Shown here one piece after another: positions 1-37,366 of a stretch of 37,366 nt of DNA. Numbering within the stretch: the stretch's first letter is position 1; each line of letters begins with the position of its first letter. The position numbers and the translations under genes are program-made. The DNA comes from Ignavibacteriota bacterium (lineage in GTDB: Bacteria > Bacteroidota > Ignavibacteria > UBA10030). The notes below the pieces were generated by a model. The model saw nothing but the letters and a program-made list of their open reading frames with translations. It did not search any database and was not told the DNA's origin. The stretch lies in the NCBI GenBank assembly GCA_003162695.1, contig PMML01000113.1, positions 1-37,366 of the forward strand. The letters are read 5' to 3'.

Positions 1-2
1 GC

Positions 3-716
3 GGAGGGGTCGGTTTGGACAATATCGATGTAGCTGCCGCACAAGCCAAGGGAATTCTTGTATTGAATACGCCGGGCGCATCTGCAATTTCTGTTGCAGA
101 ACTTGCTCTTGCTCATATGCTTGCGGTTGCACGCTTCCTGAATGTCAGCACAACGGAAATTCGTCAGGGAAAATGGCCGAAAAAGGAATTCAGCAAAGGT
201 TTTGAATTGTACAAAAAAAACCTCGGCATTTTCGGACTCGGGAACATCGGCAAGGAAGTTGCAAGACGCGGTCTGGCGTTCGGCATGCATGTCCTGGCAT
301 ACGATCCTCCGTTTACTCCGATGGACTTCTTCGTAGAAATAACGACAAAAGAAAAGTTGCTGGCAAATTCGGATTTTATTACTCTTCACCTGCCTCTGGA
401 TAAGAAGCAGGGTCCGACGATCGGAAAAAAAGAATTCGACCTTATGAAAAAGGGAGTTGTCCTCATTAACTGCGCGCGCGGAGGCGTCGTTGATGAAGCT
501 GCACTGCTCGATGCTTTGAACAGCGGAAAAGTTGCCGCGGCAGGACTGGACGTGTTTACGAATGAACCTCCTACAGAAGCGCAAAAAGCGCTGATCGAAC
601 ATCCGCGTGTCAGCGTTTCGCCCCACATCGGCGGATCGACCGTCGAAGCGCAGGAACGTGTCGGAGCGGAGATTGCGCTCAAGATTAATAAAGCATTTGA
701 GGAGATGAACGCGTAA
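3..716 (+). CDS. serA: D-3-phosphoglycerate dehydrogenase-like protein, 5'-truncated by the window edge
   Basis: The frame is open to the left edge (GGVGLDNIDV...). D-2-hydroxyacid dehydrogenase motifs: GIFGLGNIGKEVARRG (NAD-binding), INCARGGVVDEAAL, SPHIGGSTVEAQERVG. Ends without an ACT domain. Confidence 0.9.
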   Translation, partial: GGVGLDNIDVAAAQAKGILVLNTPGASAISVAELALAHMLAVARFLNVSTTEIRQGKWPKKEFSKGFELYKKNLGIFGLGNIGKEVARRGLAFGMHVLAYDPPFTPMDFFVEITTKEKLLANSDFITLHLPLDKKQGPTIGKKEFDLMKKGVVLINCARGGVVDEAALLDALNSGKVAAAGLDVFTNEPPTEAQKALIEHPRVSVSPHIGGSTVEAQERVGAEIALKINKAFEEMNA

Positions 717-730
717 GCGGTATAAGCAGC

Positions 731-1969
731 ATGTCCACAATCCGACCGTTTAAAGCTTTCCGGCCAAAGGCGGAATTTGCCGGTGAAGTCGCTTCTCCCC
801 CGTATGATGTTCTGAATTCCGATGAGGCGCGCAGGCAGGCTGCGGGTCATCCGTATTCTTTTCTTCATGTCGGAAAACCGGAGATCGATCTCGATCCGTC
901 CATTGATCCGCACGATCCTCTCGTGTATGAAAAGGCAAGAGAAAATCTCCGGAAGCTTGTCGATCAAAAAATTCTTGCCGGTGATCCCGCGCCATTCCTC
1001 TATGTCTATGCACAGACGATGGAAGGGCGTACGCAGTACGGACTTGTAGGATGCGCTTCGGTGGAAGAGTACTGGAACGGGATTATAAAAAAACACGAAT
1101 TCACGCGCAAGGATAAAGAAGAAGACCGCTGCCGGCACGTCCGTATAACCGGCGCGCATTCCGGACCAGCCTTTTTGATCTACCCCGATCAACCGGAAAT
1201 CGATGCGATCATTTCCAAAATTGTAAGCGCTCCGCCGGAGAACGATCATACTGCGGCGGATGGAATTCGACATCGATGCTGGATCGTCAGCGATGCGTCC
1301 TCCGCTGAAAAGATTGCCGGCATTTTCCAAAAAATTCCCCGGCTGTATATTGCAGACGGGCATCACCGCACAGCTGCCGCAGGCCGCGTGGGCAGAGAAC
1401 GGGCGGAGGCAAATCCGAACCATACCGGAAAAGAAGAATATAATTTTTTCCTGGCTGTCTATTTCCCTGCGTCGCAGCTCCGCATACTGGACTATAACCG
1501 TGTAGTCAAGGATTTGAACGGCCTGACCGAAATGGAGTTCCTTGAAAAAATAAGCGCGAATTTTTCCCTCCGCGAGTCCTCTGCGGCTGTCCGCCCTGGA
1601 AAGAAAGGGGATATGGGTATGTATCTCGGCGGCCGCTGGTACACGCTGACAACGGATCCGTTGCTTCTCAATGCCGGCGATTCTACCGATCGGCTGGATG
1701 TTTCGATTCTTCAAAAATATCTGCTCGATCCGATTCTGGGCATACACGATCCGCGCGTGGACAAGCGGATTGACTTTGTCGGCGGCATAAGAGGTCTTGG
1801 GGAATTGGAAAAACGCGTCGATTCGGGCGAAATGAAAATAGCTTTCAGCATGTACCCCACGTCGGTACAGGAACTTTTTGCCATAGCGGATGAAGACAAG
1901 GTCATGCCTCCGAAATCGACATGGTTCGAACCGAAACTGCGCGACGGCTTATTCGTGCATTTCCTATAA
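731..1969 (+). CDS. DUF1015 family protein
   Basis: 412 aa; N-terminal IRPFKAFRPK...VASPPYDVL and central YIADGHHRTAAA typical of DUF1015; starts 14 nt after serA. Confidence 0.85.
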   Translation: MSTIRPFKAFRPKAEFAGEVASPPYDVLNSDEARRQAAGHPYSFLHVGKPEIDLDPSIDPHDPLVYEKARENLRKLVDQKILAGDPAPFLYVYAQTMEGRTQYGLVGCASVEEYWNGIIKKHEFTRKDKEEDRCRHVRITGAHSGPAFLIYPDQPEIDAIISKIVSAPPENDHTAADGIRHRCWIVSDASSAEKIAGIFQKIPRLYIADGHHRTAAAGRVGRERAEANPNHTGKEEYNFFLAVYFPASQLRILDYNRVVKDLNGLTEMEFLEKISANFSLRESSAAVRPGKKGDMGMYLGGRWYTLTTDPLLLNAGDSTDRLDVSILQKYLLDPILGIHDPRVDKRIDFVGGIRGLGELEKRVDSGEMKIAFSMYPTSVQELFAIADEDKVMPPKSTWFEPKLRDGLFVHFL

Positions 1970-2027
1970 AAGGATTTTTTCTGCCGTACCGGTATCGATG
2001 TAAACCGGATCGGATGCGGAGTGTGTA

Positions 2028-2279
2028 ATGACGATATCTGTGAGCAAGAAAGCAAAGGGTACGGTTGTTATTGTTGCCGAGCGCTGCAAGGGCTGCGGTT
2101 TCTGCGTGGAGTTCTGTCCTCCGAAATGTCTGGAGTTTACGGATCAATACAACGCAAAGGGGTACCATCCTCCGGTCCTCGCGAGAATCGATGATTGCAC
2201 CGGATGCGACATGTGCGGGATTATTTGTCCCGATTTTGCTATCTATGGATTTCTTAAAAAGAATATCAAGGAAGTATAA
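2028..2279 (+). CDS. korD: 4Fe-4S ferredoxin, delta-type subunit of 2-oxoacid:ferredoxin oxidoreductase
   Basis: 83 aa with two CxxCxxCxxxCP-like clusters (CKGCGFCVEFCPPKC, CTGCDMCGIICP); first gene of the kor cluster. Confidence 0.85.
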   Translation: MTISVSKKAKGTVVIVAERCKGCGFCVEFCPPKCLEFTDQYNAKGYHPPVLARIDDCTGCDMCGIICPDFAIYGFLKKNIKEV

Positions 2280-2281
2280 GT

Positions 2282-3445
2282 ATGCATGCAGATCCGATTG
2301 GAGTGTTGACGGGACCGCATTTTATCGACGGTGATCATGCGTGCAGTGAAGGTGCGATTTCCGCGGGGTGCCGTTTTGTTGCAGGCTATCCGATCACGCC
2401 GTCGACCGAAATAGTCGAACGCATCGCCGATAGGTTCCCGCTCGTCGGCGGAATATTTATTCAGATGGAAGATGAACTTGCTTCCTCCATCGCCATTCAG
2501 GGAGCGGCATGGGGCGGAAAAAAAGCGATGACCGTAACTTCAGGTCCCGGCTTTTCTCTCATGATGGAACATATCGGTTATGCTGCAATGACGGAGACGC
2601 CGTGCGTTTTTGTGGACGTGCAGCGCGCAGGTCCGTCGACCGGATTACCGACGATGCCCGCACAGGGCGATATGATGCAGGCTCGCTGGGGTTCTCACGG
2701 CGATTACGGAATTATCGCACTCAGCCCGAACTCTCCGCAGGAATGTTACGACCTGACTATTAAAGCGTTCAACCTCTCCGAGAAATACCGTGTTCCTGTT
2801 CTGCTGATGATGGATGAATGTGTCGGTCATATGATCGAACGCGTTGTCATTCCGAAGGCGGAAGACATCGAAATCTTCGAACGCCGTTCTTTTAGCGGAG
2901 CCCGGGAAGATTTTCTTCTGTATCAGGCCGATGCTGATCTTGTGCCTCCCATGGCCAAAGCCGGGGAAGGCTACCATATCCATGTCACCGGTTTGACGCA
3001 CGACGAGCGGGGCTATCCGAATATGTCGCTCGCGGCGCAGGGAAGACTGATAAACCGCCTGACGGATAAAATTCGATTGAACGCCGATGCAATTGCGGAT
3101 TATCGTGAAGATGGAGTTGAACAGGCGGATGCGGTTGTCGTGACGTACGGCATCACTTCGCGAACCGTTCTGCCGGCTGTCGAACAGGCGCGAAAAGAAG
3201 GAAAGAAGATCGGACATCTGCGGATGATTACCACATGGCCTTTTCCGGAAAAACGGATCCGTGAACTGGCATCGAAAGTAAAGTCGTTTGTCGTTCCGGA
3301 GATCAACCTTGGACAGATGGTCCTGGAAGTCGAACGTGCGGCAGGCCGCAGCAAAGCCCGTGTTCTTTCTGTCCCGCATGCCGGAGGTTCGGTCCACGAC
3401 CCGAAAGAAATTTATGCTGCAATTATGGAAAGTTTGAAAGGATAA
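2282..3445 (+). CDS. korA: 2-oxoacid:ferredoxin oxidoreductase subunit alpha
   Basis: 387 aa; GYPITPSTEI, TSGPGFSLM, QRAGPSTGLPT motifs of the POR/KOR alpha subunit. Confidence 0.92.
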   Translation: MHADPIGVLTGPHFIDGDHACSEGAISAGCRFVAGYPITPSTEIVERIADRFPLVGGIFIQMEDELASSIAIQGAAWGGKKAMTVTSGPGFSLMMEHIGYAAMTETPCVFVDVQRAGPSTGLPTMPAQGDMMQARWGSHGDYGIIALSPNSPQECYDLTIKAFNLSEKYRVPVLLMMDECVGHMIERVVIPKAEDIEIFERRSFSGAREDFLLYQADADLVPPMAKAGEGYHIHVTGLTHDERGYPNMSLAAQGRLINRLTDKIRLNADAIADYREDGVEQADAVVVTYGITSRTVLPAVEQARKEGKKIGHLRMITTWPFPEKRIRELASKVKSFVVPEINLGQMVLEVERAAGRSKARVLSVPHAGGSVHDPKEIYAAIMESLKG

Positions 3446-3450
3446 CGCCG

Positions 3451-4356
3451 ATGGGCGAGGTACAATTATTCGACGATCGTGCTGTTCCGGCGAATCCGGC
3501 TGAAGATTTGCTGCGCATCGACCGCATTCCCCATATCTGGTGTCCGGGCTGCGGAATCGGAACGACGGTTAATTGTTTTGTCCGTGCACTGGAGACGAGC
3601 ACGCTGGATTTACAAAAAACCGCAATTGTGTCCGGTATCGGATGCACAGGACGGGTAGCCGGATATATCAATCTCGATTCGTTCCATACAACGCACGGCC
3701 GCGCGATCCCTTTTGCGACCGGGTTGAAGCTGGCAAATCCGGAATTGAAAGTGATTGTCTACAGCGGCGACGGAGATCTTACAGCGATCGGCGGAAATCA
3801 TTTTATTCATGCCGCCCGGCGTAATGCCGATATGACGGTCATATTGGTGAATAATATGATTTATGGAATGACCGGCGGACAGGCAGCTCCGACGACTCCC
3901 CTGACGGCAACCGCATCGACCATGCCGTACGGCAACTATGAAGAACCGTTCAATCTGCCTTTTCTCGCGGATTCGTGCGGTGCGGTCTACGTGGCGCGCT
4001 GGACTGCTTTTCATGTCCGCCATCTGACTAAAGCCATTAAAGAAGCTGTTCAGAAAAAAGGCTTTTCATTTATCGAGATTCTTGCTCCATGCCCGACGCT
4101 CTACAGCCGCCGCAATAAGCTCGGCGATGGAATGGAACAGATGCAGTTTTACCGCGACAACAGCGAAATTAAACACGGCGCCGATACGAAATCTGTCGGA
4201 CTTGATTTCCAGGGCCGGATCATCGTCGGCAAATTTGTCGATAGAGAGCGTAAACCGTTTCAGGAAGCGATGTTTGACCATCTTAATAAACATTTCGGCA
4301 ATCTTTATGTGCCATCCGAAGAATTGAGAAGTTACAATGCCAAAAACAGAAATTAA
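3451..4356 (+). CDS. korB: 2-oxoacid:ferredoxin oxidoreductase subunit beta
   Basis: 301 aa; IWCPGCGIGT, TPP-binding GDGDLTAIGGNHFIHAARRN, NNMIYGMTGGQAAPTTP. Confidence 0.92.
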   Translation: MGEVQLFDDRAVPANPAEDLLRIDRIPHIWCPGCGIGTTVNCFVRALETSTLDLQKTAIVSGIGCTGRVAGYINLDSFHTTHGRAIPFATGLKLANPELKVIVYSGDGDLTAIGGNHFIHAARRNADMTVILVNNMIYGMTGGQAAPTTPLTATASTMPYGNYEEPFNLPFLADSCGAVYVARWTAFHVRHLTKAIKEAVQKKGFSFIEILAPCPTLYSRRNKLGDGMEQMQFYRDNSEIKHGADTKSVGLDFQGRIIVGKFVDRERKPFQEAMFDHLNKHFGNLYVPSEELRSYNAKNRN

Positions 4357-4882
4357 GATCGGCGGTTTCGGCGGCCAGGGAGTAATTCTCAGCGGATATA
4401 TTCTCGGCCGGGCGGCTTCAATTTTCGATACGAAGTATGCGACCATGATCCAGGCATTTGGCCCCGAAGCGCGGGGGAGTTCCTGCAGCGCGCAGCTTAT
4501 CGTTTCCGATGAGGCGATTACGTATCCGTATATAACCGCGCCGAATCTTATGATTATCATGTCCCAGGAGGCATATACAAAATATTCTCCCGAACTTGCG
4601 CAAGGGGGAACCCTGATTACGGAAGAAGAATTGGTTGTGACGCACAATCTTCGCAAGGATATCATTCATTATTCCATTCCGGCAACACGATTTGCCGAAG
4701 AACTCGGCAAGCGAATCGTCGTCAATATTATTATAATCGGTTTTACGGCCGCACTTTCCGGAGTTGTGAACGCAGATGCAGCCCGCGAGGCGGTTAAAGC
4801 ATCGGTCCCGCAAGGGACGGAAGATCTTAATTTAAAAGCTTTTCAAAAAGGATACGATTATGGATTGAGTCTCCGGTCATAG
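4337..4882 (+). CDS. korC: 2-oxoacid:ferredoxin oxidoreductase subunit gamma
   Basis: 181 aa; KIGGFGGQGVILSGYILGRAA and FGPEARGSSCSAQLIVSDEAI; start overlaps the korB 3' end by 20 nt. Confidence 0.9.
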   Translation: MPKTEIKIGGFGGQGVILSGYILGRAASIFDTKYATMIQAFGPEARGSSCSAQLIVSDEAITYPYITAPNLMIIMSQEAYTKYSPELAQGGTLITEEELVVTHNLRKDIIHYSIPATRFAEELGKRIVVNIIIIGFTAALSGVVNADAAREAVKASVPQGTEDLNLKAFQKGYDYGLSLRS

Positions 4883-4957
4883 GAGCATGTTGAAATTACC
4901 CGGATGCTCGCTTTTAATCTTATGTGAGCGCAATGCTGCAATAAAAGAAAAATCGCT

Positions 4958-5770
4958 ATGATGAAAATTAGAGAAATCCAGACTGTCGAAATACCTCATC
5001 TGAAAAAGATTCCGCCGGAAGAATGGAATATAGACCTTCCACAGCTTATTGCATTTCATTTTGGCTACCAGTATTACTATCCGGTTATAGCAGAGATCGA
5101 CGGAGGCATTGCGGGTTTCGGCAATGCATTGGTCAATGGAAAGATAGGATGGCTGGGGAATATTTCCGTTCTTCCGGAATTCAGAAAGCAAGGCATAGGG
5201 TATGCGCTGACTATGCATCTGGTGGAGTACTGCAAAAGCAAAGGATGTACCACCCAGATTCTTTCATCCAGCGAGATGGGGGTTTCGATGTATAAGCGAA
5301 TAGGATTTCAGCCGGAGACAAACTATCTTTTTTTCAAAGGCGAACCTAAGACATGGTACACCATCCATGCGAATATCAGGAGGATAGTCCAGGATGATAT
5401 ACCTTACCTTGCGGGACTTGATTTGGAGATTTCAGGAGAAGAGCGGTTTCCGTTCATTGAGAGATTCTTTTCGACCGGCTGGGTCTTTACTGCAGATTTC
5501 TCGCCCGAAATACGCGGACTGTATTTGCCCGACATGGGGAACGGTTTGATCTTCGCAAGGGATGAAAAAGCCGGCATCGAGTTGATGAGATTTCGGTGGA
5601 GCAAGGGGAAGAAAAACGCAGTTATTCCATCGGACAACAAAGCAGCGCAGATTGTTTTGCAGAGCGAAGGATTTCTTCAATACCGAGAAGCACCGCGTAT
5701 GGTACTTGGAGAGGAAGTGTACTGGAAGCCCCAATCGGTTTTCAATAGAGGAACCGGATATTGCGGATAA
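4958..5770 (+). CDS. GNAT family N-acetyltransferase, probably two tandem GNAT-like domains
   Basis: 270 aa; N-terminal half has GNAT motif A (ISVLPEFRKQGIGYALTMHLVEYCKSKGC); C-terminal half reads as a second GNAT-like unit (IVQDDIPYLAGLDLEISGEERFPFIERF). Confidence 0.8.
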   Translation: MMKIREIQTVEIPHLKKIPPEEWNIDLPQLIAFHFGYQYYYPVIAEIDGGIAGFGNALVNGKIGWLGNISVLPEFRKQGIGYALTMHLVEYCKSKGCTTQILSSSEMGVSMYKRIGFQPETNYLFFKGEPKTWYTIHANIRRIVQDDIPYLAGLDLEISGEERFPFIERFFSTGWVFTADFSPEIRGLYLPDMGNGLIFARDEKAGIELMRFRWSKGKKNAVIPSDNKAAQIVLQSEGFLQYREAPRMVLGEEVYWKPQSVFNRGTGYCG

Positions 5771-5773
5771 AAA

Positions 5774-5798
5774 AAGGGTACCGGCTTGCGGTACCCTT
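5774..5798 (-). terminator. Intrinsic terminator for the minus-strand repeat protein gene
   Basis: Perfect 10-bp inverted repeat AAGGGTACCG/CGGTACCCTT with 5-nt loop; on the minus strand it is followed by a T tract (AAAAAA on plus at about 5770-5775). Confidence 0.8.
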
Positions 5799-5851
5799 AG
5801 GAATATCAATACTCTGCTCCTCTGTTCCGGGAAGCAGTTCTTACCTTGAGG

Positions 5852-8347
5852 CTATTTCAATAATAATAATTTTTTCACTGCCGTGTAGGATACTGTCTGT
5901 CCCGAAGAGACGGCATTTGCCGCAAGGCGATAGAAATAAACTCCGCTGGCGTATTTGCCGGCATTGAAAGTGATTGAATGGCTTCCGGCCGTCTGTGTTT
6001 CATCAATAAGAGTCGTAAGCTCACGGCCGAGTATGTCGTAGACCTTGAGCGTTACATGGCTCGCTGCCGGTATCTGGAAGCTGATGATGGTACTTGGATT
6101 GAAAGGATTCGGATAATTTTGGTTCAGTGCAAATGTCGCCGGCAGCGAAGCTCCGGAGGATTTAGCGATTCCTGTTGCCGTGTACGAAGCTGTCAGTCCC
6201 GCAATAGAAGAATGATAATTACCTTCGATAGAAGAGAAGTCTCCGCCTACGTACACGTTTGATCCGGAAGGTGTGACAGCATAGACATAGCTGTCCGGGT
6301 TCGGATTCCAGGGCGTGAGATTACCCGTAGTTACATCAAGAGCGCCTAAATAATTGCATGCAGCATTCCCGATGGCGGTAAAATTTCCTGCGGCATACAC
6401 CGTCGATCCGGATACGGCGAGTGCATAGACATATGTATCGGCCGCCGGATTCCAGTTTGTGGCTTTGCCCGTGCTTGCGTCGACAGCGGCAATAAAATTT
6501 CTTGTGACCGACGTCGTCGTGTCGCCGAAGTGCGTGAAATATCCTCCCGCATACAAAATTCCGTTTCCAACCGCCAGTGCGCGGACAGAACCGTTAGCGC
6601 TCGTATCCCATGGAAGTGCTGTGCCTGTGGGAATGTCGAGTGCGGCAATATATCTGCGAATGGCGGAACTGCCCATCAATGTAAAATTTCCGCCGGCATA
6701 CAGAGTCGATCCGGATGTAGCAAGAGCATATACGTAGTTATTGGGAGACGGATTCCAGCTTGTTGCCATTCCTGTTGCCGTGTCCAATTCTGCAATATAT
6801 TTTCTCCCCGCGCCGCCGATGCTGTCAAAGTACCCACCGGCGTACACCTTAGAATTGTAGGTTAGTAGCGCTTGAACGGCGCCGGTTGCTCTCGGATTCC
6901 ATGGCGTGGCTCTTCCCGATGATGTATCCAGTGCTGCGATAAAGCTGCGGGCTGAATTTCCGATGTTTGTAAAATATCCGCCTGTGTATATTGTCGATCC
7001 GCTGATGGATATTTTATAGACGGGGCCGTCTGCATTCGGGTTCCATGATGCTGCTTTTCCGGTGGGAAGATAGAGTGCGGCAATATTATTTCGTACCGAA
7101 TCGCCTGCGCTGGAGAGAGAACCGCCTGCATAGATGGTTGAACCCTGGGCAGCAAGCGAGAAAACGTAATTGTTGCTGCGTGGATTCCAGTTCTTTACAA
7201 AACCGGCCAGCGTATCGATTGCGGCAAGTGCATTCCTTGCTGCACCGCCGATATTTGTGAAGTACCCCGCAGCATAGATTGTCGAACCGGAAAGTATGAG
7301 CGCAGCGACACTATTGTCGGCATTCGGATTCCATGGTTTGAGATATTCCGACGCCGTATCGAGAGCCGACGTATCAAGAGCGGCAAGATAATTACGCGTT
7401 ATCGGAAATCCCAGTGTATCGCTTCCTATCGATGTAAAGCTCCCGCCGATATAGAGCGTCGGTCCGGAGAAGAGCAATGTGTTTACGCTGCCATTCGGCT
7501 CGGGATCCCATGATGTAGGTATTGCTGTGCCGGTATCAAGAGCGGCAAGATAATTTCTTGTATAGGACGAATCGAGTGTGGAAAACGAACCTCCGGCATA
7601 AAGTTTTGATCCGGAGACTGCAAGTGAATAGACGTAACCGCTTGCTCTTGGATTCCATGCTTTGACGGCACCTGTTGCGCTGTCCAGAGCTGCGAGGTAT
7701 GTTCGAGCCGAGTCGCCTGTCATCGTTACAATCGAATCGCCGATCTGTGTAAAGAATCCTCCAATATAGACTGCCGTTCTGGAAACCGCAATTGCATCGA
7801 CTTGATCGTTTGCATCCGGATTCCATTGTGTTGCTTGACCGGTCGACGTGTTCAGCGCCGCAATATTGTTCCGTGCGGAACCGCCGATGTTTGCAAAACG
7901 TCCTCCGACATACAATGTTGAACCGGAAAGGGCAAGCGTGCGAATCGTTGCGTACGTGTCAGGATTTGGATTCCAGGCGGCATCGACTGTGTTATCGTTC
8001 TTGATATGCGCGATGCTGTTTCGTGATATCGTACCTACGGTCGTAAAGTTTCCTCCAATATACCATCCGCCGGATCCGTCCGGTATAACGCAATACACAA
8101 TGCCGTTGACTTTTGGAAAACCGGGAACGATAGTTCCTGAATCAATGTCCAGAACGACGCCGTGCCCCGTGTACGGCCCGACTGCGGAAAAAATACCTCC
8201 GATATAGAGAGTCGATCCATCACTGCTCGGAGTTACGGTGTAAACCGTGCCATTGGTGATCCACATATTGTCGTTGACGACGGTTTGCGCCTTTAATGGA
8301 TTTATAAAAAGCATCGCGAGTACAGCGTAAAAAAAAGAATACTTCAT
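5852..8347 (-). CDS. Secreted repeat protein (delta-60/beta-propeller-like repeats) with T9SS type A C-terminal sorting domain
   Basis: Start at ATG 8347 chosen over 8365 because GGAG lies upstream and MKYSFFYAVLAMLFINPLKAQ is a signal peptide. About 14 repeats of the form (Y)VYALAVSGSTLYAGGxFTxIG...RNxIAALDTxTGxATxWNPxxN, then NQNYPNPFNPSTIISFQIP...VTLKVYDILGRELTTLIDE...GVYFYRL. Confidence 0.88.
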   Translation of the reverse strand: MKYSFFYAVLAMLFINPLKAQTVVNDNMWITNGTVYTVTPSSDGSTLYIGGIFSAVGPYTGHGVVLDIDSGTIVPGFPKVNGIVYCVIPDGSGGWYIGGNFTTVGTISRNSIAHIKNDNTVDAAWNPNPDTYATIRTLALSGSTLYVGGRFANIGGSARNNIAALNTSTGQATQWNPDANDQVDAIAVSRTAVYIGGFFTQIGDSIVTMTGDSARTYLAALDSATGAVKAWNPRASGYVYSLAVSGSKLYAGGSFSTLDSSYTRNYLAALDTGTAIPTSWDPEPNGSVNTLLFSGPTLYIGGSFTSIGSDTLGFPITRNYLAALDTSALDTASEYLKPWNPNADNSVAALILSGSTIYAAGYFTNIGGAARNALAAIDTLAGFVKNWNPRSNNYVFSLAAQGSTIYAGGSLSSAGDSVRNNIAALYLPTGKAASWNPNADGPVYKISISGSTIYTGGYFTNIGNSARSFIAALDTSSGRATPWNPRATGAVQALLTYNSKVYAGGYFDSIGGAGRKYIAELDTATGMATSWNPSPNNYVYALATSGSTLYAGGNFTLMGSSAIRRYIAALDIPTGTALPWDTSANGSVRALAVGNGILYAGGYFTHFGDTTTSVTRNFIAAVDASTGKATNWNPAADTYVYALAVSGSTVYAAGNFTAIGNAACNYLGALDVTTGNLTPWNPNPDSYVYAVTPSGSNVYVGGDFSSIEGNYHSSIAGLTASYTATGIAKSSGASLPATFALNQNYPNPFNPSTIISFQIPAASHVTLKVYDILGRELTTLIDETQTAGSHSITFNAGKYASGVYFYRLAANAVSSGQTVSYTAVKKLLLLK

Positions 8348-8799
8348 TTCTGTTCTCCACAGCATTAAAATTCAATGCATAGATCTAAAAAACGGATTAT
8401 ATTCATTCTGTTCTTGTATGTCCATTGCAGCCGGCCGATATTGAAGCTCCGATAATTCTCCCATATTCCATGAATATTCCTGCAATCAATTCGATTTCTC
8501 ATGGAGATATTTCCGGATAGTCTCTCTTGCTTTTCCTGCATATAGAAGGACATTATGCGGGACGGAATCGAATGCACAGACCGTCAGCTCTTTATGGACA
8601 ATGAACAGCGATGATTCCACTTGTTCAAAACTCAATAATATAAAGAATCTTAAGTAAATATCGCGAAAAGTGACCCCAATCGCAATGAAAATTAAAAATG
8701 AGAATTATCCATTTTCCTGCTTTCATAGACGTAGGGAAAGACGTTCACGTTCCAGCCAAGAAGTGCAAGGAGCATTTTATGTGTTTCTTTTATGTGTTT

Positions 8800-9708
8800 T
8801 TATGGATGTGCGCTTTTACTGGTCGGTTCATAGAGGAATCGTACCCATTGGGCAAAAAACTCAAGTCCATGGCTGCGCCATCGGTTAAGAGGGCGATCGA
8901 CATCGACATTTGCCGGCGGCGGGACATCTTTTCTGCCCAGCGAAACGTCGCGCTTGTATTCTTCCACCAATCGCTGTGCTTCATATTCCGGATGGCCGAG
9001 ATGCATCAAATATCGCCGGTCTACGCTCTCGAAAATCGTATACCCCCCGCCGTTTTTTGTATAAGCAAGGAGATTGAGAGTGCCTTTCTTTCTCTCCGCT
9101 TCCATTGTCGCATCGGCAATTCCGGAATGTCTGCTTTGCGGGCACCAAAATATGTCGTCCATTTCTCCCGTGATCGGATGTGATCGTTCGAGATTATGCG
9201 TTTCGAATATGCCGAATTTTTTTTGGGGATACATTTCTTTTTCTATACCGAGAAGTTTTGCCAGGGCGAGTCCCCCCCAGCAAATACCGAGAGTCGATGT
9301 GATGTTTTTTCTTGCGTATTGCAGTATCTGAACGCATTCGCTCCAGTACGTCACCTGTTCGTAGGGAATTTCTTCGACGGGAGCGCCTGTAATAACAAGA
9401 CCGTCGAAGTTTGAACGGGCTATCGTGTCTTCAAAATAATCGTAATTCAATTCCAAGTGAGACTGATCGGTTGTTTTGTACTTGTGTGTGTGAAGGCGAA
9501 TCCATACGGGTTCGATTTGGATGATGGTTCTGCTGAGAGGGAAGAGGAGATACGGCTCATACGTTTCTCCCTTCGGCATGATATTCAGAATACCTATGCG
9601 CAAAGGACGAATATCGGCACGGCTCGCTTCTTCATCCGAGATACAAAGAACACCGCGTTGTTCAAGTGTGTTTCGCGCAACATGTTTTTGAGGCAGTACG
9701 ACGCTCAT
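8800..9708 (-). CDS. metA: Homoserine O-acyltransferase (MetA family; probably acetyl-CoA specific)
   Basis: 302 aa; RPLRIGILNIMPKGETYEPYLL, FDGLVITGAPVEEIPYEQVTYW, TSTLGICWGGLAL, LGHPEYEAQRLVEEYKRD, WRSHG. Confidence 0.92.
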   Translation of the reverse strand: MSVVLPQKHVARNTLEQRGVLCISDEEASRADIRPLRIGILNIMPKGETYEPYLLFPLSRTIIQIEPVWIRLHTHKYKTTDQSHLELNYDYFEDTIARSNFDGLVITGAPVEEIPYEQVTYWSECVQILQYARKNITSTLGICWGGLALAKLLGIEKEMYPQKKFGIFETHNLERSHPITGEMDDIFWCPQSRHSGIADATMEAERKKGTLNLLAYTKNGGGYTIFESVDRRYLMHLGHPEYEAQRLVEEYKRDVSLGRKDVPPPANVDVDRPLNRWRSHGLEFFAQWVRFLYEPTSKSAHP

Positions 9709-9726
9709 AGAAATCCTTTTCCCGGT

Positions 9727-11254
<1,528 letters not shown>

Positions 11255-11317
11255 CATATTTTGATTATTGTCGTTGAGGCAATAACCGTCAAAAATACAT
11301 AATGTTTTTATCTTTTT

Positions 11318-11346
11318 AATATACAACATCCGTCAGCCTATGTCAA
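11318..11346 (-). promoter_or_regulatory. Sigma70-like promoter of the metY-metA operon
   Basis: Minus strand TTGACA (11346-11341), 17-nt spacer, TATATT (11323-11318); about 60 nt upstream of the riboswitch. Confidence 0.7.
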
Positions 11347-11437
11347 GTTCCGTCAGCGGAGCTGAATATTTTTCCATGGTCTGCACAAGTATGGGCAGTC
11401 TTCATGTCCGTCCTAAAAAAATATTTTTCTGCGTTAC

Positions 11438-11466
11438 TTGAATTCTCTTCCGCGCATTTGTATATT
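11438..11466 (+). promoter_or_regulatory. Putative sigma70-like promoter for the hybrid histidine kinase gene
   Basis: TTGAAT-N17-TATATT, 68 nt upstream of the ATG at 11534. Confidence 0.55.
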
Positions 11467-11533
11467 ATGAGCGTGTGTCATACCTTCTGAAGAGGCAAAA
11501 CCTTAAAGTTTTTGTCGATATCGGATTTCTGCA

Positions 11534-14092
11534 ATGGAAAGGCGTAAAGTTTTGAACATCCTGAAGATACTGCCTGCTCTCCTCTCACCGCCCGATTTTG
11601 ATGATGAAGAAAGAAATCGTGTTGCCGGAATTTTAAATGTCATGGCGCTCAGCGTCCTGGCCGGGTACATTGTTCTTTTTCTCCCGCATGCCATCTTCGG
11701 TCAGTTCCGTCTTTCTATTGAGATTGTCACTGCAGGAGTATTGATTGCTTTCTCGGTCTTTTTTCTTCGCATAGGAAAGCTGCTATTAGCCGAAAATCTA
11801 TTGCTCTTTGCACTTCTCGGTTTCATGTTGTATGTGCTTTTTACTTCAAGCGGCCTTCATAGCATAGCGCTTCTCGGTATACCTCTCTGCCTTGTCTTTG
11901 CCGGACTCGCCTTGAAACAAAGGGGTTTCTTCGCTTTTAGTATGATAGCAATTGCCTCGATTGTTGTCATCGGTATTATGGAAATAAAGGGCCATAATAC
12001 CCGCCAGCCGCATCCGCTCTTGACATATCTCGACGTAATCGATATAGCGGTCATTCTAATCGTTACCGCCTTTGCAGTCCGGATTCTCTCGGTCCATATT
12101 ATGAATAATATGCACACATTGATTCAAAGCGAAAAGGAAGGACGCCAAAAATCCCAGGTACTGAAAGAATCGGAAGAAAAATTCAGGACGTTAACGGAAG
12201 AACTTCCCAACATGGTATATATTCTCAAAAAAGAAAAGATTATATACAGCAATGAAAAATGCGAGGAAATGATCGGATATTTAAGAAGTGAAATGTCCAA
12301 TCCGAATTTCGATGTGTTATCGATCGTTGCTCCGGAATGCCGCGATGTATTCGTGCAAAAGAACAAGCAATTGATGAACGGCGAAAATGTCGAACCCTAC
12401 GAATGTACTTTTCTGAGCAAAGGCGACGATCGTATCCATTGTTTTCAAATGTCAAAAGTGATTCACTATGAAGGCGAGCCGGCAATCCTCGGCCTGGTAA
12501 CCGATTTGACGGAGATTAACCGGACGCAGGAAGCGGTTCGGGACAGCCAGATGCGGCTTTCCAGCATTATTACGTCTGCGATGGAAGCGATTATCACTCT
12601 GGACGATCAAAAGCGCATTTGTTCATTGAACCCGGCAGCCGAGCAGATGTTCGGCTGCACCGAACATGAGGCTGTCGGCCAGGTCATCGATCGATTTATC
12701 CTTTTTGCGGATTTGAAAATAGAACATGAGCATTCATCTGATATGGATTTTCGTGCATTTGTCAAAGGACTCGACGGAAAAGTGCAGATGATCAACGGCA
12801 TTCGAACCAGCGGAGAAGCATTTCCTGCCGAACTCTCTCTTTCTCTGACTGAAGTGGACCATGAATCTTTGTACACGATTATTTTACGGGATATTACAGA
12901 TCGAATGAAGTCGGAAGAACGCCAGCGGGACCTGCAGGCGCAGCTGCTTCAATCGCAAAAAATGGAAGCTGTCGGCGCCCTGGCAGGGGGAATTGCGCAT
13001 GATTTTAACAATCTTCTTTCGGTTATCATCGGTAATGCCGAATTGGTTAAAGTAAAACTGGGCACCGGACATCCTGCCATAAAGAATGTCGATGAACTGC
13101 TCATCGGTTCAGAGCGGGCACAGGATCTTGTGCATCAAATTCTGGCGTTCAGCCGAAAACAGGACTCTAAACTCCGTCCTCTGCGCCTGCATTATGTCTT
13201 GCGGGAGGGAGCAAAATTACTGCGTGCATCTATTCCTTCAACCGTCGATATTAAACTGGACCTTCCTCAAAACGGGCCGCTTGTATTAGGCGATCCTACA
13301 CAGCTTCATCAGGTTCTCATGAATTTGTGTACGAATGCGGTATATGCCATGCAGGGTATGAATGGGAAGCTCGTTATCCGCCAGAAGGAAGTTGAGCTGG
13401 ATGACCGGGCTATATTGTTCCATTCGGATTTTCATAAAGGGGAGTATGCGTTAACTACAATCCAGGATAACGGGTGCGGGATGGACGGGTTCACATTGAA
13501 AAGGATTTTTGAACCCTTTTTTACCACAAAGGAACCCGGAAAAGGGACAGGCCTGGGATTGTCGATTGTTCATTCGATTGTCAAAAATCACGGCGGAGTT
13601 GTAAAAGTAAAAAGTGAATTGGGGAAAGGTACGCTCGTTGAAGTCTATATACCTATTTTCCACGGCGAGGAAGATGCAGTGCAAGCTGTACAGTCTGAAG
13701 GAGCCAGAGGCGGAGCAGAAAAAATATTGATTGTCGACGATGAAGAGCCTCTTCTCTACACGATGACTGAAATTTTAAAAGGTCTTGGATATGCTCCGAC
13801 TCCGTATCATAATCCGATCGAAGCGCTCCGGGCATTTGAAAAAGATCCCCTGTACTATGACCTGGTGATTACCGATCAAACAATGCCGAACATGACCGGG
13901 ACATTGCTTGCACATCGGATCGGTCTGATTCGGAATGACGTGCCGATTATTCTTATGACCGGGTACGATCAGTTGGAAGATCCGGATGAACTTAAGAAAC
14001 TCGGCATCCAGAAAGTGATACTCAAACCCTTTAAAAAGACTTATTTAGCGGAAACGATAAAAACCGTCATTGGGAAAAATGTCTGCACATAG
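11534..14092 (+). CDS. Hybrid sensor histidine kinase (membrane region, PAS x2, HisKA, HATPase_c, receiver)
   Basis: 852 aa; hydrophobic N-terminus; PAS regions; H-box KMEAVGALAGGIAHDFNNLLSVI; G boxes DNGCGM and GKGTGLGLSIVHSIVKNHGG; C-terminal receiver ILIVDDEEPLLY...VITDQTMPNMTG...ILKPF. Confidence 0.93.
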   Translation: MERRKVLNILKILPALLSPPDFDDEERNRVAGILNVMALSVLAGYIVLFLPHAIFGQFRLSIEIVTAGVLIAFSVFFLRIGKLLLAENLLLFALLGFMLYVLFTSSGLHSIALLGIPLCLVFAGLALKQRGFFAFSMIAIASIVVIGIMEIKGHNTRQPHPLLTYLDVIDIAVILIVTAFAVRILSVHIMNNMHTLIQSEKEGRQKSQVLKESEEKFRTLTEELPNMVYILKKEKIIYSNEKCEEMIGYLRSEMSNPNFDVLSIVAPECRDVFVQKNKQLMNGENVEPYECTFLSKGDDRIHCFQMSKVIHYEGEPAILGLVTDLTEINRTQEAVRDSQMRLSSIITSAMEAIITLDDQKRICSLNPAAEQMFGCTEHEAVGQVIDRFILFADLKIEHEHSSDMDFRAFVKGLDGKVQMINGIRTSGEAFPAELSLSLTEVDHESLYTIILRDITDRMKSEERQRDLQAQLLQSQKMEAVGALAGGIAHDFNNLLSVIIGNAELVKVKLGTGHPAIKNVDELLIGSERAQDLVHQILAFSRKQDSKLRPLRLHYVLREGAKLLRASIPSTVDIKLDLPQNGPLVLGDPTQLHQVLMNLCTNAVYAMQGMNGKLVIRQKEVELDDRAILFHSDFHKGEYALTTIQDNGCGMDGFTLKRIFEPFFTTKEPGKGTGLGLSIVHSIVKNHGGVVKVKSELGKGTLVEVYIPIFHGEEDAVQAVQSEGARGGAEKILIVDDEEPLLYTMTEILKGLGYAPTPYHNPIEALRAFEKDPLYYDLVITDQTMPNMTGTLLAHRIGLIRNDVPIILMTGYDQLEDPDELKKLGIQKVILKPFKKTYLAETIKTVIGKNVCT

Positions 14093-14130
14093 GAGTTACC
14101 CGGATTCCAGCATAAATTTTCAAAGTTTCT

Positions 14131-14165
14131 GCCGGTTTTGAAAAGTCATGATACCGGCTTCTTAT
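14131..14165 (+). terminator. Possible terminator after the histidine kinase gene
   Basis: GCCGGT...ACCGGC (14131-14136/14153-14158) followed by TTCTT; weak U tract and long loop. Confidence 0.35.
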
Positions 14166-14192
14166 CCTCAACTGCCGGAAGTGACTAATATA

Positions 14193-15308
14193 TTATTTCA
14201 ATTCTGCGAGTATTTTCATGTCCTCGAAGCGTTTCAATCTTCCATGAATTGCTGCCAATAAATTTTCCCTTCGGATCGGCTTGATTAAAAAATCGTCGAT
14301 TCCCGTTTCTTTTGCTGCCCGTATGAGCAAAGCATCGTTTAATCCCGAAATAAAAATAAACGGCATCTGCCGCAGGTGTGCAAGCTCGCGGATCCTTTCG
14401 TAAAACGCAAAGCCGTTCATAGTGGAAGTTTCAAGATTGATGTCGCAGAGGATCATATCCGTGTTTTCCTTGGTCACAAAATCCAGCGCGTCGTCTGATG
14501 TAATAAATGATTTGACCGCATAATGAGCGAGGACAAGAATTTCCGAAACCACCGCGAGTATCTGCTTATCATCGTCGACTACAATAATTGTCTTTTGTCT
14601 CTCTTTGGTTTTTAAAGCTGCGAGATTTGTTTCGATATGCAGGTGGTCGGAATCTGAGACATCGAAGTTGCTCCGGAATTCGGCCAGACTTGCTTCGACC
14701 TCTGCTTTCGACGCGGAAGACTGAAGCACATGCTTGAGAAAGAGAATGTAGCATTCAAGCTTTGCCTGCCGTTCAAGTATCGTGTGTTCTTCGGCGGAAA
14801 TAAAGAGAGAAGTCCGCAAATCGAGAAGTTCCTGTTCTTCTTCATGCGTCTTTTCGCCATCCGACCAAATGAGGAGCAGTGCTTGCTTGTATGTGTCCAG
14901 TGCTTCCTTTGCGGCTTTGGGCGGCAGCTGAACTGTTTTTTTTGCAAGATCGAATCCCTGGAGACCGACTTTTTTAAACTCCTCATAAAGGGAAGGTATT
15001 TTTTTTCCGTAGATATCCGTTTTGACGGCAGGTAAGGAAGGCTGCGAAGGCGGGTGTGCCGGGCTTTCTTCTCTTATCTGAACGGATGCCGGGCCGGGAT
15101 GTATTGCCTGCTGCACTTGCAGTTTTGCATAGAGGTCATGAATACGTTCTTCATAAGCAAATGCATATACGTTTTTAGGATCAATTTCCCTGGCTTTTTT
15201 TACCTCGATGAGTGCCTTTTCGAGATTATTGGATTTGACTAATTGATCGACTTGTTTTAAAATCTGTCCGGATAAAATCACAGTATCATTTATTTTCGTG
15301 GGACCCAA
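14193..15308 (-). CDS. Response regulator with N-terminal TPR-like/helical region and C-terminal receiver domain
   Basis: 371 aa; TPR-like NNLEKALIEVKKAREIDPKNVYAFAYEERI; receiver IIVVDDDKQILAVVSEIL...MILCDINLETSTMNGFAFYERI...FIFISG...FLIKPI; no DNA-binding output domain visible. Confidence 0.8.
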   Translation of the reverse strand: MGPTKINDTVILSGQILKQVDQLVKSNNLEKALIEVKKAREIDPKNVYAFAYEERIHDLYAKLQVQQAIHPGPASVQIREESPAHPPSQPSLPAVKTDIYGKKIPSLYEEFKKVGLQGFDLAKKTVQLPPKAAKEALDTYKQALLLIWSDGEKTHEEEQELLDLRTSLFISAEEHTILERQAKLECYILFLKHVLQSSASKAEVEASLAEFRSNFDVSDSDHLHIETNLAALKTKERQKTIIVVDDDKQILAVVSEILVLAHYAVKSFITSDDALDFVTKENTDMILCDINLETSTMNGFAFYERIRELAHLRQMPFIFISGLNDALLIRAAKETGIDDFLIKPIRRENLLAAIHGRLKRFEDMKILAELK

Positions 15309-15644
15309 TTTGCCGCTCCTCTTATTGTCACACTTCAGCTATGGTTTTAACAGTCGAAAAATTGTTGACTCTATTCATCGCTTCCGGCGATGAGGGGAGA
15401 AGCCGATATCTTGCTGCCTCCGGGAGAACGGGGAACGTTCAATCATCCCCGTTACGGGGGAAAGTTAAACAGGACTTACGAAAAATGCAATTGCTGCAGT
15501 ATAAAATTTAAAAGCCGCCATTATGGAGCCCTGCATTGAACTTGTCTCCGGCCGGGTTCTGTCTGTTTGAGCCGGAAATAAAGTCTCTTTTTCTTCTCTG
15601 TTTTTTTTGTACCTTATCTTTCCAGGAAGAGGATTATATATACT

Positions 15645-17312
15645 ATGCAAAAATGGAGGGAATCGTTACGCAACCGGCACGTGTATATTGCGATTATAGT
15701 GCTTGGGGTTCTTCTTTACGGTAAAAGCGTGTTTTTTGATTATACCTATGTCGACGATATCACTATTGTGGAGGTCAATGGCGAGGTTCTCAAACATCTT
15801 TCCAACCTGCCGAAGGTTTTCACATCTAATCTATTATTGACGGTCCCGAATCCGCACATCTATTACAGGCCGCTGGTCAATCTTCTTTTTATGGCAGAGA
15901 TGCAATTGACGGATAATGTATTGCCGGTTTGCCACTGTACCAACATCCTTCTGCATCTTCTCAATTGCTGTTTGCTCTATTTCCTGTTGCTAAAATTCGA
16001 TGTCTCCAAAACTCATTCCGGAATTCTCAGCTTGATATTTTGTGTCCTTCCTATTCATGCTTCGGCAATTGTATGGATTCCAGGACGCAACGATACATTT
16101 GTCACGTTCTTTATTCTCCTCGCTTTTATTTCGTTGTTGGACTATGCAAAGACATCACGGCCGGTCATGCTCGGCAGATATGCGGTTTTCTATTTCTTAG
16201 GTTTGCTTACAAAAGAAATTGCCGTTGTTCTGCCGATCCTCTGCCTCTTTGAGCTTATCTTCCTTAAACATGAACGCTGGAATTCAAAAAAAGTTATATC
16301 GGTTGCCCTCTGCTCCGGCGCGTGCATCGTTCTATGGCTTGCTTTGCGCAGTCTCGTTCACCCGCAGGCATTCATGCAGCAGCCTCATTATGCATTGATG
16401 GAGAGTTTGATGACCGGCATGGGGGCTGTCGTTTTATACGTCGGGAAAGTATTCCTGCCTTTGAACCTTACCGTTATGCCGAATATTAATGATCAATCGC
16501 TTTTGTACGGGTACTTAAGCCTTCTTGCTATTGTGCTCATCATTGTAATTCGGGGGAAAAAGGAATGCTTGAACATCCTTTTTGGAGCGTTATGGTTCGT
16601 TCTGTTCTTACTCCCTGCATTTTTAGTGAGTGCTACGTTCTTCGAATTTCGCGCATATTGTTCCGTTGTCGGAATAGTCCTCTGTATCGGCAGGGTTCTT
16701 CCCTCCGATAACGGGCGCTATCGAAATGTATATTCTATCGGTGCGGTTCTCATCCTTCTTTTCTTTGCGGCGGTCACGTGGAAAACTGAAGATCAATATC
16801 GCGATAGAATGTCTTATGCGAAAGAAGCATTTCTTCATGCTCCCGACGCCGACGAGCCGTATTCGATATTAGGCGGGGCATATATCGATCAGGGTCAGTC
16901 TGCGGCAGCGGAAAAAGTTCTGCTTGCGGGAATACAGAAGAGGCCTTCGATTTCTACCGTTCATCGTATGCTCGGAGATGTCTATGCCAAGCGGGGAGAT
17001 GTTTTGCATGCGGCGCAGGAGTATAAAATTTCTCTCCAAAGAGAACCTCTGCATCTTTACGCCTATATCAATTACGGCAAATTATGTCTGCAAACAGGAG
17101 CTTATGATCAAGCGGTGCAGCTTTGGAAAACATCGGTGGCAATTAATCCGGAATTTATTCTTGGATATTATTATCTAGCGAATTATTATATCCACACGAA
17201 AGGCGATCCGGATTCGGCAATGTTTTTTATAAGGGAAATTCAAGACCATGGTTCGGTCGTTATGCCCGATTTGCTCGAAGCTGTCGAAGCTCTCAAGACC
17301 CACAGGGAATAA
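15645..17312 (+). CDS. Multi-TM protein with C-terminal tetratricopeptide repeats
   Basis: 555 aa; many hydrophobic segments, then TPR units (AEKVLLAGIQKRPSISTVHRMLGDVYAKRGDVLHAAQEYKISLQREP; AYINYGKLCLQTGAYDQAVQLWKTSVAINP). Confidence 0.75.
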   Translation: MQKWRESLRNRHVYIAIIVLGVLLYGKSVFFDYTYVDDITIVEVNGEVLKHLSNLPKVFTSNLLLTVPNPHIYYRPLVNLLFMAEMQLTDNVLPVCHCTNILLHLLNCCLLYFLLLKFDVSKTHSGILSLIFCVLPIHASAIVWIPGRNDTFVTFFILLAFISLLDYAKTSRPVMLGRYAVFYFLGLLTKEIAVVLPILCLFELIFLKHERWNSKKVISVALCSGACIVLWLALRSLVHPQAFMQQPHYALMESLMTGMGAVVLYVGKVFLPLNLTVMPNINDQSLLYGYLSLLAIVLIIVIRGKKECLNILFGALWFVLFLLPAFLVSATFFEFRAYCSVVGIVLCIGRVLPSDNGRYRNVYSIGAVLILLFFAAVTWKTEDQYRDRMSYAKEAFLHAPDADEPYSILGGAYIDQGQSAAAEKVLLAGIQKRPSISTVHRMLGDVYAKRGDVLHAAQEYKISLQREPLHLYAYINYGKLCLQTGAYDQAVQLWKTSVAINPEFILGYYYLANYYIHTKGDPDSAMFFIREIQDHGSVVMPDLLEAVEALKTHRE

Positions 17313-17317
17313 GAAAA

Positions 17318-17348
17318 AGCCCATCCCGCTTTCTGGGCGGGACGGGCT
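17318..17348. terminator. Bidirectional terminator between convergent genes
   Basis: AGCCCATCCCGC...GCGGGACGGGCT hairpin (one mismatch/GU) between the TPR gene and hppA, with an A run on the left giving a U tract on the minus strand. Confidence 0.75.
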
Positions 17349-17374
17349 TCTGAAAAGACTTCAAGAATCAGATC

Positions 17375-19930
17375 CTACTTTGTTCCTTCTTCAACAAGAT
17401 CGTCGGTTTCTTTTTTGCTTTGATAAATTGCCCAGCCGATAGCAGTCGCGGCAACCACCGCAACAACGATACCGGTTAAAAGATCTGTTCCGCAAATGTT
17501 CGGTTTCGTAATATTGAATTTTAAAACCAATCCAAGCGTAAGCAAGCTGACCATATTCATAACCTTGATAAGCGGGTTAAGCGCAGGTCCTGCAGTATCT
17601 TTTAATGGATCGCCGACCGTATCACCGGTAACAGCGGCTTTATGCGCCTCTGAACCTTTACCGCCGTACAAGCCGTCTTCAATCATTTTCTTAGCATTAT
17701 CCCAGGCACCGCCGGCGTTTGCCATAAACACGGCGAGCAGCTGGCCAACAAGGATCGTTCCGGCAAGGAATCCGCCAAGCGCGTATGGTCCAAGTATGAA
17801 TCCGACCAGAATCGGAGTCATGATAGCGAGAAGGCCCGGTCCGATGAGTTCTTTTTGAGCGGTGTTCGTGCAAATATCGACCACACGCCCGTAATCCGGT
17901 TTTTTGGTGCCATTCCAGATTTCTGGATCGTGGAATTGAATGCGGCATTCTTTGACAATCCAGAATGCGGCACGACCGACGGCTCGAATCAGCATTCCGC
18001 TGAAGAGGAACGGCACTGCGCCGCCAAGCATGAATCCGATAAACACAGTCGGATTAGCAACAGTAATCTTACCGGCTTCTTCCAAATATTGTGAAATCTG
18101 CATCAGGTTAATTTTATCTTCGCTGCCGACGGCAATGACGGCGATGAAACTTGCAAAGAGCGAGACAGCTGCGATAACGGCTGAACCGATGGCAATACCT
18201 TTGGTTTCAGCTTTCGTCGTGTTGCCGACGGCATCGAGATCGGCAAGAATTTGCCGGGCGCGTTTATAACTGCCCGGTTTTTCTTTTTCCATCTCATCTT
18301 TGTCGTAACCCATTTCGCCGATACCATTCGCATTATCTGCTACCGGTCCGAACACGTCCATCGAAATGGTGTTGCCCGTCAGCGTCAACATACCGATACC
18401 GGTCATTGCCACGCCGTAGGCGATGAAGAGAGGAGGAGTGCCTGCATAGACCAGCACGGAGAGGAAAATTGCAACGGCAATAACAACGATTGCCGCAACG
18501 GTGCTTTCATAGCCGAGTGCAATTCCTTGAATAATGTTTGTTGCATGTCCTGTTGTACAGGCTTTCGCCAATCCCTTGACGGGCGAATGACTGGTATGCG
18601 TATAATAGCTGGTCACCTTGTTCAACGCTACGGCAAGAAAAATACCAATCATGCAGGTAAGGGCCGGACGCAGATCGAGATTCGGGATACCGAAATTTGC
18701 AATCCAGGGAAGCGAAATCGGCGTACCGTCGGCATGAAAGAATCCTGCAACTGCTGTCGGGTTGCTTGCAAAGTATGCTGCATCAAAATAGAGATAGCCG
18801 AATCCGAGTGCGACAAATCCAACGATACTGATTATAGAACCGATCCAGAATCCGCGGTGCACGCTTTTGAGAGCGGTATCTGAAGTATCGTCGGCGCCGG
18901 CTTTTACCGTATAAGTGCTGATGATGGAACCAAGAACGCCGATACCGCGGACGAGTAAGGGGAATATAACGCCCTTGTGCCCGAACGTTGCTAAACCGAG
19001 AATCATGGCGGCTACGATTGTGACTTCATAACTTTCAAAAATATCCGCTGCCATACCGGCGCAATCGCCGACGTTATCGCCGACGTTATCGGCAATTGTG
19101 GCTGCGTTGCGCGGATCGTCTTCCGGAATATCTTTTTCTATTTTACCGACAAGATCGGCGCCGACGTCTGCGGCTTTCGTGTAGATACCGCCGCCGACGC
19201 GCATAAACAATGCGATGAGTGTTCCGCCGAATCCGAATCCCAACAGGGCTTCGTATGCATGTTCACCGAACATCATGAAGATCAATGTTCCGCCAAGCAG
19301 ACCCAAACCGTCTGTAAGCATACCGGTGATAGTACCTGTGCGGTAACCGAGTTGAAGCGCTTCGCCGTAACTGCGTTTGGCGGCTGTTGCAACGCGAAGG
19401 TTTCCCTGCGTCGCAAGGCGCATACCGACAAATCCCACGAGGAAGCTGAAGATTGATCCGACAAGGAACGCGCCTGAACGTCCCCAGCGGAATGCATCGA
19501 TCGATCCCGTATAGGAAAAATAAAGGAACAGCGTTATAATAATGATCAATGGTCCGATCTTCTTAAACTGTGCTTTGAGATAGGCGTTTGAGCCTTCACG
19601 CACAGCGGCTGCAATCTCCTGCATTTTCTTCGTGCCTTGATCGGCTTTGCGCACTTGCTTGACAAGCATAAGTGCATAGAGCAAACCGGCAATGGCAATA
19701 CCGAGCACCGTAAGAAGTCCATAGATTTCAATGGGTTTAAAGTTGCTCTCGCTGCCGAACAGAGCAAACGGGCTGAATGATTCTTGCGCAACCGATGGTT
19801 CGTTGCTTTGGGTGTGGCCGGTGTATGGCATGAAGACATACGCAGCGACAAAAAAGATCATCATGGCCGCGAGATAGTTTCTTCGCGCACCACGAGAACT
19901 TGAAGCAATGATATTTCTCAGTTTATTCAT
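17375..19930 (-). CDS. hppA: Membrane-bound ion-translocating pyrophosphatase
   Basis: 851 aa; DVGADLVGKIEKDIPEDDPRNAATIADNVGDNVGDCAGMAADIFES, DAVGNTTKAETKGIAIGSA, NAGGAWDNAKKMIEDGLYGGKGSEAHKAAVTGDTVGDPLKDTAGPALNPLIK. Confidence 0.96.
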   Translation of the reverse strand: MNKLRNIIASSSRGARRNYLAAMMIFFVAAYVFMPYTGHTQSNEPSVAQESFSPFALFGSESNFKPIEIYGLLTVLGIAIAGLLYALMLVKQVRKADQGTKKMQEIAAAVREGSNAYLKAQFKKIGPLIIIITLFLYFSYTGSIDAFRWGRSGAFLVGSIFSFLVGFVGMRLATQGNLRVATAAKRSYGEALQLGYRTGTITGMLTDGLGLLGGTLIFMMFGEHAYEALLGFGFGGTLIALFMRVGGGIYTKAADVGADLVGKIEKDIPEDDPRNAATIADNVGDNVGDCAGMAADIFESYEVTIVAAMILGLATFGHKGVIFPLLVRGIGVLGSIISTYTVKAGADDTSDTALKSVHRGFWIGSIISIVGFVALGFGYLYFDAAYFASNPTAVAGFFHADGTPISLPWIANFGIPNLDLRPALTCMIGIFLAVALNKVTSYYTHTSHSPVKGLAKACTTGHATNIIQGIALGYESTVAAIVVIAVAIFLSVLVYAGTPPLFIAYGVAMTGIGMLTLTGNTISMDVFGPVADNANGIGEMGYDKDEMEKEKPGSYKRARQILADLDAVGNTTKAETKGIAIGSAVIAAVSLFASFIAVIAVGSEDKINLMQISQYLEEAGKITVANPTVFIGFMLGGAVPFLFSGMLIRAVGRAAFWIVKECRIQFHDPEIWNGTKKPDYGRVVDICTNTAQKELIGPGLLAIMTPILVGFILGPYALGGFLAGTILVGQLLAVFMANAGGAWDNAKKMIEDGLYGGKGSEAHKAAVTGDTVGDPLKDTAGPALNPLIKVMNMVSLLTLGLVLKFNITKPNICGTDLLTGIVVAVVAATAIGWAIYQSKKETDDLVEEGTK

Positions 19931-20371
19931 GTAAACATCCTGAATTTAGTGATTATGTGGTTTACTGTTGAAAAGAACTATTTTTATATCAGGGAAAACT
20001 TTTTTTTCGCGTCAGAGTTTTGTTTAAAAACAATAATTCCAATTTTCCCTCAATATTTAAAATCCCTCCATCTTTCCAAAAAATCAAGCCTTTTTTTATT
20101 AATTTTTTAAGTCTTTCTGTGGAGAGATTTTAAAATGCATAAAAATACAAAATCCGAGGTCTGCAGCGATTCGATGTGCCGCCTGAAAAATCCGGTCCGG
20201 CAAGGAGGCATTCGCCAGGATGGTGGAGGAACATTATTGCCATACATCATTTCCCGGAATTTTGATTGTCCTCGAAAACCGTTCTTGAATTGATCCGCCA
20301 ATGGATCCGGCTGTTGCAGGTTATCGCGGTGATTTTTTTACATCTTTTCTAAGTTTTTTTGCCGTAGTCTC

Positions 20372-20400
20372 TTGACAATGAAATGATAATTTACTATAGT
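20372..20400 (+). promoter_or_regulatory. trp operon promoter
   Basis: TTGACA (20372-20377), 17-nt spacer, TATAGT (20395-20400), immediately upstream of the Trp leader ORF. Confidence 0.8.
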
Positions 20401-20406
20401 AAAGTT

Positions 20407-20487
20407 ATGATTATACATGAATTATACAATCGGTTCGAGAACAAGGCTTGGTGGTGGTGGCGTCGGTCTGCGCTTCCGCTCGTATAA
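20407..20487 (+). CDS. trpL: trp operon leader peptide, MIIHELYNRFENKAWWWWRRSALPLV*
   Basis: 26-codon ORF with four consecutive TGG codons (20449-20460), 6 nt after the -10 element and followed by an intrinsic terminator, upstream of the trp operon. Below the ORF-track size cutoff. Confidence 0.88.
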   Translation: MIIHELYNRFENKAWWWWRRSALPLV

Positions 20488-20512
20488 TTCGTATCTAAAG
20501 AATTTAAAAGAA

Positions 20513-20547
20513 GGTGGAAACGTAGACGTAACGGTTCCGCCTTTTTT
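20513..20547 (+). terminator. trp attenuator terminator hairpin
   Basis: GGTGGAAACG TAGACGTAA CGGTTCCGCC followed by TTTTTT; one G-U pair and one mismatch in the stem; 26 nt after the leader stop and 140 nt before the trpB2 start. Confidence 0.87.
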
Positions 20548-20687
20548 GTTGTACCTGCCCGCAAAAAATCGTGAGAACCGCACTTACGAACCATTTTCAT
20601 CAAAAATTTTTATAATCAACGATGCACCCCCGGACAACGGAGCGCTGTCCCGGAAGTACAAAAATCATAAACTCAATGGAGGAATCT

Positions 20688-21989
20688 ATGCAAAGAAAAA
20701 TCATGCTCGAAGAAAAAGACATTCCGTCGCATTATTATAACATCCTGGCGGATCTTCCCAATCCGCTGGAGCCGGATCTTCATCCGGGAACCAAACAACC
20801 CGTCGGTCCGCAGGATCTTGCGCCGCTTTTTCCTATGGAATTGATCAAGCAGGAAGTCGGAACAGAGCGGTTCGTTCCCATACCGGACTCGGTACGCGAT
20901 GCGTATTCGCTCTATCGCCCGACGCCGTTGTATCGCGCTTACGAATTGGAGCGCGCATTGGATACTCCGGCGCATATCTATTATAAATATGAGGGAGTCA
21001 GTCCGGCCGGCAGCCATAAGCTGAATACTGCGCTGGCACAAGTATATTATAATAAAGAGCAGGGAGTTAAGCGTCTTGCAACGGAGACCGGCGCAGGCCA
21101 GTGGGGAAGTTCTCTGGCATTCGCATGCCAGCGGTTCGGATTGCAATGCAAGGTGTATATGGTCAAAGTAAGCTATGAGCAGAAACCGTATCGGCGTTCC
21201 ATGATCCAATTATGGGGAGGTGAAGTCGTAGCAAGTCCGAGTAATGAGACCAATGCCGGACGCGCAGTGCTGGCGAAAAATCCGAATTCCAGAGGCAGCC
21301 TCGGTATCGCCATCAGCGAAGCGGTTGAAGATGCGGCGGGCAGAGAAGATACGAAGTACGCGCTCGGCAGCGTGCTCAATCACGTTCTGCTCCATCAGAC
21401 AATTATCGGTCAGGAAGCAAAGAAACAAATGGAAATAGCCGGCGAGTATCCGGATCTTGTGATTGCATGCGTAGGCGGCGGTTCGAATTTCGGCGGAATC
21501 GCTCTGCCGTTTATTAAGGACAAAATTGAAGGGAAAAAACTGCGTGCTATTGCCGTCGAACCGGCTTCATGTCCGACGCTGACCAAAGGAGAATACCGCT
21601 ACGACTTCGGCGATGTTGCAGGAATGACGCCGCTCCTGCCGATGTATACGCTTGGTTCGGATTTTATGCCTCCATCGATCCATGCAGGCGGATTGCGTTA
21701 TCATGGAATGTCACCGATTATCAGCCGATTGTATCTGGACAAGCTTATTGAGGCGCAGGCTTATGAACAAACCAACGTGTTCGAGGCTGCCGTCCAATTT
21801 GCGCGCACGGAAGGAATTATTCCTGCGCCGGAATCGGCCCATGCGATACTTTCCGCTGTCGTAGAAGCAAAGAAAGCAAAAGCGGAAGGAACGAAGAAGG
21901 TCATATTGTTCAACTTGAGCGGTCATGGGCATTTTGATATGAGCGCCTACGATGCATACTTCTCCGGAAAACTTGGAAACGGTCAATAA
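20688..21989 (+). CDS. trpB2: TrpB-like pyridoxal-phosphate enzyme (TrpB2-type tryptophan synthase beta)
   Basis: 433 aa from ATG 20688 (SD GGAGGA at 20678-20683); [47 protein letters not shown], and the extended N-terminus typical of TrpB2 ([27 protein letters not shown]). Confidence 0.92.
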
Positions 21990-21997
21990 TGATGCGA

Positions 21998-22026
21998 TGC
22001 AGGGGTGAGCGATCCTCACCCCTGCA
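21998..22026 (+). other. Perfect 12-bp intercistronic stem-loop between trpB2 and trpE
   Basis: TGCAGGGGTGAG CGATC CTCACCCCTGCA; no following T tract. Confidence 0.85.
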
Positions 22027-22036
22027 CAATGGATGA

Positions 22037-23533
22037 ATGATGATAACTTTTGAACAATTTAAAGAAGCGAGCACGCGCTACAATGTCCTCCCGCTGATGC
22101 GGACGGTGCTGGCCGATTTGCATACACCGGTGTCGTTGTATCTTGCCTTTCGGAACGGAAAGGCAAATTCTTTTTTACTGGAAAGCGTAGAACCGAGCGA
22201 GCGCATCGGACGGTTTTCGTTCGTCGGGGGGGATCCGCTTCTTCTCGTTACGGCAAATGACGGAGAAGTTACGATACGTTCGCATTCCGGAACGGAAACA
22301 CGCCGTGCGACGATCTTCGAGGTTCTGAAGCAGCTTGCTTCCGGGTTTCGGCAAATGCCGGTTCCGGAGTGGGAAGGCCTGAACGGAGGATTCATAGGCT
22401 ACATCGGATACGATTGTGTCGCACAGTTCGAACGAATCCCGCTGCAGAAAAAAACTCTGCCGGCTCCCGCCGATGCTCTTTTCGGATTGTTTGCATCGGT
22501 CGTAAAGTTCGATCATCGAAGACATTTGATTACGCTTATTCATAATGTGATCCTCGATCCCGAAAAAGATATCAGACAGCAATACGACGACGGCTGTGTG
22601 AAGATAGAGGAAATGATGTCGCATGTAAACAGCAATGTCCAGCCGGCGGAAACTTTTCAATGTGCGGTTCCGCATCCGGATTCCGGCGACAAACAGCGGT
22701 TTTGCAGTATCGTCGAACGGGCGAAGCATTCTATCCATGAAGGCGATATTTTTCAGGTCGTACTTTCCCGCAAAGTGTCTCTGAAGTATTCAGGCGATCC
22801 ATTCCCTGTTTACCGTGCGCTGCGTCTGATCAATCCCTCTCCGTATCTCTTCTTTATGGATTTCGATGCAGTAAAGCTGATCGGCTCATCGCCGGAAATA
22901 CTCGTGCGCGTTCAACGCCGCCATATAGAAGTCTTCCCGATTGCCGGCACACGCAAGCGCGGTGCTGCGGAAGAGGAGGATAACCGTCTTGAGCGCGAGT
23001 TAATGGCGGATGAAAAGGAATTGGCGGAGCATCACATGCTGATCGATCTTGGGCGGAATGATGTCGGGCGTGTGAGCGAATTCGGGAGTGTTCACGTTCC
23101 CGTGCAAAAAAGAGTAGACCGGTATTCTCATGTGATGCATATCGTTTCGGAAGTGCACGGTACACTGCGTTCGGATTTAACCGGCATCGATGCGCTGCAG
23201 GCATGTTTTCCGGCCGGTACGGTTTCCGGGGCGCCGAAGGTACGTGCCATGGAAATTATTGCCGAACTTGAACAGAACCGGCGCGGCATCTATGCCGGAG
23301 CTGCAGGTTATATCGGTTTCGACGAAACTATCGATATGTGCATTGCAATCCGTACCATTGTTGCAGCGGGAGACACTTTGAATGTGCAGGCAGGCGCCGG
23401 CATCGTAGCAGATTCTGTGCCGGAGAACGAGTTTCATGAAACGTACGCGAAATCCGCCGCACTGCTGGATGCAATAAAACTTGCTGCCGGAGATTTCGAT
23501 ATGGAGATTTTGACAAAACAAGGTGATGCATGA
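22037..23533 (+). CDS. trpE: Anthranilate synthase component I
   Basis: 498 aa; PSPYLFFMDFDAVKLIGSSPEILVRV, AGTRKRGAAEEEDNRLERELMADEKELAEHHMLIDLGRNDVGRV, CFPAGTVSGAPKVRAMEII. Confidence 0.96.
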   Translation: MMITFEQFKEASTRYNVLPLMRTVLADLHTPVSLYLAFRNGKANSFLLESVEPSERIGRFSFVGGDPLLLVTANDGEVTIRSHSGTETRRATIFEVLKQLASGFRQMPVPEWEGLNGGFIGYIGYDCVAQFERIPLQKKTLPAPADALFGLFASVVKFDHRRHLITLIHNVILDPEKDIRQQYDDGCVKIEEMMSHVNSNVQPAETFQCAVPHPDSGDKQRFCSIVERAKHSIHEGDIFQVVLSRKVSLKYSGDPFPVYRALRLINPSPYLFFMDFDAVKLIGSSPEILVRVQRRHIEVFPIAGTRKRGAAEEEDNRLERELMADEKELAEHHMLIDLGRNDVGRVSEFGSVHVPVQKRVDRYSHVMHIVSEVHGTLRSDLTGIDALQACFPAGTVSGAPKVRAMEIIAELEQNRRGIYAGAAGYIGFDETIDMCIAIRTIVAAGDTLNVQAGAGIVADSVPENEFHETYAKSAALLDAIKLAAGDFDMEILTKQGDA

Positions 23534-24099
23534 TTTTTGTCCTGGATAATTACGATTCGTTTACTTATAACCTTGTGCAGGTTGCCGGCAGCTTTACCAG
23601 GGATATAAAAGTCTTTCGCAATGATGCCATAGACATCGGAGCAATCAAAAGAATGCACCCGCGCGGCATCATCATTTCTCCGGGACCCGGCCGTCCGGAG
23701 CAGGCGGGCATTACGATGGATATTATCGGTGTTCTGGGGAGCACGATTCCGATTCTTGGCGTATGCCTCGGACATCAGGCAATCGGCGCTGTTTTCGGAG
23801 GAACGGTTACCTATGCACCGGAACTTGTGCATGGAAAAACATCGCGGATACGTCATAACGGTCAGGGAATTTTTGCAGGAGTCCCGGATCCTTTCGATGC
23901 AGGCCGGTACCACTCGCTTGTCGTTGCACGCGATCGCCTGCCCGATGAGCTCGAAGTCACGGCGCATACCGATGACGGGTTGATCATGGCGATGCGGCAC
24001 AGGAAATTTCCAATATGCGGCGTGCAATTTCATCCCGAATCCATATTGACGCCTGCGGGGAAAATAATTATTCAAAACTGGTTAGGGACCCTTCCATGA
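23530..24099 (+). CDS. trpG: Anthranilate synthase component II (glutamine amidotransferase)
   Basis: 189 aa; ISPGPGRPEQAG, LGVCLGHQAIG, VQFHPESILTPAG; ATGA overlap with trpE. Confidence 0.96.
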   Translation: MIFVLDNYDSFTYNLVQVAGSFTRDIKVFRNDAIDIGAIKRMHPRGIIISPGPGRPEQAGITMDIIGVLGSTIPILGVCLGHQAIGAVFGGTVTYAPELVHGKTSRIRHNGQGIFAGVPDPFDAGRYHSLVVARDRLPDELEVTAHTDDGLIMAMRHRKFPICGVQFHPESILTPAGKIIIQNWLGTLP

Positions 24100-25109
24100 A
24101 ATACTACATAGAAAAATGCCTCCACGGCGAACATCTGACGACTGAAGAAGCGTCTCGTGCGCTCGATATTATCATGAGCGGCAGCGCTGCGGACGTTCAA
24201 ATTGCCGGATTGCTTGTTGCGCTCAGAGCGAAAGGCGAAACAATAGATGAGATCGTCGGGTTTGCACAAACAATGCGTTCAAAATCCATCCGTATCTCAG
24301 TTGATGATTCCACAGCAATCGATATGTGCGGCACTGGAGGGGATGGTTCGGGTACATTCAATATTTCTACCGTTGCTTCGCTTGTTGCAGCCGGGGCCGG
24401 CGTGACAGTTGCCAAACACGGAAATAAATCCGTTTCCAGCAGGTGCGGCAGTGCGGATGTGTTGGCGGAACTCGGCGTTAAAATCGATCTCACTCCGGAG
24501 AAAGCGGCGGAGAGTATCAATTCCATCGGCATCGGATTTCTTTTTGCTCCGATGTTCCATCCCGCCATGAAATACGCAGGGAAGGCGCGAACCGAACTCG
24601 GCATACAAACCATCTTCAATATTCTCGGACCTTTAACGAATCCGGCGGGAGTCGACCGGCAATTGATAGGTACTTTCAATAACACGACGGCCGAAAAACT
24701 TGCTCATGCATCCCATTCGCTCGGATCGTGTCATGTGTGCGTCGTTCACAGCAAAGATGGGGTCGATGAAGTCGTGCTTTCCGGTACGACTTCCGTTCAT
24801 GAAATGCGCCGGAAACATCCGGTGAAATCGTACGAAGTCCACGCCGGGACATTTTGTCTGCCGTCTCATGTGCTTGACGGCCTGAAAAGTAGCGGCAAAG
24901 AAGAAAATGCGCGCATTGCATTACAGGTGCTCAACGGAGATCGTTCGCCTGCCCGCGATGTCGTTGTTGCCAACGCTGCGTTCGGTCTTTACGTCTCGGG
25001 AAAAGTCGATACTATCCGGGAGGGAGTTGCGGCCGGCGAGGAATCCATCGATTCCGGAAGAGCGCTGCGCAAACTGAATCAGCTCGTCGATTTTAGCAGG
25101 ACCGCATGA
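24096..25109 (+). CDS. trpD: Anthranilate phosphoribosyltransferase
   Basis: 337 aa from ATG 24096 (MKYYIEKCLHGEHLTTEEA), overlapping the trpG stop as ATGA; MCGTGGDGSGTFNISTVASLVAAGAGVTVAKHGNKSVSSRCGSADVLAELG. Confidence 0.96.
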   Translation: MKYYIEKCLHGEHLTTEEASRALDIIMSGSAADVQIAGLLVALRAKGETIDEIVGFAQTMRSKSIRISVDDSTAIDMCGTGGDGSGTFNISTVASLVAAGAGVTVAKHGNKSVSSRCGSADVLAELGVKIDLTPEKAAESINSIGIGFLFAPMFHPAMKYAGKARTELGIQTIFNILGPLTNPAGVDRQLIGTFNNTTAEKLAHASHSLGSCHVCVVHSKDGVDEVVLSGTTSVHEMRRKHPVKSYEVHAGTFCLPSHVLDGLKSSGKEENARIALQVLNGDRSPARDVVVANAAFGLYVSGKVDTIREGVAAGEESIDSGRALRKLNQLVDFSRTA

Positions 25110-25891
25110 CGATACTTGAGAAAATACTGGCACAGAAACGAATCGAAGTAGATTTTGCAAAAACAAAATTATCGCTGAACGATCTTCGGCAGCAGCCGCT
25201 GTATACCCGGAATTGCTTTTCGCTTGCCGAAGCCCTGCGCCGCAAGAAGATAGGAATTATTGCAGAAATAAAGCGGGCATCTCCGTCCAGGGGGGTCATA
25301 CGGGAAAATTTTCTTCCAGCGGTTTTTGCCCGCGCGTATGCGGAGAACGGAGCTGCAGCGATTTCCGTCTTGACCGATGTTCAGTTTTTTCAGGGGAACC
25401 TCGGAAATTTGCGCGATATCAGGAATTGTGTTTCGCTTCCGCTCTTGAGAAAAGACTTTATCGTTGAGGAATACCAGATTCATGAAGCAAAGGCGAACGG
25501 TGCCGATGCAGTTCTGCTGATTGCCGCGGCCCTGGAAAAAAATCTTCTCTCCGATCTTCATCAAGCCGCGACGGGAATCGGACTGGAAGTGCTTGTGGAG
25601 GTACACACACAGCAGGAACTTGAAAAATTTGATTTCGGTATTGTTAAGCTTGTCGGAATCAATAACCGCAATTTAAGTACGTTCGATGTCGATGTCTCGA
25701 CATCCCTTCGGCTCAAAGAATATGTGCCAGATGGAACTCTCGTCGTCAGCGAAAGCGGAATCGAATCGGCGGATCAATTGCTCCGCTTGGCATCCGGCGG
25801 CATTCATTCTTTTCTCATCGGCGAATCGTTCATGCGGGCGGAAGATCCCGGCGCAGCGCTTCGGGCTCTGCTGGAAGAGGTGCGGTCATGA
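25106..25891 (+). CDS. trpC: Indole-3-glycerol-phosphate synthase
   Basis: 261 aa; IIAEIKRASPSRGVI, LLRKDFIVEEYQIHEAKANGADAVLLIAA, GINNRNLSTFDVD, VSESGI; ATGA overlap with trpD. Confidence 0.96.
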   Translation: MTILEKILAQKRIEVDFAKTKLSLNDLRQQPLYTRNCFSLAEALRRKKIGIIAEIKRASPSRGVIRENFLPAVFARAYAENGAAAISVLTDVQFFQGNLGNLRDIRNCVSLPLLRKDFIVEEYQIHEAKANGADAVLLIAAALEKNLLSDLHQAATGIGLEVLVEVHTQQELEKFDFGIVKLVGINNRNLSTFDVDVSTSLRLKEYVPDGTLVVSESGIESADQLLRLASGGIHSFLIGESFMRAEDPGAALRALLEEVRS

Positions 25892-26505
25892 TCGTAAAGA
25901 TCTGCGGCATTACGAATCTGGACGATGCGAACATGGCCGCCGATTTGGGCGCGGATGCACTCGGATTTATTTTTGTGCCGTCCAGCCCGCGTTATATTCC
26001 GCCGGAGAAAGCCGCAGCCATTACTGCGCATCTGCCTGAATCTCTGGTCAGGGTTGGAGTTTTTGTCAATGCGGGCCGGCGGGAAATTCTTGAGACGGTC
26101 GAAAAAGCAGGCGTAAACTGTCTGCAGCTGCATGGCGACGAATCACCGGATGATGTAAAAGATTTTGCACTGCCCGTGTGGAAAGCATTTCGGATCTCGG
26201 ACCGGTTTGATCCGCAGGCGCTTGATGCATATTCTGCGGAAGCATATCTGCTCGATACGTTCAGTCCGGATTCATACGGGGGAACGGGCAGAACGTTCGA
26301 CTGGAATATTGCTCGCCGGCTGAACACGGATCGGAAAATTATTTTAAGCGGCGGATTGAATCCGGAAAATATCGCCCGTGCTGTCGAACATATCCGTCCG
26401 TACGGAGTGGATGTCAACAGCGGCGTCGAGCAGCAGCCCGGGAAAAAAAATGCGGAACTGCTCCGGAGATTGTTTGTCAATATCAGAAATGTGCAAACTG
26501 CATAA
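25888..26505 (+). CDS. trpF: Phosphoribosylanthranilate isomerase
   Basis: 205 aa; VKICGITNLDDANMAADLGADALGFIFVPSSPRYI, LQLHGDES, LSGGLNPENI, GVDVNSGVE; ATGA overlap with trpC. Confidence 0.96.
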   Translation: MIVKICGITNLDDANMAADLGADALGFIFVPSSPRYIPPEKAAAITAHLPESLVRVGVFVNAGRREILETVEKAGVNCLQLHGDESPDDVKDFALPVWKAFRISDRFDPQALDAYSAEAYLLDTFSPDSYGGTGRTFDWNIARRLNTDRKIILSGGLNPENIARAVEHIRPYGVDVNSGVEQQPGKKNAELLRRLFVNIRNVQTA

Positions 26506-26653
26506 AAGCTGTTTGATAAAATTATCCGACCCGGCCGGCGGATGAATATCCGGTCGAAACAGTTCTTTGACCGGCCGTGCGAGTCCGGGTATCGATCATT
26601 CAAAGGCCTACTGGATCTTCATGCGATGTTAAATTATTTATGATATCCTGTTT

Positions 26654-27859
26654 ATGATGAAAAAAAGAAAAAAATATTCATATCCCGATAAACGCGGGTA
26701 TTTTGGGGAATTCGGCGGAAGGTACGTTCCGGAGACCCTCATGAATGCGCTTTTTGAACTGGAAGCGCTGTATGCAAGGGCAAAGCGCGATCCGAAATTC
26801 CATGCGGAATATATTTCGATTCTCCGTGAATATGCCGGCAGGCCGACGCCGTTGACGTACGCCGGAAGATTGACGAATCATTATGGAAAGGCGAGGATAT
26901 ATCTAAAGCGGGAAGACCTGTGTCACACCGGAGCGCATAAGATAAATAATGTCGTGGGACAGATGCTGCTGGCAAAAAGATCGGGGAAAACTCGCATTAT
27001 TGCGGAAACCGGGGCGGGTCAGCATGGAGTGGCAACCGCAACGGTAGCTGCAAAATTCGGATACCGGTGCATCGTGTATATGGGGCAAGAGGATGTGCAG
27101 CGTCAAAGCTTGAATGTGCATCGTATGAAAATGCTGGGGGCGGAAGTCCGGACCGTAACGACCGGCAGCCGTACATTGAAAGATGCGACAAGTGAAGCAA
27201 TCCGCGATTGGGTGACGAATGTCCCGGATACATTTTATGTGATCGGTTCTGTCGTCGGTCCGCATCCGTATCCGATGATGGTCCGGGATTTTCAATCGAT
27301 CATCGGCAAAGAAACAAAAAAACAATTCGACGGAATTCCTTCCTATCTTGTCGCGTGTGTCGGCGGCGGAAGCAATGCGATGGGAATGTTTTACCCGTTC
27401 ATCAAGGATTCTGTTCGCATGATCGGTGTGGAAGCGGCAGGAGAGGGATTGGAGAGCGATCGTCATGCTGCAACGCTCTCAAAAGGCAGACCCGGAGTGC
27501 TGCACGGAACGTTCAGCTATTTACTGCAGGATATGAACGGGCAGGTTTCTCTGGCGCATTCCATTTCAGCGGGACTCGATTATCCCGGCGTCGGTCCCGA
27601 ACATAGTTTTTTGAAAACATCAAAGAGAGTCTTGTATGCTGCCGTTTCCGACATACAGGCTCTTCGGGCGGCTGAATTATTGTCGCAGACCGAAGGTATC
27701 ATACCTGCGCTTGAATCGGCGCATGCGGTTGCATATTTAGAAACGCTGATGCCTAAAACGCGAAAGAACGATTCCGTGATTATTTGCTTATCCGGACGCG
27801 GAGACAAAGACATGCAAACGTATATGAAAAATATTTCCAAAGAAGGAACGCGCCCGTGA
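26654..27859 (+). CDS. trpB: Tryptophan synthase beta subunit
   Basis: 401 aa; [61 protein letters not shown]. Confidence 0.96.
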
Positions 27860-28638
27860 ATAGAATAGACGCTGTTCTTCGAACATTAAAGGAAAAAAGG
27901 GAAAAGGCTTTGACATTGTTTGTCACTGCAGGATTTCCTGAACTTGAGTCCACCGTACCCCTGGTTCTCGAACTTGTTCGGGCAGGCGCGGATATTATTG
28001 AAATTGGAATGCCATTCTCAGATCCTTTGGCCGACGGTCCCGTTATTCAGGAAAGTTCTCATCGGGCTCTTCGCAACGGCATCACGCTTAAAAAGATTCT
28101 TTCGCAAGTGATTGAAATCCGCCGTTCCACGGAGGTTCCCCTTGTGCTGATGGGCTATCTTACACCGATTCTTTCGTACGGCGCTCAGCAGTTCTTTTCC
28201 GATGCTGCGCGTGCCGGAGTCGATGGAATGATACTGCCGGAAGCGCCTCTTGAGGAATCGGAGCATTACACCGATCTGGCGGCCGGCAACGGTATGTGCT
28301 TTATCCAGATGGTCAGTCCTGCAACGCCGGCCGCACGAATGAAAATAATCGACAGGCATGCAAACGGTTTTGTTTACTGTGTATCCCATACCGGTGTTAC
28401 CGGAAACTCTCAAAGCAAAACAAAGATCGATTATCTCCGGCAGGTCGCGAAAAATATCAAGAGAAAACCTATTTTGATCGGATTTGGAATTAGCTCGTTC
28501 CGTGATGTAAGCGGTATAAAAAAATATGCCGCAGGCGTGATTATCGGCAGCGCGCTGCTTACCAAGCTTGCCGGGGGTGAAGGGAAGATTTCCATTAAAA
28601 GGTGGATTTCAGATATCAAAGAAGAATGCCGGAAGTAA
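27856..28638 (+). CDS. trpA: Tryptophan synthase alpha subunit
   Basis: 260 aa from GTG 27856 overlapping the trpB stop (GTGA); [61 protein letters not shown]. Confidence 0.94.
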
Positions 28639-28706
28639 ATCGCCGGCCGCTGTCTGAAGAGAGGCGATGTTTATTCGGCGATCAAGAACACAGACAGGAC
28701 GTTAAT

Positions 28707-28740
28707 GCCCCGGTTTTCAAAAGATCCGGGTTATTTTTTT
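28707..28740 (+). terminator. Terminator at the end of the trp operon
   Basis: CCCGG TTTTCAAAAGAT CCGGG followed by TTATTTTTTT. Confidence 0.75.
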
Positions 28741-30434
28741 GTTTTTGTATACAGGTATCGTTTAACTTTTTGTGTGGGTGTCTTTTCGAAAGGTTCCCGC
28801 TGTTCGTAAATATTTGACAGACGGGAGAAGGAAGAGAGCTGTTCGTTGACCTGTTTTAAAATGCCGTCCAAAATTTGCTTGATGCGGCCGGCTGCTTGTT
28901 TTCCCGATAAACCCAGAGCGCTGAACTCCGCATCTAATTTTTCATAATCAAGATAGACACGGGCAAAAAGCTGTCCTTCCTCATTATACACAAGAGATTC
29001 CAGCACTTGATCCGAACGGTCAATGATCGATTCGATGGCCTCCGGGTAAATATTCTCTCCGTTCGATCCGAGTATGACATTCTTCATGCGGCCTTTGATG
29101 TAGAGACAGTTGTCTTTGTCGAAGCTGCCGAGATCTCCGGTGCGGAACCATCCGTCCGGCGAAAGAACTTCCGCCGTTCGTTCCTTATCGTGGTAATATC
29201 CTTTCATAATGCTGGGGCCGCGAACTATGATTTCGCCGATACCCGTTTTCGGATCCGGATTGTCGATCCTCACTTCCAGGCCGGGAACAACAGTGCCTGT
29301 CGAGCGGAACCGTGTCGTACTGGCGTTGCACCCGGCGATCAGCGGCGACGTCTCCGTTAATCCGTACCCGATAGCGTACGGAAATTCCGCTTCGATAAGA
29401 AACCGTTCGACCTCCGGAGAAAGCGCCGATCCGCCTACGCCGAAAAACCGCATACATCCGCCGAATGTATGCATAAGATTCTTGCCGGCGATTTTATTGA
29501 TGCGCTTCCGGACAGCGGGGAAAGTATAGACCAGCCTGATAACGTGGTTTTTTCGGATCTCCGGAAGGATGCGCGTTTTATAGATCTTTTCTATAATAAG
29601 CGGAACCGTCAGCATCGCTGTCGGTTTTACTTTTTCCAATGCCGGAAGAAGGATAGCCGGTGTCGGCGGCTTCTTGACATAATAAACCGAGGCGCCGCAG
29701 AGGAGGGGAAGCACAAGGCCGAGCGTACATTCATAGACGTGTGCAAGAGGAAGGATCGACAGCATGCGGTCATCTTCCTTGATGCCGGGAATACGGGAAC
29801 TCCAGATTGCATTCCAGACGATGTTCTTGTGGGTCAACATGACCCCTTTCGAATGACCGGTGGTGCCCGATGTATAAATGATAGCCGCTGTGTCGTGTTC
29901 CTGAACTTTGTCCTGGATGCGTCCAGTCAATCCGAGAACAAGATTCCTGATTTTTTGAAGTTCCTTGCCGCCTTCGGCAAGAAGCTGGCGGAGCGTCGCT
30001 TTCGAAGTATCAGGATTGATAATGGAAAAATTATTAAGCAGAATGACGCAGTTGAACTCCGCAAGATTGAGTTCTTCGACTTTTTGATAAAATCGTTCGG
30101 AAATGAAAATGACCTTTGTTCCCGAATGCCGCAGGATGTGATGGATGTCTGAAAAATGAAAATCGGGAAGAATGGGAACGACAATGGCGCCCATCGAGGT
30201 TATTGCAAAATATGCTATTCCCCAATAAGGGCTGTTTTCACCGATAATTGCGACGCGGTCGCCGTGCACGACTCCCTGGTTCCGCAGGAATTGGGAAAGA
30301 TGATCTACCTGACTCCGGAATTCCGCATACGTAATCGGCGGCTCGTCGGTAAATGAAACGGCTGTCTTCTGCGAGTATTCCCGTGTGCATTGGTCTAATA
30401 CACTAGTCAGTGTTTCTTCTTTAAGTTTAATCAT
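28731..30434 (-). CDS. AMP-dependent synthetase/ligase (long-chain acyl-CoA synthetase-like)
   Basis: 567 aa; AAIIYTSGTTGHSKGVMLTHKNIVWN, AIGYGLTETSPL, DGWFRTGDLGSFDKDNCLYIKGRMKNVILGSNGENIYPEAIE. Confidence 0.92.
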   Translation of the reverse strand: MIKLKEETLTSVLDQCTREYSQKTAVSFTDEPPITYAEFRSQVDHLSQFLRNQGVVHGDRVAIIGENSPYWGIAYFAITSMGAIVVPILPDFHFSDIHHILRHSGTKVIFISERFYQKVEELNLAEFNCVILLNNFSIINPDTSKATLRQLLAEGGKELQKIRNLVLGLTGRIQDKVQEHDTAAIIYTSGTTGHSKGVMLTHKNIVWNAIWSSRIPGIKEDDRMLSILPLAHVYECTLGLVLPLLCGASVYYVKKPPTPAILLPALEKVKPTAMLTVPLIIEKIYKTRILPEIRKNHVIRLVYTFPAVRKRINKIAGKNLMHTFGGCMRFFGVGGSALSPEVERFLIEAEFPYAIGYGLTETSPLIAGCNASTTRFRSTGTVVPGLEVRIDNPDPKTGIGEIIVRGPSIMKGYYHDKERTAEVLSPDGWFRTGDLGSFDKDNCLYIKGRMKNVILGSNGENIYPEAIESIIDRSDQVLESLVYNEEGQLFARVYLDYEKLDAEFSALGLSGKQAAGRIKQILDGILKQVNEQLSSFSRLSNIYEQREPFEKTPTQKVKRYLYTKTKK

Positions 30435-30575
30435 ATTCTTTACATTTTTAAATGTAAGAGAATATAAAGTAAGAAGAAAAACCGAGATATGGAACTTGCA
30501 AGGAAAATAAAATTTTGCTACAATGCGGACGCACTTAAAGAAGTATCATCTCTTGATAAAGAGAAGGGAATAGTA

Positions 30576-31421
30576 ATGATCCATTGGACAATCCGATGCC
30601 TCCTTCTGCTCGCCGCAGGTGTCTCTTGCGGATTCGCAGGACAGGATATCAAGTATCATCTTGAACCCGGTCACAGCTCTATCTATTCCGTTGAAATGAA
30701 AAGTACGGCCGAGGGTCAGGGAATGGGACAGGATTTTTCCCTGTCGTCGAAATTTTCTATCGATTGCTCGCTTACAGTCGCAGAAAAAAGCGATTCTGCA
30801 TTCACCCTTCTTATTCTCTTCCGCACTTTCAAGGGCATATTGAACTTCCCCTTGATGGGATTTTATGATAGTTCGTTCTCGATGAACGAATGGATCGATA
30901 AGCGGATCAGACTGGTTATAACTCCTCACGGTAAAATTCTCGAAGCACAAGCACTTGATGATATACCTCCATCGAATATCGGAACGATGCTGCGCATCGG
31001 CCCCGCTGAAATCGCTCAACGGCTCATCCTGGAACTTCCGCCGCAGGAAATCGATACGAATGTTTCATGGAAAAAAACGACTCCGGAGACGATGAATCAA
31101 GGGGGAGTTAATATTGTTACAAAACCGAACATCGAATACAAGCTTGGACCGAATGAAGTTGACGGCCGTTTGGTATGCCGGAAAATCGTATTCCGCGGCA
31201 CTTCAGTTATCGAGGGTTCCGGAATTACGCAGGGGATAGGTGTAAGCGTCGACGGGACGATGAAGACAGACGGCGCTGCACTGTTCGCTGAAGAAAACGG
31301 TTTGCCTGTCTCCGTCCGGCAAACGCAGGAAACAGACATGACGCAAACCTTGAGCGGAGCACAAACAGGAGCGGTGATCATCATGTCAAAAAATACGATG
31401 ACGATGCATCTGCAGAAATAA
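30576..31421 (+). CDS. Hypothetical exported protein
   Basis: 281 aa from ATG 30576 (MIHWTIRCLLLLAAGVSCGFAGQDIKYHLEPG, signal peptide; GAAGGG upstream). The 30489 start would add a non-signal extension. Confidence 0.65.
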   Translation: MIHWTIRCLLLLAAGVSCGFAGQDIKYHLEPGHSSIYSVEMKSTAEGQGMGQDFSLSSKFSIDCSLTVAEKSDSAFTLLILFRTFKGILNFPLMGFYDSSFSMNEWIDKRIRLVITPHGKILEAQALDDIPPSNIGTMLRIGPAEIAQRLILELPPQEIDTNVSWKKTTPETMNQGGVNIVTKPNIEYKLGPNEVDGRLVCRKIVFRGTSVIEGSGITQGIGVSVDGTMKTDGAALFAEENGLPVSVRQTQETDMTQTLSGAQTGAVIIMSKNTMTMHLQK

Positions 31422-31560
31422 TGATACCGAAGGAAAAATACAGCATAGATCCTGATTGGAAGAAGGAAGACAGTGATTCATTTCGATCGAAGCCGTGAGA
31501 TAAAGCGCGAAACTTGAAATTATTTACCTCATGCATATCGTACGGAAGGAGTAAAGAGCC

Positions 31561-32598
31561 ATGACTCATACCAAATCCGATGAATGCTTAAATTTTGTTT
31601 CCGAGATATTGAATTTGCTGAAATCAACGAATCAACATGAAAAAGTTCTTTCTTTGATTGTTGATCGCGTTGTCCGGATGTACCACTGTCAGACATGCGC
31701 CATTATTCTTGTGGATCCGGTAACGGAGTATTTACAGGTTGCCATCAGTCATGGGCTGTCAGCAACGTTTGAAAATGCTTTCCGGCGGAAATTGACGACG
31801 GATGTTATCGGAAAACTTTTATGGACCGGTCATCCGGTCGTGATCGGACAGAGCGAGCGTCAGCCGGAGCTGGCAGCCGGACTGCAGCTGGAAGTTCCGT
31901 TCGGTTCGTGCCTGTGTGTTCAGATTTCAGCCGATCATCGAACCCTGGGATATCTCCAGGCCGAGACGAAAGAGAGCGGAATTTTTTCAGAAGATGATAT
32001 TCGCCCATTGCAGGCGTTTGCAGATTTTGCCGGTGTTGCTGTTCATAAAGCCCGGCTGTATGAAGAAAATTTGCGTCTTGATACGGTCGATCACGACACG
32101 GGTCTGGATAAATATTCGGCGTTTCTGGAAAAGCTCGGAATCAGTCTTTCACGGGCACAGGAAACGAGAGAAAATGTCGCATTAATATTGATGGATGTGG
32201 ATAATTTCAAGCACATTGCACTTACATACGGCCATGATTCTTCCAAGAAACTGCTTATGGAGTTCGCTTCGATTGTCCGGTCTCGCTTGAGGGTTATCGA
32301 TGCTGCAGGAAGGTACGGATATGACGAGATCGCCATTCTGCGGGAGAAAACTTCGAACGATGATGCGCTGGAATTTGCGGAAAAAATACGCAAAGACATA
32401 GAAGGAGCATCGCTCACGGGAAATAAAATTCAGACTTCCGTCAGTATCGGACTTGCCCTGTTTCCGGAACATGCCCGAACGGAGAAGGATTTATTATTAA
32501 ACGCGAAAGAAGCGCTCTATGAAGCCCAGCGTGCCGGAAGAAACAGGATTGTAACAGCTTCTCAATACTCCTCAGGTTCTTATGGAGCGGAAATTTGA
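31561..32598 (+). CDS. GAF domain protein with degenerate GGDEF domain
   Basis: 345 aa; GAF-like N-terminus; GGDEF fold blocks LMDVDNFKHIALTYGHDSSKKLLMEFA, AAGRYGYDEIAIL, SVSIGLALFPEHARTEKDLLLNAKEALYEAQRAGRNRI; signature is GYDEI. Confidence 0.85.
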   Translation: MTHTKSDECLNFVSEILNLLKSTNQHEKVLSLIVDRVVRMYHCQTCAIILVDPVTEYLQVAISHGLSATFENAFRRKLTTDVIGKLLWTGHPVVIGQSERQPELAAGLQLEVPFGSCLCVQISADHRTLGYLQAETKESGIFSEDDIRPLQAFADFAGVAVHKARLYEENLRLDTVDHDTGLDKYSAFLEKLGISLSRAQETRENVALILMDVDNFKHIALTYGHDSSKKLLMEFASIVRSRLRVIDAAGRYGYDEIAILREKTSNDDALEFAEKIRKDIEGASLTGNKIQTSVSIGLALFPEHARTEKDLLLNAKEALYEAQRAGRNRIVTASQYSSGSYGAEI

Positions 32599-32765
32599 AC
32601 AAAAAATAATTCATAGTGCCGCTTCAATTAAGTAATATTGTATTTTGCCGTGCAGAAGTGCATTATTTCCGCCGCACATATGACGTACTCTGGCAGGCGG
32701 GCATCATGGAATACAATATCATTTTTTATGACCGGCAATAGTATGTACTAAATCAAAGAGAAAAA

Positions 32766-34673
32766 ATGCAGAGAACGATTCCACAATTATTTGAAACCAG
32801 CGCCGCACATTATACTTCAAATGTCATGATGTGGGAAAAAAAGGGAGAACGGTACCAGGGAACGACATACCGGGAAGGAAAGAGGCTTGCCCGAAATTTC
32901 GCTGCAGGTCTCATGAGCGCCGGGATTGAACGCGGGGACCGCATTGGGCTCATCGCTGAAGGAAGCAACGATTGGGTTGTTTCGGAATTGGGAATCCTGT
33001 ATGCCGGCGCCGTCAATGTTCCGCTGTCCGTAAAGATCGACGAATTGTCCGAACTCAAGTTCCGCCTGGCACATTCCGGATGCCGCATGGTCATCGTATC
33101 AAAAACACAACTGGCAAAAATCCGTGAGATAAAAAACGACCTGCCCCAGCTCGAAAAAATTGTGGTTCTGGACCGTGATGCCGTGCTGCAAGTTGATGAA
33201 ATTCCGTTTGTATCGATTCAAGACAAAGGGGAACAATATCTGAAAGTATATGAAAAAGAATTTACTGACCGGTGGCAGTCGATACGGGAAAGCGACCCGG
33301 CAAATATTTGTTACACATCGGGCACAACGGCAGATCCGAAGGGGATTATTCTAACGCATCGGAACTATACTGCAAATACAGAGCAAGCATCCCGGCTTCT
33401 TATTATTCCGGAATACTATTGTTCGCTTCTTATCCTGCCCTGGGATCATTGCTTTGCCCATACTGCCGGAATTTACACACTCATGTCCAACGGCGCCAGT
33501 ATGGCTTCCGTGCAGGTCGGCAGGACGACAATGGAAACATTGAAAAATATTCCGATCAATATTAAAGAGTCGCGTCCTCATTTTTTATTGAGCGTTCCGG
33601 CGCTCGCAAAAAATTTCAGGAAGAATATTGAAAAGGGAATCCGGGAAAAAGGGGAAAAGATCGAAAAACTTTTTCATCATGCTCTCGAAGTAGCTTATCA
33701 ATGCAACGGCATCGGCTGGGACAAAGGGAAAAACGCATCGCTTGCAAAGAAGCTTGAGTACAAATTGTATGATATTCTTTTGTTTAAAAAAGTACGGGAG
33801 AATTTCGGCGGGCGACTGGAGTTTTTTATCGGCGGCGGGGCGCTGCTGGACATCGAATTACAGCGGTTTTTTTACGCTCTCGGCATTCCGATGTTTCAAG
33901 GATATGGATTAACGGAATCGGCGCCGGTTATTTCCGCTAACGTTCCGCAGCGGCACAAGCTCGGTTCCTCCGGGAGTATCGTGCCGAATTTGCAGGTCAA
34001 GATATGCGACGAAGAAGGCAACGCTCTCCCGGTGGGTCAAAAAGGGGAAATCGTCGTTAAAGGGGAAAATGTGATGGCCGGTTACTGGAAGAACGAACGG
34101 GCAACACAGGAAGCTATCCGGGATGGATGGCTCCAAACAGGCGATCTCGGATATTTGGATGAAGATAACTTCCTGTATGTGCTCGGACGTGAAAAAAGCC
34201 TGCTTATCAGTCACGATGGAGAAAAATACAGTCCGGAAGGAATTGAAGAAGCGCTTACCGAAAATTCACCGTTGATCGATCAGGTGATGCTCTATAATAA
34301 CCAGTCTTCTTATACCGTTGCATTAGTCGTTCCGAACAAAGATGCAATCAGGCGTTTTGTAGAGGGACTCGGTCTTTCCCTGCAAACAGATGAGGGGCAG
34401 GCTGCAGCCTTAAAACTGCTCGAAGCGGAAATATTGGAATACCGGCAGGATGGCAAATATGCGGGGGAATTTCCGGAACGATGGCTGCCGTCGGCAATTG
34501 CCGTGCTTGGAGAAGGTTTTACAGAGCAAAACCGGTTCCTCAACAGCACGCTTAAAATGGTTCGCGGAAAAATAACGGAATTCTATATTGACCGTATCGA
34601 GTATATGTTCACCGCAGAAGGCAAGGACGTGTGCAACCATCAGAATAAAATGATTATGAAACGATTAGGATAG
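32766..34673 (+). CDS. AMP-dependent synthetase/ligase (long-chain fatty acid-CoA ligase-like)
   Basis: 635 aa; ICYTSGTTADPKGIILTHRNYTAN, GYGLTESAPVISAN, DGWLQTGDLGYLDEDNFLYVLGREKSLLISHDGEKYSPEGIEE. Confidence 0.92.
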   Translation: MQRTIPQLFETSAAHYTSNVMMWEKKGERYQGTTYREGKRLARNFAAGLMSAGIERGDRIGLIAEGSNDWVVSELGILYAGAVNVPLSVKIDELSELKFRLAHSGCRMVIVSKTQLAKIREIKNDLPQLEKIVVLDRDAVLQVDEIPFVSIQDKGEQYLKVYEKEFTDRWQSIRESDPANICYTSGTTADPKGIILTHRNYTANTEQASRLLIIPEYYCSLLILPWDHCFAHTAGIYTLMSNGASMASVQVGRTTMETLKNIPINIKESRPHFLLSVPALAKNFRKNIEKGIREKGEKIEKLFHHALEVAYQCNGIGWDKGKNASLAKKLEYKLYDILLFKKVRENFGGRLEFFIGGGALLDIELQRFFYALGIPMFQGYGLTESAPVISANVPQRHKLGSSGSIVPNLQVKICDEEGNALPVGQKGEIVVKGENVMAGYWKNERATQEAIRDGWLQTGDLGYLDEDNFLYVLGREKSLLISHDGEKYSPEGIEEALTENSPLIDQVMLYNNQSSYTVALVVPNKDAIRRFVEGLGLSLQTDEGQAAALKLLEAEILEYRQDGKYAGEFPERWLPSAIAVLGEGFTEQNRFLNSTLKMVRGKITEFYIDRIEYMFTAEGKDVCNHQNKMIMKRLG

Positions 34674-34688
34674 AATTTTTAGGTCGCC

Positions 34689-34707
34689 GTCCTGCTGCGA
34701 GCAGGAC
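34689..34707. other. Perfect 8-bp stem-loop after the acyl-CoA synthetase gene
   Basis: GTCCTGCT GCG AGCAGGAC; no clear T tract on either side. Confidence 0.6.
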
Positions 34708-34783
34708 TCTACGGGAAAAACGGGACTCCGCCTGCGATTGCAATAGAAGGATTTCGGATCTCAGCAACGATCCGGACAGCTGA

Positions 34784-35539
34784 CTAAAAAAATGATCCGA
34801 AATGCAGGACAAGAACAATACCGCTGAAATCGCGTAGATATCCCCCTTCCAATACTTCAATGTCCTGCGGAAATTTGGCAAATGCATAGTGTATACTTAT
34901 TCCCCCGAGCGCTCCGTTTCCGATGCCGAAGAATGCTCCCACGCCTATAAATCCTCCAAGTGTGTACCGCAGAGTACCGTATTTCAGGCTGGAAAAAAAG
35001 TTTATTTGATTCTGCTGATACGTATTGGCGGCCGTATCGATAATATTAGTGGCATAAGGAGAAACAAACATCATGGTTGGACCGATGCCGGCTGTAATGT
35101 AAGGACGAAAGCTGTCCATGATTTCGTCTTTAAAAAGTCTGTACTGCATGGAAGCGTGGAACGGAATTATTAAAAGGCGGTTCTTTTTGAACGGTATATA
35201 GCTGTTGCCCCAATAGTCGAAATATTCTACTTCGGATGGATCCTTTGCGTCCGAAATCATAAGCGATAAATTCCATGCCAGGTTATCGCTTATCTCCCTG
35301 CGGTAAAAGCCGCCCAGACCGAATCCATTATCGGAAAAAGCGATATCGATTCCCCATGAACCCGGCAGGGATGGAGTTGCTGCCGGTTGAATGAGGCGGT
35401 GCGAAGAGGGTTCAAAGATCACGGTGGTATCGGGTTGGGATGGAATTTGTCCGTAGAGAGACGAAAAAAAACACATCATCGACACTGTCGCACAAAAACA
35501 GCGCGTCCGGGATGGCGTTGTATGTTTTCGTCTCGACAT
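34784..35539 (-). CDS. Hypothetical outer-membrane beta-barrel-like protein
   Basis: 251 aa; signal peptide-like N-terminus, alternating amphipathic strands (FGLGGFYRREISDNLAWNLSLMIS), C-terminal ...GIVLVLHFGSFF ending in F. Confidence 0.6.
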   Translation of the reverse strand: MSRRKHTTPSRTRCFCATVSMMCFFSSLYGQIPSQPDTTVIFEPSSHRLIQPAATPSLPGSWGIDIAFSDNGFGLGGFYRREISDNLAWNLSLMISDAKDPSEVEYFDYWGNSYIPFKKNRLLIIPFHASMQYRLFKDEIMDSFRPYITAGIGPTMMFVSPYATNIIDTAANTYQQNQINFFSSLKYGTLRYTLGGFIGVGAFFGIGNGALGGISIHYAFAKFPQDIEVLEGGYLRDFSGIVLVLHFGSFF

Positions 35540-35569
35540 AGAGAGACAGCCGTTCCTTTGCGATTTTTT

Positions 35570-36739
35570 TTATAAGACGGAAAAAATCGCAAATTTCAGA
35601 TATCTGGTCTCCGGCATCGCCGGATGAATCGGGTGATCCGGACCGGCGCCGTGGAACTCCAGCAATTGTATCTTGCGTCCGCGTTTAACGGCCGATTGCT
35701 GTATAACGTCAAGGAAAGCTTCTTCCATGACATGGTGAGAGCACGATGAAGTGATAAGGAATCCGCATTTGTTGATCAGTCCGAAGGCGCGCGTATGAAT
35801 TTCTTTGTATCCTTTTAATGCAGTTGCGATGGTCTTTTTGCTTTTTGTAAACGACGGTGGATCGAGTATGACCACGTCAAAGCGTTCGTTCTGAATGTCG
35901 AATTTCTGAAGAAGATCGAATGCGTCTCCCGTAAGGAAAGAAATATTTTCGACCTGATTTAAATGAGCATTGGTCGATGCGTGGGCAATGGCTGGCTCGG
36001 AACTATCGACTGCGGTGATTGCTGTTGCGCCGCCCTTTGCGGCGTGCATGGAAAATCCGCCCTCATTGCAGAAACAATCGAGTACATGAGCCCCGGCGCA
36101 ATAGCGGCGAATGAATTTTCTGTTCTCCCGCTGATCCAGAAAAAATCCTGTTTTTTGTCCGTTAAAGACATCGACGGAAAATTTTACATTGTCTTCCGCG
36201 ATAATGGTTTTCTCGACGGTTCCACGGAGTATTTTCTTTTCCTGCGGCAGATGTTCCAGCGCGCGTGCACCCACATCGTTCCTTGCAACGATTGCTTTGG
36301 GGTGGAACATATCTTCGAGAACACTGCAGATCGTATCGAGATGGGTTTCCATCCCTGCCGAGAGGATTTGCAGAGACAGGTATTCGTTATACCGGTCGAT
36401 GATCAGGCCGGGCAAAAAATCGCTTTCCCCGTAGACCATGCGATAGGCCGCCGCCTCCGGAGCGAACTTCTGCCGAAGAGCGTTTGCTCTGAGGATGCGT
36501 TTTTCAAAAAAAGCCGGTGAAATCTCTTCGCGGTTCGTCGAGAGCAGGCGAAAGGCGATAAGAGAATGCGGATTAAAAAAACCGACACCGAGGAATTTTT
36601 CGTCGGCCCGGAGCAGTTCCACAACGCTGCCGGATTCGGGATTGCCCCGGAGAGATGCAATCTCGTTGCTGAAAATCCACAAATGCCCTCCGGCAATGCG
36701 GTGTTCTTCGTTTTTCTTTAAGACTATTTGATTTTTCAT
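35570..36739 (-). CDS. Class I SAM-dependent rRNA methyltransferase, RlmI-like (PUA + methyltransferase)
   Basis: 389 aa; PUA-like N-terminus (VLKKNEEHRIAGGHLWIFSNEI), NGQKTGFFLDQRENR, VLDCFCNEGGFSMHAAKGGA, VILDPPSFTKSKK, TSSCSHHV. Confidence 0.92.
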   Translation of the reverse strand: MKNQIVLKKNEEHRIAGGHLWIFSNEIASLRGNPESGSVVELLRADEKFLGVGFFNPHSLIAFRLLSTNREEISPAFFEKRILRANALRQKFAPEAAAYRMVYGESDFLPGLIIDRYNEYLSLQILSAGMETHLDTICSVLEDMFHPKAIVARNDVGARALEHLPQEKKILRGTVEKTIIAEDNVKFSVDVFNGQKTGFFLDQRENRKFIRRYCAGAHVLDCFCNEGGFSMHAAKGGATAITAVDSSEPAIAHASTNAHLNQVENISFLTGDAFDLLQKFDIQNERFDVVILDPPSFTKSKKTIATALKGYKEIHTRAFGLINKCGFLITSSCSHHVMEEAFLDVIQQSAVKRGRKIQLLEFHGAGPDHPIHPAMPETRYLKFAIFSVL

Positions 36740-36871
36740 ATTAAAACTTAGAGAGTTTTTAAGGGAGAGTCAAGCAAAAGACGTGGACGAAAAGTCGATT
36801 TCGTGGAAATTTGTGCATCTATTATCATTATAATTATTGCCGCAATCCGGAACGCTTTTTTCCTGAGAATG

Positions 36872-36997
36872 CTATTCTTCTATTGCTGTTTCTCCAGATC
36901 TCCGAATTATCTCTTCGAATTGCTTGCGTTTCTTCTCTGTTGCCGTTATCTTCTTCAGTGTGTTGTCTCCTTTTGTTGATTGTTTTTTATTTGTCAT
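36872..36997 (-). CDS. Possible small protein (41 aa, lysine/glutamate-rich)
   Basis: MTNKKQSTKGDNTLKKITATEKKRKQFEEIIRRSGETAIEE*; an AGGAGG occurs upstream at an alternative in-frame TTG start. No family recognised. Confidence 0.3.
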   Translation of the reverse strand: MTNKKQSTKGDNTLKKITATEKKRKQFEEIIRRSGETAIEE

Positions 36998-37084
36998 TAC
37001 AAATTTAATCAACTGGAGCGGCACCTCCTATTTTATTTTACACCAATTTAGAGACTTTATCGGGGATATGATTATACTCCATCT

Positions 37085-37269
37085 ATGAGACCAGTAAAAC
37101 CCCGCTACGGAAATACAAAAAAAGAGACTTGTGATGCTATCGTAGCATGAGACACTAAAGGGCAGTATATGTTTTTAGTGATATGGGTATATGGGTTGTC
37201 TATCCAGGTGGAGGCACTCGAGAAATTATTTCCAAAAAATGGTTAATAAAACTTGAAGAAATGAGATAA
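37085..37269 (+). pseudogene. Probable decayed small ORF (in-frame TGA plus frameshift)
   Basis: MRPVKPRYGNTKKETCDAIVA* (TGA 37148-37150) then DTKGQY and, after a frame change near TATATG (about 37166-37171), VFSDMGIWVVYPGGGTREIISKKWLIKLEEMR*; the pieces read as one about 61-aa protein. Confidence 0.4.
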
Positions 37270-37366
37270 TGAAAAAGGAGCTGGAAATGAAAAATTCTTT
37301 ATACTATCATAAAAAATTATACCTCCTAAGTAACAAAATCATAGAGTAGCGGTTATGAGTGTCTTA

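What the first reader, a model, noticed from the sequence alone, without database searches (positions are those of the whole stretch)
20372..20547. trp leader-peptide transcription attenuator with WWWW leader ORF upstream of trpB2
A 26-codon ORF (MIIHELYNRFENKAWWWWRRSALPLV*) with four consecutive TGG codons lies between a consensus promoter and an intrinsic terminator, ahead of an eight-gene trp operon. The competing structures can be read directly. The terminator is GGUGGAAACG/CGGUUCCGCC-U6. UUCCGCU (20474-20480, within the leader 3' end) can pair with GGUGGAA (20513-20519) as an antiterminator. The GGUGG tract made by the Trp codons can pair with the same UUCCGCU region. Region 1 thus mimics the terminator 5' arm and region 2 mimics its 3' arm. 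Ribosome-mediated trp attenuation is established mainly in Proteobacteria; this instance in an apparently FCB-group genome is absent from the supplied ORF track and likely missed by annotation.
Basis: partly seen in the sequence, partly recalled or inferred. Interest (0 to 1): 0.88.

Follow-up and report, generated by a model that had tools for sequence, protein, structure and literature searches.

The report
Leaderless tryptophan attenuator upstream of trpB2
An uncultured Ignavibacteria-like bacterium appears to switch its tryptophan-making operon on and off with a classic stalled-ribosome attenuator, a known kind of switch that is here conserved across a whole class where I found no report of it, and in many relatives an extra RNA element appears to add a second lock.

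Summary
A 26-residue leader peptide with four consecutive Trp codons (20407-20487) lies between a near-consensus promoter and an intrinsic terminator, ahead of trpB2-E-G-D-C-F-B-A. Comparison makes the attenuator reading strong. Related genomes carry Trp-run leaders and terminators at the same place. With a ribosome stalled at the first two Trp codons the model gives terminator 0.02-0.03 and antiterminator 0.72; with the ribosome at the stop codon, terminator 0.95. A homologous RNA with Tyr/Phe codons precedes DAHP synthase in three relatives.

In the window this segment exists but its pairing is weak and no ribosome-site blocking is predicted. Nothing was measured. New member of a known kind.

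The parts
20372..20400 (+). sigma-70-type promoter: TTGACA (20372-20377), 17 nt, TATAGT (20395-20400)
   Evidence: 11 of 12 consensus positions; best promoter at the equivalent place in relatives nearly always has a 17-nt spacer
20407..20487 (+). leader peptide ORF, 26 codons plus stop, MIIHELYNRFENKAWWWWRRSALPLV; start 7 nt after the -10 box, no Shine-Dalgarno, so probably a leaderless start
   Evidence: sequence; Trp-run leader at the same place in relatives; start-codon position and lack of SD conserved
20449..20460 (+). four tandem TGG (Trp) codons, the proposed sensor
   Evidence: Trp run conserved in relatives, replaced by Tyr/Phe codons in homologous leaders before DAHP synthase
20453..20480 (+). 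1:2 hairpin (20453-20463 with 20470-20480), pairs part of the Trp-codon tract with region 2
   Evidence: minimum-free-energy fold
20466..20480 (+). region 2, 5' arm of the antiterminator GUCUGCGCUUCCGCU
   Evidence: 14 pairs with 20513-20527, -21.7 kcal/mol, about 0.0007 of shuffles as good; 9 of 14 pairs with changes on both sides in 17 loci
20513..20527 (+). region 3, 3' arm of the antiterminator and 5' arm of the terminator
20532..20547 (+). region 4, terminator 3' arm CGGUUCCGCC (20532-20541) and U6 (20542-20547)
   Evidence: stem folds at -18.2 kcal/mol; 93% of cells paired in 17 loci
20570..20589 (+). region 5 (CGTGAGAACCGCACTTACGA), counterpart of the conserved post-terminator element of relatives; can pair with the terminator's 3' half (20527-20537)
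   Evidence: weak in the window: -15.8 kcal/mol, 0.10 of shuffles as good over the whole 5' UTR, 0.008 in its first 60 nt; strong in relatives
20678..20682 (+). Shine-Dalgarno GGAGG of trpB2
   Evidence: sequence; not complementary to region 5 in the window
20688..21989 (+). trpB2 (TrpB-like PLP enzyme), first gene of the operon
   Evidence: NF009057, TIGR01415
22037..23533 (+). trpE
   Evidence: TIGR00564
23530..24099 (+). trpG
   Evidence: TIGR00566
24087..25109 (+). trpD
   Evidence: TIGR01245
25106..25891 (+). trpC
   Evidence: NF001377
25888..26505 (+). trpF
   Evidence: NF002298
26654..27859 (+). trpB
   Evidence: TIGR00263
27862..28638 (+). trpA
   Evidence: TIGR00262; exact start codon not determined

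Best explanation
This is a ribosome-mediated transcription attenuator of the trp operon. A transcript begins at or within a few bases of the leader AUG, and a ribosome loads directly on that end. If charged Trp-tRNA is short, the ribosome stalls in the Trp run (20449-20460). This disrupts the 1:2 hairpin and leaves region 2 (20466-20480) free to pair with region 3 (20513-20527) before region 4 is made; the terminator cannot form and all eight genes are transcribed. If Trp-tRNA is plentiful, the ribosome runs to the stop codon (20485), covers region 2, the 3:4 terminator forms and transcription ends in the U run at 20547. Shown here: the parts, their conservation, covariation of both competing helices, and the thermodynamic switch under simulated ribosome masks. 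Inferred: that transcription starts at the AUG, that the peptide is translated, and that termination responds to tryptophan.
For: Anatomy at base resolution. Conserved Trp-run leader and terminator before trpB2 in the family, order and class, plus named Ignavibacteriae, KSB1 and Neomarinimicrobiota contigs. Antiterminator: 82% of cells paired versus at most 47% in slid controls, 9 of 14 pairs changed on both sides, 0 of 500 shuffles reach the covariation score. Terminator: 93% paired versus at most 52% when slid. Masking: stalled at W15/W16, terminator 0.03/0.02 and antiterminator 0.72; at the stop codon, terminator 0.95. Codon identity follows the pathway: a homologous RNA with Tyr/Phe-rich peptides (RYYLYYYPW, RYYFYYF, RYYYYFYF) precedes DAHP synthase. 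Leaderless start: in 35 of 41 loci the -10 ends 4-12 nt before the leader start, none has an SD, while 39 of 41 trpB2 genes do.
Against: No transcript or expression data. In most relatives the equilibrium model still favours the terminator with the ribosome stalled, so there the switch must rely on the antiterminator forming first. In the window, the model loses the antiterminator when the ribosome stalls at the third or fourth Trp codon with a 10-nt downstream footprint. Many TrpB2-bearing relatives, such as genus g21 of family f5, have no Trp-run leader. Shuffle-type covariation controls do not remove the effect of relatedness.
Confidence: 0.93

Rival explanations
1. A two-sided switch: besides the classic attenuator, segment 5 after the terminator pairs with region 4 when 2:3 has formed, locking the terminator open, and in the terminated or leaky state segment 5 instead blocks the trpB2 ribosome-binding site or forms a second terminator. 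This is an extension of the main explanation, not an alternative to its core.
For: Pairing of the terminator's 3' half with the 5' UTR beats shuffles at p < 0.05 in 29 of 41 loci and matched partners beat swapped ones in the window-like group (p = 0.0002). Overlapping pairing with the SD region reaches p < 0.05 in all 10 loci of the Melioribacteraceae-like SD type; four loci lacking segment 5 also lack the UUCAC extension of the SD. Locking region 4 in the terminator raises the cost of opening SD and AUG by 2.8 kcal/mol on average in family f1 and 1.7 in the SD type, about 0 in the tandem-terminator type.
Against: In the window itself region 5 does not match the SD (p = 0.94), the opening cost does not change (-0.5), and the equilibrium fold does not form 4:5. 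Swap tests are not significant within the Melioribacteraceae-like groups (p = 0.27 and 0.52). SD pairing covariation in the window-like group is marginal (p = 0.07). Relatedness is not fully controlled.
Confidence: 0.5
2. Expression is controlled by something other than the peptide: a TRAP-like protein, a T-box or a riboswitch, with the Trp run incidental.
For: Only that such systems control trp operons elsewhere (own knowledge).
Against: No T-box, riboswitch or other Rfam family at E <= 1 in the window region; the Trp run and its frame are conserved across divergent sequences, and the codons switch to Tyr/Phe before an aromatic-pathway gene.
Confidence: 0.03
3. The small ORF and hairpin are an accident: a stray terminator and a chance TGG repeat.
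For: TGG repeats also occur inside Gly- or Val-rich repeats elsewhere in the genome.
Against: Position-specific conservation and two mutually exclusive covarying helices.
Confidence: 0.01

Closest known systems
Classical trp attenuator with trpL leader peptide (Escherichia coli and other Proteobacteria)
   Same: tandem Trp codons, 1:2 / 2:3 / 3:4 pairing, intrinsic terminator before the trp operon
   Different: probable leaderless start; antiterminator includes the terminator loop; first gene is trpB2; no sequence relationship tested or claimed
Sinorhizobium meliloti trpL / rnTrpL (PMC7298713)
   Same: trp attenuator whose transcript starts with the AUG of the leader ORF
   Different: Alphaproteobacteria, 14-residue peptide, trpE(G) only; here the leaderless start is inferred from promoter spacing
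trp attenuators of Corynebacterium and Streptomyces (PMC1262725)
   Same: Trp-codon leader peptides and terminators outside Proteobacteria
   Different: Actinobacteria; two or three Trp codons; different sequences
Bacteroid-trp RNA (Rfam RF01692, PMC2864571)
   Same: cis-regulatory RNA listed for Bacteroidetes; by its name associated with trp genes (details not in the text I could read)
   Different: the window has no match to it up to E = 10
Bacillus subtilis vmlR leader (PMC9226507)
   Same: ribosome stalling on a leader ORF controls both a terminator and, in readthrough RNA, an SD-blocking hairpin, the logic proposed here for relatives with segment 5
   Different: responds to antibiotics, not to an amino acid; Firmicutes; leader ORF has an SD
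Rfam RF04312 trpB motif (PMC11109978)
   Same: two hairpins, the second a terminator, sometimes before trpB
   Different: only 29-32 bits against a cut-off of 59 in Melioribacteraceae-like relatives, through generic hairpins; no hit in the window

Membership tests
ribosome-mediated (leader-peptide) transcription attenuator of trp | short ORF with consecutive codons for the end-product amino acid, before the biosynthetic operon | tested here: met
   conserved
ribosome-mediated (leader-peptide) transcription attenuator of trp | intrinsic terminator between leader ORF and first gene | tested here: met
   -18.2 kcal/mol stem and U6; conserved
ribosome-mediated (leader-peptide) transcription attenuator of trp | mutually exclusive antiterminator using the terminator's 5' arm | tested here: met
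ribosome-mediated (leader-peptide) transcription attenuator of trp | geometry: ribosome at regulatory codons frees region 2, ribosome at stop codon covers it | tested here: met
   for the first two Trp codons; model only
ribosome-mediated (leader-peptide) transcription attenuator of trp | termination responds to charged Trp-tRNA | not testable with these tools
   needs expression data
leaderless leader mRNA | transcription start at the AUG | tested here: inconclusive
   promoter spacing and absence of SD fit in 35 of 41 loci; no start-site map
Rfam RF01692 Bacteroid-trp | covariance-model match | tested here: not met
   no match at E <= 10
T-box or other Rfam cis-regulatory family | covariance-model match | tested here: not met
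TRAP-regulated trp leader | about eleven (G/U)AG repeats | not tested
   not scanned; none apparent on reading

The most novel reading that the evidence does not exclude
In much of the class, the trp attenuator is a six-segment chain: the terminator sequence is pulled open from both sides, its 5' half by leader segment 2 and its 3' half by a downstream segment 5 that otherwise blocks the trpB2 ribosome-binding site or builds a second terminator. One stalled ribosome on a leaderless peptide would then set both transcription and translation of the operon. In the window's own genome the SD-blocking arm looks lost.
Probability: 0.5. Interest if true: 0.6.

Novelty: new member of a known kind. Interest (0 to 1): 0.45.

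Why it matters
I found no description of leader-peptide attenuation in Ignavibacteria in the held open-access papers, and Rfam does not detect it. The homologous Tyr/Phe version shows how one attenuator can be re-aimed at another pathway by swapping codons. The downstream segment gives a testable case of a single ribosome event controlling two steps of expression for an amino-acid operon.

Tried and rejected
Rfam hit RF04312 in relatives looked like membership but rests on generic hairpins and is far below cut-off. The one own-genome run of five His codons, which overlaps a TGG run on the other strand, lies in a Gly-rich repeat, not a leader. Model hit L148 is a Gly-rich false positive. No Tyr/Phe leader was found before the DAHP synthase genes of the window's own genome. 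SD blocking by region 5 was tested in the window and not supported. A claim that every relative switches at equilibrium was rejected. Vitreschak et al. 2004 is not in the library; from memory its abstract mentions candidate attenuators in Bacteroidetes/Chlorobi, unverified.

Full report
What was checked. The promoter matches 11 of 12 consensus positions. The leader ORF 20407-20487 encodes MIIHELYNRFENKAWWWWRRSALPLV. NCBIfam names the eight genes that follow as trpB2, E, G, D, C, F, B and A. Only three places in the 3.38-Mb genome have four or more tandem TGG on either strand.

Conservation. TrpB2 was used to find related loci in named genomes and in unnamed relatives. Short ORFs with Trp runs lie 150-440 nt before trpB2 in most members of the window's family that have the gene, and in other families of the order. 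The class search with a covariance model built from 17 leaders gave 56 of 394 genomes with a match, the weakest of them doubtful. Fetching the upstream regions of 60 more TrpB2 genes showed WWW or WWWW leaders throughout a second family group (f14, f27) and two-Trp leaders in a third (f24). That naming is inference.

Structure. On the 17-leader alignment the antiterminator is a 14-pair helix (window 20466-20480 with 20513-20527). It is formed in 82% of cells, against 37-47% when slid by 1-3 columns, and 9 pairs have changes on both sides; column pair 36/99 alone is C-G in 9, G-C in 7 and U-A in 1. The terminator helix that uses the same region 3 is formed in 93% of cells and also carries double changes. 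Thus region 3 covaries with two partners that exclude each other, which is the signature of a switch. For the window, a mask imitating a ribosome with W15 or W16 in the A site gives terminator probability 0.03 and 0.02 and antiterminator 0.72; a ribosome at the stop codon gives 0.95 for the terminator. In many relatives the equilibrium calculation keeps the terminator even when the ribosome is stalled, so a kinetic argument (antiterminator forms before region 4 exists) is needed there.

Codon identity. The same model found two leaders, and a protein search a third, with the same RNA architecture but peptides MSMFKRYYLYYYPWARDSALSLR, MSMFKRYYFYYFTRARDCALSLR and MNMNRPGRYYYYFYFTRARDRALSPG, before DAHP synthase; in one the next gene resembles prephenate dehydrogenase. 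The regulatory codons follow the pathway, which favours a translating-ribosome sensor over a ligand-binding RNA.

Leaderless start. In 41 leaders the best promoter has a 17-nt spacer almost always and ends 4-12 nt before the leader start codon in 35; three of the six exceptions come from choosing an internal ATG. None of the 41 has an SD-like sequence before the leader, while 39 of 41 trpB2 genes do; the same scan before trpB2 puts a promoter in that range in 6 of 41. In the window the ATG begins at the seventh base after the -10 box. A leaderless trpL is known in Sinorhizobium meliloti (PMC7298713).

A fifth segment. After the terminator most relatives carry a segment (GUGGGAACCUCC-like in the window's family, GCCGUGAAC-like in f14) complementary to the terminator's 3' half. 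The pairing beats shuffles at p < 0.05 in 29 of 41 loci, and in the window-like group true partners pair better than swapped ones (p = 0.0002). In many loci the same segment is complementary to the SD and start of trpB2 (all 10 loci of the f14 SD type at p < 0.05), four relatives lack both sides, and in ten loci it is instead the 5' arm of a second terminator. Releasing region 4 lowers the modelled cost of opening the trpB2 start in these SD types. The same logic is described for B. subtilis vmlR (PMC9226507). In the window the counterpart (20570-20589) exists, but the evidence is weak: 0.10 of shuffles as good over the whole 5' UTR, 0.008 over its first 60 nt, no SD complementarity, and no 4:5 helix in the equilibrium fold. 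I therefore keep it as a rival extension, not part of the main claim.

Verdict. The window holds a real, conserved, classical leader-peptide attenuator of the trp operon, probably translated from a leaderless end. It is a new member of a known kind in a class where I found no report of it. What remains unproven is everything that needs an experiment: start site, translation, and response to tryptophan.

Noticed in passing
L227 (own genome, C111:121725-121761, minus strand): A second probably leaderless leader peptide, MILKLVYFDPSRLEGITLRCCCTAAC, with a cysteine run lies before serine O-acetyltransferase and a cysteine-synthase-like gene. Several relatives have Cys-run leaders at the same place (for example FCCCCC, ACCCC; L234, L236-L238, L240, L242).
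   Followed up: partly
L143 1400-1700 (reverse strand), L144 1400-1700, L251: Homologous attenuator with Tyr/Phe-rich leader peptides before DAHP synthase: same RNA architecture, different regulatory codons.
   Followed up: partly
L062, L069, L080 (two of them Neomarinimicrobiota), about 70-130 nt before trpB2: Short ORFs with WWTW or WWIW abut the upstream gene without a visible terminator; a hairpin near the SD in L080 suggests translational control by a Trp leader.
   Followed up: no
L160-L169, after the first terminator: Tandem intrinsic terminators whose 5' arms share the sequence GCCGU before trpB2.
   Followed up: partly
L145-L159 versus L081-L092, promoter of the leader: The second family group has TAnnTTTG-like -10 elements, as in Bacteroidetes, while the window's family has TATAAT-like ones; leader start spacing is similar.
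   Followed up: no
window 5852-8365, minus strand: 837-residue protein of repeated IYAGGYFTNIGG-type units with a C-terminal NYPNPFNPSTII domain that resembles a secretion sorting signal.
   Followed up: no

Follow-up and report, generated by a model that had tools for sequence, protein, structure and literature searches.

A ribosome-mediated trp attenuator in an Ignavibacteriota bacterium, with a leader peptide whose mRNA is very probably leaderless or almost leaderless

In the trp attenuator of Escherichia coli, trpL carries consecutive Trp codons, its transcript adopts alternative 1:2, 2:3 and 3:4 pairings, and the terminator is U-tailed; the trpL mRNA has a 5' UTR and a Shine-Dalgarno (SD) sequence. 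In Sinorhizobium meliloti, the 5' end of rnTrpL is the ATG of trpL itself (PMC7298713), and trpL1 of Streptomyces lividans, which lies before trpE, is reported to be transcribed leaderless (PMC8079986). In mycobacteria, leaderless polycysteine ORFs function as attenuators (work cited in PMC9031893), and the leader of ilvBNC in Corynebacterium glutamicum is discussed as leaderless (PMC11857589). The window analysed here, the whole 37,366-nucleotide stretch of DNA from an Ignavibacteriota bacterium, carries a promoter, a Trp leader ORF and a set of competing RNA structures upstream of a trp operon, and all of these are conserved in relatives.

Leader peptide, trp operon and attenuator structures

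The leader ORF (20407 to 20487, + strand) encodes 26 residues, MIIHELYNRFENKAWWWWRRSALPLV, followed by a stop codon, and homologous WWW leaders occur in relatives. It contains four consecutive Trp (UGG) codons (20449 to 20460, +), the putative sensing site, and is a short ORF located 5' of the trp genes. The first structural gene is of the trpB2 type (20688 to 21989, +); its product belongs to the PLP-dependent enzyme family, and it has an SD of its own, TGGAGGA. It is followed by trpE-trpG-trpD-trpC-trpF-trpB-trpA (22037 to 28638, +), which gives the order trpB2-E-G-D-C-F-B-A after the leader. TrpE was identified by confirmed domains, and trpG, D, C, F, B and A were named from their translations. 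Because trpB2 itself has an SD, the missing SD is specific to the leader. The operon includes two TrpB genes, the TrpB2-type gene directly behind the attenuator and a standard TrpB at 26654-27859. By TrpB2 homology, the closest relatives that carry a name are 'Ignavibacteriae', 'Ignavibacteriales' or 'Bacteroidetes' bacteria assembled from metagenomes, which points to an Ignavibacteria-like host.

An intrinsic terminator with a T-run (regions 3:4, 20507 to 20548, +) sits between the leader and the first gene, and alone it has a z-score of -3.6 against shuffles. Region 2 (20466 to 20480, +) falls inside the leader ORF, in the codons for SALP, and pairs with 20514-20527, so that the antiterminator overlaps the leader ORF and shares the 5' arm of the terminator. 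This 2:3 structure has a folding energy of -21.7 kcal/mol when the first Trp codon is masked and the terminator 3' arm is not yet made. The 1:2 structure (20417 to 20492, +) is formed by 20417-20427 with 20482-20492 and by inner stems of 20453-20463 with 20470-20480. Folding predicts that it forms when no ribosome is present, leaving the first 10 nt, including the AUG, unpaired, and that the terminator (20507-20547) forms, followed by the Ts, when a ribosome is at the stop codon.

The pairs of the antiterminator are kept in 87% of cells across 15 sequences, with changes on both sides. At 20469:20524, for example, the 15 relatives have C-G (8), G-C (6) or T-A (1). In most same-order relatives the terminator lies about 20-26 nt 3' of the leader stop codon, and antiterminator z-scores range from about -3 to -5.7. 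Antiterminator scores were weak at two loci (L015 and L028), and at four others (L011, L013, L017 and L020) no clean terminator or antiterminator was found by folding and shuffle z-scores. The Rfam Trp leader covariance model gave no match, at the gathering score or up to an E-value of 5. As predicted from these pairings, the switch downstream of the promoter is a classical ribosome-mediated trp attenuator with the textbook layout.

Promoter position and its conservation

The -35 element TTGACA (20372 to 20377, +) and the -10 element TATAGT (20395 to 20400, +) are separated by 17 nt and form a near-consensus sigma70 promoter. When the sequence upstream of this site was shuffled 300 times, no shuffle reached the score of the promoter, and it is the only + strand promoter-like site with at least 10 of 12 matches within 19800-21000; the same -35 hexamer, as TTGACA or TTGACT/G, is found in relatives. 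Elsewhere in the window, a SAM riboswitch (11133-11253, - strand) has a TTGACA-17-TATATT promoter upstream (11346-11318, -), which is consistent with the presence of canonical sigma70 promoters in this genome.

Six nucleotides, AAAGTT, separate the end of the -10 element from the leader ATG (20407-20409). The seventh base after the -10 element is the A at 20407 and is preceded by T, a pyrimidine-purine initiator at the preferred start position. From this distance and the initiator, transcription is predicted to start at the A of the leader ATG (20407, +), giving a 5' UTR of 0 nt. The initial annotation had placed a normal +1 on or near this ATG and had seen no room for an SD before it. Its numbers are right: no SD-like string lies 5' of the leader ATG, and the 6-nt gap is too short to hold one. 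It had also held that no other in-frame start precedes the Trp codons. This is correct from 20407 onwards, where no ATG, GTG or TTG occurs, but an in-frame ATG exists at 20383, inside the promoter spacer. Since it lies upstream of the -10 element, this ATG should be absent from the transcript, and it was rejected as an alternative leader start.

The initial annotation proposed conservation of the -10 to ATG distance as a check. The set of relatives was assembled solely on TrpB2 protein homology and not by promoter; a Trp leader ORF was then sought 5' of the gene, and among the promoters within 70 nt of the leader the best was scored with no distance preferred. Among 17 same-order leaders, which include close relatives (four from one genus), the gaps are 6, 9, 9, 9, 9, 9, 9, 7, 9, 8, 8, 17, 11, 10, 9, 11 and 11 nt. 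The distance is therefore kept at 6-11 nt in 16 of the 17, the exception being L019 with 17 nt. The promoter spacer is 17 nt in all of them, and an SD is present in none. With L002 added to the order set, 18 promoters were tabulated, and 17 of them predict a 5' UTR of 0-6 nt.

Other families vary. The outlying family f3 (L022 and L023) has similar Trp leaders with a -10 to ATG gap of 24-25 nt, a predicted 5' UTR of about 18 nt and no SD. In family f14, promoters are of the Bacteroidota type TAnnTTTG, the ATG follows the scored hexamer by 6-10 nt, and some of the leaders have no clear promoter.

Since the narrow gap and the 17-nt-spaced promoter are kept in 16 of 17 same-order relatives, a 5' UTR of 0-6 nt is very probable for the trp leader mRNA, which would make it leaderless or almost leaderless. 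The leaderless transcript proposed at the outset thus agrees with the anatomy of the locus and with the conserved gap; its strict form is less well served, as the exact +1 is a prediction and several relatives have a predicted 5' UTR of 2-6 nt instead of 0. Because the 9-11 nt gaps of many relatives predict such short 5' UTRs, strict leaderlessness does not appear to be universal. Nor does leaderlessness appear to be essential to the attenuator, since the gap is longer in L019 and in f3. Overall, the sequence data are best explained by a ribosome-mediated trp attenuator in which the mRNA of the leader peptide is leaderless or near-leaderless, and this can be put forward with considerable confidence.

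The proposed mechanism can be described as follows. RNA polymerase would start at the A of the leader AUG (20407) or very close to it, and a ribosome would initiate on this 5'-terminal AUG without an SD; 70S binding has been described for leaderless mRNAs (PMC9031893). When Trp-tRNA is scarce, the ribosome would stall at the UGG run, and region 2, being free, would pair with the 5' arm of the terminator and allow readthrough into trpB2EGDCFBA. When Trp is plentiful, the ribosome would reach the stop codon and cover region 2, the terminator would form, and transcription would end near 20548. It can be inferred from this layout that the attenuator responds to Trp.

Other leaders with a similar layout were found by pattern searches limited to short gaps, which speak for their existence only. 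In relatives, trpE-like genes are preceded by a further group of Trp leaders that has a near-leaderless layout (L157, L158, L160, L161, L163 and L165) and mostly a different terminator (AACCCTTCC...). Genomes of family f6 contain His-rich leader ORFs whose ATG lies 8-9 nt 3' of the -10 element (L180, L181, L182, L183, L184 and L185), and one His-rich leader (G057, L162) is upstream of hisG. The f6 leaders are possible leaderless his attenuators. No His leader was found at hisG in the genome of the window, where a TrpR-family gene precedes hisG instead.

Alternative explanations and the palindrome over the -10 element

Short 5' UTRs without an SD are common in Bacteroidota, and the leader could be translated from one of about 7-25 nt if transcription began further upstream or at an additional promoter. 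The f3 leaders and L019, with their longer gaps and no SD, fit this explanation, as does the modest use of SDs in the genome (86 of the 285 first-ATG starts have one, where shuffled sequence would give 50). However, no other + strand promoter-like site with at least 10 of 12 matches is present in 19800-20407, and the near-consensus promoter and the narrow gap are kept across genera whereas the surrounding sequence is not. A short 5' UTR of this kind is therefore considered unlikely.

A second alternative concerns a perfect 14-bp palindrome, TTTACTATAGTAAA, which covers the -10 element (20390 to 20403) and is a candidate operator of the HisR/TrpR family. The HisR consensus is cacTTTAnnnnnnTAAAgtg, with the core TTTA-N6-TAAA (PMC9413887); the trp palindrome matches this core, its outer bases agree only partly, and a TrpR-family regulator is present in the genome. 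Exact matches to TTTACYATRGTAAA number two in the genome, one at the trp promoter and the other at the promoter of the his operon, in which a TrpR/YerC-family gene comes first and hisG follows. The his-operon palindrome, TTTACCATAGTAAA (L262 position 1500; G000:C14:16865-16878), is nearly identical to TTTACTATAGTAAA. It may be supposed from these two sites, and from the YerC/TrpR-family gene at the head of the his operon, that a repressor bound to the palindrome is the main control of initiation and that the attenuator is secondary or decayed. This is judged quite improbable, given that the attenuator is intact and conserved, that the palindrome is missing at trp in most relatives, and that a repressor and an attenuator can coexist, as in E. 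coli. The trp promoter of L009 has the same palindrome. As a family-wide feature the palindrome was rejected, since only 3 of the 32 genomes have it and its location is not consistently trp or his.

On the basis of the two matching sites, his and trp might share a repressor. A broader scheme, which is tentative and leans towards doubtful, suggests that leaderless or near-leaderless sensor ORFs were the ancestral rule for trp and his attenuators in an Ignavibacteria-like lineage and persisted through a change of promoter type, the HisR/TrpR-family site adding a cross-pathway layer here. If this is true, one regulator would control the initiation of his and trp transcription, and the leaderless attenuator would control the elongation of trp transcription.

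In an AT-rich intergenic region, the promoter and the ATG might also lie at this distance by chance. Genome-wide, 48 loose promoter-plus-near-ATG matches (25 in a reversed-pattern control), most of those examined heading no recognisable gene, might suggest such a coincidence. It is refuted by the comparative data and can be given almost no weight, because the promoter, the narrow gap, the Trp leader peptide downstream, the antiterminator and the terminator recur in relatives. No claim of genome-wide leaderlessness is made, since the loose matches exceed the control only about twofold and most of them do not mark the start of a gene; strong promoters in a 400-kb sample (19) were too few for a gap distribution. 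A second candidate near-leaderless start was observed at an rRNA-methyltransferase-like gene (35570-36739, - strand), with TTGACT-17-TAAGTT and the ATG (36739) 5 nt later.

Comparison with described attenuators

A limited literature search found no report of a leaderless Trp attenuator in Ignavibacteria, which is weak evidence. The initial annotation regarded leaderless initiation as a distinct mechanistic variant. This part of its proposal does not hold: since leaderless trpL is already found in S. meliloti and S. lividans, the attenuator in the window is not a new mechanism and is a well-conserved further example in another phylum. It shares with E. coli trpL the consecutive Trp codons, the three alternative pairings and the U-tailed terminator, and differs in that its AUG is predicted at or near the 5' end. 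The trpLE(G) attenuator of S. meliloti (rnTrpL/peTrpL) likewise has a Trp leader ORF at the 5' end of the transcript and ribosome-mediated attenuation (PMC7298713); however, it belongs to an alphaproteobacterium, its peptide has 14 aa, it controls trpE(G) alone, and trans functions of its sRNA and peptide are known. The trpL1-trpE system of S. lividans is similar in its WWW leader peptide, hairpins and U-rich terminator (PMC8079986), whereas its trpE is monocistronic and its host is an actinobacterium, from a group rich in leaderless mRNAs. The mycobacterial polycysteine ORFs and the ilvBNC leader of C. glutamicum are alike as leaderless sensor ORFs for amino-acid genes, for other amino acids and in other phyla. 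With the locus described here, leaderless Trp attenuators, so far known in Alphaproteobacteria and Actinobacteria, would reach a third deep lineage, and comparative data support this. Moreover, families with predicted 5' UTRs of 0-6 nt and of about 18 nt before homologous Trp leaders offer a natural contrast for asking whether a 5'-terminal AUG changes the timing of the attenuator.
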